Assembly: GCF_030063415.1 (NCBI RefSeq) | Contig: NZ_JASITA010000008.1 | Location: forward strand, 124,001-188,000 | From: Streptomyces sp. H27-C3 | Lineage (GTDB): Bacteria; Actinomycetota; Actinomycetes; Streptomycetales; Streptomycetaceae | Length of the DNA stretch: 64,000 nt | Reading direction: 5' to 3' | Part shown: in pieces, positions 1 through 64,000 of the stretch | How the letters are laid out: every line of letters begins with the position of its first letter | How positions within the stretch are numbered: position 1 is the first letter of the stretch | Translations under genes and position numbers: made by a program | The notes under the pieces: model-generated | What the model saw: the letters and a program-made list of their open reading frames with translations, nothing else | What the model was told of the DNA's origin: nothing | The model's database searches: none

Positions 1-211
1 CAAAACTCTCGGCAAGCCCGCCCAGCGAGTCACCCGCTCCGTCAGCGCCGTTGGCGACTTCGTCACCCAGCCGCCCGGCTTCCTCCGTGGCCGCCCGTAG
101 CGCGTCCTCAACCTCATCAGCGAAGGCCGTGACATCTGAGGTTCCCTCGTTGAGGGACCGGCTCAGGTCGTCCAGATCGCCCAGCAAAGTAATCGTGATC
201 GGCTTAGCCAT
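1..211 (-). CDS. Phage tail tape measure protein, N-terminal fragment (runs off left edge)
   Basis: The ATG is at 209-211 behind a G-rich ribosome site (GGGGGGTG). About 70 residues are visible, starting MAKPITITLLGDLDDL and continuing as an acidic, alanine-rich helix with no stop before the window edge. Position fixes the identity: in siphoviruses the gene after the two tail assembly chaperones is the tape measure protein, a very long coiled coil that sets tail length and threads through the tail tube. The visible part alone would not be diagnostic. The rest of the gene should lie to the left of the window. Confidence 0.75.
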   Translation of the reverse strand, partial: MAKPITITLLGDLDDLSRSLNEGTSDVTAFADEVEDALRAATEEAGRLGDEVANGADGAGDSLGGLAESF

Positions 212-286
212 GACACCCCCCGTTGTTACGCTGCGTATATCCCGCGGCCCAGCCGGCGAGGGGTTTTGATATACACAGAGTGAGAA

Positions 287-490
287 TTACGTCATGACTG
301 GCGTCCGTCGCTCCCCTTGCGCCGGACCCCCGGAACGGCCGCGCGAGCCGCGCCGGTCCTGGTTCTTCTGTGCCTCAACGTCCGCGATCATCTGGTCAGT
401 CAGCGTGTGAAAGTCCCTCAGCGAGAGCGCGCGTACGTCCGACCACGTGAGCCCCCGGAAGTGGCCGACCAGACGCGCGCACGTGATCAC
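287..490 (-). CDS. Putative tail assembly chaperone, downstream frame (gpT-like)
   Basis: A 67-residue frame opens with GTG at 490-488, sharing a GTGA with the stop of the preceding chaperone gene. It lies in the -1 frame relative to that gene, the geometry found for gpG/gpGT in lambda-like siphoviruses, where ribosomal slippage makes a fusion protein. The sequence (GLTWSDVRALSLRDFHTLTD) resembles the second part of actinophage tail chaperones. No clear X-XXY-YYZ slippery heptamer was found, so reinitiation at the GTGA is equally possible. It sits just before the tape measure gene, as expected. Confidence 0.6.
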   Translation of the reverse strand: MITCARLVGHFRGLTWSDVRALSLRDFHTLTDQMIADVEAQKNQDRRGSRGRSGGPAQGERRTPVMT

Positions 491-765
491 TCGCTGAGCG
501 CGGTAGGGTCCTTCGGCTTGTTCTTGAGCGTGATTCGCAGCTTGCCCGCATCGTCCGCCGAAAAGGTCGGGTCCTCACGGCGCTTGATGACGACGGCCAT
601 AGCGCGAAGCATCTTGCCCTTTCGCATTCCCGGCTTGCCGAGACTGTCTAGCGGGCCGTCAATGATGTCTTCGATGGTCTCGATCTCATCAATCGACAGA
701 CTGTCGATGTCGATGGAAAGGATGTCGCCCAGGCTGCCAGCGTCCACGGTCTTCTTAGCGCCCAT
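487..765 (-). CDS. Putative tail assembly chaperone, upstream frame (gpG-like)
   Basis: A 92-residue acidic protein (MGAKKTVDAGSLGDILSIDI at the start) lies between the neck protein and the tape measure gene. Such small acidic proteins coat the tape measure protein during tail assembly and are not part of the virion. It begins 3 nt after the stop of the HK97 gp10-like gene and ends in a GTGA overlap with the next frame. Assignment rests on synteny and composition. No catalytic motif is expected or seen. Confidence 0.65.
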   Translation of the reverse strand: MGAKKTVDAGSLGDILSIDIDSLSIDEIETIEDIIDGPLDSLGKPGMRKGKMLRAMAVVIKRREDPTFSADDAGKLRITLKNKPKDPTALSE

Positions 766-767
766 TT

Positions 768-1196
768 TCAGCTCTCCAATTTGTCGCGGAGTACGGCGGC
801 AATCTCACGCTCGTACGTCTGAGAGACCTTGTCGCTATTGCGCGCCATGGCTCTGTAAAGGAATCGGTTCGGGCTAATGCCCCTCTTCGGGAATCCGAAG
901 TGAATAGCCCCGGCGTACGGAGCGCGGGCGGACGTTCCCGCCTTGATGGCAGCGGAGTTGGCCGACGCGACCACCTTGACGGACTTGGCCAACTTGCCGG
1001 GCCGGTATCTCTTGTTGTCCTTCGGGGTCCGCGTGTGCTGTGGTACACCCTTCTGGGCATCCGGCTTGACTATCTCCGCTGCCTCTTTGTTGGCCTCTCG
1101 CACCTTCTTGGAAAGGTCTTTGTCCTTGAGCTGACGAAGGGTCTTCTTCAGTTGGTTGAGCCCTTCGACCTGTACCGAGAATTGCGAGCGCCCCAC
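768..1196 (-). CDS. HK97 gp10-like minor structural protein (head-tail joining)
   Basis: This 142-residue basic protein (QFSVQVEGLNQLKKTLRQL near the start) has the length and pattern of the HK97 gp10 family: an N-terminal amphipathic helix, then a variable basic segment, then a compact end with a glycine- and phenylalanine-rich turn (YAGAIHFGFPKRG). Family members work at the head-tail junction or tail completion step. The start is GTG at 1196, preceded by GGGGGAAGC. A copy of the 24-nt phage palindrome lies only 13 nt upstream of the start codon. In this phage the gene is placed between tail tube and chaperones. Confidence 0.65.
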   Translation of the reverse strand: MGRSQFSVQVEGLNQLKKTLRQLKDKDLSKKVREANKEAAEIVKPDAQKGVPQHTRTPKDNKRYRPGKLAKSVKVVASANSAAIKAGTSARAPYAGAIHFGFPKRGISPNRFLYRAMARNSDKVSQTYEREIAAVLRDKLES

Positions 1197-1209
1197 GCTT
1201 CCCCCTTGA

Positions 1210-1233
1210 CCACCGACTCACGTGAGTCGGTGG
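1210..1233 (-). repeat. Phage palindrome copy 1
   Basis: Perfect 24-nt palindrome with 12-nt arms CCACCGACTCAC and its complement, centred on CACGTG. It lies 5 nt past the tail tube stop and 13 nt before the GTG of the gp10-like gene, followed by TC and a G-rich ribosome site. There is no T-tract, so it is not a standard intrinsic terminator. Confidence 0.95.
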
Positions 1234-1238
1234 CTTCG

Positions 1239-2237
1239 CTACTTCGCCGGAACAAAGCCGGGGGTGGGTTCGACGTACGTGACCTTGAGTGCGGACCGGC
1301 CGTCTCCGGGGTCCAGCACGCGGAACGGAAGCTCAGTCACGGTCACGTCATCAACCGACGCTTCGGGACTGTCGCCCGTGAACTGGATTGCCGGGGCTTC
1401 GATCTTCATTGACGTGCCGGGCAGGATGCCCGCGAAGTCGATGACGAGTGACCCGACCTTGCCGCCAATGAACGCTTCGTACAGCTTCACGGCCTCAGTG
1501 GTGAACTCGCCCTCTAGCGTGCCCTCATACGTGGGCATGGCCGCGCGTACGGGAGTCTTCTTGAGCGCGTTACCGCGCAGGAACCGGCGGTCAACCTTCA
1601 TGCCACGGTCGCCGGTCAGCTCAAGCTTGTTCGCGTCCACGATTACGGCGTTGCCGTCGATGGTCAGCGAGATAGCCGTACGCGTCCAGTCGTACACGTA
1701 CGACTCATCCGGGTACACAATCGGGAGCGCGTCAGCGGGCTTGTCCGAATGGGACACGTCCTGAAAGTCGAACGTGGCCGTGAGGGTCACGGGGTTCTCA
1801 ACCTCAGAGGTGAGTTCCCATTCCGTGACGACGCATCCGACGTGCTTGTAGGCGACCGTCTTGCCGTCCGTGGTCGGCCGTAGCATCTGTGCCGTGAACG
1901 AGGGGGACGCACTGTTAGAGCCCGTCTCGAAGACGTGCGTGGTAAGCCCCGTGGTCGCGTTCGGGATACCGCCGTTGTAGGTGTCGAACGAACCGGCCAG
2001 AAGGGCAGCGGCCCCGGCGTCCAGTACGTCAATCTCTAGTTCGCCCTCACCGCCCATGTTGATAATGTTTCGCCGGTCGGCTCGCGCCGTCTGCATACCG
2101 GCACGGAAGCCCACGGATTCGATGAACTCGCGCGTGGTCTTCCAACTGTCGGACTTGCCCTCATAGCCCAATGTGCCCGTGGCAGCGGTGCCGTAAGTCG
2201 TTTCCTTGCCAATACCGATGGCAGCGTCTAGCGCCAT
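1239..2237 (-). CDS. Phage major tail (tube) protein
   Basis: A 332-residue protein in the tail tube position, starting MALDAAIGIGKETTYGTAAT, a start typical of actinophage tail tube proteins. The middle is beta-rich with a repeated pattern of short strands (VTLTATFDFQD, YEGTLEGEFTTEAVKLYEAF), matching the beta-barrel that stacks into the hollow tube. It follows the tail terminator gene by 9 nt and has ribosome site GGGGG before ATG 2237. Its third codon is CTA, a leucine codon that is rare in Streptomyces. Identification is by pattern and synteny. Confidence 0.8.
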   Translation of the reverse strand: MALDAAIGIGKETTYGTAATGTLGYEGKSDSWKTTREFIESVGFRAGMQTARADRRNIINMGGEGELEIDVLDAGAAALLAGSFDTYNGGIPNATTGLTTHVFETGSNSASPSFTAQMLRPTTDGKTVAYKHVGCVVTEWELTSEVENPVTLTATFDFQDVSHSDKPADALPIVYPDESYVYDWTRTAISLTIDGNAVIVDANKLELTGDRGMKVDRRFLRGNALKKTPVRAAMPTYEGTLEGEFTTEAVKLYEAFIGGKVGSLVIDFAGILPGTSMKIEAPAIQFTGDSPEASVDDVTVTELPFRVLDPGDGRSALKVTYVEPTPGFVPAK

Positions 2238-2246
2238 GTGTTCCCC

Positions 2247-2678
2247 CTAGGTGATCCGGCCGCGAATCCTCACGCGGACAGTCAGCGCGGCGTACGCGCC
2301 GTCAGTTGATTCGGCCGTCTCCGTCTCGGAGGATTCCGGCCGCACGTCGAGAAGCCCCGGCACGCTCGCCGGTACGACGGAGCGGCAGGCTTCTGCAATG
2401 GCGTCACGAAGGCCGTAGACGGCCCTCTCAGCGCCTATGGGGTCGCCGGGCGTGATGACCAGCCCGTGAACGTCCACGTAGCTTGTGACGGCCGTTGGCT
2501 TGCGCGGACCCTGCCGCATGGCGACGGTCGCTAGCTCTTCGTCCCCCGTGGCCCCTAGCCACACCTGTTGCCGTCTGTCGCTCTTGCCGGTCTCAGCGAA
2601 GGTGCATTGCACCCCTGCCGGAATGGCAGCCTTGAGGCAGTCGAAGAGGGCAACCTTTGCGTCGAATACGAACGCCAC
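2247..2678 (-). CDS. Putative phage tail terminator protein
   Basis: A 143-residue protein between the head-tail connector and the tail tube gene. Tail terminators cap the growing tail tube and bind the head connector. They have this size, an N-terminal helix (FDAKVALFDCLKAAIPAG) and a C-terminal beta strand pair (ALTVRVRIRGR), both of which are visible. The start is GTG 2678 behind GGGGGCAGTC. It follows the connector gene by 10 nt, so the two are likely cotranscribed. The assignment rests mainly on position. Confidence 0.6.
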   Translation of the reverse strand: MAFVFDAKVALFDCLKAAIPAGVQCTFAETGKSDRRQQVWLGATGDEELATVAMRQGPRKPTAVTSYVDVHGLVITPGDPIGAERAVYGLRDAIAEACRSVVPASVPGLLDVRPESSETETAESTDGAYAALTVRVRIRGRIT

Positions 2679-2688
2679 GACTGCCCCC

Positions 2689-3054
2689 TTACATGAAGAT
2701 GAACGGCAGCCGTACGCGGTAGCGGTTCAAGTGCGCGTTGACTTCGGGCAGGCTGGTCGGTCGCCACGTACCCCCGGCTTGCGCCAACTGGACTGAGCCG
2801 AACTCGCTTTGAAGCTGTAGCGCCCTGTCCGGAATGCGCGACACAAGGTCAAGGCAGTATTGGCGGGTGAGTGTGCGCACACACCACCGGATCGTTTCGG
2901 GGGGAGCGTCCACCCCTTCCCACTTCCGGCCGGTGTAGTTCTCGACTACCTCAATGGCGTACGCGATTGCGTCCGTCAGCGTCTCGTTCGGGAATAGCGC
3001 CACGTCGTCCAGACCGTCCAGCGCTCGAATCTCTTCAACCGTCGCGTACGACAT
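2689..3054 (-). CDS. Phage head-tail connector (gp6/gp15-like adaptor)
   Basis: A 121-residue, largely helical protein directly after the capsid gene. The start MSYATVEEIRALDGLDD and the segment AIAYAIEVVENYTGRKWE match the small connector proteins that form a ring under the portal. It begins at ATG 3054 with ribosome site GGGGGGGGTGGG, 20 nt after phage palindrome copy 2. Family membership is inferred from the helix pattern, length and place. Confidence 0.7.
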   Translation of the reverse strand: MSYATVEEIRALDGLDDVALFPNETLTDAIAYAIEVVENYTGRKWEGVDAPPETIRWCVRTLTRQYCLDLVSRIPDRALQLQSEFGSVQLAQAGGTWRPTSLPEVNAHLNRYRVRLPFIFM

Positions 3055-3074
3055 TCACCCACCCCCCCCAAGGG

Positions 3075-3110
3075 GGCAGACCACCGACTCACGTGAGTCG
3101 GTGGTCTGCC
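3075..3110 (-). repeat. Phage palindrome copy 2 (extended to 36 nt)
   Basis: The same 24-nt palindrome (3081-3104) is lengthened on both sides by GGCAGA/TCTGCC to a perfect 36-nt dyad. It lies 18 nt after the capsid stop and 20 nt before the connector ATG. As RNA it would form an 18-bp hairpin with no unpaired loop beyond the turn. Confidence 0.95.
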
Positions 3111-3128
3111 TCAACTAGCGCCCCTGCC

Positions 3129-4307
3129 TTACGGCTTGGGGGTAACGGTCAGAACCTTCGCGGACCGCTCATCAACAAGCAGACCGTCCGCGCGCTGGAT
3201 GAACCGGTAGACGATCTGGTCAGTGCCGAACTTGGCATCAACGGACCGTTCCACGCGGAGCGGTCCGGCTAGCCGGACCTTGTACTTGCTCAGGTCTCCG
3301 AACAGAACCTTGTCGTCCGGCATGGCAACGTCTGTGGCGACGGCCTTGCCGTTGAAGATGTCCGGGGCACCGGCCGTTAGGGCGGACTGCCATAGGTACT
3401 GACCGTTCGCGTCCTTGAGCTTGCGCATGAGCGCGGCCGTCTTGTCGCTGACGACGAAGACCGCATTGCCTCGGTAAGACGACTGGAGTTCGTAGAACAG
3501 GTCAATGAGCGCATCGGAAACGGTCACGTCCTTTGCGCCTGCCTGGTAGGTAGCGACGGCAGCCGGGGCCGCGTTCAGAATGCCCTTCGGCTGACCGGTG
3601 CCGGTACCCGCTAGGAAGTGCTGACCCATGCCGTGACCCAGCGCCGGACCAGCGTCCGAAACCAGGAAGCTCACAAGGTCTAGCGCCTGGTCCTGTACGA
3701 ACTCAGTCGAGACGACGGACGCGTACGCGTACTTGTAGGCGAGGATCGACCGCTGAACTGTCGCCGGGGTGCTCTCAGGAATGTTGGCATTCTCGGCAAC
3801 GATCCCAGCCGACGCGCGACCGGTCACAACCGTGAAGTCGATGGACTCACCGCCGGACGTGGTGAGAATCGAAGCGCCGTTGCGCATGACCGTGGAACGC
3901 TCAACGGCCTCAGCGAGAAGCTGAGCAAAGAGAGTTCGCGGAATGACGTTCTTGCCGGTGGTTGTATCGACCACGGCCCGCTTCTCCGGAACGAACGAAA
4001 CCGAAGTGTCCTTCGGCATCGAACGAAGCTGCTCCGCCGCGTCGGCTAGCTTGTCCTGAGTCGCCTTCTTGCTGCCGGTGCCCTTGAGTCCAGCCATGAG
4101 CGAAGTCACGGACTCAGAAGTCTTGATCGCCTCAACTCCCCGCTTCACGCGGCCGTCATAGTCGGCAATGGAGTCGAGTAGTCGAGTCTCCTTCTCGCGC
4201 GCCTCAGCGGACATGTCCTTACCGGCGAACTCATCAGAGAGCGCGCGGAGTTCGGTAGCCGCCTTCTCGCGTGCGTCGAAGTTCGCGCTGAGAGTAGTAG
4301 CGTCCAT
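3129..4307 (-). CDS. Phage major capsid protein, HK97 fold
   Basis: A 392-residue HK97-type capsid precursor. Residues 1 to about 100 are charged, predicted coiled coil (ATELRALSDEFAGKDMSAEA), matching the scaffold-like delta domain removed by the adjacent protease. The remainder has the capsid signatures of the family, including a central QHFLAGTGTGQPKGIL segment (E-loop/P-domain region) and a C-terminal VRLAGPLRVERSVDAKF stretch. It starts at ATG 4307 immediately after the protease stop. Several Leu codons are CTA (for example in QDQALDLVS). Protease, capsid and connector are consecutive, as in HK97 and phiC31-like phages. Confidence 0.92.
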   Translation of the reverse strand: MDATTLSANFDAREKAATELRALSDEFAGKDMSAEAREKETRLLDSIADYDGRVKRGVEAIKTSESVTSLMAGLKGTGSKKATQDKLADAAEQLRSMPKDTSVSFVPEKRAVVDTTTGKNVIPRTLFAQLLAEAVERSTVMRNGASILTTSGGESIDFTVVTGRASAGIVAENANIPESTPATVQRSILAYKYAYASVVSTEFVQDQALDLVSFLVSDAGPALGHGMGQHFLAGTGTGQPKGILNAAPAAVATYQAGAKDVTVSDALIDLFYELQSSYRGNAVFVVSDKTAALMRKLKDANGQYLWQSALTAGAPDIFNGKAVATDVAMPDDKVLFGDLSKYKVRLAGPLRVERSVDAKFGTDQIVYRFIQRADGLLVDERSAKVLTVTPKP

Positions 4308-4925
4308 TTAACGGACACCCCCCTTGTGTGATAGCGCGCGGACTAGATCACGCGCGGGATGAAAGACCACCGACTCACGTGAGTCGGTGGTGTGGTCCTC
4401 AAGGCCAAGGCTCAGCGCGATAGAGCGGCTGAGCGTGGCGTCTGCGGTCAGGTAGGCGGGATTCAGTACCGGGCCCAGCTCAACTACATTCATGCGGCTG
4501 ACCTCCCGTACCGGCAGGCCGGTTTCCGGGTCATCGTCGGTTGCCCGACGCTGCCCGCCCTGGTCCACGGTGAACGTGAAGGAACTGCCGCGCACGTCGC
4601 CGCGCTTGAGTAGTTCGGCTAGGTCACGGCCGGTCGTGGTGTCGGGTAGGTCGATCTCATACCAGCCGCCTTCGGCGTCTTCGCCGGTCCGCAGCGTTCC
4701 CGAACTCGACCGCCCAAGTACGTTGTCCGCGTTGTGGTTGAACGTGGCGAACACGTCGTTTGACCTGAGCGAGTCAGCACCGGCACCGGGAAGAATCCGT
4801 TCCCGGAAACCCCCTAGGTTCTGACTCAGATCATGGAAGCGGTAGGCGTATCCGCGCATGGTCACGATGTCGCCTTCGGTGCGAACCTCACCCGGTAGGG
4901 CTAGGGTCCTTCGCTCCGTCGTCAT
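4308..4925 (-). CDS. Phage prohead protease, HK97 family
   Basis: A 205-residue serine protease of the HK97 prohead family, which cleaves the capsid delta domain during maturation. The expected His is in FNHN and the Ser in DVRGSSFTF. The start at ATG 4925 overlaps the portal gene by 38 nt. The last 27 residues are unusual: phage palindrome copy 3 (4367-4390) lies inside the frame and encodes TDSRES-type residues near position 180, so the C-terminus appears to be extended through an inserted repeat. The stop abuts the capsid ATG. Leu8 and Leu10 are both encoded by CTA. Confidence 0.9.
   Translation of the reverse strand: MTTERRTLALPGEVRTEGDIVTMRGYAYRFHDLSQNLGGFRERILPGAGADSLRSNDVFATFNHNADNVLGRSSSGTLRTGEDAEGGWYEIDLPDTTTGRDLAELLKRGDVRGSSFTFTVDQGGQRRATDDDPETGLPVREVSRMNVVELGPVLNPAYLTADATLSRSIALSLGLEDHTTDSRESVVFHPARDLVRALSHKGGVR
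4367..4390 (-). repeat. Phage palindrome copy 3, inside protease coding sequence
   Basis: The identical 24-nt palindrome, extended by one pair (4366-4391), lies within the 3' end of the protease gene and 59 nt before the capsid ATG. In this copy it is translated. It is followed by TCT in the same orientation as copies 2 and 4. Confidence 0.95.
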
Positions 4926-6270
4926 CCGTCGGTTCCCCCTCTTCGTCGTCGGCCCCGTCGTCTGCCGGGGTGTCGTCTACGGGCGGGGGCTCGATGGCGG
5001 CAGGCGCTTCGGTCGCGGGCTCTTCGTCATCCGCTGACACGTCGGCAAGGTTCATGGGCACGCGGTGCGTTTCGCCCAAGCCGTCCGGCAGGGGCTCTAG
5101 GTCTTCCCAGCCCCGCACTTCGTCAATGCTGTAAATGCCTTGCTGCAAGCCGATCGAATACATGCTCATACGCTCAGCCGGGGCACCGCGCTGAATGCCG
5201 TCTAGCGAGAACTTGACGAACTTCTGTCGGTCGGCCGTCTCAGCGAAGAGCAAGCGGGTAAAGCCCGCTTCGATCCGCTCAAGCCACGGGCGAAGGCTGA
5301 ACATCGCAAAGGCTTGGTTCTGCTCAGCGAGCCCCGAACCCCAGCTAGTTGAGTTGGTCGCGTCGGCAATCAGGTGGGGCGGAACGCCGAAGATCCTTGA
5401 AATCTCCGGGACCTGAAATTGCCGGGTCTGTAGGAACTGCGCTTCGTCTGGCGACAGGGCGACCTTCGAGAACTTGGCACCCTCAGTCAGCAGCGCCACG
5501 CGGTGCGCGTTCTCAGCACCGGAGTTGGCGAGTCGCCATGCTTCGCGTGCTCGCGCTAGCCCCTCTTCGGACATTGCGCCGGGCACTTCAATGAGCGCCC
5601 CCGGCATGGCCCCATTGGCGAAGAACTTTGCGCCGTACGTCTGCGCCGCCATGGCGAGACCGATGGACTCACGCGCGAAGGCGATAGGCGATACGCCGGT
5701 GAATTCGCCGGGAAGCATCATGCCGGGAATGTGCAGGACTTCCCGCGTGGTGTACCAACCTAGGGCGACTTCGTTGCCGTCGTCGTCATAGTCGGACGCG
5801 TAGAAGACCTTGCGTCGTCGGCCTTCGATGATGACCGTATGCGTGTCGATACGGGACGGGTCCAGTACCTCAAGACCCACGATGTTCGGGCCGTCCCAGA
5901 GAACGGCGAGATACGCGTTACCGTCCAGCAACAGGCTAAGGACGATCTGAGAGATAAGGTCGATGCGGCCCAGCCCGCCGGGGTCGGCGTTCGGGTAGTC
6001 CAGCCAGTCAGGCGACTTGACGCCCTTGCGGACCCCACCCCTTCGGGAGTAGGTAGCTACCGGCAGCGTGCAAATGGTCTCGCTCAGAAGGCGGACGCAC
6101 GCGAAGACGGCAGAGACGGTAAGCGCGCTGTTCGCGTCCACCTTCTGACCGGCAGCGGATATGACACCGGGCATGGGGAATAGCTCTGACGCCGAATCCC
6201 ACTGAGCCCGCTTCTCGACTTCCTGAGACGGCCCCCGGAAGAGCGCACGCCAAAAGCCCATGTGAGCCAC
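4888..6270 (-). CDS. Phage portal protein, HK97 family
   Basis: A 460-residue portal protein that forms the dodecameric ring for DNA entry and tail attachment. Typical features are VFACVRLLSETICTLPV near residue 55, the YLAVLWDG segment, and VPEISRIFGVPPHLIAD in the second half. The last 50 residues are an acidic proline-rich tail rich in D and E, ending in PSPTG. The start is ATG 6270 with ribosome site GGGGGGTGG, 22 nt after palindrome copy 4. The 3' end overlaps the protease gene by 38 nt, suggesting translational coupling. Confidence 0.93.
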   Translation of the reverse strand: MAHMGFWRALFRGPSQEVEKRAQWDSASELFPMPGVISAAGQKVDANSALTVSAVFACVRLLSETICTLPVATYSRRGGVRKGVKSPDWLDYPNADPGGLGRIDLISQIVLSLLLDGNAYLAVLWDGPNIVGLEVLDPSRIDTHTVIIEGRRRKVFYASDYDDDGNEVALGWYTTREVLHIPGMMLPGEFTGVSPIAFARESIGLAMAAQTYGAKFFANGAMPGALIEVPGAMSEEGLARAREAWRLANSGAENAHRVALLTEGAKFSKVALSPDEAQFLQTRQFQVPEISRIFGVPPHLIADATNSTSWGSGLAEQNQAFAMFSLRPWLERIEAGFTRLLFAETADRQKFVKFSLDGIQRGAPAERMSMYSIGLQQGIYSIDEVRGWEDLEPLPDGLGETHRVPMNLADVSADDEEPATEAPAAIEPPPVDDTPADDGADDEEGEPTDDDGAKDPSPTG

Positions 6271-6292
6271 CCCCCGTGACTCGCAACCCAGA

Positions 6293-6316
6293 CCACCGAC
6301 TCACGTGAGTCGGTGG
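6293..6316 (-). repeat. Phage palindrome copy 4
   Basis: Exact 24-nt copy, 15 nt after the terminase stop and 22 nt before the portal ATG, followed by TCTG in the direction of transcription. Confidence 0.95.
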
Positions 6317-6331
6317 CCGGTTGAGCCGGTG

Positions 6332-7885
6332 CTATAGATCGTCAAAGAATTCGGCTGAACCGCCGAAGGTGAATACGTCTCCGTCGCTCTCCCATGTGGC
6401 GACGATTGGCGCGTCTATCAAGCCGGGGTTCTCGTCCCGCCACATGACCGCACCGTGAACGGCGAGGATCATGGCAATGGCTAGGTCGATCTTCCGGCGC
6501 GAACTCGCGTGTTCCTTCGTGACCCGTGCGCCGTTCCGGTCTTCGCGGAGTACGGCGTTACCGATGTGCCGGGCAAGTGCCGGGTCTCCGTCATGGGACA
6601 AGCGGCCGTCCCGGCACGCGTCGTAGACGGCTTGCGTCGCCGGAACCATGCGCTTGAGTGAGTTGGTGGGGAACGCCTCAACCGGGTGCCCTTCGACCTC
6701 AAGGTTGTCTAGCGTCTCTTCCCAGCGGTACGGGTCGGCAACGAGTGTGCGCACGGTGTACGTGCTCAGCGCGGAGCGGAGAGCGTCACGCACGTCGGCC
6801 ATGGGTACACGCCAATGCGCATCGTCGGCAGGCGCTTCCCAGTGCCCCAGCACGAACACCCGAAGGTCACTCACGCGGGCAGCAACCAGGGCCGTACTGT
6901 CACCCTTCCAAGACCCGTCAAAGCCCAGCACAACGGCGTCACCGGGGCTCAGGGTGTCGTCTACCGCTAGGGAGTCCCAAAGGCCGTGAGGCAGCCACGT
7001 AGACGCACCACGGACGAACTGAGACAGACGGTAGATGCGGAAGCTAGCTTCCGTACTGCGCTGAGCGGCAGCCTTGAAATCCTCTTCGTTCAGGATCTCG
7101 AAAGACGGATTGCACGCACGCCACACAGCCGGGTCAAGGTGGTCAACAGTGTCGCCCAACTTCGGGCCCCATGACCGGTAGAACAAGGTCGGGTCCGTCG
7201 CCTCACCGGAGTTCACCCGCTCGCCCTGCTCACAGAGCTTGGCAAAGGGGCCGTCCGGGTCAGGTCCGGCCGTCGAGACCACAAGCGTCATGGGCTGATT
7301 ACGGGCCGCTGAGCCCAGCGTCAGCGCGTCGAACAAGTCGGCGTTCTTTGAGAATGCGTACTCATCAAGGCTGACCGCACACGGGTTCAAACCCTGTTGC
7401 CGTCCGGCGTCAGCGGAGACCACGCGGTAAGTGCAGTCCTTGAAACGGATCACGTCGCGCTGAACGTCGCAGACGGCAGAGAGCTTGGGACTCGCGTTCA
7501 CCATCTGCTTAGCAGCGTCGAAAACCATTCTCGCCTGATTGCGGTCATTCGCCGCAGCGATGATCTGACGCTGAGCGTCTGCCCTGTCGGCAACCAGGTG
7601 GTAAAGCATGATAGCGGCGGCAAGCGTGCTCTTCCCGTTCTTCCGCGCAATGCAGACGACGACCATGCGGTGTTTGCGAACCCACCGGCCGAAGATGTCT
7701 TGCCTCAGCTCATAAGCGTCAACGAGTAGGTCACGCTGCCAGTCGAGAAGCCGGAAAGGCTGACCGGCGAACGAGCCAGTGAGGAAACAGAAGCGCTCAA
7801 TCCAGTTGGCCACGCGGTAGCCCTCAGACGGGAAAGGCGCGTCAGCGGGAATGTGGCGAGCAATCACGGGGTCGATGTCACCCAC
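6332..7885 (-). CDS. Phage terminase large subunit
   Basis: A 517-residue packaging motor and nuclease. The Walker A motif RKNGKST is at residues 81-87, with the Walker B-type segment AVSLDEYAF further on. The C-terminal nuclease domain begins with the Asp of VVLGFDGSWKGDS, and another acidic residue is in LVADPYRWEE. The length fits the family. The start is taken as GTG 7885 with GGGGGTGG upstream. The small subunit gene ends 107 nt upstream, leaving a short gap without a gene. It packages phage DNA with the small subunit and probably the HNH protein encoded just before. Confidence 0.93.
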   Translation of the reverse strand: MGDIDPVIARHIPADAPFPSEGYRVANWIERFCFLTGSFAGQPFRLLDWQRDLLVDAYELRQDIFGRWVRKHRMVVVCIARKNGKSTLAAAIMLYHLVADRADAQRQIIAAANDRNQARMVFDAAKQMVNASPKLSAVCDVQRDVIRFKDCTYRVVSADAGRQQGLNPCAVSLDEYAFSKNADLFDALTLGSAARNQPMTLVVSTAGPDPDGPFAKLCEQGERVNSGEATDPTLFYRSWGPKLGDTVDHLDPAVWRACNPSFEILNEEDFKAAAQRSTEASFRIYRLSQFVRGASTWLPHGLWDSLAVDDTLSPGDAVVLGFDGSWKGDSTALVAARVSDLRVFVLGHWEAPADDAHWRVPMADVRDALRSALSTYTVRTLVADPYRWEETLDNLEVEGHPVEAFPTNSLKRMVPATQAVYDACRDGRLSHDGDPALARHIGNAVLREDRNGARVTKEHASSRRKIDLAIAMILAVHGAVMWRDENPGLIDAPIVATWESDGDVFTFGGSAEFFDDL

Positions 7886-7992
7886 TCGCCACCCCCGTAA
7901 CGTTCAGTGAAAATTGGGCCCTCCGCCGGCATCGGCCTATCCGGACAGAAACGGACATGACGGGCACCGCGGGATGGACGGAGAGTGACGGG

Positions 7993-8433
7993 CTAGAAGT
8001 CCTCGGGACCAGCGGCTACGCGGCGCGCTTCGGCTGCCACAATGCCCAGCCGCATACGCGCTTCGGGCGTGAAGCCAATGACCGTTTCGATAGCGCGGAG
8101 TTCCCTTTCCGTGGACTCCACATAACGCATGGCAGGATGAACGGCAGGCTGACCGGTAGAGCCCACGGTCATAAGCCCGTCATTCTCAACGGCAGCGAGC
8201 AAGGCCGCTCGCCTGTCGTGAAGCTCGCAATACCGAAGGATGATGTTCCGGTCGGTGTCCGGCGAGTAAGCGCCGTTGCCCGCTGACCAGACATTGCGCC
8301 ATACCTCACGGCCGACGCTCTTGAGTCCGGCAGGCACGCGCGGGGCTCGCCCCTCGTACACGATTGGGGCGGCAGGCTCAGCGGCACCGTTGGCATTGCC
8401 GGTGCGGAGTTCGGGGCTCTTACTTCGGGCCAT
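7993..8433 (-). CDS. Phage terminase small subunit, P27 family
   Basis: A 146-residue protein with the pattern of P27-type small terminases: a basic, disordered start, then the helical core GLKSVGREVWRNVWSAGNGAYSPDTD, YCELHDRR and a C-terminal FTPEARMRLGI segment. The family recognises the packaging site and loads DNA onto the large subunit. It starts at ATG 8433 behind AAGGTGGTG and lies directly upstream of the large subunit gene. The region 8434-8627 before it shows no gene. Confidence 0.85.
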   Translation of the reverse strand: MARSKSPELRTGNANGAAEPAAPIVYEGRAPRVPAGLKSVGREVWRNVWSAGNGAYSPDTDRNIILRYCELHDRRAALLAAVENDGLMTVGSTGQPAVHPAMRYVESTERELRAIETVIGFTPEARMRLGIVAAEARRVAAGPEDF

Positions 8434-8627
8434 GCTGACACCACCTTCACGGGCCTTACCGACCCCTTAACGGGTGCCTTTCTCATGGGTCCGAATGCGG
8501 GCTTGCCCAGCACTCACGCGGGCACGGCACCCAAAAACGGCGTCACACCTAGCGCGCGAAAGGCGAGCTTGGGCCGGGATCGCCAGGGGCCACGTGTCGC
8601 CAACTTCGGAAGCGCCCCGCCCCTCCC

Positions 8628-8981
8628 TCAGAAGGGCGGAGACGAATACCCGAAGTCACGACGCGTCTTTGCCTTGTGACACGTCTTGCATAGTGGCTGC
8701 ACATTCGTTGCCACGTCTTCGCCACCCTTGGCAAGCGGGATGATGTGGTCAACGTCAATGGCCGACGCTAGGTAGCTCAGGCCGCACGATGTGCACGCAC
8801 ACCGACCAGCCTTGCGTATGCCCTTGCGCATGATGGCTGCCGCGTTGTGCCCACGGGCTATAGCCTCACGGCGCTTACGGTGCGACTGGTATGACCGGCC
8901 ACTCTCGTACGCCTTGTGATGCGCGGGGCACCGCCCCTTGACGGCCGCCCACTCTCGGCAGTCCAGACACCGGGTACGCAT
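8628..8981 (-). CDS. HNH endonuclease
   Basis: A 117-residue HNH nuclease. The catalytic core DVDHIIPLAKGG is followed by NVQPLCKTCHKAKT. Zinc-binding pairs are seen in CTSC and CKTC, and a further N-terminal CLDC/CPAH pair suggests two metal sites. HNH proteins encoded beside terminase genes are known to assist DNA packaging and cohesive-end cutting in siphoviruses such as HK97. That role is inferred here from position. Start ATG 8981 is behind GGGGGGGGTGTCCC, 41 nt after palindrome copy 5. Confidence 0.9.
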   Translation of the reverse strand: MRTRCLDCREWAAVKGRCPAHHKAYESGRSYQSHRKRREAIARGHNAAAIMRKGIRKAGRCACTSCGLSYLASAIDVDHIIPLAKGGEDVATNVQPLCKTCHKAKTRRDFGYSSPPF

Positions 8982-9022
8982 GGGACACCCCCCCTATCCG
9001 GGGAGACCCCCCACCCTTCGAA

Positions 9023-9046
9023 CCACCGACTCACGTGAGTCGGTGG
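9023..9046 (-). repeat. Phage palindrome copy 5
   Basis: Exact 24-nt copy between the tRNA pair and the HNH gene. It lies 8 nt past the 3' end of the first tRNA and 41 nt before the HNH ATG. Confidence 0.95.
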
Positions 9047-9054
9047 CCTCTGTG

Positions 9055-9128
9055 TAGCCACCCCCGGACTCGAACCGGGAACCTCTGCCGCCTAAGGGCA
9101 GCGCCTCGTACCGTTGGGCTAGGTGGCC
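9055..9128 (-). tRNA. Phage tRNA, anticodon UAG (Leu CUA), short variable loop
   Basis: A complete 74-nt cloverleaf can be drawn. The acceptor stem is GGCCACC with GGTGGCT, the D stem GCC/GGC, the anticodon stem CTGCC/GGCAG with loop CTTAGGC, a 5-nt variable loop, and the T arm CCCGG-TTCGAGT-CCGGG. The discriminator base is A and no CCA is encoded. U33 is in place, giving anticodon UAG, which reads the leucine codon CUA. Bacterial leucine tRNAs normally have a long variable arm, which is absent here, so the charging enzyme is uncertain. Prophage genes use CTA often. Confidence 0.8.
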
Positions 9129-9133
9129 TAGCT

Positions 9134-9204
9134 TGCGTCGGGCTGGATTCGAACCAGCGTTACCCCCGACAAGGGGGAGTCCTAGGCCGCTGAACGACCA
9201 ACGC
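9134..9204 (-). tRNA. Phage tRNA-like gene with shortened anticodon arm (Thr UGU or Asp GUC)
   Basis: The acceptor stem is GCGTTGG with CCGACGC, the D arm GTTC/GGAC, and the T arm GCTGG-TTCGAAT-CCAGC, all convincing. The anticodon arm is two nucleotides short: CCCCC-TTGTC-GGGGG. If a 4-bp stem with loop CTTGTCG forms, the anticodon is UGU (Thr). If U33 is the second U of TTGTC, it is GUC (Asp). The gene lies 5 nt from the other tRNA. It may be functional, degenerate, or have an unusual loop. Confidence 0.65.
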
Positions 9205-9407
9205 TTTAGGCAATTCCGTGGGGGCTACCCACCATGCCGAGGGATCGCGAGCGAGCCCCAAGAGGGCGAGAGCGGTGGTACTCAGTCCGCCGGTCGTGGT
9301 GGGGTGCGCGGTACTCCCCGCTCTCTACTATTACTAGAGCGTGGTGGTTCCCTGGAGCGGCTTTGTTGCCCGGCTTCCGGGGGCTCGAATAGGTGACGCC
9401 GGTCACA

Positions 9408-9502
9408 GTGCGGTGAAGCGGTGATTGAGGGTCCGTTCTAGCTTTCCTTGTGGTTTTCAATGGGATATCCAAAAAGGCTCTAGAACCACCGTTTCACCGC
9501 AC
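9408..9502. repeat. Nested inverted repeat, candidate cos or terminase-binding region
   Basis: Outer arms 9408-9423 (GTGCGGTGAAGCGGTG) and 9487-9502 are complementary at 15 of 16 positions. Inner arms GTTCTAG (9434-9440) and CTAGAAC (9480-9486) are exact. The central part is AT-rich for this genome and contains a GATATC. Its function is inferred from position only. Confidence 0.45.
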
Positions 9503-9608
9503 CCATCCGCGCTGAGGGCGGCAACCCCTCACACTCCGCGCACGCACGGCCACTCTATGTATGTCAGGGGCATGACAAGACTAGGCGCGCACCTGCGGGC
9601 ATGAGAGA

Positions 9609-9638
9609 GCCCCGGCAGGGTCATTCCCTCACCGGGGC
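9609..9638 (-). terminator. Terminator downstream of integrase, distal copy
   Basis: 7-bp stem GCCCCGG/CCGGGGC with a 16-nt loop, followed on the minus strand by TCTCTC. The leader TGCGGGCATGAGA is shared with the other two terminators. Confidence 0.5.
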
Positions 9639-9688
9639 CGTCTCAGAGGCTCAGGGGGCCGTCAGCGGCCGTCTGCGGGCATGAGAAA

Positions 9689-9718
9689 GCCCCGTCCGGA
9701 GATCAGCCCGGACGGGGC
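9689..9718 (-). terminator. Terminator downstream of integrase, middle copy
   Basis: 11-bp perfect stem GCCCCGTCCGG/CCGGACGGGGC with an 8-nt loop, then TTTCTC on the minus strand. This has the form of an intrinsic terminator. Confidence 0.75.
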
Positions 9719-9890
9719 CCGTTCCACCCGCTTGAACCGTTCTAGACCGGTGGGGCGTACGTCCAAGAGTTGCGCGGTGTCGGGAGCTACCTTCTACGCG
9801 GCCCCTCAAGGGGAACGAGAAGCACCCTAGTTGAGGGGGTGTCACGCTGGGGCCGGTTTCGGCTCAGCGGCCGTCTGCGGGCATGAGAAA

Positions 9891-9921
9891 GCCCCGTCCG
9901 ACCGCTGGGGCCGAACGGGGC
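9891..9921 (-). terminator. Terminator downstream of integrase, proximal copy
   Basis: Stem GCCCCGT/ACGGGGC plus two further pairs, followed on the minus strand by TTTCTC. It lies 88 nt past the integrase stop. Confidence 0.75.
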
Positions 9922-10008
9922 TCTTGGGGACTCACGCGACCGGCTAGGCCGCCTCATGGGACGCTAGGAACGTCCCGGCGTGTTACCCGCACGCCGGGGC
10001 ACCCCCGG

Positions 10009-11787
10009 CTATGCGCTGATCAGTTCCTTGCCTGCCTCTTCTGTCGCGTCCTGGTCGTCGTCTTCGGTTTCAGGCTCAGGCTCAGGCTCAGGTTCGGCCC
10101 AATGGATCGTTACGCGGCCTGCGATGTCCTGGTACCGCCCCGTACTTGTGCGGACGCCAACCTCAACATGGTCAATCCAGAAGCTCAGGAATTCGCGGCG
10201 CTTGATCATGCCCCACTGAGCCCAGAGCGAGCCTTCGCCGATCGGGTCTTTGTCCGGGGTGCCGTTTTTCCAGTCTTCCAACGGCACGCGGACGGCTTGG
10301 ACTTGGAGCGCCCGAAGTGCCTTGAGGCGAGCCCGGCAAACGTCTTCGGTCCGCTGCATGGACTGGACGGCTTCCGTGAACGCTGCCCGGCCCACGGTGC
10401 CCTTGTAGAGCCCAGATTTCTTGTCGGCGTAGATCTCCAAGAGGCTGGTTTCCGTGTGCTTGAGCTGGGCTTCAAGCTCATTGCATTCGATCGTCACACC
10501 GGCCGTGTCTTGCTGCCGTGCGAAGCGCTCGGAGACACCCGCCATGAGCCGCATGTCATCTTCGTTGGCAGCGTCGATGTTGATGAGGCGAGCCCACACC
10601 TTGCGGGCAACGTATTCGTCGGTGTGGTCCACGCGGACGCTCACACGCGTCACTCCCATACGCTTCGCGCCGCTGCCTTCTCGGTTGCTGCGGTAGCGCG
10701 GAACTCCGTCCGTCATGGTCGTACTCATGGTTGCGCCGCAGTAAGAGAACATGATCGGCCATCCGGTAAGCAGGTAGGTGCCACCGTGGTACGGCCGACG
10801 CATCTTCCCTTCGGTGGAAATGGCCGTCTGCAAGACGTACCACTCAGCCGGGGTAATGATCTGCTCATGCACGTGCATGGGGTCGCCGTTGGCGTCGCGC
10901 CGGATCTCCCACTTGTCGGACGTGATGCGGTTAGCGGCCATGCCCGCAATTCGCGGGTCTCGAAGCGTCCTCAATACCGCTTGAGGGGTCCAACGGGGTT
11001 CCGGGTGCTGCTTGTAGTTTCCGCGCTTCCGGCGAGCGGCTACACGGGCTACACCTTGCGGAGTTCTCCAACCGGGTGCGGGATGCTGGGGGTCGGCCGT
11101 CAGCGCTTCGGCAATCTTGCCCGGCGTCAGTCCTTGCTTCTCCGCCATTTCCCGCATGACAAGCACGGTTGCGCGCCCGTCATCCGTGGGCTTGATCTTG
11201 ATGAACTTCACGCCTGCCGGGGTGAAGTCCTTGACGTTCTCACCCCAGAAGGGAGCGTTCCCGGAAACGTGCCCGCCTGCCTGTCGGGCAAGCTCTTTGG
11301 TGTTCACGATGAACGCCGACTTGGTGTCGGATTCTTGCTTTGCGAGCCCGGCGATGATGGCGAAGATTCCCGCGCCGATTGGGTCGCTGGTGTCAAGGTA
11401 CGGTTCCCGGACGCTGACCAGGGAAACGCCGTTGTCCCTCATGACCTTCTCAATGGCGAAAGCCTCTTGAGCGCCCATTCGGGTAAGCCGGGACAAGGTG
11501 AATATGACCACCACGTCGGCCTTGCCGTCACGTACCCACTGCATCATTTCGTCAAGTCCGTCGCGCTGAACGTTCGGGTCCCACCCGGACTTACCTACAT
11601 CGCGGAACCGCTTGACTACTCGGTACCCACGGGCGGCACATAGGGCTTCGCCTGCCTCCCACTGCATGAGGGGGCTAGCGTCGCTGCCGTCTTCGTTGAG
11701 CTTGCTCTGACGCGCGTACAGAATCGCGCGGGGCCGGTCGTCGGCTGCTTCGTTGGCTACGTGCCCGTTGAGCGTCGTTCGTGACAT
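10009..11787 (-). CDS. int: Large serine recombinase (phage integrase)
   Basis: A 592-residue large serine integrase that joins attP with attB. The resolvase domain (about residues 18-165) has the nucleophile Ser28 in ILYARQSK and the LSRLTRMG and GLAKQESD motifs. The recombinase domain is about 170-330 (LRTLRDPRIAGMAANRI). Overall layout and the acidic C-terminus resemble phiC31 integrase. The zinc ribbon is unusual: the expected CxC is SYC, the third Cys position is Ser in YRS, and the fourth is Met in KRMG, so three of four ligands are missing. A coiled-coil motif follows. Start ATG 11787 has AGGAGAGGGAG upstream. The first half of a host gene reads toward it. Confidence 0.93.
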   Translation of the reverse strand: MSRTTLNGHVANEAADDRPRAILYARQSKLNEDGSDASPLMQWEAGEALCAARGYRVVKRFRDVGKSGWDPNVQRDGLDEMMQWVRDGKADVVVIFTLSRLTRMGAQEAFAIEKVMRDNGVSLVSVREPYLDTSDPIGAGIFAIIAGLAKQESDTKSAFIVNTKELARQAGGHVSGNAPFWGENVKDFTPAGVKFIKIKPTDDGRATVLVMREMAEKQGLTPGKIAEALTADPQHPAPGWRTPQGVARVAARRKRGNYKQHPEPRWTPQAVLRTLRDPRIAGMAANRITSDKWEIRRDANGDPMHVHEQIITPAEWYVLQTAISTEGKMRRPYHGGTYLLTGWPIMFSYCGATMSTTMTDGVPRYRSNREGSGAKRMGVTRVSVRVDHTDEYVARKVWARLINIDAANEDDMRLMAGVSERFARQQDTAGVTIECNELEAQLKHTETSLLEIYADKKSGLYKGTVGRAAFTEAVQSMQRTEDVCRARLKALRALQVQAVRVPLEDWKNGTPDKDPIGEGSLWAQWGMIKRREFLSFWIDHVEVGVRTSTGRYQDIAGRVTIHWAEPEPEPEPETEDDDQDATEEAGKELISA

Positions 11788-11818
11788 GCCGTCTGGTCTC
11801 CCTCTCCTGGTTACAGGT

Positions 11819-11861
11819 GGGGGAGCGGGGCGGTTGCCTACTGCGGGTGCCGCGCTCCCCC
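11819..11861. other. Hairpin between attachment junction and integrase
   Basis: Arms GGGGGAGCG (11819-11827) and CGCTCCCCC (11853-11861) enclose 25 nt. It covers the stop of the truncated host frame and lies just upstream of the integrase ribosome site. It could attenuate read-through or be part of the attP arm. Confidence 0.35.
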
Positions 11862-12272
11862 TGGGGGAGACTTCACACGGTCATTCGACCAGACCGTCGA
11901 GGTGACCTCGGGCAGGGCCGCCGCCGTGACGAGGTCCACGCCCTCGGGTACGGGCAGCAGTTGCCCCGCCGGGACCGCGACCTTCTGGGCGTATCCGCCG
12001 CCGCTCAGCAGGGCGCACACCTCGTCACCGACGGACCAGCCCGAGACACCGGCACCCAGCGCCGCGATCCGGCCCGAGCATTCGAGGCCGGGGTACGGGG
12101 ATGAGCCGGGCGGCGGGTCGTAGAAGCCTTGGCGCTGCAGCAGGTCGGCTCGGTTGACGGCGCTCGCCGCGACCTCCACGAGGACCTCTCCCTCGCCGGG
12201 AACGGGGTCGGGGACCTCGGCCCACACAAGTGCCTCGGGGCCACCGGGTTCAGGAATCGTGATCGCATACAT
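11838..12272 (-). pseudogene. NAD(P)H:quinone oxidoreductase (zinc-less MDR type), cut by prophage
   Basis: Starts MYAITIPEPGGPEALVWAEV at ATG 12272, the typical start of quinone oxidoreductases of the medium-chain dehydrogenase/reductase family. The N-terminal catalytic domain follows normally through GLECSGRIAALGAGV and the NRADLLQRQG motif, up to about residue 130. After that, phage-derived residues (DRVKSPPGGARHPQ) lead to a stop. The full protein is about 325 residues, so the nucleotide-binding domain is missing. It should lie past the left prophage end, outside the window. Without prophage excision the gene is inactive, but its promoter may drive the integrase. Confidence 0.88.
11862..11908. 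other. Prophage-host attachment junction (attL/attR)
   Basis: The host quinone oxidoreductase frame reads normally up to LPEVTSTVWSN (about 11885), then turns into unrelated residues. This places the crossover inside about 11870-11900, close to the 5' end of the integrase gene as usual for serine integrases. The exact core dinucleotide cannot be set without the other end. Confidence 0.6.
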
Positions 12273-12405
12273 GGCCGCGAGGCTACTCCGCGCTCTTGTG
12301 GAGCACCTCCCGAACACCCCTCCGTACGCCCTTCGAGCCGTGCACCGGGAGGCCCGCCGCCCCGCCGCCCCCGGCCCGCCCCGGGCGCCGTCATCCGTTG
12401 GTCGG

Positions 12406-12525
12406 GCGGGCGTACGTAGGGCAGGCGTACGTAGGGCAGGCGTACGTAGGGCAGGCGTACGTAGGGCAGGCGTACGTAGGGCAGGCGTACGTAGGGCAGG
12501 CGTACGTAGGGCAGGCGTACGTAGG
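12406..12525. repeat. 15-bp tandem repeat, eight units
   Basis: Seven exact units of GCAGGCGTACGTAGG (12421-12525) follow one unit with a single change (12406-12420). Each holds the palindrome CGTACG. The array starts 8 nt after the potassium channel stop codon and lies upstream of the quinone oxidoreductase gene. It has no stops in several frames, which creates spurious repeat proteins. Short tandem arrays like this usually vary in copy number. Confidence 0.95.
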
Positions 12526-12532
12526 GCGGACC

Positions 12533-13624
12533 TCAGCCGAACGTCGGCCGTGCGGGCGTGCCCTCGTCCTCGGGCGAGGCACGCACGATGGCGATCAGCC
12601 GGTCCGTGAGCTGGAGCGGGCTGGCCGCCGGGTCGTCGTAACCGAGCAGCCGGTGTCCGCGCAACACGCTGACCACCAGGTCGTCGGTCTCCCGCACGCT
12701 GCGTCCCACCTCGGCCTTTATCACCGGCCGCTCGATGAGGTCGAGGCCGGATCCCTGCTGGATCAGGTCCTCCATCACGGTACCGGCGGTGGGGCTGAGC
12801 ACGGACAGGCCAAGGAGCCGGCCGGCCGCACTGGCGCTGGTGATCACCGCGTCGGCGCCGGACTGGCGCAGCAGCGGTGCGTTCTCCTCCTCGCGGACCG
12901 CGGCGACGATCTTCGCGCCCCGGTTGAGCTGGCGCGCGGTGAGCGTGACGAGCACCGCCGTGTCGTCGCGCTGAGTGGCGATGACGATCTGGCGGGCCTT
13001 TTGCAACTCGGCCCGCAGAAGTACATCACTGCGGGTCGCGTCACCCAGGACGCCCACGAAGCCTTCGGCATTGGCCGCCTCGATGACCTTCGCGCTCGGG
13101 TCGACGATGACGACCTGTTCCTTCTTCAGCCCCGTTGCGGCGAGGGTCTGCATCGCAGAACGGCCTTTAGTGCCGAAGCCGACGATGACGGTGTGTTCAC
13201 GCAACTGAGCCCTCCAGCGGTTCAGCCGCCACTCCTCTCGGGTCCGCTCGGTGAGGACCTCAAGAGTGGTGCCGACCAGGATGATCAGAAAGAGCACCCG
13301 CAGCGGCGTCACCAGCAGCACGTTGATGAGCCTGGCGGTGTCGCTGTACGGGACGATGTCGCCGTAACCCGTCGTGGAGAGGGTCACGGTGGCGTAGTAG
13401 ACGGCGTCGAGGAAGTCGACGTGGTCGTCGGAGTTGTCGTGATAGCCGGTGTTGTCGACGTAGACGATGAACACCGTCGACGCCAGGACGAGCATCGCCA
13501 TCACCAGCCGTTTGCCGACCTGGCGCAGAGGCCGGTCGATGATGCGGCGCGGAAGCCGGATTCGGCTGGTGACCAGATGCTCGTCGGCGTGCCTGGCCAT
13601 CGCATCGTGGCCGGGAAGTTTCAC
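12533..13624 (-). CDS. Potassium channel with C-terminal RCK/TrkA-N domain
   Basis: A 363-residue two-transmembrane channel. TM1 is about residues 39-56, the pore helix and selectivity filter TTGYGD are at 84-89, and TM2 is about 98-120. A Rossmann-type RCK domain follows (VIVGFGTKGRSA from about 145) and then a TrkA-C-like end. It should conduct K+ across the cytoplasmic membrane, gated by ligand binding to the RCK domain, like MthK. The ATG at 13624 overlaps the moeA stop (ATGA), so it is coupled to moeA. A ParB site overlaps the start region. Confidence 0.92.
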   Translation of the reverse strand: MKLPGHDAMARHADEHLVTSRIRLPRRIIDRPLRQVGKRLVMAMLVLASTVFIVYVDNTGYHDNSDDHVDFLDAVYYATVTLSTTGYGDIVPYSDTARLINVLLVTPLRVLFLIILVGTTLEVLTERTREEWRLNRWRAQLREHTVIVGFGTKGRSAMQTLAATGLKKEQVVIVDPSAKVIEAANAEGFVGVLGDATRSDVLLRAELQKARQIVIATQRDDTAVLVTLTARQLNRGAKIVAAVREEENAPLLRQSGADAVITSASAAGRLLGLSVLSPTAGTVMEDLIQQGSGLDLIERPVIKAEVGRSVRETDDLVVSVLRGHRLLGYDDPAASPLQLTDRLIAIVRASPEDEGTPARPTFG

Positions 13625-13631
13625 GTGAAAC
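13618..13631. promoter_or_regulatory. parS site (ParB-binding)
   Basis: GTTTCACGTGAAAC, a perfect 14-bp palindrome identical to the Streptomyces parS consensus, lies over the moeA stop and channel start. Such sites cluster around oriC in Streptomyces and nucleate ParB complexes for chromosome segregation. Confidence 0.9.
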
Positions 13632-15105
13632 GTCCTTCTGTCCAGGGCAAGTCGAGGATCTCCAGCTCCTGGTCGGCCTGAGCACCGCCGGGCGGGACGA
13701 CGGCGAGACCGTCTGCGGCGGCGATGCCGCGGAGCATGGCCGGGCCGTTGTAGTGCAACGGTACGGCCTGCTCCTGTCCCTGCTCCTGACCCCCTCCCTG
13801 GCCGCCCTCGCGGACGGTACTGCCGTAGGTGCCGCTGCCCGAACGGCTGCCCCAGCGGGTCTCCTTGCGACTCTCCGTGCGGCGATCTGTCCGGCGCTCG
13901 GTGCGGTGGACGACCGGCACGAGGCGGGTGTCGTACGGGTGGCCGCTCACGGCGTCCCGCACGGGGGAGCAGTACGGCTCCAGCGAAGGCTGTCGGGCGC
14001 GGGCGCGCAGCAGCGGCTCGGCCAGGGTGAGCAGCCCGGACACGGCCGCGAGCGGGTTTCCGGGGAGCCCCACCAGGTATTGGTCCTGGGTGAGCCTGGC
14101 CAGCAGCATCGGGTGGCCCGGCCGCACCGCGACACCATCGACCAGCAGCTCGGCTCCCGCCTTGCGCAGGATCGGATGGACATGGTCGACGGGGCCCGCG
14201 GCCGTACCGCCCGTGGTGATCACGAGGTCGGCGTCGGAGGTGGTGACGGCCTGGTGGAGCGCGTCGGCGTCGTCGCCCAGTCGGCGGGTGGCGGTCACAT
14301 CGGCGCCGAGTGCGCGCAGCCAGGGGTCGAGCAGGGGACCCAGGGCGTCGCGGACCATGCCGTCGTGGGGAAGCCCAGAGGTCAGCAACTCGTCCCCGAG
14401 GATGAGCACTTCGACGCGAGGGCGGGGGACGGTGAGCAGCTCGTCGTAGCCGGCGGCGGCTGCGAGACCGAGCACGGCAGGGGTCACCAGGCTACCGGCG
14501 GGCAGCAGCCTGTCGCCAGTGCGGCACTCCTGGCCGCGGGGCCGGATGTCCTGCCCCTGGAGCACCGCGCGCAGTGCGTACAGCAGCCCGTTCCCGCTCC
14601 CCTTCCCCTCCTCCGCGCGTGCGTGTTCGCTGCGGATCACGGCGGTGACGTCGGGTGGGACGCGGGCGCCGGTGGCGATCCGTACGGCCTCGCCGTCGGC
14701 GAGCGGTTCGGGCGCGGCGTGGCCCGCGAGGACCCCGCCGCCCTGCTTGACGGACCACGGCCCCGGCCCCGCGACCGCCCACCCGTCCATGGCGGACGTG
14801 TCGAAGGACGGCAGGTCGGTGAGGGCGTCGAGAGGCTCGGCGAGGACCTGGCCGAGCGCCTGCCCCAGCGGGACCCGGTGCGTGCGGGGAGCCGCGGCAC
14901 GGCCCGCCCGTGCGGCGACGGCGCGAGCCTCGGCCCAGGGTGTGTCCCCGGTAAGGGACTTGGGCGAGGGCACGGTGGCGTGCTCGGGGACGGATACCGG
15001 AGTAGGGGTCGGGGCTGCCCTACTGACGAGCGCGAGCGCCTCGTCGACCTCCCGGTCCTGGTCGGTCTCCCGGTCCTGACCGGTTTTGCCTGGCTGCCCG
15101 GTCAC
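13621..15105 (-). CDS. moeA: Molybdopterin molybdenumtransferase MoeA
   Basis: Inserts molybdate into adenylated molybdopterin in molybdenum cofactor synthesis. The start is set at GTG 15105, which overlaps the stop of the MobA-like gene in a GTGA. An ATG further upstream would only add residues that shadow that gene's end. The product is 494 residues. MoeA signatures are present: FDTSAMDGWAV, RIATGARVPPDVTAVI, VLILGDELL, VITTGGTAAGPVDHV and LPGNPLAAVSG. A low-complexity charged insert (TERRTDRRTESRKE) precedes the C-terminal domain, longer than in most MoeA proteins. Confidence 0.9.
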   Translation of the reverse strand: MTGQPGKTGQDRETDQDREVDEALALVSRAAPTPTPVSVPEHATVPSPKSLTGDTPWAEARAVAARAGRAAAPRTHRVPLGQALGQVLAEPLDALTDLPSFDTSAMDGWAVAGPGPWSVKQGGGVLAGHAAPEPLADGEAVRIATGARVPPDVTAVIRSEHARAEEGKGSGNGLLYALRAVLQGQDIRPRGQECRTGDRLLPAGSLVTPAVLGLAAAAGYDELLTVPRPRVEVLILGDELLTSGLPHDGMVRDALGPLLDPWLRALGADVTATRRLGDDADALHQAVTTSDADLVITTGGTAAGPVDHVHPILRKAGAELLVDGVAVRPGHPMLLARLTQDQYLVGLPGNPLAAVSGLLTLAEPLLRARARQPSLEPYCSPVRDAVSGHPYDTRLVPVVHRTERRTDRRTESRKETRWGSRSGSGTYGSTVREGGQGGGQEQGQEQAVPLHYNGPAMLRGIAAADGLAVVPPGGAQADQELEILDLPWTEGRFT

Positions 15106-16001
15106 CTTTCCCTGTCTTCTTCCTTGGCCTTGTTCTCCTTGGCCGCGGCTTCCTTGGCCTTGTCCTCCTCGGCCTCCCGCGCCCAACGCAGGGCGAGTTC
15201 AGTGGCCTTGCGGGTCGCCCGCGCGACGGCCTCGGGGCCGCCGTCGCCCACCTTGGCCGCCGCGTAACCGACCAGGAAGGTGGTCAGCGGCGCCGCGGGC
15301 CTGGCAACGCCGTGCGCGGCGTCGCGTGCGAGGTCGAGTAGGGCGGAGGTGTCGACATCGAGCTCGATGCCGAGTTCGTCCTTGACTGCGGTGATCCATT
15401 CGTCCAGCACGTGTCCATGCTCCCTGATCCTGGCCCGAGCCGCCGCGATGTCGTCCCAGGTGTCGCAGTCGAAAGAGTCGAAGGGCCCTGCGGCGACACG
15501 GACCACGTCGAGTTCATGGGTGAGCAGCCGCAGCGGCAGCCCGGACAGGCTCCCGTGCTCAGTGGCGATGAGCGCGAGCTCGCGGCGCAGCGGCTCGCCG
15601 CGATAGGCGGCCACGAGCGGCTGGTCCCGGCCGTCCGCGTCGACGAGGAGGGCCGCTTCCGTGCCACTCTCGTCGAGGGCGTCCAGCAGGCGTCGTACCG
15701 TTCCGTCGCCGATGAACGGCAGATCGGCGGAGAGTACGAGCAGGCTCCCCGCCGTGGTGCGCCGCACGCCGGCCTCCAGCGCGGCCAGCGGCCCGCCCCC
15801 GGGGGGCTTCTCCTGCGTCCACTCGACTGGCCGCACAGTGCCCCGGGGTCCACCGACGACCACGGTCACCCCGGCGTCGCCGCAGACTCCGAGCACCCGG
15901 TCGATGAGCGTCCGCCCGCCGACGCTCACACCCGGCTTGTCCGCCCCACCCAGCCGCTTCGCGGCACCTCCGGCCAGCACGATGGCGTCATACGTGGTCA
16001 T
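15102..16001 (-). CDS. MobA-like nucleotidyltransferase fused to a DUF6457-type domain
   Basis: A 299-residue protein. Residues 1 to about 190 are a MobA-type GTP:molybdopterin guanylyltransferase (IVLAGGAAKRLGGADK, GPLAALEAGV, LSADLPFI). The C-terminal part (VLDEWITAVKDELGIELDVD to LRWAREAEEDKAKE) is a helical domain often found alone beside moaA/moeA genes in actinobacteria, which I recognise as DUF6457-like. It ends in a charged, lysine-rich tail. The stop is coupled to moeA. It may guanylate the cofactor, or the transferase may be divergent. Two direct repeats with palindromes lie upstream. Confidence 0.85.
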   Translation of the reverse strand: MTTYDAIVLAGGAAKRLGGADKPGVSVGGRTLIDRVLGVCGDAGVTVVVGGPRGTVRPVEWTQEKPPGGGPLAALEAGVRRTTAGSLLVLSADLPFIGDGTVRRLLDALDESGTEAALLVDADGRDQPLVAAYRGEPLRRELALIATEHGSLSGLPLRLLTHELDVVRVAAGPFDSFDCDTWDDIAAARARIREHGHVLDEWITAVKDELGIELDVDTSALLDLARDAAHGVARPAAPLTTFLVGYAAAKVGDGGPEAVARATRKATELALRWAREAEEDKAKEAAAKENKAKEEDRER

Positions 16002-16056
16002 CCCACGAGTATGAGGTCACCCCGGTGATCTGCTCCCTCGCGGCCCCCGTCCCATG

Positions 16057-16100
16057 AGCACCAATGTGCGCACGATCCCCTCAGCACCAATGTGCGCACG
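16057..16100. promoter_or_regulatory. Two 18-bp direct repeats upstream of the mobA-like gene
   Basis: AGCACCAATGTGCGCACG occurs exactly at 16057-16074 and 16083-16100, a 26-bp period (about 2.5 turns). Each contains the 8-bp palindrome GTGCGCAC. They lie 56-99 bp upstream of the ATG at 16001, so they may be a regulator's operator pair. Confidence 0.6.
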
Positions 16101-16116
16101 GTCCGCGCAAGAGTCA

Positions 16117-16147
16117 GGGGTGGGCCCGCCGTAGGCAGGCCCACCCC
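16117..16147. terminator. Terminator after the bkd operon
   Basis: 10-bp perfect stem GGGGTGGGCC/GGCCCACCCC with an 11-nt loop, 31 nt past the E2 stop. The GC-rich stem without a long T-tract is typical of Streptomyces. Confidence 0.65.
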
Positions 16148-16178
16148 GTTACAGCTCCCGCTCAGGAGCGTGCAGGCG

Positions 16179-17654
16179 CTACAGGGCGCGCAGCAGGGTC
16201 GCCGGCTGCTCGACGCAGTCGGCCACGTACCGCAGGAATCCGCCCGCCGTGCCCCCGTCGCAGACCCGGTGGTCGAAGGTCAGTGACAATTGGACGACCT
16301 TGCGCACCGCGAGTTCGCCCTCATGGACCCACGGCTTGGGGACGATGCGGCCCACTCCGAGCATCGCCGCCTCCGGGTGATTGATGATCGGCGTGGAGCC
16401 GTCGACGCCGAACACCCCGTAGTTGTTCAGCGTGAATGTGCCGCCGGTCAAATCCGCCGGGGTGAGCTTCCCTTCCCGCGCGGCCCCGGTCAGCCGGGCC
16501 AGCTCGGTGCTCAGCGCGTCCACGGAGCGGGCGTGCGCGTCCCGCACTACGGGGACCACCAGGCCCCGCTCCGTCTGTGCGGCGAATCCCAGGTGCACGC
16601 CGGAAAGGCGCACGATCTCGCGGGAGGCCATGTCCACCGTGGAGTTGAGCTCCGGGAAGCGGGCCAGCGCCGCCGTGCAGATCCGGGCGAGGAGCGCGAG
16701 GACCGGGACCGGGGGCCCCGCCGACCGGTTCATGGCCGCACGCGCGGCCATCAGCTCGGTGGCGTCCGCGTCCACCCAGCAGGTGGCGTCCGGGATCTCG
16801 CGCCGGCTGCGCGAAAGCTTGTCCGCGACGGCGCCGCGCACACCCCGCAGCGGGACGCGCTCCCCGACGACGGCCGAGGAAACGGCAGCCACCGGCTCCG
16901 GTGCCCGCACGTGCACAGACGCCGCGTCCCGCACCGCCTGCTCGACGTCGGACCGCAGGATCAGCCCGTCGGGGCCGGACCCCGCCAGCTCCCGCAGATC
17001 AAGACCGTTCTCCCGGGCCAGCCGACGCACCAGCGGCGAAATCACCGGCACCGGACCAGCCGCACGCTCCGGCGAAGCCGCCACCGGACCGACCTCCACG
17101 GCCGACTCCGCAGCCGCCGCCGAGGCACTCGCAGCCGCCCCCACTGCCGCGCCCGGCCCGGCCCCGGCAGTGGCGTCCGCCGCCGAACCAACCACGGCAG
17201 CAGCACCCGCCTGGCCCGAAGGGCCCGCGCCCAGCGCACCCGGCCGGATCCGCCGTCGCCGCGCCGCCGCGGCCCCCGTGCCGTATCCCACCAGCACGTT
17301 GCCCGAGGACTCCTCGGCCGAGCCGGAAGTAGAACCGGCCGCCGAGCCCGAGGCGGCGCCTCCCGCGGCAGCCGCTCCCGCGACGACGGGCACCTCGTGG
17401 GCGGAGGCCGCCCCGACCGCGACCGTCAGCAGCGGCGACCCGACGGGCAGCTCCGTGCCCTCCTCGCCGAAGCGAGCCGTGACCACGCCCCCGTAGGGGC
17501 ACGGCACCTCCACCAGCGCCTTGGCCGTCTCGACCTCGACCACGGGCTGGTCGATGGCGACGACGTCGCCCACCTCCACCAGCCAGCGCACGATCTCCGC
17601 CTCGGTGAGCCCCTCACCGAGGTCCGGCAGCTTGAACTCCAACACCTGGGGCAT
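16179..17654 (-). CDS. bkdC: Branched-chain alpha-keto acid dehydrogenase E2 (dihydrolipoyl acyltransferase)
   Basis: A 491-residue E2 core. The lipoyl domain has Lys45 in VETAKALVEV. An Ala/Gly/Ser-rich linker covers about 85-190. The E1/E3-binding domain (PLVRRLARENGLDLRELAGSG) follows, then the catalytic domain with the HxxxDG motif, His462 and Asp466 (HRVCDGG). ATG 17654 shares its A with the E1beta stop. The complex makes isobutyryl-, isovaleryl- and 2-methylbutyryl-CoA from valine, leucine and isoleucine keto acids, the starters of branched fatty acids and some polyketides. No E3 gene is adjacent. Confidence 0.92.
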   Translation of the reverse strand: MPQVLEFKLPDLGEGLTEAEIVRWLVEVGDVVAIDQPVVEVETAKALVEVPCPYGGVVTARFGEEGTELPVGSPLLTVAVGAASAHEVPVVAGAAAAGGAASGSAAGSTSGSAEESSGNVLVGYGTGAAAARRRRIRPGALGAGPSGQAGAAAVVGSAADATAGAGPGAAVGAAASASAAAAESAVEVGPVAASPERAAGPVPVISPLVRRLARENGLDLRELAGSGPDGLILRSDVEQAVRDAASVHVRAPEPVAAVSSAVVGERVPLRGVRGAVADKLSRSRREIPDATCWVDADATELMAARAAMNRSAGPPVPVLALLARICTAALARFPELNSTVDMASREIVRLSGVHLGFAAQTERGLVVPVVRDAHARSVDALSTELARLTGAAREGKLTPADLTGGTFTLNNYGVFGVDGSTPIINHPEAAMLGVGRIVPKPWVHEGELAVRKVVQLSLTFDHRVCDGGTAGGFLRYVADCVEQPATLLRAL

Positions 17655-18673
17655 CAGCTCCCCGCCTCCCACTGCAGCCGCGCGACCGCGTCAAGTACCC
17701 GGTCCACACCCGGCAGATGGTGCCGCTCCAGCATCGGCGGCGGATACGGGATGTCGAACCCGGCGACCCGCAGCACCGGCGCCTCAAGATGGTGGAAGCA
17801 CCGCTCGGTGACCCGGGCGGCTATTTCCCCGCCGGGCCCGCCGAAGCCGGTCGACTCATGGACGACGACCGCACGTCCGGTGCGGCGCACCGACGCGGCC
17901 ACCGTCTCGTCGTCGAAGGGCACGAGCGAGCGCAGATCGACGACTTCGAGGTCCCAGCCCTCGGCCCGCGCCGCTTCCGCCGCCTCCATGCACACCGGCA
18001 GGGAGGGCCCGTACGTGATGAGCGTCGCGCTGCTTCCGGAGCGCCGCACGACCGCACGGCCGATCGGCTCGACCGCGGTCGGCGCCTCCGGCGACCAGTC
18101 GGCCTTCGACCAGTAGAGCCGCTTGGGCTCCAGGAAGACCACGGGGTCGTCCGAGGCGATCGCGGCCCGCAGCAGCCCATACGCGTCCTCGACGGTCGCG
18201 GGCATCACGACATGGAGGCCCGGAGTCGCCATGTAGTACGCCTCGGAGGAGTCGCTGTGGTGCTCGACGCCGCCGATTCCGCCGCCGTACGGCACCCGGA
18301 TCACCAGCGGCATCGGCAGCGCCCCGCGGGTGCGGTTGCGCATCCGCGAGACATGGCTGATGAGCTGCTCGAAGGCCGGATAGGCGAACGCGTCGAACTG
18401 CATCTCGACGACCGGCCGCAGCCCGTACATCGCCATGCCGACGGCCGCGCCCAGGATCCCCGCCTCGGCGAGCGGCGTATCAGTGCAGCGGTCCTCGCCG
18501 AACTCCTTGACCAGCCCGTCCGTGACCCGGAAGACCCCGCCCAGCGCGCCGACGTCCTCGCCCATCACATGGACGGTCGGGTCCTCGGCCATCGCGTCGC
18601 GCAGCGCGCGCCCGAGGGCCTGCGCCATCGACGCGGGCTTCGTGGCGACCGGCTTCCTCGCTACCGTGGTCAT
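17654..18673 (-). CDS. bkdB: Branched-chain alpha-keto acid dehydrogenase E1 beta subunit
   Basis: A 339-residue E1beta subunit of the thiamine diphosphate-dependent decarboxylase. Visible family motifs are VMGEDVGALGGVFRVTDGL, DTPLAEAGILGAAVGMA, RMRNRTRG and VVHESTGFGGPGGEIAA. The start is ATG 18673, in an ATGA overlap with the E1alpha stop. A longer frame reaches upstream but only shadows E1alpha. It works as an alpha2beta2 heterotetramer with the upstream gene product and hands the acyl group to the E2 lipoyl arm. Confidence 0.92.
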   Translation of the reverse strand: MTTVARKPVATKPASMAQALGRALRDAMAEDPTVHVMGEDVGALGGVFRVTDGLVKEFGEDRCTDTPLAEAGILGAAVGMAMYGLRPVVEMQFDAFAYPAFEQLISHVSRMRNRTRGALPMPLVIRVPYGGGIGGVEHHSDSSEAYYMATPGLHVVMPATVEDAYGLLRAAIASDDPVVFLEPKRLYWSKADWSPEAPTAVEPIGRAVVRRSGSSATLITYGPSLPVCMEAAEAARAEGWDLEVVDLRSLVPFDDETVAASVRRTGRAVVVHESTGFGGPGGEIAARVTERCFHHLEAPVLRVAGFDIPYPPPMLERHHLPGVDRVLDAVARLQWEAGS

Positions 18674-19818
18674 CTTTCGCCCTCCGCGTCGAGCTCGGCC
18701 CGCAACTGGGCCTCCTGCTCCTTGAGCTGCGGCGTGCTCTGCGCGTAGACGTGCGCGAAGAGGTCCGTCGGGTCGAGCACCGGCTCCGCGTTCATCCGCT
18801 CGCGCAGGTCCGCGGCCATCGTCTCGGCGGCCGCGCGCGCCTCGCGTATGCCGTCCTCGTCCAGGATGCCGCGCTGTGTCAGCTCCCGCTCCAGCAGCTG
18901 GACCGGGTCGTGCGCCCGCCATGCCTCGACCTCCGCGTCACCCCGGTAGCGGGTCGCGTCGTCGGCGTTCGTGTGGGCCTCGATGCGGTACGTCACGGCC
19001 TCGACCAGGGTCGGCCCGCCGCCCCGCCGGGCCCGCTCCATCGCGGCTGCCAGCACCTCGTGCACGGCCGCCGCGTCATTCCCGTCGACGAGCCGGCCGG
19101 GCATTCCGTACCCGACGGCCTTGTGGGCCAGGGAGGGCGCCGCGGTCTGCTTGGCGAGCGGGACGGAGATCGCGAAGCCGTTGTTCTGCACGAGGAAGAC
19201 GACCGGGGCCTTCCACACGGCCGCGAAGTTCAGCGCCTCGTGGAAGTCGCCCTCGCTGGTGCCGCCGTCACCGACCAGGGCGAGCGCCACCACGTCGTCG
19301 CCCTTGAGCCGCGCGGCGTGCGCGAGGCCCACCGCGTGCGGCAGCTGGGTCGCCAGCGGCGTACAGAGGGGGGCGATGCGGTACTCACGCGGGTCGTACC
19401 CGGTGTGCCAGTCGCCGCGCAGCAGCGTGAGCGCCTGCACGGGGTCGAGCCCGCGCACCACAGCGGCGAGGGTGTCGCGGTAGCTCGGGAAGAGCCAGTC
19501 GCGCTCCTGGAGCACCAGCGCGGCCGCCACCTGGCAGGCCTCCTGCCCGGTGCTCGACGGGTAGACGGCGAGGCGGCCCTGCTTGGTGAGGGCGGTGGCC
19601 TGCGCGTTGTATCTGCGGCCCCGGACCAGCTCCGCGTACAGCCGGCGCATCAGGGCCGCGTCGAGCCGGTCCGCCGCGTCGGTGCCGAGCACGCGATAGG
19701 GCGCGGTGTCGGGAAGCAGCGGTGCGGGGTCGGTGCGGGGCTTCCAGGACGGGGGAGGAGTGGGCCTGTAGGCCGGGGCACCAGGCAGCTCCTGAACCGT
19801 CATCGTGCTCTTCTTCAT
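18670..19818 (-). CDS. bkdA: Branched-chain alpha-keto acid dehydrogenase E1 alpha subunit
   Basis: A 382-residue E1alpha with the thiamine diphosphate motif GDGGTSEGDFHEALNFA ending in NN, and the IEAHTNADDATRYR phosphorylation-loop-like segment of this family. The start is ATG 19818 with ribosome site GAGGAGGTG. Methionines further upstream lack one. First gene of the bkd operon, divergent from an AsnC/Lrp regulator. The operator-like ACCGATTGTTCGGT lies about 60 bp upstream, the same motif as in the phenylacetate promoters. Confidence 0.92.
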   Translation of the reverse strand: MKKSTMTVQELPGAPAYRPTPPPSWKPRTDPAPLLPDTAPYRVLGTDAADRLDAALMRRLYAELVRGRRYNAQATALTKQGRLAVYPSSTGQEACQVAAALVLQERDWLFPSYRDTLAAVVRGLDPVQALTLLRGDWHTGYDPREYRIAPLCTPLATQLPHAVGLAHAARLKGDDVVALALVGDGGTSEGDFHEALNFAAVWKAPVVFLVQNNGFAISVPLAKQTAAPSLAHKAVGYGMPGRLVDGNDAAAVHEVLAAAMERARRGGGPTLVEAVTYRIEAHTNADDATRYRGDAEVEAWRAHDPVQLLERELTQRGILDEDGIREARAAAETMAADLRERMNAEPVLDPTDLFAHVYAQSTPQLKEQEAQLRAELDAEGER

Positions 19819-19877
19819 CGCGTGCACCTCCTCATAGGAGTGGTCAGAGGGGCGCAGGATTGTGGTGCGCCTCACCT

Positions 19878-19891
19878 ACCGATTGTTCGGT
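19878..19891. promoter_or_regulatory. TetR-type operator, bkd copy
   Basis: ACCGATTGTTCGGT, arms ACCGA/TCGGT with 4-nt spacer. It differs at one base from the copy between paaH and paaN. It lies 60-73 bp upstream of the bkdA ATG, in the divergent promoter region. Confidence 0.6.
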
Positions 19892-19925
19892 CGATGACGC
19901 ATTTTGGCTACAGGCACCTCCAGCC

Positions 19926-19934
19926 TGTGGACAA
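19926..19934. promoter_or_regulatory. DnaA-box-like nonamer in the bkd promoter
   Basis: TGTGGACAA, the complement of TTGTCCACA, the preferred Streptomyces DnaA box. It lies between bkdA and the AsnC regulator. Confidence 0.5.
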
Positions 19935-19971
19935 ACGGTTCTCCACAGCCTGGGATGGGGACAGGTCGTCC

Positions 19972-20493
19972 ATGACAGAGAGGCGGGGACACATGACAGC
20001 TGAACAAATGGCCGACGCGGGCCAGGACCCGCCCGCCCGGCCGCTGGACGCCATCGACCGCGACATCCTGCGGATGCTGCAGACCGACGGACGTGCGTCG
20101 ATACGTTCCGTGGCCGAGCACGTCCATGTGTCGCGGGCCAACGCCTACGCGCGCATCAACCGGCTCATCGACGACGGCGTGATCCGTGGCTTCAGCGCCC
20201 GGGTGAACCACGAGAGGGCGGGGCAGGCCGCCTCGGCGTACATCACGCTCAAGATCGTGCAGAATTCCTGGCGCACGGTCCGCGAGCAGCTCCAGGCGCT
20301 GCCGGGCGCCGCCCACATCGCCCTGGTCAGCGGTGATTTCGACGTACTGCTGCTGGTGCACACCGCGGACAACAGGGCACTGCGCGAGCTCGTACTCACG
20401 AAGATCCAGGCCATACCGGAGGTGCTCAGCACGCGCACCCTGCTGGTCTTCGAGGAGACGGATCTGGACCCCCAGCTCCCCCGCGAGTCCTAG
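19972..20493 (+). CDS. AsnC/Lrp family transcriptional regulator (bkd-associated)
   Basis: A 173-residue Lrp/AsnC regulator, divergent from bkdA. The winged helix-turn-helix is at about residues 24-75 (LDAIDRDILRMLQTDGRASI, then VSRANAYARINRLIDDGVI). The C-terminal RAM domain carries DFDVLLLVHTADNRALRELV. Such proteins bind amino acids or keto acids as octamers. Regulation of the neighbouring bkd operon by branched-chain amino acids is the likely role. The start is ATG 19972; ATG 19993, behind GAGGCGGGG, is an equally good alternative and would give 166 residues. Confidence 0.88.
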   Translation: MTERRGHMTAEQMADAGQDPPARPLDAIDRDILRMLQTDGRASIRSVAEHVHVSRANAYARINRLIDDGVIRGFSARVNHERAGQAASAYITLKIVQNSWRTVREQLQALPGAAHIALVSGDFDVLLLVHTADNRALRELVLTKIQAIPEVLSTRTLLVFEETDLDPQLPRES

Positions 20494-20529
20494 CAGGCCG
20501 GGGCGGGGCTGCCACCGGGCGCCGAGTGG

Positions 20530-21156
20530 TCAGCGGCTGGTCCGCAGCCCGTCGAAGGCCAGCCGTACGACCGTCTCCGCGAGCTGGTCGCCGCCGTCGG
20601 AGCCGTCCGGGTGGCCGGACTCGTCGGCGGTGCCGTCGGCCGACGGCGGCCGATACCACTCCACCAGGGAGTTCACCATCCCGAAGAGCAGCCGCGTCGC
20701 CAGCCGCATGTCCACATCGGCACGCAGGTCGCCGTCCGCGGCCGCCGCCTTCAGCAGATCGGCGACCCGCTGGTCGAATTCGCGGCGCCGCTCCAGCGCC
20801 CAGCGCTCCGCCTTGGTGTTGCCGCGGACGCGCAGCAGCAGCGTGACGTACGGCAGCTCGGCCATCAGCACCTCGACCGTACGACGGGTGACGTACTCCA
20901 CCCGCTCGATCGCCTGCCCGCGCACCGCTCCCGGCTCGTCCAGAATGCCGAAGAGGCCGTCGAGTGCGCGGCTGACCGCGCGGCGCAGCAGTTCCTCCTT
21001 GCCCGACACGTGGTGGTAGATCGAGGACTTGGAGATGCCGGCGGCCCGGGAGAGGTGCTCCATGGATGTGCCGTCGTAACCGCGATCGTTGAACACCCGC
21101 ACGGCGACGGTCAGGAGCGTCTCGGGGGTGTACGTGTCGCGCTTGGCGGTAGTCAC
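20530..21156 (-). CDS. TetR family regulator (PaaR-like, phenylacetate catabolism)
   Basis: A 208-residue TetR protein. The N-terminal helix-turn-helix spans about residues 10-55 (LLTVAVRVFNDRGYDGTSME, LSRAAGISKSSIYHHVSGKE). The C-terminal ligand domain follows. GTG 21156 overlaps the paaH stop (GTGA), so the two genes are cotranscribed. PaaR-type regulators respond to phenylacetyl-CoA. It is the best candidate to bind the ACCGA-N4-TCGGT sites at paaH/paaN, paaA and bkd. It ends in a serine/aspartate-rich segment before the last helix. Confidence 0.88.
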   Translation of the reverse strand: MTTAKRDTYTPETLLTVAVRVFNDRGYDGTSMEHLSRAAGISKSSIYHHVSGKEELLRRAVSRALDGLFGILDEPGAVRGQAIERVEYVTRRTVEVLMAELPYVTLLLRVRGNTKAERWALERRREFDQRVADLLKAAAADGDLRADVDMRLATRLLFGMVNSLVEWYRPPSADGTADESGHPDGSDGGDQLAETVVRLAFDGLRTSR

Positions 21157-22673
21157 GCGGAGGTCCCCTCCTGGGCGGAGAGCGGCTGGGCGAAGGACTG
21201 CTGGTAGAGCGCCAGGGAGGCCGCGTAGCGCCCGGTCGGGCAGCACTCGTGCAGATTCCCGAGCAGGTCGTACGCCCAGTCCTGGCCGAGCTCGCGGCCC
21301 CATTCGACCGGTCCGCGCGGGTAGTTGACGCCCAGCCGCATCGCGGTGTCGATGTCCTCGGGCGAGGCGACGCCCCTGGCGACGGCGTCGGCGGCGAGGT
21401 CGATCAGCATGGCGACGGTACGGGCGACGATCATGCCGGGTACGTCGCCGATGACGCTGACGTCCTTGCCGAGCTTCTGGAAGAGGCCGGTGGCCGCGTC
21501 GAGGGTCCGCGGCGAGGTGTCGGCGGAGGCGGCGAGCGCGATCCGGGTGGCGCCCCGGTAGTCGAGGGCGAGATCGAAGTAGACGACGTCCGTGTACTCC
21601 ACGGAGGTCCGGCCGTCCGCCGGTACGAGCTGTCCCTCGCCCGGCAGCTCGATGTACGGGCCGCCCGTCTCGACGCGCTTCACGGCGATGCCCGCCTCCT
21701 CCATCATCGCGACGACCGCATCGGCGGGGCCGAGGTCCCCGACGACGGTGACCGATTCCGGGGCGCCCCGTTGCGGGGCGGTGTGCGGGGCGGCTTTCGT
21801 GGTTCCTTCGGCGTACGGGAACCAGCCGTGGCCCGACTTGCGGCCGAGCCGGCCCGACTGGACGAGGCGGCGCTGAGCGAGGGACGGGACGAACTTGGGG
21901 CTCTGGAAGAAGGAGTCCCAGACGGAGCGGGTGACAGCCTCGTTGACGTCCTGGCCGATCAGGTCGGTCAGCTCGAATGGACCCATTTTGAAGCCGCCGC
22001 ACTCGCGCAGGACGGCGTCGATGGTGGCCGGGTCGGCGCCGCCCTCCTCGTACACCGCGAAGGCCTCGGCGTAGAAGGGGCGGGCGATGCGGTTGACGAT
22101 GAAACCGGGGGTGTCCGCGCAGCGGACCGGGGTCTTGCCCCAGGCGGCTGCCGTCGCCCACGCACGCGTGGCGCTCGATTCGTCGGTCGCGAAGCCGCTG
22201 ACGACCTCAACGAGGGGCAGCAGGGGCGCCGGGTTGAAGAAGTGCAGCCCGACGAACCGGCCGGGATTGCGCAGCGCGCCCGCGACGGCCGTGACGGAGA
22301 GGGACGAGGTGTTGGTGGCGAGCAGACAGCCGTCGGAGACGATCGCTTCGAGCGCCGCGAACAGCTCCTGCTTGACCGCGAGCTGCTCAACGATCGCCTC
22401 GACGACGAGCGCGGCGTCGGCCAGCTCGGCGAGGTCATCGGCGGGATGCAGCCGGGCGCGGGCCCCCTCGGCCTCCGCCACGTCGAGCCTGCCCTTCTCG
22501 ACGAGCCGGTCCAGTCGCCGGGCGACGGCCTCTGCGGCCTCGCGCGCCCGCCCGGGGGCTGCGTCGTACACACGCACCGGGTGACCTGCGAGAAGAGCCA
22601 CCTGGGCGATGCCCTGGCCCATGGTCCCTGTGCCGACGACGGCGACGGTGCGGGCTCGATCGATTGCTGTCAT
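21153..22673 (-). CDS. paaH: 3-hydroxyacyl-CoA dehydrogenase (PaaH type)
   Basis: A 506-residue NAD-dependent dehydrogenase with two copies of the C-terminal dimerisation domain, the architecture of PaaH/PaaC. The Rossmann start is VAVVGTGTMGQGIAQVALLAG. Catalytic His and Glu lie in GLHFFNPAPLLPLVEVV, and TPGFIVNRIARPFYAEA follows. In the phenylacetyl-CoA route it oxidises 3-hydroxyadipyl-CoA. Start ATG 22673 has GGAGGATCGG upstream. It is transcribed with the TetR gene and divergent from paaN, with a shared operator between them. Confidence 0.9.
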   Translation of the reverse strand: MTAIDRARTVAVVGTGTMGQGIAQVALLAGHPVRVYDAAPGRAREAAEAVARRLDRLVEKGRLDVAEAEGARARLHPADDLAELADAALVVEAIVEQLAVKQELFAALEAIVSDGCLLATNTSSLSVTAVAGALRNPGRFVGLHFFNPAPLLPLVEVVSGFATDESSATRAWATAAAWGKTPVRCADTPGFIVNRIARPFYAEAFAVYEEGGADPATIDAVLRECGGFKMGPFELTDLIGQDVNEAVTRSVWDSFFQSPKFVPSLAQRRLVQSGRLGRKSGHGWFPYAEGTTKAAPHTAPQRGAPESVTVVGDLGPADAVVAMMEEAGIAVKRVETGGPYIELPGEGQLVPADGRTSVEYTDVVYFDLALDYRGATRIALAASADTSPRTLDAATGLFQKLGKDVSVIGDVPGMIVARTVAMLIDLAADAVARGVASPEDIDTAMRLGVNYPRGPVEWGRELGQDWAYDLLGNLHECCPTGRYAASLALYQQSFAQPLSAQEGTSA

Positions 22674-22695
22674 GACCCCGATCCTCCCGTACAAG

Positions 22696-22704
22696 TTATC
22701 CACA
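22696..22704. promoter_or_regulatory. DnaA box in the paaH/paaN promoter
   Basis: TTATCCACA, a consensus DnaA box, 23 bp upstream of the paaH ATG. The flanking AAGTTATCCACAGG also occurs upstream of the DUF5819 gene at 27594. Confidence 0.6.
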
Positions 22705-22725
22705 GGTTTACCGGGCCCTCTTGTC

Positions 22726-22743
22726 CCGACCGATCGTTCGGTT
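22726..22743. promoter_or_regulatory. TetR-type operator between paaH and paaN
   Basis: CCGACCGATCGTTCGGTT. Its reverse complement is identical over 18 nt to the site upstream of paaA (27649-27666). The core is ACCGA-N4-TCGGT. It is placed to control both divergent genes. Confidence 0.8.
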
Positions 22744-22797
22744 ACTGTATCTCGTGTCCGCCTGTCCCTGCCCAGCTCGACGAGGAGTTGGTCCGCC

Positions 22798-24489
22798 ATG
22801 GCCGCCGAACTCACCACATCCCAGCTGTCCGAGAAGCACCGGTCCACCCTCGACCAGGCGCTCGAAGTGATCCGCACACGCGCCTACTGGTCACCGCACC
22901 CCGAGCACCCCAAGGCGTACGGCGAGAACGGCAGCCTGAGCGCCGCCGATGGCCTTGCCGCGTTCCAGGCACTTCAGGGCAGCCGCTTCGAGCTCGACCA
23001 GCCCGGCACGGACGCCTGGACGGGCGCGGAAGTATCGCCCTACGGCCCGGCGCTCGGCATCGAATACCCGCACGCGGACCTCGACGTCCTGCTGCCCGCG
23101 ATGCGCGCCGGCATGGGCGCGTGGCGGACGGCCGGGCCCGAGACCCGCGCCCTCGTCTGTATGGAGATCCTGGCGCGGATCAGCGCCCGTACGCACGAAT
23201 TCGCGCACGCGGTCATGCACACCAGCGGCCAGGCCTTCATGATGGCGTTCCAGGCGGGCGGTCCGCACGCCCAGGACCGCGGCCTGGAGGCCGTGACGTA
23301 CGCGTACGCCGAGCAGGTCCGCACCCCCGCCGACGCGGACTGGTCCAAGCCGCAGGGTAAGCGCGACCCGCTCGACCTGAAGAAGTCCTTCACCGCGGTC
23401 CCGCGCGGCATCGCGCTGCTGATCGGCTGCAACACCTTCCCGACGTGGAACGGCTACCCGGGCCTCTTCGCCTCCCTGGCCACCGGAAACCCGGTCCTGG
23501 TCAAGCCGCACCCGCGCGCCGTCCTGCCGCTGGCCCTCACGGTGCGGGTCGCCCGCGAGGTGCTGGCCGAGACGGGCTTCGACCCGAACCTGGTGGCGCT
23601 GGCCGCCGAGCAGCCGGGCGAGGGCATCGCCAAGACGCTGGCGGTCCGCCCCGAGATCAAGATCATTGACTACACCGGTTCCACCGCCTTCGGCGACTGG
23701 CTGGAAGCCAACGCCCGCCAGGCGCAGGTGTACACGGAGAAGGCCGGCGTCAACACGGTCGTCATCGACTCCACCGCCGACTACAAGGGCATGCTGTCCA
23801 ACCTCGCCTTCTCGCTGTCCCTCTACAGCGGCCAGATGTGCACCACCCCGCAGAACCTGCTCATCCCCCGGGACGGCATCACGACGGACGCGGGAACGAA
23901 GTCGTACGACGAGGTGGTCGCGGACCTGGCGGCCTCGGTCGACGGCCTGCTCGGCGACGACGCCCGCGCGAACGCGCTGCTCGGCGCCCTGGTCAACCCG
24001 GATGTGAAGGCCCGCCTCGAAGCAGCCGCGAGCCTGGGCGAAGTCGCCCTGCCCTCGCGGGAGCTGACCAATCCGGAGTTCCCGGACGCGGTGGTCCGTA
24101 CGCCCGTCATGGTCAAGTTCGACGGCGGCAAGACGGACGCCGACGCGGCCTATCTCTCCGAGTGCTTCGGCCCGGTCTCCTTCGCCGTCGCCATGGACTC
24201 CACGGCGGACGCCCTGGAGCTGCTGCGCCGCACGGTGCGGGAGAAGGGCGCGATGACGGTCGGCGCGTACACGACCTCACCGGAGACGGAGAGGGCGATC
24301 GAGGAAGTCTGCCTGGAGGAGTCCGCGCAGCTGTCCTTGAACCTGACGGGCGGGGTGTACGTCAACCAGACGGCGGCCTTCTCCGACTTCCACGGCTCGG
24401 GCGGCAACCCGGCGGCGAACGCGGCCCTCTGCGACGCGGCATTCGTGGCAAACCGCTTCCGAGTGGTGGAGGTCCGCAGGCAGGCGTAA
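22798..24489 (+). CDS. paaN: Phenylacetic acid degradation protein PaaN (aldehyde dehydrogenase)
   Basis: A 563-residue aldehyde dehydrogenase superfamily protein of the actinobacterial PaaN type. The cofactor segment VPRGIALLIGCNTFPTWNG is near residue 201. The likely catalytic Cys348 is in SLYSGQMCTTPQN, followed by DYTGSTAFGDWL-type contacts and a C-terminal FHGSGGNPAANA. It probably oxidises the ring-opened semialdehyde in the PaaABCDE pathway, the dehydrogenase half of PaaZ. No hydratase domain is present. Start ATG 22798 has GACGAGGAG upstream. Divergent from paaH. Confidence 0.88.
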   Translation: MAAELTTSQLSEKHRSTLDQALEVIRTRAYWSPHPEHPKAYGENGSLSAADGLAAFQALQGSRFELDQPGTDAWTGAEVSPYGPALGIEYPHADLDVLLPAMRAGMGAWRTAGPETRALVCMEILARISARTHEFAHAVMHTSGQAFMMAFQAGGPHAQDRGLEAVTYAYAEQVRTPADADWSKPQGKRDPLDLKKSFTAVPRGIALLIGCNTFPTWNGYPGLFASLATGNPVLVKPHPRAVLPLALTVRVAREVLAETGFDPNLVALAAEQPGEGIAKTLAVRPEIKIIDYTGSTAFGDWLEANARQAQVYTEKAGVNTVVIDSTADYKGMLSNLAFSLSLYSGQMCTTPQNLLIPRDGITTDAGTKSYDEVVADLAASVDGLLGDDARANALLGALVNPDVKARLEAAASLGEVALPSRELTNPEFPDAVVRTPVMVKFDGGKTDADAAYLSECFGPVSFAVAMDSTADALELLRRTVREKGAMTVGAYTTSPETERAIEEVCLEESAQLSLNLTGGVYVNQTAAFSDFHGSGGNPAANAALCDAAFVANRFRVVEVRRQA

Positions 24490-24520
24490 CGAGACGCCCT
24501 GCCCCGCACGCCGACCCGTT

Positions 24521-24552
24521 GCGCCCGTCCGACACAACAGCCGGACGGGCGC
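24521..24552. terminator. Terminator after paaN
   Basis: 11-bp perfect stem GCGCCCGTCCG/CGGACGGGCGC with a 10-nt loop, 32 nt past the paaN stop. Confidence 0.75.
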
Positions 24553-24903
24553 ATCCGGCCGACCGATCCCCCGGCCCCCGCCCGGCCGCCCCGCCGGCGC
24601 ATCCAGCGGAACCGGCCTCTCTCACCCACCCGCCATCCCCGGCCACCCGGCACCTCCGGCCAGCTGGCACATCCGCCCGCCCGACACATCCGGTCGGCCG
24701 AGCGCTTCCCGCTCACCCGGCCCCTCCGCCTACCCGGCCCCTCCGGTCGGCCGGCACCTCCAGCCCATCCAGCCCGTCCGGCGTTGGAGGACAAAAGGGG
24801 GCCTGAGGGCTTGCCCCCCAGTTTCGGGAAGGGGCGGGTGGGGGACAGCGCCGCAGGCACCCGCACCCACCCCCACGCACCCGCACCCCCCACGACGCCG
24901 ACG

Positions 24904-24945
24904 CCGGCACCGGCACCGGCACCGGCACCGGCACCGGCACCGGCA
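24904..24945. repeat. Hexamer repeat (CCGGCA)7
   Basis: Seven exact tandem copies of CCGGCA end 17 nt before the 3' end of the methyltransferase gene. This simple repeat is probably formed by slippage. Confidence 0.95.
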
Positions 24946-24962
24946 AGGGGGCAACCGCCTAC

Positions 24963-25658
24963 TCAGCCCCGCCCAGCCCCCGCGTCCCCAGAAATAACCG
25001 CATGCCGCTGCACCCACGCATGCATGGCGATCGCCGCCGCCGCCCCCGCATTGATCGACCGGGTCGAGCCGAACTGCGCGATCGAGCAGACCATCGCCGC
25101 GTGCTCCCGCGCTTCCTTGGTCAGCCCAGGACCCTCCTGCCCGAAGAGCAGCACGCACCGCCGCGGCAGTTCGGTCCGCTCCAGCGGTACGGACCCGGGG
25201 AGGTTGTCGATCCCGATGATCGGCAGTCCCTCGGCCGCCGCCCAGGCCGTCAGATCCTCCGTGCCGGGGTGGTGGCGCACATGCTGGTACCGGTCGGTGA
25301 CCATCGCGCCCCGCCGGTTCCACCGCCGCCGCCCCACGATGTGGATCTCCTTCGCGAGGAAGGCGTTGGCAGTCCGTACGACAGAGCCGATATTGAAGTC
25401 GTGGCCCCAGTTCTCCACGGCCACATGGAAGTCGTGGCGCCGGGTGTCCAGGTCCTCGACGATCGCCTCGCGGCGCCAGTAGCGGTACGGGTCGACGACG
25501 TTGCGCCGGTCGCCGGCGGCCAGCAGCTCGGGGTCGTACCGCTCCCCCTCGGGCCACGGCCGCGGATGCGGGCCCACGCCGATCTCGGGCGCCGTGAAGC
25601 CCTCGTCGTACTGGATGGGTTCCGCATCAGGCCCGGGGCCTGGGATGTCGCTGCTCAC
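24963..25658 (-). CDS. SpoU/TrmH family RNA methyltransferase
   Basis: A 231-residue SPOUT-class enzyme that methylates ribose 2'-O in tRNA or rRNA using S-adenosylmethionine. The three family motifs are present: NIGSVVRTANAF (motif 1), CVLLFGQEGPGLT (motif 2) and CSIAQFGSTRSINAGAAAAIAM (motif 3, knot region). An N-terminal extension of about 80 residues lacks a recognised domain. The substrate position cannot be told from sequence. The start ATG 25658 overlaps the HTTM gene stop by 4 nt, so the genes form one transcript with it. Confidence 0.88.
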   Translation of the reverse strand: MSSDIPGPGPDAEPIQYDEGFTAPEIGVGPHPRPWPEGERYDPELLAAGDRRNVVDPYRYWRREAIVEDLDTRRHDFHVAVENWGHDFNIGSVVRTANAFLAKEIHIVGRRRWNRRGAMVTDRYQHVRHHPGTEDLTAWAAAEGLPIIGIDNLPGSVPLERTELPRRCVLLFGQEGPGLTKEAREHAAMVCSIAQFGSTRSINAGAAAAIAMHAWVQRHAVISGDAGAGRG

Positions 25659-26836
25659 CCGACGAGCGTACGGTCCACCTCCGCACCTTCAGAACGCTGC
25701 TCTGGCACCGGGTCGCCGCGCCGGGTCGCCGTCCGGAGCCGGTCGCGCCCCCGCGCCGCCCGGCCGCCGAGCCACAGCAGGAAGACCGTGGGCAGGAAGA
25801 CCGCGTCGGCCGCGATCATCGCCAGCGAGAAGAAGGGCAGCCCCAGCAGCAGGGCGATGCCCGCATGCTCGGCGATCATGAGTGCGAGCAGGACGTTCTT
25901 GACCCGGCGGTTGAAGAGCGTGAAAGGGAAGGCGACCTGCACGATCACTGTCCCGTATGTCAGCAGCAGCACCATCACGCCGCTGGAGGCGAGCAGCCCG
26001 GAGAGCGAGGGCCAGGGGGAGAAGTAGTCGAGGTGCAGCGGGTAGTAGAGCGCGGTGCCGTCCTGCCAGCGCGAGCCCTGGATCTTGTACCAGCCCGCGG
26101 TCGCGTAGACCAGGCAGACCTCCGCCATGATCACGAAGAGGCCCGCGTTGTGCGCGAGGTTGGCGAACACGTCCAGCAGGGTGCGCGGCTCCCCCGGCGC
26201 GTAGCGGTTGACCGCCCACCACAGCCCGTGACCGGCCCACAGCGCCCAGAGGACGACCGCCCAGCCCCAGCTGAGCTCACCCATGAACGTGACCACGGCG
26301 AGGGCGAGGGCGAGGACAGCCCACAGAGCGGGGCCCACCCGGTCGACACCCTGCCGACCGGTGTCGGCCGCACGCCGCGCGTCCAGCGACCACACCTGCC
26401 CGCAGCGCGTGAACACCAGGTAGATGGCGATCAGATGGACGATGTTGTCGCCGCCGTCGCCCATGAAGATGCTGCGGTTCTGCAGCGAGAGCACACCGAT
26501 CATGAAGAGCACCGACATGGTGCGGGTGCGCCAGCCGAGCATCAGCAGCAGGGCGGACAGGAGCGCGAGCGCGTAGACGAGCTCGAACCAGAGCGCGGTG
26601 TCCGACCACATCAACGCCGTGAAGGCGTGGTTGCCCGCTATCAACTGCTGGGCCATGTCCCAGCTCCACGGCCCGTCGGGTCCGTAGAGCTCCCGGCGGT
26701 GCGGGAGTTCGCTGAGCAGGAAGAGCAGCCAGGTGGCGGAGAAGCCGATCCGCACGACGGCGCTCTGGTACGGGCCGAGGGCGGTGGAGGTGACGCGCTG
26801 GACGGCGTCGCCGAGCGTGCGATTGAACGAGCTCAC
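25655..26836 (-). CDS. HTTM domain membrane protein (gamma-carboxylase/SdpB-like)
   Basis: A 393-residue polytopic membrane protein with the horizontally transferred transmembrane (HTTM) pattern also seen in vitamin K-dependent carboxylases and SdpB. Several hydrophobic helices are visible (SAVVRIGFSATWLLFLLSE, WFELVYALALLSALLLMLG and others). Characteristic pieces are IVHLIAIYLVFT, YATAGWYKIQGSRWQDG and LHLDYFSPWP. Start GTG 26836 overlaps the DUF5819 stop (GTGA). The paired small protein suggests a two-component membrane complex. Substrate and reaction are unknown. Confidence 0.8.
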   Translation of the reverse strand: MSSFNRTLGDAVQRVTSTALGPYQSAVVRIGFSATWLLFLLSELPHRRELYGPDGPWSWDMAQQLIAGNHAFTALMWSDTALWFELVYALALLSALLLMLGWRTRTMSVLFMIGVLSLQNRSIFMGDGGDNIVHLIAIYLVFTRCGQVWSLDARRAADTGRQGVDRVGPALWAVLALALAVVTFMGELSWGWAVVLWALWAGHGLWWAVNRYAPGEPRTLLDVFANLAHNAGLFVIMAEVCLVYATAGWYKIQGSRWQDGTALYYPLHLDYFSPWPSLSGLLASSGVMVLLLTYGTVIVQVAFPFTLFNRRVKNVLLALMIAEHAGIALLLGLPFFSLAMIAADAVFLPTVFLLWLGGRAARGRDRLRTATRRGDPVPEQRSEGAEVDRTLVG

Positions 26837-27567
26837 CCGGTCACCTCCGTATGCGCCCCGGCGGGCAGGTCCGCTTCGGTCACCGACCACCACGGGAGGA
26901 TCCGGTGGGCCGGCTTGTTGTTGGCCCTCTCGTTGCTCCACGACGGGGGCTTCACCAGGGTCGTCTCGGACCTGACCTGGATCCGCGCGATCTTGCCGCC
27001 CACGTCCAGGTGCGCGAGGCGCAGCATCACAATGCGACGGATGTAGCGCTCGGAGAGCGCACCGCGCATGCCGTTCGCCTTGTTCGCGCTGTCGTGCGAG
27101 CCCGTGTAGAAGTCCCAGCCGCGGCGCAGTTCGTTCTGCACGGTGTGGCTCGGCAGCAGGTTGCCGCGGATCGCGGCGCCGTCCTGGGCCGAGAGATCAA
27201 TCCACTCGGTGGTCCGCCACTCGCCCCCGGCGGTACGGACCTGGGCGCGCGCCTGCACGGCGATGTTCTGTTGGAGCGGATTGGGAGCGAAAAGCTTCCA
27301 GTTCTGTTCGAACTCGGGGTAGATCCAGTCGTCAACCAACTCACCGTTCCGCTTGCTGACGGTGTTGGCGGGCGCGACATGCAGGAAGACCATCCCGAGG
27401 TGCACACAGGCGAGCACACCAACGAGAGCCAGCGCCACAGCCGCCGCGACCTGGTACGGGAGGGACAGCGCGGCGATGCCGTTCGGTGCGTCGGAGCCTC
27501 GCGCGGTGTCCGGTGCGGGCCCGGGATCCTGCCCGGCGATCACGCCCCTGTCGTCGTACGAATCCAT
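26833..27567 (-). CDS. DUF5819 family membrane-anchored protein
   Basis: A 244-residue protein with one N-terminal membrane helix (QVAAAVALALVGVLACVHLG) and a predicted extracytoplasmic domain carrying EFEQNWKLFAPNP, the signature I associate with DUF5819. ATG 27567 is preferred over GTG 27603 because GGGGCGGG lies directly upstream. Translationally coupled to the HTTM gene. In the two-gene arrangement it may be a partner subunit, similar in layout to SdpA/SdpB of Bacillus, but function is not known. A DnaA box overlaps its leader. Confidence 0.75.
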   Translation of the reverse strand: MDSYDDRGVIAGQDPGPAPDTARGSDAPNGIAALSLPYQVAAAVALALVGVLACVHLGMVFLHVAPANTVSKRNGELVDDWIYPEFEQNWKLFAPNPLQQNIAVQARAQVRTAGGEWRTTEWIDLSAQDGAAIRGNLLPSHTVQNELRRGWDFYTGSHDSANKANGMRGALSERYIRRIVMLRLAHLDVGGKIARIQVRSETTLVKPPSWSNERANNKPAHRILPWWSVTEADLPAGAHTEVTG

Positions 27568-27595
27568 CCCGCCCCGATCCCCGAGATCCAGCAAG

Positions 27596-27604
27596 TTATC
27601 CACA
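27596..27604. promoter_or_regulatory. DnaA box upstream of the DUF5819 gene / paaA promoter
   Basis: TTATCCACA, in the same AAGTTATCCACAGG context as at 22693-22706. It lies in the divergent region between the DUF5819 gene and paaA. Confidence 0.6.
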
Positions 27605-27648
27605 GGGTTGACACCCTACGGGCCTCCGGCCGACCATTGAAGTCAGCG

Positions 27649-27666
27649 AACCGAACGATCGGTCGG
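27649..27666. promoter_or_regulatory. TetR-type operator upstream of paaA
   Basis: AACCGAACGATCGGTCGG, identical on the opposite strand to 22726-22743. It ends 21 nt before the paaA ATG, a position where bound repressor would block transcription or initiation. Confidence 0.8.
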
Positions 27667-27687
27667 TAGGGACGGAAGGGGGCTCGG

Positions 27688-28809
27688 ATGGCCACAGCAC
27701 CTGCGCACTGGACGGCGGCCGAGAAGACGGCAGGGAATCGGACGGCCGACAGCACCGCGGCGTACGAGGCGGCGTTCGACGCCGCCGTAGCCGCGGACGA
27801 GCGCATCGAGCCGCGCGACTGGATGCCGGACTCCTACCGGGCCTCGCTGGTCAGGCAAATGGCGCAGCACGCCCACTCCGAGATCATCGGCATGCAGCCG
27901 GAGGCCAACTGGATCACGCGCGCGCCCTCGCTGCGGCGCAAGGCGATCCTGATGGCGAAGGTGCAGGACGAGGCGGGGCACGGGCTGTATCTGTACAGCG
28001 CCGCCGAGACGCTGGGCACCAGCCGTGAGGAGCTGCTCGACAAGCTCCACTCCGGCCGCCAGAAATACTCGTCGATCTTCAATTACCCCACGCTGACCTG
28101 GGCCGATGTCGGCGCGATCGGCTGGCTCGTGGACGGCGCAGCAATCACGAACCAGGTGCCGATCTGCCGATGCTCGTACGGGCCCTACGCCCGCGCGATG
28201 GTCCGCATCTGCAAGGAGGAGTCCTTCCACCAGCGCCAGGGCTTCGAGCTGCTGCTCACCCTCAGCAACGGCACGCGGGCGCAGCACGAGATGGCGCAGG
28301 ACGCGGTGGACCGCTGGTGGTGGCCGTCGCTGATGATGTTCGGCCCGCCGGACGACGAGTCGGCGCACTCGGCGCAGTCCATGGCCTGGAAGATCAAGCG
28401 GCATACCAACGACGATCTGCGCCAGCGCTTCGTCGACATCGCCGTCCCGCAGGCCGAGGCGCTCGGACTGACCCTCCCCGACCCGGACCTGAAATGGAAC
28501 GAGGAGCGCGGGCACCACGACTTCGGCGCGATCGACTGGGCCGAGTTCCGGGACGTCCTCAAGGGAAACGGCCCGTGCAACGAGCAGCGGATCACCCAGC
28601 GCCGCCGGGCGCACGAAGAGGGCGCCTGGGTCCGGGATGCGGCATCCGCGTACGCAGCGAAGCACGATCCGCGCACCGCCCATCGGACCGCCGAGCACCG
28701 GACCGCAGCAGACGCAATAGCTGAGCACCGGACAGCAGCACACGGGACCACAGCGAGTGGGACCGCTGAGTACGGGACCACCGAGCAGCACGGGGAGGCA
28801 CGGGCATGA
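27688..28809 (+). CDS. paaA: Ring-1,2-phenylacetyl-CoA epoxidase subunit PaaA
   Basis: The 373-residue catalytic subunit of the multicomponent monooxygenase that epoxidises phenylacetyl-CoA. Diiron-site segments are visible: [26 protein letters not shown] and [12 protein letters not shown]. Start ATG 27688 has GGACGGAAGG upstream. The last 45 or so residues are an odd threonine/histidine/alanine repeat ([20 protein letters not shown]) absent from most PaaA proteins. The stop overlaps paaB by 4 nt. First gene of paaABCDE, with the operator just upstream. Confidence 0.95.
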
Positions 28810-29093
28810 GCAGCAACGACTGGCCGCTGTGGGAGGTCTTCGTACGCTCGCGCCGCGGGCTGTCCCACACGCACGCGGGAAGCCTGCACGCCCCGGACGC
28901 GGAGATGGCCCTGCGCAACGCCCGCGATCTGTACACCCGCCGGTCCGAAGGCGTCTCGCTGTGGGTGGTGCCGTCCTCGGCGATCATCGCGTCCTCCCCC
29001 GACGAGAAGGACCCGTTCTTCGAGCCGGCCGCCGACAAGGTCTACCGGCATCCGACGTTCTACGAGATCCCGGAAGGGGTGCAGCACCTGTGA
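28806..29093 (+). CDS. paaB: Phenylacetyl-CoA epoxidase subunit PaaB
   Basis: A 95-residue PaaB. The family pattern [20 protein letters not shown] and the middle segment [19 protein letters not shown] are clear. PaaB bridges PaaAC heterotetramers in the oxygenase complex and has no catalytic site. The ATG overlaps the paaA stop (ATGA), and the stop overlaps the paaC GTG. Confidence 0.95.
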
Positions 29094-29806
29094 CCGCCGT
29101 ACTCGCACCCGCGGCTCTCGCCCTGGGCGACGACGCCCTGACGCTGTCGCACCGGCTGGGGGAGTGGGCGGGCCACGCCCCGGCCCTGGAAGAGGACGTG
29201 GCGCTGGCCAACATCGCGCTCGACCTGCTGGGGCAGGCCCGGGTGCTGCTCACCCTCGTCGGCGACGAGGACGAGCTGGCGTACCTCCGCGAGGAGCGCG
29301 CCTTCCGCAACCTCCAGCTGGTCGAGCAGCCCAACGGCGACTTCGCGCACACCATCGCCCGCCAGCTCTACTTCTCCACCTACCAGCACCTGCTCTACGG
29401 GCAGTTGGCCTCCGGCGACGGAGTCTTCGCCCCGCTGGCGGCCAAGGCGGTCAAGGAAGTCGCCTACCACCGGGACCATGCCGAGCAGTGGACGTTGCGC
29501 CTCGGTGACGGCACCGCCGAGAGCCACCGGCGGATGCAGCAGGGCTGCGACGCGTTGTGGCGGTTCACCGGGGAGATGTTCCAGCCCGTCGAAGGCGTCG
29601 AAGCCGACTTCCAGGAGCTCCACACCGCCTGGCAGACCTCCGTCGCAGCTGTCCTGGAGCGGGCGACGCTGACCGTGCCCGACGGGCCGCAGAGCGGCGC
29701 CTGGGCGGCGGGAGCGGGCCGGCAGGGGCTGCACACTGAGTCGTTCGGGCGGATGCTCGCCGAGATGCAGCACCTGCACCGCAGCCACCCGGGGGCGTCA
29801 TGGTGA
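29090..29806 (+). CDS. paaC: Phenylacetyl-CoA epoxidase subunit PaaC
   Basis: A 238-residue structural partner of PaaA with a diiron-like helical fold. Family segments are HRLGEWAGHAPALEEDVALA, ALDLLGQAR, FAHTIARQLYFSTYQ and KEVAYHRDHAEQW. The start is GTG 29090, overlapping the paaB stop (GTGA). The longer frame upstream is a shadow of paaA/paaB. PaaC supports PaaA but lacks catalytic iron in characterised members. Confidence 0.95.
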   Translation: MTAVLAPAALALGDDALTLSHRLGEWAGHAPALEEDVALANIALDLLGQARVLLTLVGDEDELAYLREERAFRNLQLVEQPNGDFAHTIARQLYFSTYQHLLYGQLASGDGVFAPLAAKAVKEVAYHRDHAEQWTLRLGDGTAESHRRMQQGCDALWRFTGEMFQPVEGVEADFQELHTAWQTSVAAVLERATLTVPDGPQSGAWAAGAGRQGLHTESFGRMLAEMQHLHRSHPGASW

Positions 29807-30297
29807 CCGCCACCGCCCTGGAGACGCGGCTGCGCGTGCTCGTCGGTGCCGTGCCCGACCCGGAGCTGCCGGTGATCACGCTGGAGGAGCTGGGTGTCCT
29901 GCGCACCCTGCATGTGTCGGGTCCCGGCCGGGTGGAGGTCGAGCTCACACCGACGTACACCGGCTGCCCCGCGATCGAGGCGATGTCCTCGGACATCGAG
30001 CGCGTCCTCCACGAGAACGGCATACCGGAGGTCTCGGTCGTCACGGTTCTGTCCCCGGCCTGGTCGACGGACGACATCAGTGCCGAGGGCCGGCGCAAGC
30101 TCGCCGAGTTCGGCATAGCCCCGCCGCGCCCGCAGCCCGTCGGCGGCGGCCCGGTGCCCCTCACCCTGTCGGTGCGTTGCCCGCACTGCGGGTCGACGGA
30201 CACGGAGCTGCTCAGCCGGTTCTCCTCCACCGCGTGCAAGGCGCTGCGCCGCTGCGTGGCCTGCCGCGAGCCGTTCGACCACTTCAAGGAGCTGTAG
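29800..30297 (+). CDS. paaD: Phenylacetate pathway protein PaaD (iron-sulfur maturation, MIP18-like)
   Basis: A 165-residue protein with a MIP18/SufT-type N-terminal domain (VPDPELPVITLEELGVLR, TPTYTGCPA) and a C-terminal zinc-ribbon-like part with CPHC and CVAC pairs. PaaD is thought to help assemble the iron-sulfur centre of PaaE. It overlaps paaC by 7 nt; GTG 29803 is an alternative start. paaE begins directly after its stop. Confidence 0.92.
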   Translation: MVTATALETRLRVLVGAVPDPELPVITLEELGVLRTLHVSGPGRVEVELTPTYTGCPAIEAMSSDIERVLHENGIPEVSVVTVLSPAWSTDDISAEGRRKLAEFGIAPPRPQPVGGGPVPLTLSVRCPHCGSTDTELLSRFSSTACKALRRCVACREPFDHFKEL

Positions 30298-31386
30298 ATG
30301 TTCCACCCGCTGAGGGTCCGCGAGATCGAGCGGCTCACGGACGACTCGGTGGCCGTCACCCTGACCGTGCCACCCGAGCTCCGCGAGGCCTTCCGGCACA
30401 CCCCGGGCCAGCACCTGGCGCTGCGCCGCGTCGTGGCCGGCGAGGAAATCCGGCGTACGTACTCGATCTGCGCACCGGCCACCGAGGAGCCGGCCGAGCC
30501 GGTGCTGCGGGTGGGCATCCGGCTGGTCGACGGCGGCGAGTTCTCGACGTACGCCCTCAAGGAGCTGGCCGTCGGCGACACCGTCGAGGCGATGGCCCCG
30601 ATGGGCCGCTTCGTACTGGAGCCGCGCGCCGGGCACTTCGCGGCGATCGTCGGCGGCAGCGGCATCACACCGGTGCTGTCGATCGCGGCGACGCTGCTGG
30701 CGCGACAGCCGTCGGCCAGGTTCTGTCTGATCCGCAGCGACCGCACGGCGGCCTCGACGATGTTCCTGGAGGAGGTCGCCGACATCAAGGACCGGTTCCC
30801 CGACCGGTTCCAGCTGGTCACCGCGCTCTCCCGGGAGGAGCAGCAGTCCGGGCTGCCGTCCGGGCGGCTCGATCAGGAGCGGCTGGCCGGGCTGCTGCCC
30901 GCGCTGCTTCCGGTGGCGGACATCGACGGCTGGTTCCTGTGCGGGCCCTTCGGCCTCGTCCAGGGCGCCGAGCGGGCGCTGCGCGGCCTCGGGGTCGCCA
31001 GGGCCCGTATCCACGAGGAGATCTTCCACGTCGACGACGGCGCGGGCACCACAGGCGCCACGGCGGCCTCGACCGCCACCGGCATCATGCACACCGCCGC
31101 GCCACTCACCGCCGCGACCCTCACCGCCACACTCGACGGCCGGTCCGGCAACTGGCCGGTGCGGGAAGGAGAATCGCTCCTGGAGACGGTGCTGCGCAGC
31201 CGCGCGGACGCGCCGTACGCCTGCAAGGGCGGGGTGTGCGGGACCTGCCGGGCCTTCCTGGTCTCCGGCGAGGTGCGGATGGATCGCAACTACGCGCTGG
31301 AGCCCGAGGAGACCGAGGCGGGCTATGTCCTGGCCTGCCAGTCCCATCCGACCACCGCGGAAGTGGAGTTGGACTTCGACCGCTGA
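30298..31386 (+). CDS. paaE: Phenylacetyl-CoA epoxidase reductase PaaE
   Basis: A 362-residue electron-transfer subunit. The FAD-binding domain carries RRTYSICAPA, the NADPH-binding part carries IVGGSGITPVLSIAATLL, and the C-terminal plant-type ferredoxin holds the [2Fe-2S] ligands in CKGGVCGTC and a later Cys in YVLACQSHP. It passes electrons from NADPH to PaaA. ATG 30298 follows the paaD stop directly. Last gene of the operon, with a terminator 23 nt past the stop. Confidence 0.95.
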   Translation: MFHPLRVREIERLTDDSVAVTLTVPPELREAFRHTPGQHLALRRVVAGEEIRRTYSICAPATEEPAEPVLRVGIRLVDGGEFSTYALKELAVGDTVEAMAPMGRFVLEPRAGHFAAIVGGSGITPVLSIAATLLARQPSARFCLIRSDRTAASTMFLEEVADIKDRFPDRFQLVTALSREEQQSGLPSGRLDQERLAGLLPALLPVADIDGWFLCGPFGLVQGAERALRGLGVARARIHEEIFHVDDGAGTTGATAASTATGIMHTAAPLTAATLTATLDGRSGNWPVREGESLLETVLRSRADAPYACKGGVCGTCRAFLVSGEVRMDRNYALEPEETEAGYVLACQSHPTTAEVELDFDR

Positions 31387-31409
31387 GCCGGCGCCGCTGC
31401 GCTTCCCCT

Positions 31410-31435
31410 CCGGCCCCGGCCATGACCGGGGCCGG
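31410..31435. terminator. Bidirectional terminator between paaE and the SGNH hydrolase
   Basis: 10-bp perfect stem CCGGCCCCGG/CCGGGGCCGG with a 6-nt loop, between two convergent genes. Confidence 0.75.
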
Positions 31436-31449
31436 ACGAGGCGGGCGTG

Positions 31450-32674
31450 TCAGGGGCGGTAGGCGGCGGCGAACGGGCCGGCGGAGCCAAAGGCCAGCGC
31501 GGCGAAGCGTTCACCGATGCGGCGGTGGGTGGCGGCGTCCGGGTGGAGCTGGTCGGGCAGCGGCAGTTCGGCGAAGTCCGCCTCGCCGTAGAGGTCGCGG
31601 CCGTCGAGGTAGTGCAGGTTCGGGTCGTCGGCCGCCCGCTGCTTCACGAGGCGGGCCAGTTCGTCCCGGACGACGTTGAGGGTCAGCTTCCCGACGGCCC
31701 GTTCCGCGGGGTCGCCCGCCGCCTTGAACTGGATCCTTCCCGCGCTCAGATTGCTGAAGTCCGGGGCACTGGGGCCGGGGGTGTCCTCGTGGATGGGGCA
31801 CAGGACGGGCGAGACGACCAGGAGCGGCGTGGTGGGGTGGCCCTCGCGAATGATGTCGAGGAAGCCGTGCACCCGGGGCCGAAGGCGCGTACGCGCATCA
31901 GGTCGGTGTTGACGAGGTTGATGCCGATCTTGACGCTGATCAGGTCCGCGGTGGTGTCGCGCAGGGCTCGGGCGGTGAACGGGTCGAGCAGGGCGCTGCC
32001 GGACAGGCCCAGATTGGTCAGCTCCACACCGCCGAGGGAACCGGCGAGCGCGGGCCAGGTCGTGCTGGGGCTCGCGGCGTCGGAGCCATGGCTGATCGAA
32101 CTGCCGTGGTGCAGCCACTTCCTGCGGCCCCCGTCCGGCAGCGGATCGACGGGGGCGTCGGTGCGCAGCTCGACCAGCTGGGTGATCTCGTTGTACGGCA
32201 GCCAGATCTCGACGTCCTTGAGCCGGTCAGGCAGGCCGGAGAACCGGACGGTGCCGACCGGGCCGGGCTGGATTTCAGCGGACCCGGTGGTCATGTCCAC
32301 CGTCAGGACATGGCCGCCGGTCACACCGGCCTGCCCGGCCAGCCGCCCGTCGACGAGCAGGTCGTACACGCCATCGGGGCGGGGCGGGGCGCCCACGTAG
32401 GCGTTCTTGGTGCGCAGAGCATCCAGCTCGACGGCAGTGGCCCGCGTGCGGAACGCGAGCCGTACGCCCGAGGGCTGGGCCTCGGCCATGGCCAGCTGCC
32501 CGTCGGCGCACTGCGCACGGGCCCGGGCCGGCAGTCGGTGCGGCAGCACCCCGTGCTCGGTGCGCTCCAGCTCCAGGGCGCCGCGCAGGAGGTCCGTGCT
32601 GATGGGCGTGGTGATCCAGTCCGTCGCACGGGCCGCCGTGGGGGCGCCGGGACGTCGTCAGGCAGGTCGTTCAT
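31450..32674 (-). pseudogene. SGNH/GDSL hydrolase with two frameshifts
   Basis: The protein can be followed only by changing frame twice. MNDLPDDVPAPP (ATG 32674) must shift at a C run near 32637-32642 to give TAARATDWITTPISTDLL. A second shift at a GGG near 31876-31880 joins RAFGP to VHGFLDIIREGHP. Each is explained by one missing base in a homopolymer. Otherwise all SGNH blocks are intact: GSSISHGSD (Ser), LGLSGSA (Gly), IGINLVN (Asn) and DQLHPDAATH (Asp/His). It would be an esterase or acyl hydrolase of about 405 residues. Either a recent pseudogene or sequencing error. Confidence 0.8.
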
Positions 32675-32872
32675 GGTCGCATTCTGCCCTCCGGATACGT
32701 GGTCCGCACAATCATTTTCCGCGTGCGGACGAGGGGACAGGCCTTGCGGGGCCGACGGCAGGCTCACTGCGGAACCGACGGCAGGACCGCCGAGGGACCG
32801 ACGACAGGACCACTGAGGACCGACGGCAATACCCCTGAGAGACCGGCTACAGCCTGCCCCATTCCCTTCTGC

Positions 32873-32886
32873 TAGAACGTGTTCTA
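32873..32886. promoter_or_regulatory. KstR-type operator
   Basis: TAGAACGTGTTCTA fits the KstR motif TnnAACnnGTTnnA exactly with 6-bp arms. It lies 46 bp before the acyl-CoA dehydrogenase ATG. KstR represses steroid and cholesterol catabolic genes in actinobacteria. Confidence 0.7.
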
Positions 32887-32932
32887 TCTTGACGCTCCGT
32901 CAGGTGTACGCGGTACCGGGGCGCGGGAGGGC

Positions 32933-34072
32933 ATGGACGTGGATTTCACCTTCACCGAGGAGCAGCAGGCGGCCGTAGAGGCGGCGAAGGCGGTCTTCTC
33001 GGGCGTCGCGCCCGACGGCGTACCGAGCCCCGCACTCACCGCGGGCGCGGTGGCCGAGGATCTCGACCGCCCGCTGTGGGCCAAGCTCGCCGACTCCGAC
33101 CTGCTGAGCCTGGTCCTGGGCACGGAGCACGGCGGAGCGGGCCTCGATCCCATCGCGCTCTGCCTGGTGCTGCGCGAGTCCGCGAAGGTGCTTGCCCGCG
33201 TACCGCTGCTGGAAACCAGCGCGGTCGCGATGGCCGTGGAGTATTTCGGCGACGCCGAGTTGAGCGCCGAGATCCTTCCCCCCGTCGGACGCGGCGAGTT
33301 GGTGCTGACGGTCGGCGCCAACGGCCGCACCGGCCACGACCCGGCCGAACTGGCCGTCACCGCACGGCGCGAGGGCGCCGACTGGGTGCTCGACGGCCTC
33401 CAGACCGGGGTTCCCTGGGCCCGGACCGCGGACCGTATCGCCGTGCCCGCGCACACCGGTGAGGGCCGCGCCGTGCTCGCCCTGATTCCCCGCGGCCAGG
33501 ACGGCCTCACCTTCGCCGACCAGGTGTCCACCAGCGGCGAGCCCTTCGCGGAGGTCCACCTCGACGACGTACGGGTCACCGGTCGCGAGGTGATCGACGC
33601 CGAGGGCGCCTGGGAGTGGCTGCGCGACCTGCTCACCACCGGCACCTGCGCGCTCGCGCTGGGCCTCGGCGAGCGTGTGCTGACCATGACGAGCGAATAC
33701 ACCGGAAAGCGCGAGCAGTTCGGCTTCCCGGTCGCGACCTTCCAGGCCGTCGCCGTCCAGGCCGCCGACCGCTATATCGACCTGCGCGCCATGGAAGTCA
33801 CCCTCTGGCAGGCGGCTTGGCGGCTGACCTCGGGAGCGAGCGGCGCCCTGCCCGTGTCCGGCGACATCGCCGTGGCGAAGATCTGGGCCTCCGAGGGCGT
33901 ACGCCGCGTCGTACAGACCGCGCAGCATCTGCACGGCGGCTTCGGCGCGGACACCGACTACCCGTTGCACCGCTTCCACGCGTGGGCCAAACAGATCGAG
34001 CTGTCGCTCGGCCCGGCAGCGGCGCACGAGGAGGCGTTGGGCGACCTGCTGGCCGCCCACCCCCTCGGCTGA
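32933..34072 (+). CDS. Acyl-CoA dehydrogenase (FadE family)
   Basis: A 379-residue flavin acyl-CoA dehydrogenase. N-terminal helical domain FTEEQQAAVEAAK, middle beta domain around SGEPFAEVHLDDVRV, and C-terminal domain with KREQFGFPVATFQAVAVQ and HGGFGADTDYPLHRF. The canonical catalytic Glu cannot be placed with certainty, as in the heterotetrameric ChsE-type subunits. Start ATG 32933 has GCGGGAGG upstream. The operator upstream suggests steroid or side-chain beta-oxidation. No partner FadE subunit is adjacent, so it could be a homomeric enzyme. Confidence 0.88.
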   Translation: MDVDFTFTEEQQAAVEAAKAVFSGVAPDGVPSPALTAGAVAEDLDRPLWAKLADSDLLSLVLGTEHGGAGLDPIALCLVLRESAKVLARVPLLETSAVAMAVEYFGDAELSAEILPPVGRGELVLTVGANGRTGHDPAELAVTARREGADWVLDGLQTGVPWARTADRIAVPAHTGEGRAVLALIPRGQDGLTFADQVSTSGEPFAEVHLDDVRVTGREVIDAEGAWEWLRDLLTTGTCALALGLGERVLTMTSEYTGKREQFGFPVATFQAVAVQAADRYIDLRAMEVTLWQAAWRLTSGASGALPVSGDIAVAKIWASEGVRRVVQTAQHLHGGFGADTDYPLHRFHAWAKQIELSLGPAAAHEEALGDLLAAHPLG

Positions 34073-34151
34073 TTCGGCCCAGCCGTCGCGGACCCGGCCA
34101 CAATCCATCGGGCGGGGCCGGAGTCCTAAAGGCCCGGCGTCCTGTACTCCC

Positions 34152-34167
34152 TTGCGACCTCGGGGGC
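34152..34167. repeat. Solo MITE-like terminal repeat
   Basis: TTGCGACCTCGGGGGC differs at one base from the terminal repeat of the 164-bp elements at 38513 and 50716. No second end is found nearby, so this is a remnant. It sits between two copies of CCCGGCGTCCTGTA (34132-34145 and 34180-34193). Confidence 0.5.
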
Positions 34168-34203
34168 AGGCCGGGAGTCCCGGCGTCCTGTAGTCCCGAA
34201 GCC

Positions 34204-34548
34204 TCAGAGGACGAAGGCCGGGCTGCCGTTGTCGGTGACCATCGGGCGCCCGGCGCTGTCCCAGGCGAGCATCCCGCCGTCGATGTTCACCGCGTCGACA
34301 CCCTGCTGCACCAAGTACTGCGTGACCTGCGCGGAGCGACCGCCGACCCGGCACATCACGTGCACCCGCCGGCCGTCCTCCGCGGCTTCGGTCAGCTCAC
34401 CGAAGCGGCCGACGAAGTCACCCATCGGGATGTGCAGAGCGCCCTCGACGTGCCCGGCCGCCCATTCGTCGTTCTCCCGTACGTCCAGCACGAAGCCGTC
34501 GGACGGCACCTTCGCGGCGTCGACGGCGGGGAGCGGAGCGAAATTCAT
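34204..34548 (-). CDS. Rhodanese-like sulfurtransferase
   Basis: A 114-residue single-domain rhodanese. The start FVLDVRENDEWAAGHVEGAL is the typical first motif, and the active loop is CRVGGRS with the catalytic Cys after VHVM. Such proteins move sulfane sulfur in thiosulfate or persulfide chemistry in the cytoplasm. ATG 34548 has GAGAAGGT upstream. No partner gene nearby indicates a specific pathway. Confidence 0.88.
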   Translation of the reverse strand: MNFAPLPAVDAAKVPSDGFVLDVRENDEWAAGHVEGALHIPMGDFVGRFGELTEAAEDGRRVHVMCRVGGRSAQVTQYLVQQGVDAVNIDGGMLAWDSAGRPMVTDNGSPAFVL

Positions 34549-34650
34549 GGGTCATACCTTCTCTCGTACGTACACAGGGGCGTACCCGCGTACACGTACC
34601 CGTGCACGCGGTGATGAGTCCGGAACAGTCGCCCGTCCCGGCAACGCAAC

Positions 34651-35748
34651 CTACTGCACCAGTTTGGCCAGGTCCTTCTCGCGCTCGGAGACCTGCGCGA
34701 GCAGTTGCTCGGCGATCTCCTCGAGCAGCCGGTCCGGATCGTCGGGCGCCATCCGCAGCATCGCGCCGATCGCGCTCTCCTCCAGCTCCTGAGCCATCAG
34801 GGACAGCAGCTCCTTGCGCCGCGAGAGCCACTCCAGCCGGGCGTAGAGCTCCTCGTTCTCGCTGGGCGGCTGCTCCGCGGGCACCGGTCCCGCGGCCCAC
34901 TCCTCGCCGAGCTGCTTCAGCTGTGCCACGTCCCCGCGCCCGTAGGCGGCGTTGACCCGGGTGATGAACTCGTCCCTGCGCTCGCGCTCCGGCTCGTCCT
35001 GCGCCAGGTCCGGGTGCGCCTTGCGGGCCAGCTCGCGGTAGAGCTTGCGCGCCTCCTCGCTGGGCCTGACCCGCTTGGGCGGCTGCACGGCCTGGCCGGT
35101 GAGCATCGCGGAGGCCTCGGGCGAAAGACCGTCCGAGTCCATCCAGTCGTGGAACAGCTCCTCGACACCGGGCATCGGCATGACCAGCGCCCGCAGCTCG
35201 TCCGCCTTGCGCAGGTCATCCGGATCGCCGGAAAGGGCGGCCCTGGCCTCCGCGAGCTGCGCGTCCAGTTCGTCGAGGCGCGCGTACATGGGGCCGAGCT
35301 TCTGGTGGTGCAGCCGGGAGAAGTTCTCCACCTCGACGCGGAAGGTCTCCACCGCGATCTCGAACTCGATCAGCGCCTGCTCGGCGGCGCGCACGGCCTT
35401 CTCCAGCCGCGCCTCGGGCCGCTCCGCGTCGCCGGCCTGCCCGGCCACCCGCTCACCGGCGTGCTCACCAGTCACCTGCTCACCAGCCACACGCTCACCG
35501 GCCGTTTCGCCCACAGCCTCCGCATCCGCAGCCGGTGCAGGCGCAGCCTGCGCATCCGCTGCCGGCGCGTCCGCCGCGTACTCACCGGCTGCCCGCGCAC
35601 CGGGTTCCCCGTCGGCCTCCTCGCCGATGGCCTGCCCAGCGGTTTCCCGCCCAACGGCCTGCTGTCCGGCGGCCCCCTGCTCGGCCGCCTGCCGGTCCTG
35701 TGCTTCGTCGTTTCGGGTCGTCGGCTCCCCGGGAGCTTCCTGCGTCAC
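34651..35748 (-). CDS. J-domain protein with C-terminal HPD motif
   Basis: A 365-residue protein. Residues 1-110 are low-complexity (Ala/Gly/Glu-rich). Residues 115-200 look coiled coil (EKAVRAAEQALIEFEIAVET). A J-domain-like segment follows with LYRELARKAHPDLAQD, containing HPD, the motif that stimulates Hsp70 ATPase. A second helical region ends the protein. The J domain is not at the N-terminus as in DnaJ, so this is a type III co-chaperone by layout. Its DnaK partner and client are unknown. Confidence 0.75.
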   Translation of the reverse strand: MTQEAPGEPTTRNDEAQDRQAAEQGAAGQQAVGRETAGQAIGEEADGEPGARAAGEYAADAPAADAQAAPAPAADAEAVGETAGERVAGEQVTGEHAGERVAGQAGDAERPEARLEKAVRAAEQALIEFEIAVETFRVEVENFSRLHHQKLGPMYARLDELDAQLAEARAALSGDPDDLRKADELRALVMPMPGVEELFHDWMDSDGLSPEASAMLTGQAVQPPKRVRPSEEARKLYRELARKAHPDLAQDEPERERRDEFITRVNAAYGRGDVAQLKQLGEEWAAGPVPAEQPPSENEELYARLEWLSRRKELLSLMAQELEESAIGAMLRMAPDDPDRLLEEIAEQLLAQVSEREKDLAKLVQ

Positions 35749-35796
35749 CCGTCCAGCGTACGGGCGTCCAGCGCCCCCGCGGTCACGCGCCCGCCT

Positions 35797-37236
35797 TCAC
35801 ACCCCCGGCTCGGCGGCTATCCGTCCGTCCTTGACCGCGGCCACCAGATCGGCGTGATCCTCTTCGGTCAGGTCCGCGTACGTCACGGCGAAGGCCGCCA
35901 CCGCCTCGTCGAGCTCCTCGTTCTTCCCGCAATACCCGGCGAGCAGCCGGGGGTCCACGCTGTGCGCGTGCGCCCGCGCGAGGAGTGCGCCGGTCATCCG
36001 CCCGTAGTCGTCAATCTGGTCGGCCGCCAGCGCCGCCGGGTCCACGCTGCCCTTGCGGTTCCTGAACTGCCGCACCTGGAACGGCCGGCCGTCCACCGCC
36101 GTCCAGCCCAGCAGATTGTCGCTGACCACCTGCATCCGCTTCTGCCCGAGCACCACCCGGCGCCCCTCGTGCCCGGCCTTGGGCACCGCGAAGCCGGCCT
36201 TCGGCAGATACGGCGTCAACGCCGAGGCGCGCGCCTCCTTCACCTGGAGAATCAGCGGCTCGCCCAGGTGGTCGAGCAGCAGCACCACATACGACCGGGT
36301 CCCGACGCTGCCGGTGCCGACCACCCGGAACGCCACGTCCTGGATCGAGTACCGCGCGAGCAGCGGCAGCCGGTCCTCCGGGAGCGTCCTCAGATAGTCA
36401 CCGAGCGACGCGGCCACCGCAGCCGCCTCCCCGTCCGGCACCCGCCGCAGCACCGGCGGCGCGGCGACGAAGCGCCTACCGCCGTCCGGGCCGTGCTCGG
36501 TCGCCTTGGCGGCGAAGCGCGCACTGGTGTTGTTGCGGGCCTTCTTCGAGACCTGCTCCAGGGTGCCGACCAGATCACGCGCGTCCGCGTGCGACACGAG
36601 CTTCTCGTCGGCGATCGCGTTCCACGCGTCCAGCACCGGCAGCCCGGCCAGCAGCCGCATCGTGCGCCGGTACGCGCCGACCGTGTCGAACGCCGCCTTC
36701 CGGCAGACGTCCTCGTCGGCCCCGGCCTGCCGCCCGGCCAGCACGAGCGAGGTCGCGAGCCGCTTCACGTCCCACTCCCACGGGCCGACGGCAGTCTCGT
36801 CGAAGTCGTTCAGGTCGATGACCAGATCGCCGCGCGCATCGCCGTACAGACCGAAGTTCGCCGCGTGGGCGTCACCGCAGATCTGCGCCCCCACCCCGGT
36901 GACGGGCGTACCCACCAGGTCGTGCGCCATCAGCCCGGCCGCACCCCGGAGAAAAGCGAAGGGGGAGGCGGTCATCCGCCCTATTCGTATCGGAGCCAGC
37001 TCGGGAACGCGGCCCCTGCTCGACTCCTCCACCGCCCGCACCGCGTCGGGGCGCTCGACCGCGAGCACCAGCGAATCGTGCGAGGACCGCGGCACCCGCG
37101 CCCGCAGCGCCCTGCCGTCCGCCTTGGGCGACGTGGCCCCCTGCGCGATACGCCGGGCGAAGCCCGGCACCACGGGAATCCGCCCGCCCCCAGCATCCGT
37201 GCGCTGTTCGGGCATCGCCGTCTCGAACTCAGCCAT
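35797..37236 (-). CDS. DUF2252 family protein (kinase-like fold)
   Basis: A 479-residue DUF2252 protein. Family signatures are FLRGAAGLMAHDL, ICGDAHAANFG, LNDFDETAVGPWEWDVKRL and DNLLGWT. The GDxHxxNFG and DFD pattern is like the catalytic and metal loops of aminoglycoside-type kinases, but no substrate is established. ATG 37236 is chosen because MAEFETAMPE starts the conserved protein. An upstream ATG adds only basic residues. The frame lies opposite a long antisense open frame that is not a gene. Confidence 0.85.
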   Translation of the reverse strand: MAEFETAMPEQRTDAGGGRIPVVPGFARRIAQGATSPKADGRALRARVPRSSHDSLVLAVERPDAVRAVEESSRGRVPELAPIRIGRMTASPFAFLRGAAGLMAHDLVGTPVTGVGAQICGDAHAANFGLYGDARGDLVIDLNDFDETAVGPWEWDVKRLATSLVLAGRQAGADEDVCRKAAFDTVGAYRRTMRLLAGLPVLDAWNAIADEKLVSHADARDLVGTLEQVSKKARNNTSARFAAKATEHGPDGGRRFVAAPPVLRRVPDGEAAAVAASLGDYLRTLPEDRLPLLARYSIQDVAFRVVGTGSVGTRSYVVLLLDHLGEPLILQVKEARASALTPYLPKAGFAVPKAGHEGRRVVLGQKRMQVVSDNLLGWTAVDGRPFQVRQFRNRKGSVDPAALAADQIDDYGRMTGALLARAHAHSVDPRLLAGYCGKNEELDEAVAAFAVTYADLTEEDHADLVAAVKDGRIAAEPGV

Positions 37237-37377
37237 GGCGCGCCGCCTCCCCGCTCTCACACCACACCGGCCACCGGCCACCGAGCCGGCAACATCAACT
37301 GCTCACGACCGTACCGCCGCCCGCCGACACCCGTCGCCCCCTGTGGAAAACAGCCGGGCGCGGCCGGCCGAGAGCGT

Positions 37378-37512
37378 CACGGCCAGGTAGGTCTCGCGCG
37401 CGGTGGCGGCGGGCCCGGCCCGCACCTGCACTTCGAGATCCGCACCGGGCCGGCCTACGGTTCCGACATCAGCCCCATCCCCTATCTGCGGCGGCAGGGC
37501 GTGCGGATCTGA
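37378..37512 (+). pseudogene. Remnant of a peptidase M23 (LytM) C-terminus
   Basis: The last 45 codons before TGA 37512 read HGQVG, then GPHLHFEIRTGPAYGSDISP and a tail PYLRRQGVRI. HLHFE is the metal-ligand motif that ends M23 glycyl-glycine endopeptidases. The preceding domain is missing: upstream sequence on this strand is antisense to DUF2252. It is a fragment of a cell-wall hydrolase gene. Confidence 0.75.
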
Positions 37513-37558
37513 CCCCGCCCCGCGGCCCCACCGCACGCGCACACCGATCGAGGTAATC

Positions 37559-38092
37559 GTGGACGACGACCCGGCCTACCGCCCCTGGGGCACCGTCACC
37601 CCCCTCTTCTGGGCCGGCGCCCCCACCGCGCCGGCGGCCGAGGTCCCCGCGCCGGTGCCCGAGGCCGTACGCGAGCGCCTGGCCGCCATCGCCGACGCGT
37701 CCGCCGCCGGAGACCCGGGCAAGGCCGGCACGCTGGCCCACCGGCTCGACGAGGAGATCACCGCCAAGTGCGGCGAGGTCCACCTGCACACCGTCCACAT
37801 CCGCGAGGTCCGCGCCCACCTGGCCCATCTCGCGGGCGACGAAAGCACCGCCCTGGGCTGGTACTTGCACACAGCAAAGCTGCGCGCCGCCGTACAGGGA
37901 CCCGATCACCCCGACACCGACCAGGCCACCCGGCGGGTCTACGGCCTGTGGATCGCGGTCCCCGACGCGGAGGCCCGCCGACTCGGCGCCGAACTCCTGG
38001 CCACGGTCTCCGACATCCATGGTCCGCAGGCACTGGTTGCGCGCCGCACACAGGCCAGGCTCGACTCGCTCGCCGCACCCGCAGGGCCCTGA
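37559..38092 (+). CDS. Hypothetical helical (TPR-like) protein
   Basis: A 177-residue protein starting at GTG 37559 (IVDDDPAYRPWGTVTPLFW nearby) with GAGGT as ribosome site. After a proline-rich start, it consists of helices with a TPR-like pattern (HIREVRAHLAHLAGDESTALGWYLHTAKL, broken into two repeats). I do not recognise a named family. Codon use is normal for the host. It follows the M23 remnant by 46 nt. TPR-like domains often bind proteins, but no partner is evident. Confidence 0.65.
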   Translation: MDDDPAYRPWGTVTPLFWAGAPTAPAAEVPAPVPEAVRERLAAIADASAAGDPGKAGTLAHRLDEEITAKCGEVHLHTVHIREVRAHLAHLAGDESTALGWYLHTAKLRAAVQGPDHPDTDQATRRVYGLWIAVPDAEARRLGAELLATVSDIHGPQALVARRTQARLDSLAAPAGP

Positions 38093-38157
38093 CACCACGC
38101 CAGTTCGCCAAGCCCGCCCCGACCCGGTCAGGTCGAGTCATAAATCCAGCTCAGCGA

Positions 38158-38323
38158 TTACGACCTCACCCGCGATTGACAGTGGGAGAAGGAGCGACGT
38201 CTGGGGCCTTCGAATCCAAGGCGGAGGAGGGAGTGATGGCGGAGCCATCGCGACTGACGACAACGCCGGAGGCGGAGGTCCCAGGCGCCGCGACGCCGCT
38301 GCCAATCGTGGGTGAGGTCGTTA
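38158..38323. mobile_element. MITE-like element, divergent copy
   Basis: A 166-bp element with terminal inverted repeats 38158-38178 and 38303-38323 that match at 18 of 21 positions (TTACGACCTCACCC outermost). The interior shares AAGGCGGAGGAGGGAG and ACGACAACGCCGGAGGCGG with the two 164-bp copies. It encodes no protein. Confidence 0.7.
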
Positions 38324-39107
38324 GCGCCCAGGCGGATGTGATGTACGTCACACATGCCGGTGACGTAGCGCACAGCGGGCCGGGGGCTCAGAAGTCGGAA
38401 ATCCTCCCCGGCTGCCCGCGGACGCCCAGAAGCTCATCGCGGCAGCCGAGACCGCGGGCCGAGCGGGAGCACCGTCGGCCCTAGTTCCCCGAGGCCGTTC
38501 CCGACGAGTCGGTAACGACCTCGGGGGCAATGGAGCGTGGATCGGCGAGCGGCGTCCTGCGGCTTCGCGTCCTAGGCGGAGGAGGGAGGCGACGCGGAGC
38601 GTCGTCGACCGACGACAACGCCGGAGGCGGAGTCGCAGGGCGTCGGGAGCCCGCGCTATCGCCCCCGAGGTCGTAAGCCCCCTCAAAGCCTGCCCGCCGA
38701 GAAGTCCGACGGAGCCATCGGTATCGACGTCACCCCGATCCGCACGCTCCCGCGGGCCGCGGAGCAACCGGAGCAACAGCCCGAACTCGCGACCGAGCCG
38801 CACGTCGGCCGGTACGTTCGCGAAGGCGACCACCGCGACCCCGGCACCGCCCCCGGCGACCCTGATGAGGCCTCCGGCCACGACGGCGTTCTGCTCGCCG
38901 ACGGCACCCCGGAACCGGAACCGATCGCCCTCCCCAGCCTCGCGATCGGCGTCGCACTCGACACCGCACCGACCGGCTCGGCAAGCAGGCCGGAACCCGG
39001 GGCGCGATCCGCTCTGACGAGACCTCAGCCGATCCGGGCAACGCGAAACGGGCCCCGGTGGGCGACTTTCGTCACCTGCCGAAACCCGTTTCGTCGGTTT
39101 CTCATTG
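38324..39107. other. Region without intact gene; decayed coding segments around a MITE-like element
   Basis: Two stretches have coding-like codon structure on the plus strand without a start or intact frame. One reads LPADAQKLIAAAETAGRAG near 38410-38480, the other LPAEKSDGAIGIDVTPIRTL and onward from about 38690. The 164-bp element lies between them. They may be parts of one lost gene split by the insertion, or chance high-GC frames. Confidence 0.4.
38513..38676. mobile_element. MITE-like element, copy 1
   Basis: 164 bp with ends TAACGACCTCGGGGGC (38513-38528) and its complement (38661-38676, one mismatch). The interior is about 90% identical to the copy at 50716-50879. No open frame of its own. 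Confidence 0.8.
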
Positions 39108-39190
39108 TGCGCGAGGGGGGATTTGAACCCCCACGTCCCGAAGGACACTGGCACCTGAAGCCAGCGCGTCTGCCGTTCCGCCACTCGCGC
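39108..39190 (-). tRNA. tRNA-Leu(CAG)
   Basis: 83-nt leucine tRNA. Acceptor GCGCGAG/CTCGCGC, anticodon stem CTGGC/GCCAG with loop TTCAGGT giving anticodon CAG, long variable arm TGTCCTTCGGGACG, T arm GGGGG-TTCAAAT-CCCCC. Discriminator A; CCA is not encoded. A standard host tRNA, unlike the phage ones. Confidence 0.95.
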
Positions 39191-39493
39191 AAAGTGACGC
39201 CGTTCGAATCTCTCACTGGTTTGTGCGAGCCCCTGACGACATGCAGAAGATTACCACGCTGGCGCGGGGTGATTCACGCCCGTTGTTTTGGGGGACCCGA
39301 GCAGGGAACGCCGCTAACGGTCCGCACCTCCTTCACGGTGCCGGGTGCGGGACACTGTCAGGAGGCCACCTCTACGATCCCTGTGAGAGGTGACACTCAT
39401 CCACTGCCCAGACAAGGGGAACCAGCCGATTTCCCCACGCGTGGATACGATCAGTAAGCAGTACCAGGGCGACAACGACGGAGGAGGTGCCCC
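39191..39493. other. Intergenic region, fhaA promoter side
   Basis: About 300 bp between tRNA-Leu and fhaA. No gene is seen. A short dyad CCACCTCT/AGAGGTG (39366-39392) lies about 100 bp before the fhaA ATG and could belong to its promoter. Confidence 0.4.
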
Positions 39494-40378
39494 ATGGGAG
39501 TCCTGAAGCGTTTTGAGCAGCGGCTCGAAGGCCTGGTCAACGGCACCTTCGCCAAGGTGTTCAAGTCCGAGGTCCAGCCCGTGGAGATCGCCGGCGCCCT
39601 CCAGCGCGAGTGCGACAACAACGCCACGATCTGGAACCGCGAGCGGACCGTCGTCCCCAACGACTTCATCGTCGAGCTGTCCACCCCGGACTACGAGCGC
39701 CTCAGCCCGTACTCGGGGCAGCTCGGTGACGAGCTGTCCGGCCTGGTCCGCGACTACGCGAAGCAGCAGCGCTACACCTTCATGGGCCCCATCAAGGTCC
39801 ATCTGGAGAAGGCAGAAGACCTCGACACCGGTCTCTACCGCGTACGCAGCCGCACTCTCGCAGCGAGTACGTCGCAGTCCCCCGGCCAGCAGAGCCCGGC
39901 CGCCGGCCCGCCGGCCGGCGCGGCACCCGCCGCGCCCAGGGGCGGCGGCTACGGCTACCCGCCTTCGGCGTCGCCGGGAGCGCCCCCGATGCCCGCGGCC
40001 CCACCGTCGTCCCAGGGCGCCAGGCCCGGCCCGGCGGCCGCACGCCCGGCAGGACAGAGCCCCGGCGCACCGGGTCCCGGCCCGATGCCGGGCGCCCAGA
40101 CGCGCCGCTGGATCGAGATCAATGGCACACGCCACCAGATCTCCCGTCCGACCCTGGTGATGGGCCGCAGCACCGACGCCGACGTGCGGATCGACGACCC
40201 CGGCGTATCGCGCCAGCACTGTGAGATCCGGACCGGAACGCCCTCGACGATCCAGGATCTCGGTTCCACCAACGGCATCGTGGTAGACGGACAGCACACC
40301 ACCCGCGCTACGCTCCGCGACGGCTCGCGGATCGTCGTGGGCAGTACGACCATCGTTTATCGGCAAGCCGAAGGGTGA
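39494..40378 (+). CDS. fhaA: FHA domain protein FhaA (DUF3662 + FHA)
   Basis: A 294-residue protein. The N-terminal DUF3662 domain (MGVLKRFEQRLEGLVNGTFA, to about 120) and C-terminal FHA domain (about 205-290: LVMGRSTDADVRIDDPGVSR, LGSTNGIVVDG) are joined by a Pro/Gly/Ala linker. FHA domains bind phosphothreonine. FhaA in mycobacteria is a substrate and partner of PknB and affects peptidoglycan precursor flux via MurJ. ATG 39494 has GGAGGAGG upstream. First gene of the conserved fhaA-fhaB-pstP-rodA-pbpA-pknB order. Confidence 0.93.
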   Translation: MGVLKRFEQRLEGLVNGTFAKVFKSEVQPVEIAGALQRECDNNATIWNRERTVVPNDFIVELSTPDYERLSPYSGQLGDELSGLVRDYAKQQRYTFMGPIKVHLEKAEDLDTGLYRVRSRTLAASTSQSPGQQSPAAGPPAGAAPAAPRGGGYGYPPSASPGAPPMPAAPPSSQGARPGPAAARPAGQSPGAPGPGPMPGAQTRRWIEINGTRHQISRPTLVMGRSTDADVRIDDPGVSRQHCEIRTGTPSTIQDLGSTNGIVVDGQHTTRATLRDGSRIVVGSTTIVYRQAEG

Positions 40379-40388
40379 AGCGGGGGCA

Positions 40389-40898
40389 ATGTCAGAGCTG
40401 ACCCTGACGGTCATGCGGCTAGGTTTCCTGGCTGTTCTGTGGCTGTTTGTGATTGTGGCCGTCCAGGTCATCCGAAGCGACCTGTTCGGTACGCGCGTTA
40501 CGCAGCGCGGCTCACGCCGCTCCGCGAACGCCGACCAACGGCCGCCGCAGACCGGACGCCAGCAGGCTGCGGCCACACCGCCGCAGCAGCGCCAACGCCG
40601 TGGCGCACCCACCAAACTGGTGGTCTCCGAAGGAACCCTCACCGGAACGACGGTGGCACTCCAGGGGCAGACCATCACCCTGGGACGGGCACACGATTCG
40701 ACGATCGTGCTGGACGACGACTACGCGTCGAGTCGGCATGCCAGGATCTACCCGGACCGTGACGGCCAGTGGATCGTCGAGGATCTCGGGTCCACCAACG
40801 GCACGTACTTGGACCGGACCCGACTCACCACCCCGACACCGATTTCGCTGGGCGCGCCGATCCGCATCGGCAAGACCGTCATCGAGCTGCGGAAGTAG
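40389..40898 (+). CDS. fhaB: FHA domain membrane protein FhaB (FipA-like)
   Basis: A 169-residue protein with one N-terminal membrane helix (LGFLAVLWLFVIVAVQVI), a basic proline/glutamine-rich linker, and a C-terminal FHA domain (ITLGRAHDSTIVLDDDYASS, LGSTNGTYLD). It binds phosphothreonine on PknA/PknB targets and in mycobacteria links to cell division. It begins 10 nt after the fhaA stop. Cytoplasmic side for the FHA domain is inferred from the short N-terminal anchor. Confidence 0.92.
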   Translation: MSELTLTVMRLGFLAVLWLFVIVAVQVIRSDLFGTRVTQRGSRRSANADQRPPQTGRQQAAATPPQQRQRRGAPTKLVVSEGTLTGTTVALQGQTITLGRAHDSTIVLDDDYASSRHARIYPDRDGQWIVEDLGSTNGTYLDRTRLTTPTPISLGAPIRIGKTVIELRK

Positions 40899-40982
40899 TA
40901 CGACAATGAGCGAGCGGAGCGAGCGAGTCGCGGCGGTCCCACCAACGGACCCCCGCAGGCTTCCGACCGGAGGGTGGGCACC

Positions 40983-42533
40983 GTGCGGATGTACCCGGAG
41001 CCGACGGGCGAGGTGCGCATGAGTCTGTCACTGCGCTTCGCCGCCGGATCGCACAAGGGCATGATCCGGGAGGGCAACGAGGACTCCGGCTACGCCGGTC
41101 CGCGCCTTCTCGCCATTGCCGACGGGATGGGCGGCCAGGCCGCCGGCGAGGTCGCGAGCTCCGAGGTGATTTCCACCCTGGTCCAGCTCGACGACGACGT
41201 ACCCGGGTCGGACATCCTGACCTCGCTCGGCACCGCCGTGCAGCGCGCCAACGACCAGTTGCGCGTCATGGTCGAGGAGGACCCCCAGCTGGAGGGCATG
41301 GGCACCACGCTCACCGCCCTGCTGTGGACGGGTCAGCGCCTCGGCCTCGTACACGTCGGCGACTCGCGCGCCTACCTGTTGCGGGACGGCGTACTGACGC
41401 AGATCACCCAGGACCACACGTGGGTGCAGCGTCTCGTCGACGAGGGCCGCATCACCGAGGAAGAGGCCACCACCCACCCGCAGCGCTCCTTGCTGATGCG
41501 CGCGCTGGGCAGCGGTGACCATGTCGAGCCCGATCTCTCCATCCGTGAGGTCCGGGCCGGCGACCGCTATCTGATCTGCTCCGACGGGCTGTCGGGGGTG
41601 GTCTCCCACCAGACGATGGAGGAGACGCTCTCCGACTACCAAGGCCCGCAGGAGACCATCCAGGCGCTCATCCAGTTCGCCCTGCGCGGCGGCGGCCCCG
41701 ACAACATCACCTGCATCGTCGCGGACGTCCTCGACGTCGACGGCAACGACACCCTGGCCGGTCAGCTCAATGACACCCCGGTCATCGTCGGCGCGGTCGC
41801 CGAGAACCAGCTCGCGCTGAACGCCGCCGACGACGCGGCCGCCATGCAGACCCCCGCGGGCCGTGCGGCGGGTCTCGGCCGGCCCGTGCCGCACCCGCCC
41901 GCGCCGGGCAGCTTCGGCCCGCCAGGCAGCGGCGAAGGCGACAGCTACGGCGCGGCCCCCGACGGGAGCTTCGGCGCGTACGGCGACGAGGACTTCGTCA
42001 AGCCGCGCACCGGCCGCAGGTGGTTCAAGAGATCTCTCTACATCGTGCTCGCGCTCGCCGTCGTCGGCGGCGGTCTGTACGGCGGCTACCGCTGGACGCA
42101 GACGCAGTACTACGTCGGCGCCAACGAGGAGCACGTCGCGCTCTACCGGGGCATCAGCCAGGACTTGGCGTGGGTCTCGCTCTCGAAGATCGAGAAGGAC
42201 CACCCCGAGATCGAACTCAAATACCTCCCGCCCTACCAGCGCAAGCAGGTCGAGGCGACCATCACCGAGGGCAGCCTCCCCGACGCCCGCGAAAAGGTGA
42301 CGGAACTGGGTGCCCAGGCGTCCGCGTGCAAGAAGGACGAGGAGCGCCGCCAGGCCGAGCGGGAGAGCAAGCCGCCCGTCGGTGAGGGCGAAGCGGGTGG
42401 CGCCACCGGCTCCACTCCCACCACACAGGCCAACAAGTCCAAGAAGATTCCGACGGCGACAGCAACGCCCACTCCGGGCCCCAGCCTCTCCGAGGACGAT
42501 CTGAAGCTGGTCTCGCAGTGCGGTAAGCCGTAA
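40983..42533 (+). CDS. pstP: PP2C-type Ser/Thr protein phosphatase PstP
   Basis: A 516-residue membrane phosphatase. The catalytic domain (to about 245) has the PP2C motifs: EGNEDSG, DGMGG, VGDSRAYLL, CSDGLSG and PDNITC, with Asp residues that bind two metal ions. A single membrane helix follows near 355 (SLYIVLALAVVGGGLYGGY), then an extracytoplasmic part. It removes phosphate from PknB and its targets. Start GTG 40983 fits GGAGGG 8 nt upstream; ATG 40989 or 41019 are alternatives. Confidence 0.93.
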   Translation: MRMYPEPTGEVRMSLSLRFAAGSHKGMIREGNEDSGYAGPRLLAIADGMGGQAAGEVASSEVISTLVQLDDDVPGSDILTSLGTAVQRANDQLRVMVEEDPQLEGMGTTLTALLWTGQRLGLVHVGDSRAYLLRDGVLTQITQDHTWVQRLVDEGRITEEEATTHPQRSLLMRALGSGDHVEPDLSIREVRAGDRYLICSDGLSGVVSHQTMEETLSDYQGPQETIQALIQFALRGGGPDNITCIVADVLDVDGNDTLAGQLNDTPVIVGAVAENQLALNAADDAAAMQTPAGRAAGLGRPVPHPPAPGSFGPPGSGEGDSYGAAPDGSFGAYGDEDFVKPRTGRRWFKRSLYIVLALAVVGGGLYGGYRWTQTQYYVGANEEHVALYRGISQDLAWVSLSKIEKDHPEIELKYLPPYQRKQVEATITEGSLPDAREKVTELGAQASACKKDEERRQAERESKPPVGEGEAGGATGSTPTTQANKSKKIPTATATPTPGPSLSEDDLKLVSQCGKP

Positions 42534-42555
42534 AGCCGTAGGGGGCCTTACCACC

Positions 42556-43968
42556 ATGAGCGTTGTCACCAACACGACCACCATCGGCGCGATCGAAGCG
42601 CCGAGCCGGCGCAATACCGAGCTCGCCATGCTCGTGTTCGCCGTCATCATCCCGGTCTTCGCGTACGCCAATGTCGGCCTCGCCAAGGACGGCACGCTGC
42701 CGACCGGCATGCTCGGCTACGGGCTGGGCCTCGGCCTGCTCGCGGGCGTCGCGCACCTGACGGTGCGTAAATTCGCCCCGTACGCCGACCCGTTGATGCT
42801 GCCCCTGGCCACTCTGCTCAACGGCCTCGGCCTGGTGCTGATCTGGCGTCTCGACCAGGAGCCGGGGATCACCACCGCGGCGCTCGGCGGCGCGATGGCA
42901 CCCAAGCAGATGATCTGGTCGACGGTCGGTGTCGCCCTGTTCCTGGGCGTGCTGCTGTTCCTGAAGGACCACCGTGTCCTGCAGCGGTACACGTACATCT
43001 CGATGGTCGTGGCCCTCGTTCTGCTGATCCTGCCGATGTTCTTCCCGGCGAAGTTCGGCGCACGCATCTGGATCACCATCCCCGGCGTGGGTTCGCTCCA
43101 GCCCGCCGAGTTCGCGAAGATCATCATTGCGATCTTCTTCGCGGGCTATCTGATGGTCAAACGCGACGCGCTCGCCCTGGCCAGCCGCCGCTTCATGGGC
43201 ATGTACCTGCCCCGCGGCCGTGACCTCGGGCCGATCCTCGCCATCTGGGCCATCAGCCTGATGATCCTGATCTTCGAGACCGACCTGGGCACCTCGCTGC
43301 TCTTCTTCGGCCTCTTCGTGATCATGCTGTACGTGGCCACCGAGCGCACCAGTTGGGTCGTCTTCGGCCTCACCCTCAGCGCCGCGGGCGCCGTCGGCGT
43401 CGCCTCCTTCGCCAGCCACGTGCAGTCCCGCGTCGAAAACTGGCTCAACCCCCTGAAGACCGTCTGCAACGGCAACGAGTGCGGACTGGTCACCGAGACC
43501 GCCCAGGCCATGTACTCCTTCGGCTCCGGCGGCCTCTTCGGCTCCGGACTCGGCCAGGGCTACTCCCGCCTCATCGGCGGCATCGCCCCCAAGAGCGACT
43601 ACATCCTCGCCACCGTCGGCGAGGAACTGGGTCTGGCCGGGCTGATGGCGATCATCCTGGTGTACGGGCTGCTCATCGAGCGCGGTGTCCGCACGGCGCT
43701 CGCCGCCCGCGACCCCTTCGGCAAGCTCCTCGCCATCGGGCTCTCCGGCGCCTTCGCCCTCCAGGTCTTCGTCGTCGCCGGCGGCGTCACCGGCGTCATC
43801 CCGCTGACCGGTATGACCATGCCGTTCCTCGCACAGGGCGGCTCCTCCGTCATCGCCAACTGGGCACTCGTCGCCATCCTGCTGCGCATCAGCGACACCG
43901 CGCGCAGGCCCGCCCCCGCCCCCGCCCCGTCCTCCGACGCCGAGATGACCCAGGTGGTCCGCCCGTGA
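42556..43968 (+). CDS. rodA: SEDS-family peptidoglycan glycosyltransferase (RodA/FtsW)
   Basis: A 470-residue polytopic membrane protein. Ten or so hydrophobic helices are visible. SEDS hallmarks are QPAEFAKIIIAIFFAGYL, FETDLGTSLLFFG, SFGSGGLFGSGLGQGYS, and MPFLAQGGSS. It polymerises lipid II glycan strands with the class B PBP encoded next. ATG 42556 follows pstP by 22 nt. The stop overlaps the pbpA GTG, consistent with a RodA-PbpA pair made together. In Streptomyces this pair acts in sporulation septation and wall growth. Confidence 0.93.
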   Translation: MSVVTNTTTIGAIEAPSRRNTELAMLVFAVIIPVFAYANVGLAKDGTLPTGMLGYGLGLGLLAGVAHLTVRKFAPYADPLMLPLATLLNGLGLVLIWRLDQEPGITTAALGGAMAPKQMIWSTVGVALFLGVLLFLKDHRVLQRYTYISMVVALVLLILPMFFPAKFGARIWITIPGVGSLQPAEFAKIIIAIFFAGYLMVKRDALALASRRFMGMYLPRGRDLGPILAIWAISLMILIFETDLGTSLLFFGLFVIMLYVATERTSWVVFGLTLSAAGAVGVASFASHVQSRVENWLNPLKTVCNGNECGLVTETAQAMYSFGSGGLFGSGLGQGYSRLIGGIAPKSDYILATVGEELGLAGLMAIILVYGLLIERGVRTALAARDPFGKLLAIGLSGAFALQVFVVAGGVTGVIPLTGMTMPFLAQGGSSVIANWALVAILLRISDTARRPAPAPAPSSDAEMTQVVRP

Positions 43969-45428
43969 ACAAGCCCCTGCGCCGGGTCGCGATCTTCTGC
44001 GGCCTGCTCGTCCTCGCCCTGCTCGTCCGAGTCAACTGGATCCAGTACGTCAAGGCCGACGAGCTCTCCAAGGCCTCCGACAACCGCCGGGTCCTGATCG
44101 ACCGTTACGCCCACAAGCGCGGCGACATCATCGTCGACGGCAAGGCGATCACCGGGTCCAAGGAGTCCCCGCGCGGCGACTTCAAGTTCCAGCGGACCTA
44201 CAAGGACGGCCCGATGTGGGCGCCCGTCACCGGCTTCACCTCGCAGGCGATGGGCTCCAACCAGATCGAGTCGATCGAGGACAGCATCCTCACCGGCACC
44301 GACGACCGCCTCTTCATCGACCGCACGCTGTCGATGTTCACCGGGGACAAGAAGCAGGGCGGCAACGTCGTCACCACCCTCAAGGGCGCCGCGCAGAAGG
44401 CCGCCTTCAAGGGGCTCGGCAACCGCAAGGGCGCCGTCGCGGCCATCGACCCGCGCAGCGGCGCGATCCTCGCTCTGGCCAGCGCCCCCTCGTACGACCC
44501 GTCGCTCGTCGCCGGAAGCACCGACCAGGACACCGCGAACTGGCAGAAGTACGAGAAGGACCCGGACAAGCCCACCGCGAACCGGGCGCTGCGCGAGACC
44601 TACCCGCCCGGCTCCACCTTCAAGGTGGTCACCGCCGCCGCGGCCCTGGAGCACGGCCTCATCGACGACATCGACGAGAAGACCGACTCGCCGCTGCCCT
44701 GGCGGCTGCCGCTGTCCACCAAGAACCTCCCCAACGAGGGCAACATCCCCTGCAAGGACGCGTCCCTGCGCAACGCGCTGCGGGTGTCCTGCAACACCGT
44801 CTTCGGCAAGGTCGGCGCCGACCTCGGCAACGAGAAGATGCTGGAGACAGTCGAGAAGTTCGGCTTCAACAAGGAGCAGTTCGTCCCCGTACGCTCCAGC
44901 GCCAGCGTCTTCTCCCAGAAGATGGACGGCGCGCAGACCGCGCTCTCCTCCATCGGCCAGTTCAACACGGCGACCACCCCGCTCCAGATGGCCATGGTGA
45001 CCTCCGCGATCGCCAATGACGGCAAGCTGATGAAGCCGTACATGATCGATCAGCTCACCGACCCCAACCTGGACGTCCTGGAGAAGACCAACCCCACGGA
45101 GATGAGCCAGCCGCTCTCCGGGGACAACGCGCAGAAGCTCCAGGAAATGATGGAGACCGTCGTCAAGGACGGCACCGGCTCCAGGGCGCAGATCGACGGA
45201 GCCACCGTCGGCGGCAAGACCGGTACCGCCCAGCACGGCGTCGACAACAGCGAGAAGCCGTACGCCTGGTTCATCTCGTACGCGAAGACCGGGAACGGCG
45301 AATCGCCCGTGGCCGTGGCCGTCGTCGTCGAGGACGACAACGCCAACCGTGAGGACATCTCGGGTGGCGGTCTCGCCGCCCCGATCGCCAAGAGCGTGAT
45401 GCAGGCGGTTCTGGACGACAAGAAGTGA
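43965..45428 (+). CDS. pbpA: Penicillin-binding protein PbpA (class B transpeptidase)
   Basis: A 487-residue class B PBP starting at GTG 43965 in overlap with rodA. One N-terminal membrane helix (AIFCGLLVLALLVRV). The transpeptidase domain holds Ser217-x-x-Lys220 (PPGSTFK), an SxN motif in RVSCNTVFG, and KTG in GGKTGTAQHG. It crosslinks peptidoglycan in partnership with RodA. pknB follows after 168 nt, a gap which contains the dyad ACCGCAC/GTGCGGT (45550-45567). Confidence 0.94.
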   Translation: MNKPLRRVAIFCGLLVLALLVRVNWIQYVKADELSKASDNRRVLIDRYAHKRGDIIVDGKAITGSKESPRGDFKFQRTYKDGPMWAPVTGFTSQAMGSNQIESIEDSILTGTDDRLFIDRTLSMFTGDKKQGGNVVTTLKGAAQKAAFKGLGNRKGAVAAIDPRSGAILALASAPSYDPSLVAGSTDQDTANWQKYEKDPDKPTANRALRETYPPGSTFKVVTAAAALEHGLIDDIDEKTDSPLPWRLPLSTKNLPNEGNIPCKDASLRNALRVSCNTVFGKVGADLGNEKMLETVEKFGFNKEQFVPVRSSASVFSQKMDGAQTALSSIGQFNTATTPLQMAMVTSAIANDGKLMKPYMIDQLTDPNLDVLEKTNPTEMSQPLSGDNAQKLQEMMETVVKDGTGSRAQIDGATVGGKTGTAQHGVDNSEKPYAWFISYAKTGNGESPVAVAVVVEDDNANREDISGGGLAAPIAKSVMQAVLDDKK

Positions 45429-45596
45429 CGCCGGTCACGCTGACGGCCCGTATGCCCATGTGGGGGTACCGGTCGGGTATCAGCTGACCGTCGCGGGCCG
45501 ATCAGGTGCGGAGTGCCCGGTACCGTATCCGCGAGCAGCACACCGCCGGACCGCACACCGGTGCGGTCGGGACAGACGGAGAGGGCTGGATTACCT

Positions 45597-47618
<2,022 letters not shown>

Positions 47619-47705
47619 CCCGTAGCCGCACGCACGACACGCACAGCACGCGCCACACACGGAGGGCCCGCGTCCCGCAAGGGGCGGATCGGCCGGGTCC
47701 GGGGA

Positions 47706-48446
47706 TCAGCCCAGTTCCGGGGGCGGAGTGCGGTCGGCGTCGACCTTCTCCGTACGCTCCAGCTCGCCCCACACGATGTACCGGTACTGCGAGGTGTAGA
47801 CCGGCGTACACGTCGTCAGGGTGATGTAGCGCCCCGGCTTCCTCTTCCCCGACTCCTCGGGGACCGCGTCGAGCACGTCCACGTTGTACTTCGAGGTCTG
47901 CGACAGCTTCTTGTAGACCTTGTAGACGTACCAGGTGTCCTTCGTCTCGAAGACGACCGCGTCGCCGTCCTCGAGCTTGTCGATGTTGTGGAACTTCGCG
48001 CCGTGCCCGTCGCGGTGCGCCGCCAGCGAGAAGTTGCCCTGCTTGTCGGACGGCAGCGCGGACTTGACCGGGGCCGTGTAGTACCCGGCGACACCCCGGT
48101 TGAGGCCCTTGGAGTCGGTGCCCTTCCTGACCAGGATCTCGCCGCTCTTCATCGCGGGCACGTGCAGGAAGCCGATGCCGTCCTTGGTGTCGAGGGCGCC
48201 GGGGCCACCGGCCCAGCGGTCGCGCACCTCGTTGCCCCGCTGGTTCGCCTCGCGGTCCGCGAGCACGTTCGTCCACCACAGCGAGTACACGACGAACAGA
48301 CCGAGCACGACGCCCGCGGTGATCATCAGCTCACCGAAGAGGCTGACGGCGCCCGCGATACGTCCGCGCGCCCTCCGCCCCGCCGCGGGCGCCGACGCGG
48401 GCGCGGGTGCGCCGGTCTGCTCGTCCTGCTCCGTCTTGGCTGCCAC
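47706..48446 (-). CDS. srtE2: Class E sortase (SrtE2-like)
   Basis: A 246-residue sortase with one N-terminal membrane helix (ELMITAGVVLGLFVVYSLWW). The catalytic His is in FSLAAHRDGHG and the Cys in YITLTTCTP, followed by Arg in QYRYIVWG. Class E sortases of Streptomyces anchor LAxTG-type surface proteins, including long chaplins, for aerial growth. By order beside pknB it matches S. coelicolor SrtE2. Convergent with pknB. The second sortase gene lies 46 nt upstream. Confidence 0.88.
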   Translation of the reverse strand: MAAKTEQDEQTGAPAPASAPAAGRRARGRIAGAVSLFGELMITAGVVLGLFVVYSLWWTNVLADREANQRGNEVRDRWAGGPGALDTKDGIGFLHVPAMKSGEILVRKGTDSKGLNRGVAGYYTAPVKSALPSDKQGNFSLAAHRDGHGAKFHNIDKLEDGDAVVFETKDTWYVYKVYKKLSQTSKYNVDVLDAVPEESGKRKPGRYITLTTCTPVYTSQYRYIVWGELERTEKVDADRTPPPELG

Positions 48447-48492
48447 CGCGCTCGACCCCGTCCTGAATGCTTCCCCTTCGACCGGCGCGGTC

Positions 48493-49842
48493 TCAGCCGA
48501 CGAGTGCGTCGGGCCGGCCCTTGCTGCGCGGTCGTTCGTCGACCATCTTGCCCCACACGATCATTCGGTACGTACTTGTGAATTCCGGCGTACAGGTCGT
48601 CAGAGTCACGTACCGGCCGGGCCCGGTGAACCCCGAACCCAGCGGCACAGGACGGAGCACCGCCACGTTCCGCGGTGTGGTCTGCGGAAGGATGCTCGCC
48701 ATCTCGTACGTGTAGTACGTGTCCTGCGTCTCGACGACGATCGCGTCGCCCGGCTTCAGCCTGTTGATGTACCGGAACGGCTCGCCGTGGGTGTTGCGGT
48801 GGCCCGCCACCGCGAAATTGCCCTGCTTGTCGGACGGCATCGCCGTCTTGAGCTTGCCCTCCGCGTAGTGGCCGACCATGCCGCGGTCGAGCACGTCGGG
48901 CTTGCTGATGCCCTCGGCGACCGGGACCTTCACGTCCAGCTTGGGGATGTGCATGATGGCGAAGCCCTTGCCGGGCTCGAAGGCGCCGGGCCTGCGGCCG
49001 TTCGCCCAGTCGCTCTCCAGACTGCTGGCCGTGCCGTTGGCCTGCTGCTGGGCCAGGACGTTCGTCCACCACAGCTGGTAGGTGACGAACAGCAGCATCA
49101 GGACGCCGACGGTGATGAACAGCTCACCGAGGAAGCGGCTGGCGACGACGGCCGGACCGTCCTTGCCCGCCCGGACCGCGCGCCTGGCCTCCAGGCGGGA
49201 GAGCGGCGCCGGGCCGTCGCCCGCCGCGCGTCCGTGCGCGCCCGGCTCGGCGGGTCTGCGTCCCCGCCCCTTGGCCGCCCTGCGGCGCTCCGCGCGGCCA
49301 CCGGGGGGCGGCGGCGGGCCTGGTTCGGGCGTCCGCCGGGTGTCGGCGATCAGCAGCCCGACCGTCTCGTCGTCTCGGCCCTCGTGAGCCCCGCGGCCCT
49401 CGCGGACCGCATGGGTGGGAGGGGGCATCGGTGCGGAGGCGGATATCCGCTCGGGAGGCATCGGCCCGGGAGCCGGTACGGGCATCGGCGCCGGCATCGG
49501 CGCCGGCTGTTGCCGGCCGTACCAGTCGCGCCGGTAGCCCTCGGGGTCGTACCACTCCTGAGGCTCGTGATACGGCTGCTGCTGAGGCTGCTGGTGTTGC
49601 CGTGACTGCTGCGGTTCGGGCTGAAGGGGACAGGAGGGGGCCTGAGGGCCCTGCTGCGGCGCCATTGGCGCGGTCGAGGACTGGAACCACGGCGAGCCCT
49701 CCCCGCCCGGCAGCGGGTCGTTCAGCGGATCCGCGAGCCGGTCCACCGCCGCCTCGAACTCGGCCGCCGCCCCGGCCTCGTACGCGACTTGCTCGTACGG
49801 ACCCTCCTGGCCTGCGTCGTGTTCGGGGCGGAGCTCCGTCAC
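48493..49842 (-). CDS. srtE1: Class E sortase with long disordered N-terminus (SrtE1-like)
   Basis: A 449-residue sortase. About 230 residues of Pro/Gln/Arg-rich disordered cytoplasmic sequence precede one membrane helix (LGELFITVGVLMLLFVTYQL) and a sortase domain with AVAGHRNTHG (His) and YVTLTTCTP (Cys) then YRMIVWG (Arg). The domain is similar to the neighbouring SrtE2-like protein. Start ATG 49842 overlaps the preceding amidotransferase stop (ATGA). The long N-terminus may be a target of the PknB kinase, which is inference only. Confidence 0.88.
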   Translation of the reverse strand: MTELRPEHDAGQEGPYEQVAYEAGAAAEFEAAVDRLADPLNDPLPGGEGSPWFQSSTAPMAPQQGPQAPSCPLQPEPQQSRQHQQPQQQPYHEPQEWYDPEGYRRDWYGRQQPAPMPAPMPVPAPGPMPPERISASAPMPPPTHAVREGRGAHEGRDDETVGLLIADTRRTPEPGPPPPPGGRAERRRAAKGRGRRPAEPGAHGRAAGDGPAPLSRLEARRAVRAGKDGPAVVASRFLGELFITVGVLMLLFVTYQLWWTNVLAQQQANGTASSLESDWANGRRPGAFEPGKGFAIMHIPKLDVKVPVAEGISKPDVLDRGMVGHYAEGKLKTAMPSDKQGNFAVAGHRNTHGEPFRYINRLKPGDAIVVETQDTYYTYEMASILPQTTPRNVAVLRPVPLGSGFTGPGRYVTLTTCTPEFTSTYRMIVWGKMVDERPRSKGRPDALVG

Positions 49843-50516
49843 GCGACGGCCTTGCCCTTCCCCGAGCTCTCAGCTTTGTTCGAGCAGTGGAGACCCCATC
49901 CCGGCGCGAGCCCGGCCGATCGCTCCACCGCGCCCGGATCGCCGCACTGCGCAAGCCAGTTGGCCAGCATCAGATGCCCGTGTTCGGTCAGCACCGACTC
50001 GGGGTGGAACTGCACACCCTCCACCGGCAGGTCCCGGTGCCGCACGCCCATGATGATGCCGTCGGCCGTCCGCGCGGTGACCTCGAACTCGGCGGGCAGC
50101 GACCCGGGCTCCGCCGCCAGCGAGTGGTAGCGCGTCGCGGTGAACGGCGAGGGCAGCCCGGCGAAGACGCCCACGCCCTCGTGCGTCACCGCGGACGTCT
50201 TGCCGTGCAGCAGCTCGGGTGCCCGGCCCACCACACCGCCGTACGCCACCGCCATCGACTGCATGCCCAGACAGACGCCGAAGACCGGCACTCCCGTCGC
50301 CGCGCAGTGGCGCACCATGTCGACGCACACACCGGCCTGCTCGGGCGCCCCGGGTCCCGGCGAGAGCAGCACGCCGTCGAAGCCGTCCTGGGCGTGGCTC
50401 AGCTCGACCTCGTCGTTGCGCAGCACCTCGCACTCGGCGCCCAGCTGGTACAGGTACTGGACCAGGTTGAAGACGAAGCTGTCGTAGTTGTCGACGACGA
50501 GGATGCGCGCGCTCAC
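49839..50516 (-). CDS. Orphan class I glutamine amidotransferase (PabA/TrpG-like)
   Basis: A 225-residue glutaminase subunit. The triad is present: Cys in FGVCLGMQS, His and Glu in GVQFHPESVL. The start VSARILVVDNYDSFVFNLVQ matches TrpG/PabA. Start GTG 50516 overlaps the stop of the small membrane protein. No anthranilate or aminodeoxychorismate synthase gene is adjacent. This orphan is a constant neighbour of pknB and crgA in actinobacteria. It ends in a C-terminal extension of about 40 residues, absent from plain TrpG. Confidence 0.9.
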   Translation of the reverse strand: MSARILVVDNYDSFVFNLVQYLYQLGAECEVLRNDEVELSHAQDGFDGVLLSPGPGAPEQAGVCVDMVRHCAATGVPVFGVCLGMQSMAVAYGGVVGRAPELLHGKTSAVTHEGVGVFAGLPSPFTATRYHSLAAEPGSLPAEFEVTARTADGIIMGVRHRDLPVEGVQFHPESVLTEHGHLMLANWLAQCGDPGAVERSAGLAPGWGLHCSNKAESSGKGKAVA

Positions 50517-50683
50517 GGGCCCGACCCTCCGTCGACCGTCACATCGTTGAACGGGAGCAGCGGCTCCGCCCACGGAAAGACGTACTGGAACAGCGCATAG
50601 ACGACCGCGAGGATCAGTACAAAGGCGACGAACGCCCGCACCCATACGTTGCCCGGCAGATGCCGCCAGATCCAGCCGTACAT
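50513..50683 (-). CDS. Small membrane protein (56 residues)
   Basis: A 56-residue protein with MYGWIWRHLPGNVWVRAFVA as start and one clear membrane helix (FVAFVLILAVVYALFQYVF). ATG 50683 has GGAAGGGA upstream. An upstream extension of the frame runs into a MITE-like insertion and is not used. The stop overlaps the amidotransferase GTG. Its conserved position in Streptomyces genomes next to pabA-like and crgA genes suggests a role at the membrane in cell-wall or division work, but no function is known to me. Confidence 0.8.
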   Translation of the reverse strand: MYGWIWRHLPGNVWVRAFVAFVLILAVVYALFQYVFPWAEPLLPFNDVTVDGGSGP

Positions 50684-50715
50684 GCTGTCCCTTCCGTTCG
50701 GTCCGGGACCCAGAG

Positions 50716-50879
50716 TAACGACCTCGGGGGCAATGGGGCGTGGATCAGCGAGTGGCGTCCTGCGGCTTCGCGTCCAAGGCGGAGGAGGGAGGCGACGCGG
50801 AGCGTCGTCGGCCGACGACAACGCCGGAGGCGGAGTCGCGGGACATCGGGAGCCCGCGCTATCGCCCCCGAGGTCGTAA
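50716..50879. mobile_element. MITE-like element, copy 2
   Basis: 164 bp, same orientation and length as copy 1 at 38513, with ends TAACGACCTCGGGGGC (50716-50731) and 50864-50879. It lies between the small membrane protein gene and the third sortase gene. Confidence 0.85.
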
Positions 50880-50903
50880 AGGGCGGCGGCCGTGGCTTGT
50901 GGG

Positions 50904-51602
50904 TCAGCGGCGCAAAGCGGGCGGCTCGCCCTTCTCGACGGGCTGGGTGGCGTCCAGGTGCGCCCACACGATCAGCCGGTGGCTGCTGCCCCATTCCGGG
51001 TCGCACGTCGTCAGGGTCAGATAGCGCCCAGGACCGACGAAATCGATCGCGTTCCGCACCAGCGGGCGCGGCACCGGGTCGATCACACCGGTGTCGCCCG
51101 GCACGGTCAGGTAGGGCTTGTTGTCGATGCGGTACGTGAACCAGGTCGCCCCGTCGGTCAGCACTACGGCGTCGCCCGGCCGCAGCTTCGGGAAGTCCTT
51201 GAAGGGGTCGCCGTAGGTGCGGCGGTGACCGGCGACGGAGAAGTTCCCCTTCTGCCCGAGCCGCGCGGTCCCCGCGTAGTGGCCGAGCCCCTTCTTCAGG
51301 GTCTTCACCTTCGTGCCCTCCAGGACCGGCCAGTCCCAGCCCTTGCCGAGCCGCGGCACGTACATCACCGCGAAGGGTTTGCCCGGCCGGTACGCCGCGG
51401 GGTCGGGCGGCGAGCCCTGCACGGGCGCCGAGCGGTCCGGGACGGCGCCCTGCGCCCACTGGTCCTGGAGCTGGTCGATCTGCCCGTCGCTCGCGTCGGC
51501 GGCCTTCACGCCGGTCCAGAACATCACGTACACCACGAAAAGGACGATCACCGTGCCGATGGTGATGGACAGTTCGCTGAAGGTCCTGACGACCAGTCGC
51601 AC
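50904..51602 (-). CDS. Class E sortase, third copy
   Basis: A sortase of about 232 residues with an N-terminal membrane helix (ELSITIGTVIVLFVVYVMFW), His in FSVAGHRRTYG, Cys in YLTLTTCDP, and Arg in SHRLIVWAHL. GTG 51602 is preferred because GGGGGAG lies 9 nt before it; GTG 51608 is close and possible. It differs from the other two sortases in the TTCDP motif and longer proline insert. The DUF881 gene ends 32 nt upstream. Confidence 0.85.
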   Translation of the reverse strand: MRLVVRTFSELSITIGTVIVLFVVYVMFWTGVKAADASDGQIDQLQDQWAQGAVPDRSAPVQGSPPDPAAYRPGKPFAVMYVPRLGKGWDWPVLEGTKVKTLKKGLGHYAGTARLGQKGNFSVAGHRRTYGDPFKDFPKLRPGDAVVLTDGATWFTYRIDNKPYLTVPGDTGVIDPVPRPLVRNAIDFVGPGRYLTLTTCDPEWGSSHRLIVWAHLDATQPVEKGEPPALRR

Positions 51603-51634
51603 CGACACCGGCTCCCCCAAGCACTACCCGCCGG

Positions 51635-52414
51635 TCACCCGACGGGACTCGCGTAGTGGAGATCCACTGTGCCCGAGTAGCCGGGCAGAGTCATCGCCTC
51701 GTGTTCGTCAACTTTCCACCCGAGCCCGTACGCCTTCACGTACAGCTGGTAATTCTGAATCGCCGTGGAGGCCGTGAGCGCGCGCTGGAGCCGGTCCGGG
51801 TCGCCGACGGCCGTGACCTTGTACGGCGGCGAGTAGACGCGGCCCTGGAGGATCAGGGTGTTCCCGACGCAGCGCACGGCGCTGGTCGAGATCAGCCGCT
51901 GGTCCATGACCCTGATCCCCTCGGCGCCGCCCTGCCAGAGCGCGTTGACGACGGCCTGCAGGTCTTGCTGGTGAATGACCAGGTCATTGGGTTGCGGCTC
52001 GGGGTAGCCCGGGTTGGCGGTGGCGTTCGGCGGGGCGTCGTCGAGCGTGACGGTGAGGGCCTCGCCGGAGAGCTTCTTGGTGCCGGCCGACTGCTCCAGC
52101 GCCTTGAGCTTGGCGTCCTCGGCCTTGGTGCTGCCGTCGTCGCGCTGCGCGAGGGCGTCGACGTCCCCGCGGACGGCCGCGGTGGACTCCTCAAGCGTCG
52201 CGTTGTTGCGGCTGCGCTGCTGGATGAGGTCGGACAACTTCAGCAGGGAGTCGTCCGTGCGGATGTTGGTGCCCTTGGCCGTGTTGAAGCTGGTGACGAA
52301 GATGAGACCCGCGAGAGCGAAAACGGCAGCGGTCAGAAGCCTGACCGGCCGCAGGGCAGGGCGTCGGACCGGACGCCTAGCCGGCTCGGTGGGGGAGTCG
52401 GCAGAATTGCTCAA
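51635..52414 (-). CDS. DUF881 family membrane protein
   Basis: A 259-residue protein with one N-terminal membrane helix (LLTAAVFALAGLIFVTSFNT), an extracytoplasmic coiled coil and a DUF881 domain (LTVTLDDAP, NDLVIHQQDLQAVVNALWQG, GVLRVM-like EGIRVMDQRL). DUF881 proteins lie next to crgA or other division genes in actinobacteria. It is divergent from crgA, with 140 bp between. Role in division or wall synthesis is inferred from context. Confidence 0.85.
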   Translation of the reverse strand: MSNSADSPTEPARRPVRRPALRPVRLLTAAVFALAGLIFVTSFNTAKGTNIRTDDSLLKLSDLIQQRSRNNATLEESTAAVRGDVDALAQRDDGSTKAEDAKLKALEQSAGTKKLSGEALTVTLDDAPPNATANPGYPEPQPNDLVIHQQDLQAVVNALWQGGAEGIRVMDQRLISTSAVRCVGNTLILQGRVYSPPYKVTAVGDPDRLQRALTASTAIQNYQLYVKAYGLGWKVDEHEAMTLPGYSGTVDLHYASPVG

Positions 52415-52554
52415 CGTACCCTTATCTCCTTCTACGCCGCGGAAGCACTACGCTAACGGACGCCCGGGGGAGGCAGTGTTCCCGCAGCTCCCGCCCCAGG
52501 CACCAGCCACAGTTCCCTGCGCGGTAACGCAGCGCATCGACAGGAGAGTCCCTC

Positions 52555-52812
52555 GTGCCGAAGTCACGTATCCGCAAGAAGGCAGAATTCGCGACGCCTT
52601 CCGCCTCGAAGCAGGCAACGAGCATCAAGCTGACGAACCGCAGCTGGGTCGCCCCGATCATGTTGGCGTTCTTCCTGATCGGGCTCGCCTGGATCGTGGT
52701 CTTCTACGTGACCGAGGGCGATCTCCCGATCAAGAGCTTCGGCAACTGGAACATCGTGGTCGGCTTCGGCTTCATCGCCGCCGGCTTCGGTGTCTCCACG
52801 CAGTGGAAGTAG
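52555..52812 (+). CDS. crgA: Cell division protein CrgA
   Basis: An 85-residue protein with two membrane helices ([20 protein letters not shown] and [15 protein letters not shown]) and a basic N-terminus. CrgA controls FtsZ assembly and septation in Streptomyces and recruits PBPs and FtsI in mycobacteria. The start is GTG 52555 ([11 protein letters not shown] follows) with GACAGGAGAG upstream. The typical place is between DUF881 and rhomboid genes. Confidence 0.95.
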
Positions 52813-52860
52813 CGCGTTCCAGGCCCCTCGCGGCCCGGTTCCGCAAGCCTTGACCAGAGG

Positions 52861-53061
52861 TTATCCACAGCGTTGTCCACACAGGTGGAAAAGGTCGGAA
52901 GATCTGTGGATAACTTCCAGGGTGTTGACACCGGTATGACCGGCCAGGCCCCCTGGGTGACACGGCCCGCCCCTTGCCCTTACTGGGAAAACTCAGTTCA
53001 GCGACAAGGGGCACAGCTGTTCCCCACAAGATGCACAAGATCCGCCACTCGCTGTGGACAA
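52861..53061. promoter_or_regulatory. Cluster of four DnaA-box-like nonamers
   Basis: TTATCCACA (52861-52869), TTGTCCACA (52873-52881), TGTGGATAA (52905-52913) and TGTGGACAA (53053-53061). Three lie within 53 bp. The group follows crgA and is beyond the 3' end of the rhomboid gene, not upstream of either. Confidence 0.75.
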
Positions 53062-53088
53062 CTGGGCGACAACCGGTGTGGAAATCGT

Positions 53089-53985
53089 TCAGGAGAGCGC
53101 GGCGGTGCGGACCAGCACCACGCCGAGAACGACGACCAGCACCAGGGCGCAGGTGCCCCACTGCACCAGGGCCCGATACTTGCGCGGCGCGTGCACCAGA
53201 CCGATCGCCAGGGCGACCCCGGCGACCAGGCCGCCGATGTGCGCCTCCCAGGCGATCCCGCTCCACGTGAAGGTGAAGAGCAGGTTCAGCGCGAGGAGCA
53301 CCAGGACCGGCTTCATGTCGTAATTCATCCGTCGCATCAGCACGGTCGTGGCGCCCAGCAGCCCGAAAATCGCGCCGGACGCGCCGAGGGACGGCTGATT
53401 CGGTGCGGCGACGAGATAGGTGAGCGCGCTGCCGGCCAGGCCCGAGAGCAGATAGAGCGCCAGGAAGCGGGTGCGGCCAAGCGCTGCCTCCAGCGGGGCG
53501 CCGAGCCACCACAGGCCCAGCATGTTGAACCCGATGTGCCAGATCTCCTGGTGCAGGAACATCGCGGTGACCAGCCGGTACCACTGGCCGTCCGCGACCC
53601 CCACCACCTCGTTGACCTGAGGGTTGTAGGCGAGGCCGATGAGGTCGAGATCGCCGACGAGCCGGCTCCCGGTCGCCATCACCGCGATGAAGAGGGCCAC
53701 ATTGATGGCCAGCAACACCTTGGTGACCAGGCGCGGGTCCGCCGCGATCGTCCCGCCCGCCAGCGTGCGCGGCTGGTTCGCGGTCGGGGAGTGGCCCGTA
53801 CCCGACCCCTCGCGGACACAGTCGGGACACTGGAAGCCGACCGAGGCGTCGACCATGCACTCCGGGCAGATGGGGCGCTCACAGCGGGTGCACCGGATGC
53901 CCGTCTCGCGACCCGGGTGCCGGTAGCAGGTCGGCGGGCCGCCGGTGGCGGCGCTCTGGTCCGGGTTTCCTGGCGGCTGGTCCAT
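53089..53985 (-). CDS. Rhomboid family intramembrane serine protease with zinc-finger N-terminus
   Basis: A 298-residue protein. An N-terminal B-box-like zinc finger uses CYRHPGRETGIRCTRC and CPECM, CPDC. Six or so membrane helices follow. Catalytic Ser203 is in GASGAIFG and His249 in EAHIGG; the L1 loop motif is QWYRLVTAMFLH. Cleaves membrane protein substrates, none known here. ATG 53985 has AAGGGGACC upstream. Between crgA and the cyclophilin gene, a constant order in Streptomyces. Confidence 0.92.
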   Translation of the reverse strand: MDQPPGNPDQSAATGGPPTCYRHPGRETGIRCTRCERPICPECMVDASVGFQCPDCVREGSGTGHSPTANQPRTLAGGTIAADPRLVTKVLLAINVALFIAVMATGSRLVGDLDLIGLAYNPQVNEVVGVADGQWYRLVTAMFLHQEIWHIGFNMLGLWWLGAPLEAALGRTRFLALYLLSGLAGSALTYLVAAPNQPSLGASGAIFGLLGATTVLMRRMNYDMKPVLVLLALNLLFTFTWSGIAWEAHIGGLVAGVALAIGLVHAPRKYRALVQWGTCALVLVVVLGVVLVRTAALS

Positions 53986-54060
53986 CGGTCCCCTTGAAAC
54001 TGGTGCCTGTCGGCTCGGTGCCCAGTGGCGGTACGGCCCGCCGCACGGCTCAATGCACCA

Positions 54061-54093
54061 CGCCCCGCCTATCCACTACGGACGGGCGGGGCG
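54061..54093. terminator. Terminator after cyclophilin gene
   Basis: 9-bp stem CGCCCCGCC/GGCGGGGCG with a 15-nt loop, 43 nt past the cyclophilin stop and before the rhomboid start. Confidence 0.55.
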
Positions 54094-54136
54094 GGATGGT
54101 TCCCGTAAAGGCGTGCGGTCGTCGGACGAGCGGCCG

Positions 54137-54664
54137 TCAGCGGGTCTCGACGACGACCGTCTCGATGACGATGTCGGAGACCGGACGGTCGGTGCGCGGG
54201 TTGGTCGGCGCGGCGATGATGCCGTCCACGACCTTCTGGCTGGCCGGGTCCGTGATCTCACCGAAAATGGTGTGCTTGCGGGTCAGCCAGGCCGTCGGCG
54301 ACACCGTGATGAAGAACTGCGAGCCGTTGGTGCCCGGACCCGCGTTGGCCATCGCCAGCAGGTACGGCTTGTCGAAGGCGAGGTCGGGGTGGAACTCGTC
54401 CGCGAACTCGTAACCGGGGCCACCCGTACCGTTGCCCAGCGGGTCACCGCCCTGGATCATGAAGCCGCTGATCACACGGTGGAAGACGGTCCCGTCGTAC
54501 AGCCGGTCCGTGACCTTCTTGCCGGAGGTCGGGTTCGTCCACTCCCGCTCACCGTTGGCGAGCTCCACGAAGTTCTTGACCGTCTTGGGTGCGTGGTTCG
54601 GCAGGAGCCGTACCTGGATGTCGCCCTGGTTGGTCTTCAGGGTGGCGTAAAGCTGCTCGGCCAC
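54137..54664 (-). CDS. Peptidyl-prolyl cis-trans isomerase (cyclophilin)
   Basis: A 175-residue cyclophilin. Catalytic segments are VFHRVISGFMIQGGDP, PGTNGSQFFI and HTIFGEI. GTG 54664 is chosen: AEQLYATLKTNQGD follows it as in known Streptomyces cyclophilins, with GAGGAAGG upstream. Residues upstream in frame are not conserved. It isomerises proline bonds during folding. No signal peptide, so it is cytoplasmic. Confidence 0.92.
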   Translation of the reverse strand: MAEQLYATLKTNQGDIQVRLLPNHAPKTVKNFVELANGEREWTNPTSGKKVTDRLYDGTVFHRVISGFMIQGGDPLGNGTGGPGYEFADEFHPDLAFDKPYLLAMANAGPGTNGSQFFITVSPTAWLTRKHTIFGEITDPASQKVVDGIIAAPTNPRTDRPVSDIVIETVVVETR

Positions 54665-54936
54665 GGTGCTGCCTTCCTCAAACGTCTGCATTGATATGTC
54701 CGATCCTCGCACGGACCGGATTGCGACGAGTAGCGGCGGAACCGGGGCGCTCAGCGGCAAACCGTGGCATTGTCGCTGACAAGCTCCCCTTGCACCGCAA
54801 TGCCCGAAGTCACCCCGCATGACCCTTTTCATGACCCGGATGCCCGTTCATACGTGCCTCGGAGGCCGCTGACAGGCATGATCTCGAAATGGGCGGAAAG
54901 GCGAGTAACCGAACCGCCACCAAGGAGGAGGATCCA

Positions 54937-55641
54937 GTGACCCGCATCGACAGCGTGCGCGCCGCATCCGAATCGGCCAAGGAGAGCGTGCTGCACGCCG
55001 CGGAAGTGGTGGCGCCCTACGCCGGTACGGCCAAGGACCAGGCCACGCATTTTGCGCACGAGACCCGCGTACGGCTCGCGCCCAAAGTGTCGCAAGCAGC
55101 ACAGCAGGCCAAGGTCCAATACGGAGCACATGTGGCACCGCGGGTGGAGCAGGCCCGCACCCATGTGCCCCCGAAGGTCGACAAGGCCGCGCACCGGGCC
55201 GCCGTTCGCACCCGGCACGCCGCCCGACAGGCCGCGGACTACACGGTGCCGCGTGTGGAACACGCGGTGGCCAGCGCCCAGCCCCTTCGCGAGGAGGCCA
55301 CCGCACGCAGCGCGGCGGCCCTGGCCGCCCTGCGCGGACAGGTCTCGCAGAAGGAGATCAGGAAGCTCGTCAAGAAGCACGAGCGGCGGGCGAGGGCCGG
55401 CCGTCTTGCCAAGGGCCTCGCCGTGGTCGGCGTGCTGGCGGGCGGCGCTTTCGCCGCCTGGAAGTGGTGGGACAAGCAGGCCAACCCCGATTGGCTGGTC
55501 GAGCCCCCCGCCGCCACCGAGGTTCCCGACCGTGCGCCGCTGACCTCGGTCGACGGCAGTGGTCAGGCACTCGATCCCGAGGTTCAGGCCAAACAGGCCG
55601 AAGCCGAGGCCGAGTCGGCGAAGCGCGACAAGAGCACCTGA
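54937..55641 (+). CDS. DUF5324 family protein
   Basis: A 234-residue protein specific to Streptomyces and relatives. It starts at GTG 54937 with ribosome site AAGGAGGAGG. It consists of long Ala/Lys/Arg-rich helices (RIDSVRAASESAKESVLHAA), with one membrane helix near 168-183 (GLAVVGVLAGGAFAAWKWW) and an acidic end. Apolipoprotein-like repeats suggest binding to a membrane surface or coiled-coil assembly. Function unknown. It is followed by a strong hairpin. Confidence 0.8.
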   Translation: MTRIDSVRAASESAKESVLHAAEVVAPYAGTAKDQATHFAHETRVRLAPKVSQAAQQAKVQYGAHVAPRVEQARTHVPPKVDKAAHRAAVRTRHAARQAADYTVPRVEHAVASAQPLREEATARSAAALAALRGQVSQKEIRKLVKKHERRARAGRLAKGLAVVGVLAGGAFAAWKWWDKQANPDWLVEPPAATEVPDRAPLTSVDGSGQALDPEVQAKQAEAEAESAKRDKST

Positions 55642-55693
55642 CATACCCAAGTAGTCACGCACTTAAGTAGTCACGTACTCAGCATGAAGAGGC

Positions 55694-55730
55694 GGGTGCC
55701 TGCGGCCACGATTCGTGGCCGCAGGCACCC
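55694..55730 (+). terminator. Strong terminator hairpin after the DUF5324 gene
   Basis: 17-bp perfect stem starting GGGTGCCTGCGGCCACG with 3-nt loop ATT, 52 nt past the stop. It is followed by C residues rather than T residues. Confidence 0.85.
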
Positions 55731-55746
55731 CCCCCCCCCCCCCCCC
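55728..55746. repeat. Homopolymer of 19 C residues
   Basis: Nineteen consecutive C at the foot of the terminator hairpin. It is the longest homopolymer in the window; its exact length may not be reliable. Confidence 0.9.
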
Positions 55747-55845
55747 TCCGCCGCGTCCCGGAGCGGGCTGGTACGCGGGGCGCAGAATCGGCCGGTTTTC
55801 CGGTTCTGCTTCAAGGACGGCAAGCTGATCGAGAAGAAGTCCTAA

Positions 55846-55959
55846 GGCGAGGCCACCGTGAAGACGTATGTCAGCCGTATCCTGGCGAAGCTGGAGTGCG
55901 AGAACAGGGTGCGGGGCGCCTTGCTGGCCCGGGACGCCGAGGAGTTCCTCCGCGAGTAG
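55846..55959 (+). pseudogene. Remnant of a LuxR-type response regulator C-terminus
   Basis: 37 codons starting after a stop read GEATVKTYVSRILAKLECEN, then RVRGALLARDAEEFLRE and a stop TAG at 55957. This is the recognition helix and last helix of the NarL/LuxR helix-turn-helix. The receiver domain and first helices are absent. It is not a functional gene. Confidence 0.75.
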
Positions 55960-56063
55960 CGTGATTGGGCGGGCGAAGCACGGGCACTGAGTCTCCGGAA
56001 GGCACCGGCCATTCATAAAATTGGGGACCGTGATCACGGTGGCGACTGAGCGGCGACAGACTC

Positions 56064-57035
56064 ATGACTGAGGCCGAGGACAGTTCAGGCAACGGCTCCG
56101 ACGACAGGACGCTCCTCGAAGGGCTGACGGTCGACGACCGTAACCCCGAGCGGCCCATACTGCTGGACGACGACGGGGGGCCGCTTCAGACCTGGCGGGA
56201 GAACCATCCGTACGACCTCAAGATCCGGCGCCAGGAGTACGAGCAGAGCAAGCGGATGCTGCAGATCGAGATGCTCAAGCTGCAGCGATGGGTTCGCGAG
56301 ACCGGTCAGCGGCTCGTGGTGCTCTGTGAGGGGCGGGACGCGGCCGGCAAGGGCGGCACCATCCAGCGCTTCACCGAGCGGCTCAACCCCCGCGGCGCCC
56401 GCGTGGTGGCTCTGGACAAGCCCACCGAACGCGAGAGCGGCCAGTGGTACTTCCAGCGTTACGTCGCCCACCTCCCGGCCGCGGGGGAGATCGCCTTCTT
56501 CGACCGCTCCTGGTACAACCGGGCGGGAGTCGAGCGCGTGATGGGCTTCTGCACACCGCCCGAGTGCCGGAACTTCCTCGAACAGACCCCGTTGTTCGAG
56601 CAGATGCTGACCGACGACGGCGTCCTGCTGGTGAAGTTCTGGTTCTCGGTCTCCCGCAACGAGCAGCGCACGCGGTTCGCCATCCGTCAGGTCGACCCGG
56701 TCAGGCAGTGGAAGCTGTCGCCGACGGATCTCGCCTCGCTGGATCTGTGGGACGCGTACACCGCGGCGAAGGTCGACATGTTCCGGGCCACCGACACCGA
56801 GCACGCGCCCTGGACCGTCGTGAAGAACAACGACAAGAGGCGCGGCAGGCTGGAGGCGATGCGCAGCCTGCTGTGGCGCTTCGACTACACCGACAGGGAC
56901 GACAAGGCGATCGGCAAGCCCGACCCGCTGATCGTCGGCCCGGCGGACACCCTGCTGGAGGCCGGCGAGGGGAACAGCACGCTCTCACCGACCCCGCTGG
57001 CCAGGCACCACGACGGCCCCGGCGACCATCCCTGA
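56064..57035 (+). CDS. ppk2: Polyphosphate kinase 2
   Basis: A 323-residue PPK2, a P-loop enzyme that phosphorylates nucleotides with polyphosphate. Walker A is EGRDAAGKGG at 89-98. Walker B and lid follow in FFDRSWYNRAGVERVMGF, and PWTVVKNNDKRRGRLEA matches the C-terminal motif. Whether it prefers ADP, AMP or GDP cannot be told. ATG 56064 is the start. Followed by a strong bidirectional terminator. Confidence 0.93.
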   Translation: MTEAEDSSGNGSDDRTLLEGLTVDDRNPERPILLDDDGGPLQTWRENHPYDLKIRRQEYEQSKRMLQIEMLKLQRWVRETGQRLVVLCEGRDAAGKGGTIQRFTERLNPRGARVVALDKPTERESGQWYFQRYVAHLPAAGEIAFFDRSWYNRAGVERVMGFCTPPECRNFLEQTPLFEQMLTDDGVLLVKFWFSVSRNEQRTRFAIRQVDPVRQWKLSPTDLASLDLWDAYTAAKVDMFRATDTEHAPWTVVKNNDKRRGRLEAMRSLLWRFDYTDRDDKAIGKPDPLIVGPADTLLEAGEGNSTLSPTPLARHHDGPGDHP

Positions 57036-57077
57036 GCCGGTACGCACGGCGGTACGGACTGGCGCGGTACGGACTGG

Positions 57078-57117
57078 CTGCGGCCCGGACGGGAGAGTTC
57101 CTCCGTCCGGGCCGCAG
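57078..57117. terminator. Bidirectional terminator between ppk2 and csbD
   Basis: 15-bp perfect stem CTGCGGCCCGGACGG/CCGTCCGGGCCGCAG, 10-nt loop, between convergent genes. Confidence 0.85.
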
Positions 57118-57132
57118 AAGCAGATCGGTACG

Positions 57133-57312
57133 TCAGTGCTTGAACGTGTCCTTGATCTTTTCCTTCGCCTGACGCGCGTCACCCTTGGACTGCTCGACCC
57201 GGCCTTCGGCCTCAAGGGACTCATTGCCCACGGCCCGGCCTGCGGTTTCCTTGACCTTGCCCTTGACCTGTTCGGTCTTCGCCTTGGACTTTTCGTTCTT
57301 CTTGTCAGTCAC
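57133..57312 (-). CDS. CsbD family stress protein
   Basis: A 59-residue, highly charged CsbD protein. After the start, TDKKNEKSKAKTEQVKGKVK, AGRAVGNESLEAEG and a lysine-rich tail match the family. GTG 57312 is chosen because TDKKNEKSKAK is the usual start; GTG 57321 would add three residues. CsbD genes in many bacteria are under general-stress sigma factors. The molecular function is unknown. Confidence 0.88.
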   Translation of the reverse strand: MTDKKNEKSKAKTEQVKGKVKETAGRAVGNESLEAEGRVEQSKGDARQAKEKIKDTFKH

Positions 57313-57420
57313 AACAATCACGCCCTGTCCTGCCGGTGGATGGTGGGGACACTTTTCATGTGACCGCAAAAGCGCCCCCCCAAACGTGCCACTGGAATAC
57401 GTGCCACCAACATCAGGGCA

Positions 57421-59973
57421 TCACGACACCTGAACGCCGATGAGGCAGGTGTCGTCGTCGGTGTCCGACTTGCTGAGGGAGAGCAGCCGGTCGAGCCGGC
57501 GTTCCAGGTCGGGGGCCGGGGCCTTCGCCGCGGCGAGCAGTTGCTCCAGGGAGTCGTGGACCTCCGTGTCCTTGCGTTCCACAAGGCCGTCGGTGTACAT
57601 CAGCAGCGTGTCGCCCGGCTCCAGCTGAACTTCCGACTCCTCGTACTCCGCCTCGGGAAGAGCGCCCAGCAGGAGCCCGCCGAGCAGCGGGAGAGTGCTG
57701 GCGTCCTGCCCCCGCACCAGCACCGGAGGCAGATGGCCCGCCCTGGCCCAGCGCAGCACCCGGGTCTCCGGGTCGAAGAGGCCGCACACCGCGGTGGCGG
57801 TGACCTGTTCGGTGAGGTGATGGGCCACGATGTTCAGCCAGGACAGCAGCTGGCCGGGCCCCGCGCCGGTGACGGCGAGACCGCGCATGGCGTTGCGCAG
57901 GACCACCATGCTGGTGGCCGCCTCGATTCCGTGGCCGGCGATGTCCCCGACACAGAGCAGCATCCGCTTGGACGGCAGGACGACGGCGTCGTACCAGTCG
58001 CCGCCCACCAGCGACTCCGTCTCGGCCGGCCGGTAGCGTACGGCGATCCGCAGGCCGGGGGCGTCGAGCGGGCCCCGGGTCGGCGGCATGATGGCGTGCT
58101 GGAGCTGTAGGGTCAGCCGGTTGCGTTCGGCCGACTCCTGCTCGGTCTGCGCGAGTTGGTCACGGGTGGCGGCGAGCGCCACCTCGGTCCACTGCTGGGA
58201 CGAGATGTCCTGATAGGCGCCGCGTACGGCCAGGAGCCGGTCGTCGGCGTCGAGAACGGGCTCGGCGATGACCCGCATGTGCCGGGTCACTCCGTCGGGA
58301 CGCGTCAGCCGGAAAGCCGTTGAGGTCGCGCGGCGGTGGTGGAGAACCGCCTGCAGGAAACGGCCGATGACCACGGCGTCGTCCGGGTGCGCGTGCTCAC
58401 TGAGATCCTGCAGGGACACCGGCTCCGCGGTGGCCAACCGTCCGTACAGGGCGAAGAGTTGACTGTTCCAGGTGATCTCGCCCGTGACGAGGTTCTCCTC
58501 GAAACCGCCGATGCGGCCCAGGCGTTGGGCGTGCTGCAGCAGGCTGGCGAGCCTGGCCGTCTCGTCCTCGATGCGCCAGATGAGCAGGATGCTGTCGCCG
58601 TGCCGGCTGATGCTGAGATCGGCGACGGACGCGAGAGACACCTGGTCGACGAGGGCGGTCAGCGTCATCCGCCGGGCGCGGAAGGGCTCACCGGTGGCGT
58701 AGACGCGTTCGACCTTCTCGAAGAGCTCGCTGTCACCGGCGGCCGTGGGATAGGCCTCCAGCAACAGGGCGCCGTTGATGCTGCTGCGGGGGCGCCCCGC
58801 CGGATCCACGAAGTCACTGTTCACATGGCGGATCCGGAAGTCGCTGAGGTGCCCTTCCGCGTCGAGCTGCGGCGTGAGGACCAGCGCGGGGTCGTACAGC
58901 CCGTCGGCGAGGTCGACCAGCTCGAAGACATCGGCGGGAACGCGCGCCACTGGGGAGTGGACACCGGGGTCGGAGAGGCCTTCGAGGGTGTGGGCGCACA
59001 GCTCGGCCAGGGCTTCGATCTGGCGCGCGACGGCCGGCGGCTGAGGCGTGAGCGGCCGGGGCCAGCAGATCTCCAGTACGCCGTGGATGCGTCCGCCTGT
59101 TCCGGCAGGCAGGGCGATACGGCCACCGTCCGGTGTCTGCTTGTGGCCGATGGAGGGAATGCCCTGCTCCGCGAGCGAGGAGAAGTGGACGGTACGTCTC
59201 TCACTGAGTGCCTGCCGGGCGACCGTCGCCACACCGGGCGGTACGTACCGCCAGCGTCCCGCTTCGTCGGCGCTGAATCCGGCGTGCCCGCGGAGCGTGA
59301 GCGAGGCGTCCGAACTGGCGGTCCAGACGGCGACCGCGGTGGCTCCCAGCGGGGCGAGGGCGTGTTCGAGCAGGGACTCGGCGACGGCCTGGGTGTCCCC
59401 GGCGGCCAGCGCGGCGCTCTCGGCGGTGCGCAGGCGTACGGCGACGGACGAGCCGGCGTACCCGTCGTGCGTACCGTCGCCCACCGGGTCACTCGACCCG
59501 GTTCCCGAACCGTCTCCGGATCCGGCGCCCGCCCCGTCTTCAGGCCGGTCGCCCGACCCGTCGCTCGCCGCGTCGCCGTTCGTCCGCCGGAAGAAGTCGT
59601 CGGCGACCTGGGCGACCTGGTCGCGGGCCGCCTGGTTGATGATGTCCGCGGCCCACTCCACCTGGGACAGGCCCGTCTGTTCGGCGAGTTCCGCGAGCTG
59701 ACGCGACGCCTGGGCCGGACCGCACCCCAGCCGCTCGATCAGAATGCCCTTGGCGAGTTCGATCAGGGCGCGGCCGTCGGCCGCGGCGTGCGCGGCGCGT
59801 ACTTCCTCGCGCAGCCGCGCGACCGTGGCGGCGAGGCGTCCGACTGCGGAGTCCTGGCCCGGCACGGCATCCCGGGTCTCCGGGGACCCCGCAGGACCGC
59901 GGTCCCGGCGGGGGCGGGGTGCCGGCAGCGCGCTGTCCGCGACAACATCTCCATGGTGTTCAGGAGTGCTCAT
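57421..59973 (-). CDS. ANTAR-GAF-PAS-SpoIIE protein phosphatase
   Basis: An 850-residue multidomain PP2C of SpoIIE/RsbU type. Near the N-terminus (about 45-115) is an ANTAR-type helix bundle (ALIELAKGILIERLGCGPAQ). A Gly/Ser/Asp-rich linker, a GAF domain, PAS domains (ITWNSQLFALYGRLATAEP) and the C-terminal phosphatase (GGDWYDAVVLPSKRMLLCVG, MYTDGLVERKD, DDTCLI) follow. It would dephosphorylate anti-sigma antagonists. Start ATG 59973 lies 14 nt after the kinase stop, so both are one operon. The ANTAR RNA-binding domain on a phosphatase is typical of Streptomyces. Confidence 0.9.
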   Translation of the reverse strand: MSTPEHHGDVVADSALPAPRPRRDRGPAGSPETRDAVPGQDSAVGRLAATVARLREEVRAAHAAADGRALIELAKGILIERLGCGPAQASRQLAELAEQTGLSQVEWAADIINQAARDQVAQVADDFFRRTNGDAASDGSGDRPEDGAGAGSGDGSGTGSSDPVGDGTHDGYAGSSVAVRLRTAESAALAAGDTQAVAESLLEHALAPLGATAVAVWTASSDASLTLRGHAGFSADEAGRWRYVPPGVATVARQALSERRTVHFSSLAEQGIPSIGHKQTPDGGRIALPAGTGGRIHGVLEICWPRPLTPQPPAVARQIEALAELCAHTLEGLSDPGVHSPVARVPADVFELVDLADGLYDPALVLTPQLDAEGHLSDFRIRHVNSDFVDPAGRPRSSINGALLLEAYPTAAGDSELFEKVERVYATGEPFRARRMTLTALVDQVSLASVADLSISRHGDSILLIWRIEDETARLASLLQHAQRLGRIGGFEENLVTGEITWNSQLFALYGRLATAEPVSLQDLSEHAHPDDAVVIGRFLQAVLHHRRATSTAFRLTRPDGVTRHMRVIAEPVLDADDRLLAVRGAYQDISSQQWTEVALAATRDQLAQTEQESAERNRLTLQLQHAIMPPTRGPLDAPGLRIAVRYRPAETESLVGGDWYDAVVLPSKRMLLCVGDIAGHGIEAATSMVVLRNAMRGLAVTGAGPGQLLSWLNIVAHHLTEQVTATAVCGLFDPETRVLRWARAGHLPPVLVRGQDASTLPLLGGLLLGALPEAEYEESEVQLEPGDTLLMYTDGLVERKDTEVHDSLEQLLAAAKAPAPDLERRLDRLLSLSKSDTDDDTCLIGVQVS

Positions 59974-59987
59974 AGTGCTGCTCACCC

Positions 59988-62900
59988 CTAGCGGTCGTTC
60001 AGCCATCGGCTGACACAGGCGATCAGGTCGTTGGCGTCCACCGGCTTGGTGACGTAGTCGCTCGCCCCGGAGGCGAGACTCTTCTCCCGGTCGCCCGGCA
60101 TCGCCTTCGCGGTGACCGCGATGATGGGGATACCGGCGTGCTCGGGCATCTGCCGGATCTCGGCGGTGGCCTCGTACCCGTCCATCTCCGGCATCATCAC
60201 ATCCATCAGGATCAGGTCGATGTGCGGATGCCGGGCGAGTGCCTCGATCCCCTTCCGGCCGTTCACGGCGTGCAGGACCTGGATGTCGTGCAGTTCCAGG
60301 ATGCCGCTGAGGGCGAAGAGGTTGCGGGCGTCGTCGTCGACGACGAGCACGGTACGGCCGCGCAGCCCGGCATCGATGTTGAGCGGCGTCTGCCGGTGCG
60401 TCTCCTCGGTCCTGACCAGGGGCACCACCGCGCCCGGCTGCTCGGCGGACAGATGCAGCGCGATGCGTTCGCGCAGCTCGTCGAGGCTGGACAGCAGCTC
60501 CAACGGCCGCCTGCGGGCCCGTGACTGGAGTGCCTGCTCGTGCGCCGCGTCCAGGCGCCGGTTGTTGTGCGCGAGCACGGGGACGGACCGCAGCGCGGGG
60601 TCGCCGTCCATCGTGTCCAGGAACCGCAGCGCTTCGCCGTCGGCCATGTCCAGCTCCAGCACCACGCAGTGGAACGGCTCGGTGGCCAGGGCGCCGGCGG
60701 CCTCCTGCGGGCCCACCGCCGCGATGACCTCGATGTCCTCGCGGGCGGTGAGGTCGTGACCGCCGGTGAGTTCGGCGACGGCGCTCTCGGCGACGAGGGA
60801 GAGCAGTCCGCGTGGGCGCTGCTCGATGACGAGGAGGCGGCGCGGTTGCCGTGGCTGCGCGGGCGCGGCGGCCGGGGCCCGCTGCTCGCTCCCCGGCTCA
60901 TCGCCGTCCTCGCCGGTCCCCGCCGGATGGGCGGTGCCGTCCGGGGTGTGCTCCCTGAAGTCGGCGCGGGCGACGGGCAGATAGAGCGTGAAGGAGCTGC
61001 CCTGGCCTGGTGCGCTCTCGGCCGTGAGCGCGCCGCCGAGCAGATGGGCGATCTCACGGCTGATGGACAGCCCCAGACCGGTGCCCCCGTACTTGCGGCT
61101 GGTCGTGCCGTCCGCCTGCTGGAACGCCCCGAAGATGGTCTTCAGCTGCTGCTGCGCGATGCCGATCCCGCTGTCCTTGACGCGGAAGGCCACGACGGCG
61201 CCGCCGCGGTGGACCACGCCGGGAAGCTCGTTGTCGGCCGCCGGTTCGATACGCAGTTCCACCCGGCCGCGCTCGGTGAACTTCACCGCGTTGGAGAGCA
61301 GGTTCCGCAGGACCTGTCGCAGCCGGGAGTCGTCGGTGAGCAGATCCACCGGCACGCCGGGTGCGGTGGTGATCGTGAAGTCGAGGCTCTTCTGCGTGGT
61401 CATCGGCCTGAACGTGGCCTCGACGTAGTCCAGGAGCTGGCGCACGGCGACGCGCTCCGGATGGATGTCCATCTTGCCCGCCTCGACCTTGGACAGGTCG
61501 AGGATGTCATTGATCAGCTGAAGCAGATCGGACCCCGCCGAGTGGATGATGCCCGCGTACTCGACCTGCTTGGAGGTGAGGTTGCGGTTCGGGTTCTGGG
61601 CGAGCAACTGGGCAAGGATCAGCAAGCTGTTGAGCGGGGTCCGCAGTTCGTGGCTCATGTTGGCCAGGAACTCCGACTTGTACTTGGACGCCAGCGACAG
61701 CTGCTGGGCGCGGTCCTCCAGCTCCTGCCGCGCCTGCTCGATCTCCAGGTTCTTGCCCTCGATGTCGCTGTTCTGGGCGGCCAGCAGCGCGGCCTTCTCC
61801 TCCAACTCCGCGTTGGAACGCTGGAGTTCTTCCTGCTGGTCCTGCAACTCTCCAGAGCGGGACTGGAGTTCTTCAGCGAGCCGCTGTGATTCGTCGAGCA
61901 GTTCATCGGTGCGGGCGTTGGCCACGATGGTGTTGACGTTGACGCCCACCATCTCCATGAGCTGTTCCAGGAAGTCCCGGTGGACGGCGGTGAACGCCGT
62001 GAACGAGGCCAGCTCGATGACGCCGAGCACCTGGTCGTCGACGACGATCGGCAGCACGATCAGGCTGCCGGGTGTCGTCCGGCCGAGCCCCGACGAGATG
62101 GACACATAGTCGCCGGGCACGCCGTCGGCGGCGATGGTCCGGCGGCTGCGTGCCGCCTGGCCCACCAGGGATTCCCCCAGCTTGAAGCGCTGGGGTCCGG
62201 TGCTTCCCGCAGGGCGCCCGTACGAGCCGACGAGCCTGAGCTCGGTGCCGTCCAGGGTCTCTTCCGCGAGGTAGAAGGCGCCGTACTGGGCGGAGACGAG
62301 CGGGGTGAGCTCGTCCATGACCAGCTCACCGACCACGGCCAGATCGCGGTGGCCCTGCATCAGGCCTGAGATCCGGGCCAGGTTGGACTTCAGCCAGTCC
62401 TGTTCCTGGTTGGCCCGGGTTGTCTCGCGCAGCGAGCCGACCATCGAGTTGATGTTGTCCTTCAGCTCCGCGACCTCGCCGGAGGCGTCGACGGTGATGG
62501 ACCGCGTCAGGTCGCCCTCGGCGACGGCGCTGGCGACTTCGGCGATGGCCCGCACCTGGCGGGTGAGGTTGCCCGCCAGCTCGTTCACGTTCTCGGTGAG
62601 GCGCTTCCAGGTGCCGGACACGCCCTCGACCTCGGCCTGACCGCCGAGGCGGCCCTCGCTGCCCACCTCGCGGGCCACGCGGGTGACTTCGGCGGCGAAC
62701 GCGGACAGCTGGTCGACCATCGTGTTGATGGTGGTCTTCAGCTCCAGGATCTCGCCGCGGGCGTCGACGTCGATCTTCTTCGACAGGTCCCCGTTGGCGA
62801 CGGCGGTGGTGACCAGGGCGATGTTGCGGACCTGCCCGGTCAGGTTGTTCGCCATGGAGTTGACGTTGTCGGTGAGGTCCTTCCAGGTGCCGGCGACGTT

Positions 62901-64000
62901 CGGCACCCGCGCCTGACCGCCGAGCCGCCCCTCGGTGCCGACCTCGCGCGCGACGCGGGTCACCTCGTCGGCGAACGCGGACAGGGTGTCGACCATCGTG
63001 TTGATGACCTCGGCCAGCGCGGCGACCTCGCCCTTCGCCTCGACGGTGATCTTGCGTGAAAGGTCGCCGCGCGCCACGGCGTTGGCGACGTCGGCGATGG
63101 AACGCACCTGGCCCGTCAGGTTGGAGGCCATCACATTGACGTTGTCGGTGAGGTCCTTCCAGGTGCCGGAGGCGCCCCGGACCGTCGCCTGACCGCCGAG
63201 GTTGCCCTCGGTGCCCACTTCGCGGGCGACGCGGGTGACCTCATCGGCGAACGCGGACAGCTGGTCGACCATCGTGTTGATGGTCTCCTTCAGCTCCAGG
63301 ATCTCCCCGCGCGCGTCCACCCGGATCTTCTGGGTGAGGTCTCCCTGCGCGACGGCCGTGGTGACCTCGGCGATGGAACGCACCTGCGCCGTCAGGTTGT
63401 CGCCCATGACATTGACCGACTCGGTGAGGTCCTTCCAGGTACCGGAGACGCCCTTGACGTCGGCCTGACCGCCGAGCCGTCCCTCCGTACCGACCTCACG
63501 GGCCACCCGGGTGACCTCGTCGGCGAACGCGGACAGCTGGTCGACCATCGTGTTGATGGTCTCCTTCAGCTCCAGGATCTCCCCGCGCGCGTCCACGTCG
63601 ATCTTCTGCGACAGATCGCCCTGGGCGACCGCCGTGGCGACCTGCGCGATGGAGCGCACCTGCGCGGTCAGGTTGCCCGCCATGAAGTTCACGGAGTCGG
63701 TCAGGTCGCGCCAGGTGCCGGAGACGCCCTTGACGTCGGCCTGGCCGCCGAGCCGTCCGTCGGTGCCCACTTCGCGGGCGACGCGGGTGACCTCATCGGC
63801 GAACGCGGACAGCTGGTCGACCATCGTGTTGATGGTCTCCTTCAGCTCCAGGATCTCGCCCCGGGCGTCCACGTCGATCTTCTGCGACAGATCGCCGCGG
63901 GCGACGGCCGTCGCCACATGGGCGATGTCGCGGACCTGGGTGGTGAGATTGCCCGCCATCGCGTTCACCGAGTCGGTGAGGTCCGCCCAGGTGCCGGAGA
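59988..64000 (-). CDS. Hybrid histidine kinase with tandem HAMP array (5' end outside window)
   Basis: More than 1330 residues, open at the right edge, so the N-terminus is missing. Six HAMP units of about 92 residues are visible in the part beginning [10 protein letters not shown]; each repeats [32 protein letters not shown] and [11 protein letters not shown]. Then come a GAF domain, the His-kinase domain with phosphoacceptor His in [10 protein letters not shown], the HATPase domain ([19 protein letters not shown]), and receiver domains, the last with [16 protein letters not shown] and [13 protein letters not shown]. The array is like fungal group III kinases (Nik1/Os-1) and Streptomyces OsaA-type osmosensors. 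No membrane helix is seen. Confidence 0.92.

Follow-up and report, generated by a model that had tools for sequence, protein, structure and literature searches.

A PaaR-type operator at the bkdA promoter suggests a regulatory tie between phenylacetate catabolism and the bkd operon in Streptomyces

Analysis of a 64-kb stretch of Streptomyces DNA (the window) revealed the same operator motif, ACCGA-N4-TCGGT, at the promoters of paa genes and at the bkdA promoter. We consider it quite probable that PaaR, a TetR-type regulator, binds the paa operators as well as the bkdA operator, represses bkdABC and is released by phenylacetyl-CoA. As the bkd site is nearly universal in Streptomyces, is missing in the few genomes that securely lack PaaR and matches a published PaaR operator, direct repression of bkdABC by PaaR is likely.

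Genes and operators of the region

The features concerned are listed below; the operator assignments are based on motif scan and conservation.

16179..17672, minus strand: bkdC (bkdC2, SCO3829-type), E2 acyltransferase, start provisional (NCBIfam E2 models, best 284 bits, all below cut-off)
17654..18673, minus strand: bkdB, E1 beta (Transket_pyr and Transketolase_C above cut-off)
18670..19818, minus strand: bkdA, E1 alpha, first gene of the operon (E1_dh above cut-off, as is TIGR03181, which carries the name PDH E1 alpha)
19878..19891, minus strand: putative PaaR-type operator at the bkdA promoter, ACCGAACAATCGGT
19972..20493, plus strand: bkdR, Lrp/AsnC-type regulator (HTH_AsnC-type and AsnC_trans_reg above cut-off)
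20530..21156, minus strand: paaR, SCO3833-like TetR-type regulator (TetR_N and TetR_C_24 above cut-off; PDB 2iai, E 1.4e-94)
21153..22673, minus strand: paaH, 3-hydroxyacyl-CoA dehydrogenase (PRK08268 above cut-off; TIGR02279 (PaaH) below its cut-off)
22729..22742, no strand assigned: putative PaaR-type operator between paaH and paaN, ACCGATCGTTCGGT
22798..24489, plus strand: paaN (TIGR02288 above cut-off)
27650..27663, plus strand: putative PaaR-type operator 5' of paaA, ACCGAACGATCGGT
27688..28809, plus strand: paaA, first gene of the phenylacetyl-CoA epoxidase operon (TIGR02156 above cut-off)

The stop of paaH and the start of paaR overlap by 4 nt (GTGA), and paaR therefore belongs to the paaH operon, where an earlier note on this DNA had placed a PaaR-like TetR gene. 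A TetR N-terminal DNA-binding domain is present in the protein (PF00440, 3.3e-15; PF17932, 2.7e-17), and its match PDB 2iai was deposited merely as 'Putative transcriptional regulator SCO3833'. The likeness to PaaR was borne out by its relatives as well: of 64 PaaR relatives matched outside the family, 40 were inspected with their surroundings, and 37 of these regions contain paa genes; paaN or paaH adjoins paaR in the 80 Streptomyces loci compared (best 80 of 558). Outside the family, the exact operator motif occurred anywhere in only 14 of these 40 regions.

It is already known that PaaR of S. pristinaespiralis (SSDG_03033) is a TetR repressor of paa genes (PMC10933834, PMC7089894). The putative motif given for it in a review, AACGA-N4-TCGGT, is nearly the same as the window motif (PMC10933834); the accessible text of these papers mentions no bkd target for it, whereas the window lineage adds a conserved bkd operator. 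In Burkholderia cenocepacia, the PaaR operator ACCGACCGGTCGGTT has half-sites and spacing equal to those of the window motif, and phenylacetyl-CoA is the ligand that releases PaaR (PMC9493321). The consensus of Thermus thermophilus PaaR, CNAACGNNCGTTNG, differs from the window motif in its half-sites; for both regulators the targets named in the accessible part of that paper are paa promoters (PMC9493321).

Three sites of ACCGANNNNTCGGT are present at 19878-19891, 22729-22742 and 27650-27663, with no other copy in the full 64-kb window, while shuffles gave an expectation of 0.08 for ACCGA-N4-TCGGT and contained at least three copies in 0 of 100 cases. All three positions claimed in the earlier note, before bkdA, between paaH and paaN and before paaA, are thus exact sites, and the 18-nt identity of the last two holds in the form of reverse complements (22726-22743 and 27649-27666, 18/18 nt). 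The operator lies 59 nt from the bkdA ATG (19818) and 24 nt from the paaA start (27688); the one shared by paaH and paaN is 55 nt from either start (22673 and 22798). Nor is the strict motif common genome-wide, an outcome that the earlier note had named as counting against its proposal: the whole 8,021,300-base genome holds just three copies of the strict form, ACCGAACRATCGGT, all at these window promoters, and shows the loose pattern at 20 places versus 7 for a reversed control. A fourth, near-identical site, ACCGAATGATCGGT, was found on another contig (G000:C40:66541), 27 nt 5' of the ATG of paaK, which was called by TIGR02155 (708.6 bits against a cut-off of 646.3).

A DnaA-box-like element, with boxes of the form TTRTCCACA, is also common to the three promoters. 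None of 19 paaK loci contains it, nor do four regions in which paaA is relocated, and it was therefore rejected as part of the PaaR regulon.

Conservation of the bkd site and its loss without PaaR

Counted genome by genome, the bkd site was found in 385 and PaaR in 386 of 392 Streptomyces, and their co-occurrence across the genus gave a Fisher test value of 1.7e-9, uncorrected for kinship. For the PaaR counts, the seven best first-look candidates were scored per genome (G001 and G037 in full), and a divergent PaaR could escape such a count. The site is present in 13 of the 17 family genera sampled, and all ten of its half-site bases are kept across genera. Among the best 80 of 558 loci, a sample skewed to close relatives, the exact bkd site was present in 79 of 79 loci holding bkdA and bkdR, and the operator ACCGA-N4-TCGGT stood before paaA in 72 of 72 Streptomyces loci reaching that gene. 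When the readable bkdA promoters of family loci were compared, 116 of 125 carried the bkd site within 330 nt; six of the other nine belong to loci without paaR, one (L165) has the site about 600 nt upstream, and G232 shows a version of it with a single mismatch. While paaR adjoins bkdR in nearly all loci read, G089 has kept the site though its bkd locus lies about 15 kb from paaR. In G410, the last of the nine, where PaaR is present and paaR, bkdR and bkdA stand side by side, the site is absent from the bkdA promoter. A second apparent case of this kind, G010, was rejected, as the sequence between its bkdA and bkdR consists of Ns.

Near the bkdF-type paralogues among the loci compared no exact site was found; one of them, L195, shows a match with a single mismatch some 500 nt upstream. 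Among 32 extra exact sites (L212-L243), 17 lie upstream of paaK. Another eight, all in genus g7, were rejected as operators, being coding matches within the initial codons of a small gene that has a WhiB-like gene nearby (L226 read by eye, the other seven assigned by their like stretch), and the remaining seven are neither 5' of paaK nor coding matches of this type. G395 and G420 contain the 14-mer, but away from bkd and paa genes.

None of the five PaaR-less genomes that keep bkdA (G037, G156, G271, G400 and G420) has the bkd operator; PaaR-less cases are few, and three form one clade. In a deeper scoring of up to 65 candidates per genome, complete for G400 (41/41), that genome gave no PaaR match, and it has kept the bkdR-bkdA divergon and lost the right half-site. 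Two genomes with doubtful assembly split 1:1: G426, with a partial PaaR at a contig edge, lacks the bkd site, and G198 has it. The latter genome (81% complete) was rejected as an example of the site without PaaR, as its contig ends right after bkdR, where paaR would lie. G422 gave no PaaR match among 65 of 121 candidates scored, yet has the motif at paaA and near paaN and paaK; its bkdA promoter is cut off.

Neighbourhoods of BkdABC and a possible role of the complex

In G037/G156/G271, G420, G721, G674 and G743, BkdABC orthologues are encoded within or next to paa clusters, and in the tree the paa-associated BkdA orthologues fall into one clade with the window BkdA, apart from the bkdF-type paralogues. 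These neighbourhoods suggest that the complex may convert phenylpyruvate to phenylacetyl-CoA, for which PglB/C are a suggested precedent (PMC7089894). The bkdA promoters of G721, G674 and G743 contained no PaaR motif (best match with 3 mismatches), and no bkd gene was found in 14 more flank regions (L298-L311, from seven genomes outside the family); the bkd-paa neighbourhood is therefore not general outside the family. We put forward, as a tentative idea somewhat short of probable, that Streptomyces bkdA2B2C2 acts, at least in part, as a phenylpyruvate (arylpyruvate) dehydrogenase feeding the paa pathway and making the inducer of PaaR. The second Bkd complex would then also, or perhaps mainly, produce phenylacetyl-CoA from phenylpyruvate and serve, alongside PaaK, as the route by which amino acids enter the paa pathway, which would explain why two bkd clusters are kept.

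A possible but less favoured reading is that PaaR controls bkd for the general supply of CoA thioesters, with no role for phenylpyruvate; the regulatory step is common to both, and their probabilities overlap. The accessible literature reports branched-chain roles for bkdA2B2C2 and BkdR (PMC8176718, PMC13033682) and handles the bkdA2B2C2 cluster as a branched-chain enzyme (PMC13033682), and a S. albus complex named BCDH II, for which the accessible text gives no gene numbers, is described as the major one for valine (PMC8176718). Supply of CoA thioesters would, however, leave unexplained why this BkdABC clade stands in or beside paa clusters of separate lineages. From the earlier note, the joint PaaR regulon with bkdABC as a member is well supported by comparative genomics. 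The reason given there, that both pathways supply CoA thioesters for use as starters and fuel, is less favoured, as the neighbourhoods point to the complex as a possible source of phenylacetyl-CoA.

The bkdA promoter and its candidate regulators

Three further elements are proposed from comparison of the bkdA promoters:

19882..19887, minus strand: AACAAT within the operator, proposed bkdA -10 hexamer (fixed spacing from TRGCC[AG])
19905..19910, minus strand: TAGCCA, proposed -35 hexamer with a poor consensus match (promoter comparison)
19903..19935, no strand assigned: 33-bp inverted repeat TTTGTCCACAGGC-N7-GCCTGTAGCCAAA, proposed BkdR (Lrp/AsnC) operator

In 115 of 118 bkd promoters, TRGCC[AG] precedes AACAAT by 17 or 18 nt, and in 105 of 118 the outer arms of the inverted repeat, itself a conserved block, keep a constant spacing; this arrangement fits a -10 hexamer adjoining a BkdR site. 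BkdR (SCO3832) is already known to regulate a bkd cluster (PMC8176718), and bkdR is divergent from bkdA in the window. It belongs to the Lrp/AsnC family, not to TetR, and we propose that it shares the bkdA promoter with PaaR.

The centre of the bkd site is invariant, unlike that of the paa sites: it reads ACAA in 116 of 116 exact sites and at no paaA or paaN site, with CA always present at the position where, in most Streptomyces, both paa sites read CG. Another binding protein or a weaker site is therefore conceivable, and TetR genes are numerous in Streptomyces (78 first-look candidates in the window genome). That the bkd site is occupied not by PaaR but by a different member of the TetR family sharing its half-site preference is nevertheless improbable, since the bkd and paa half-sites are the same, paaR is the neighbour of bkdR almost throughout, and the site is missing in all five securely PaaR-less genomes with bkdA; overlap with the AACAAT hexamer would by itself account for the centre, with no second protein needed. 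That the site is a mere core-promoter or BkdR element with ends resembling half-sites by accident is very unlikely: the conserved block extending to both sides and the constant distance of AACAAT from TRGCC agree with it, but the ten half-site bases are all kept between genera, their accidental identity to the PaaR operator is improbable, and G400, without PaaR, lost the right half yet kept the divergent gene pair.

Control of bkd genes by TetR proteins is already known. BkaR of mycobacteria, like the regulator proposed here, is a TetR repressor of an operon containing bkd genes, but its operator is of another kind, with the core GTTA(N)T(N4)A(N)TAAC (PMC3920632), and PccD of Saccharopolyspora erythraea reportedly controls the BCDH operon (PMC8176718). 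PccD and AccR of S. avermitilis, both TetR proteins with regulatory roles in branched-chain or acyl-CoA metabolism, have different motifs as well, according to the accessible text (PMC10933834). With up to 2 mismatches, the window contained two matches to the BkaR core and three to the PccD motif, none of them within 19000-20500 or above chance, and no match to the AccR motif; the window bkdA promoter thus holds no operator of the BkaR, AccR or PccD type. A link between PaaR and bkd, which the earlier note had called new, was not reported in the literature searched.

In the regulation proposed, a SCO3833-like PaaR dimer would bind ACCGA-N4-TCGGT at paaHR, paaN, paaABCDE and, in the window genome, paaK. 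It would also occupy the bkdA promoter, where its operator covers the likely -10 hexamer, and would thereby repress bkdABC until phenylacetyl-CoA, the presumed ligand in this organism, frees it from the DNA. Working beside BkdR, which would convey the signal of branched-chain amino or keto acids, PaaR would make phenylacetyl-CoA a second input to bkdABC.

If this is true, phenylalanine/phenylacetate catabolism and the bkd operon, which is discussed as a source of polyketide building blocks, would be tied together by regulation throughout the genus. A function would be assigned to the solved structure 2iai, and paaR mutants are predicted to show altered bkd expression. The proposal would also offer a testable answer to the question of why Streptomyces have two Bkd complexes.

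The operator copies and their predicted binding protein

The earlier note had placed one ACCGA-N4-TCGGT motif at the promoters of bkdA, paaH/paaN and paaA; all three copies were recovered, with no further one in 64 kb (3 versus 0.08 expected; none of 100 shuffles contained three). The locus is arranged as follows:

16179-19818, minus strand: bkdABC
19878-19891: operator copy at the bkdA promoter (bkd site)
19972-20493, plus strand: bkdR, Lrp-type, divergent from bkdABC
20530-21156, minus strand: TetR gene (paaR), overlapping paaH
21153-22673, minus strand: paaH
22729-22742: operator copy at paaH/paaN
22798-24489, plus strand: paaN, divergent from paaH
27650-27663: operator copy at paaA
27688-28809, plus strand: paaA

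As proposed, the paaH/paaN and paaA copies share an identical 18-nt stretch, and the TetR gene, overlapping paaH on the same strand, is part of the paaH operon. The shared stretch has opposite orientation at the two places. A genome-wide scan, also suggested there, returned the strict form ACCGAACRATCGGT exactly three times in the 8.02 Mb genome, always in the window; the loose pattern ACCGA-N4-TCGGT occurs at 20 places versus 7 for the reversed control. A fourth operator copy, ACCGAATGATCGGT, lies on another contig, 27 nt 5' of the ATG of paaK (TIGR02155 match above cut-off). In the gap 3' of paaN (24880-24950), CCGGCA-type units form a short tandem repeat.

Among solved structures, 2iai ("Putative transcriptional regulator SCO3833") matches the TetR protein with E 1.4e-94; the S. 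coelicolor genes bkdR and bkdA2B2C2 are SCO3832 and SCO3831-3829, respectively (PMC8176718, PMC12323332). For PaaR of B. cenocepacia a review gives the operator ACCGACCGGTCGGTT, released by phenylacetyl-CoA (PMC9493321), and for PaaR of S. pristinaespiralis another lists AACGA-N4-TCGGT as a putative site (PMC10933834). Forty of 64 PaaR matches outside the family Streptomycetaceae were examined with their regions: 37 carried paa genes (exceptions L266, L287 and L291) and just 14 the exact motif anywhere, and therefore the operator drifts with distance. Control of bkd by TetR proteins is already known elsewhere with other operators, by BkaR (PMC3920632) and PccD (cited in PMC8176718), and control of paa by PaaR is also known. 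The operators of BkaR, AccR and PccD, the other bkd-linked TetR regulators, did not match at bkdA even when up to two mismatches were tolerated. No report linking PaaR to bkd was found in the open-access literature searched; a 2015 paper on S. pristinaespiralis PaaR, outside that search, may mention bkd.

Conservation of the bkd site and its co-loss with PaaR

Of 558 PaaR-encoding loci the best 80 were analysed, almost all of them labelled Streptomyces: the exact bkd site was present in 79/79 loci with both bkdA and bkdR, and the exact paaA site in all 72 that extend to paaA. The strict 14-mer was found in 119 of 121 Streptomyces genomes, most of which hold two or three copies (control: one match in total). 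PaaR (E up to 1e-50) was detected in 386/392 Streptomyces genomes and ACCGAACAATCGGT in 385/392. Eight genomes were discordant or doubly negative. G232 has a bkd site with one base changed; G198 (81% complete) has the site and no PaaR was found, its contig stopping just past bkdR; five lack both. Three of these (G037, G156, G271) retain a bkdA orthologue that lacks the site; the only matches in G121 are bkdF-type (paralogous; 40%), and G001 (79% complete) has a single such match (39%). The eighth, G010, was rejected as a PaaR genome without the site, its promoter being a run of N. In G089 the site is kept although the bkd locus lies ~15 kb from paaR. Across the family, the site was found in 13 of the 17 genera sampled, and not in g2, g5, g10 and g15.

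With L135 left out (run of N), 116 of the 125 family bkdA promoters with readable upstream DNA carry the site within 330 nt. The remaining nine comprise L165 (site ~600 nt upstream), L136 of G232 (one mismatch), L163 of G410 (PaaR present, site absent) and six loci that carry no paaR (G037, G156, G271, G420, G426, G400). As part of PaaR is matched at a contig edge in G426, the secure count is 0/5 PaaR-less genomes keeping bkdA that have the site, or 1/7 with the doubtful assemblies G426 (absent) and G198 (present). The paaN and paaA operators are also missing in G037, G156, G271 and G420, and the first three cluster together in the BkdA tree. G400, where neither PaaR nor paaA was found, retains divergent bkdR/bkdA and the left half-site ACCGA, the right half being gone; it is the cleanest case of co-loss, yet a single loss event. 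A counter-case is the fragmented G422, with no PaaR match among 65 of 121 candidates scored: the motif is retained at paaA and near paaN/paaK (L250), and the contig breaks off at the bkdA promoter.

Anatomy of the promoters

All 116 exact bkd sites have ACAA as their centre; four kinds of centre occur at paaN sites (n=117) and five at paaA sites (n=84). Of 120 matches to the bkd 14-mer, two (L160, L161) lie elsewhere than at bkd and were set aside; 115 of the other 118 have AACAAT 17 or 18 nt 3' of TRGCC[AG] (exceptions L167, L170, L177). TRGCC is part of the right arm of a conserved 33-bp inverted repeat (19903-19935) between operator and bkdR, its outer arms at fixed spacing in 105/118, probably the BkdR site. 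The -35 hexamer of bkdA would thus lie inside the putative BkdR site and the -10 hexamer inside the PaaR operator, which would account for repression as well as for the invariant ACAA. TAGCCA/AACAAT agree only partially with the usual hexamers.

TT[AG]TCCACA, near the Streptomyces DnaA box TTGTCCACA (PMC4285127), has seven copies in the window: one per promoter (19926-19934, 22696-22704, 27596-27604), at a nearly fixed distance to the operator, and four near 52.9 kb. Three points placed at random in the window reproduced the box-operator arrangement in none of 200000 draws. In the best 80 of 558 loci (1.54 Mb), 185/187 copies are no more than 120 nt away from one of these operators (bkd 78/79, paaHN 54/80, paaA 53/72 operators). 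None of 19 paaK loci has the element, nor do four regions in which paaA is relocated; it therefore seems tied to chromosomal place rather than to PaaR. The four other boxes (52861-53061, intergenic, past a crgA-like gene named by eye from sequence) are perhaps a DnaA-box cluster.

A possible role of the Bkd complex

G037, G156 and G271, related Streptomyces genomes in which no PaaR match turned up, have bkdABC away from bkdR and followed co-directionally by paaA, paaD and paaE (L132-L134, L245-L247); an enoyl-CoA hydratase gene separates bkdC from paaA in G156, the only one of the three examined closely. In G420, bkdABC is followed by paaN, thiolase, hydratase, paaH and paaA, with overlaps from paaN through hydratase. 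Outside the family, bkdABC and bkdR lie within or next to the paa cluster in 3/40 regions (G721, G674, G743); 14 further flank regions from seven other genomes added no such neighbourhood. BkdA of the window and of the paa-neighbouring sets form one clade (97/98), apart from bkdF-type paralogues (98/94). Two published assignments speak against a purely aromatic role: BCDH II is described as the main complex for valine in S. albus (PMC8176718, section 8), and bkdA2B2C2 is assigned a branched-chain role (PMC13033682). PglB/C, a PDH-like complex of pristinamycin biosynthesis, is said to convert phenylpyruvate to phenylacetyl-CoA (PMC7089894). Together with the paa-side neighbourhoods and the shared BkdA clade, this underlies our proposal that the window-type Bkd complex would also produce phenylacetyl-CoA, the ligand of PaaR.
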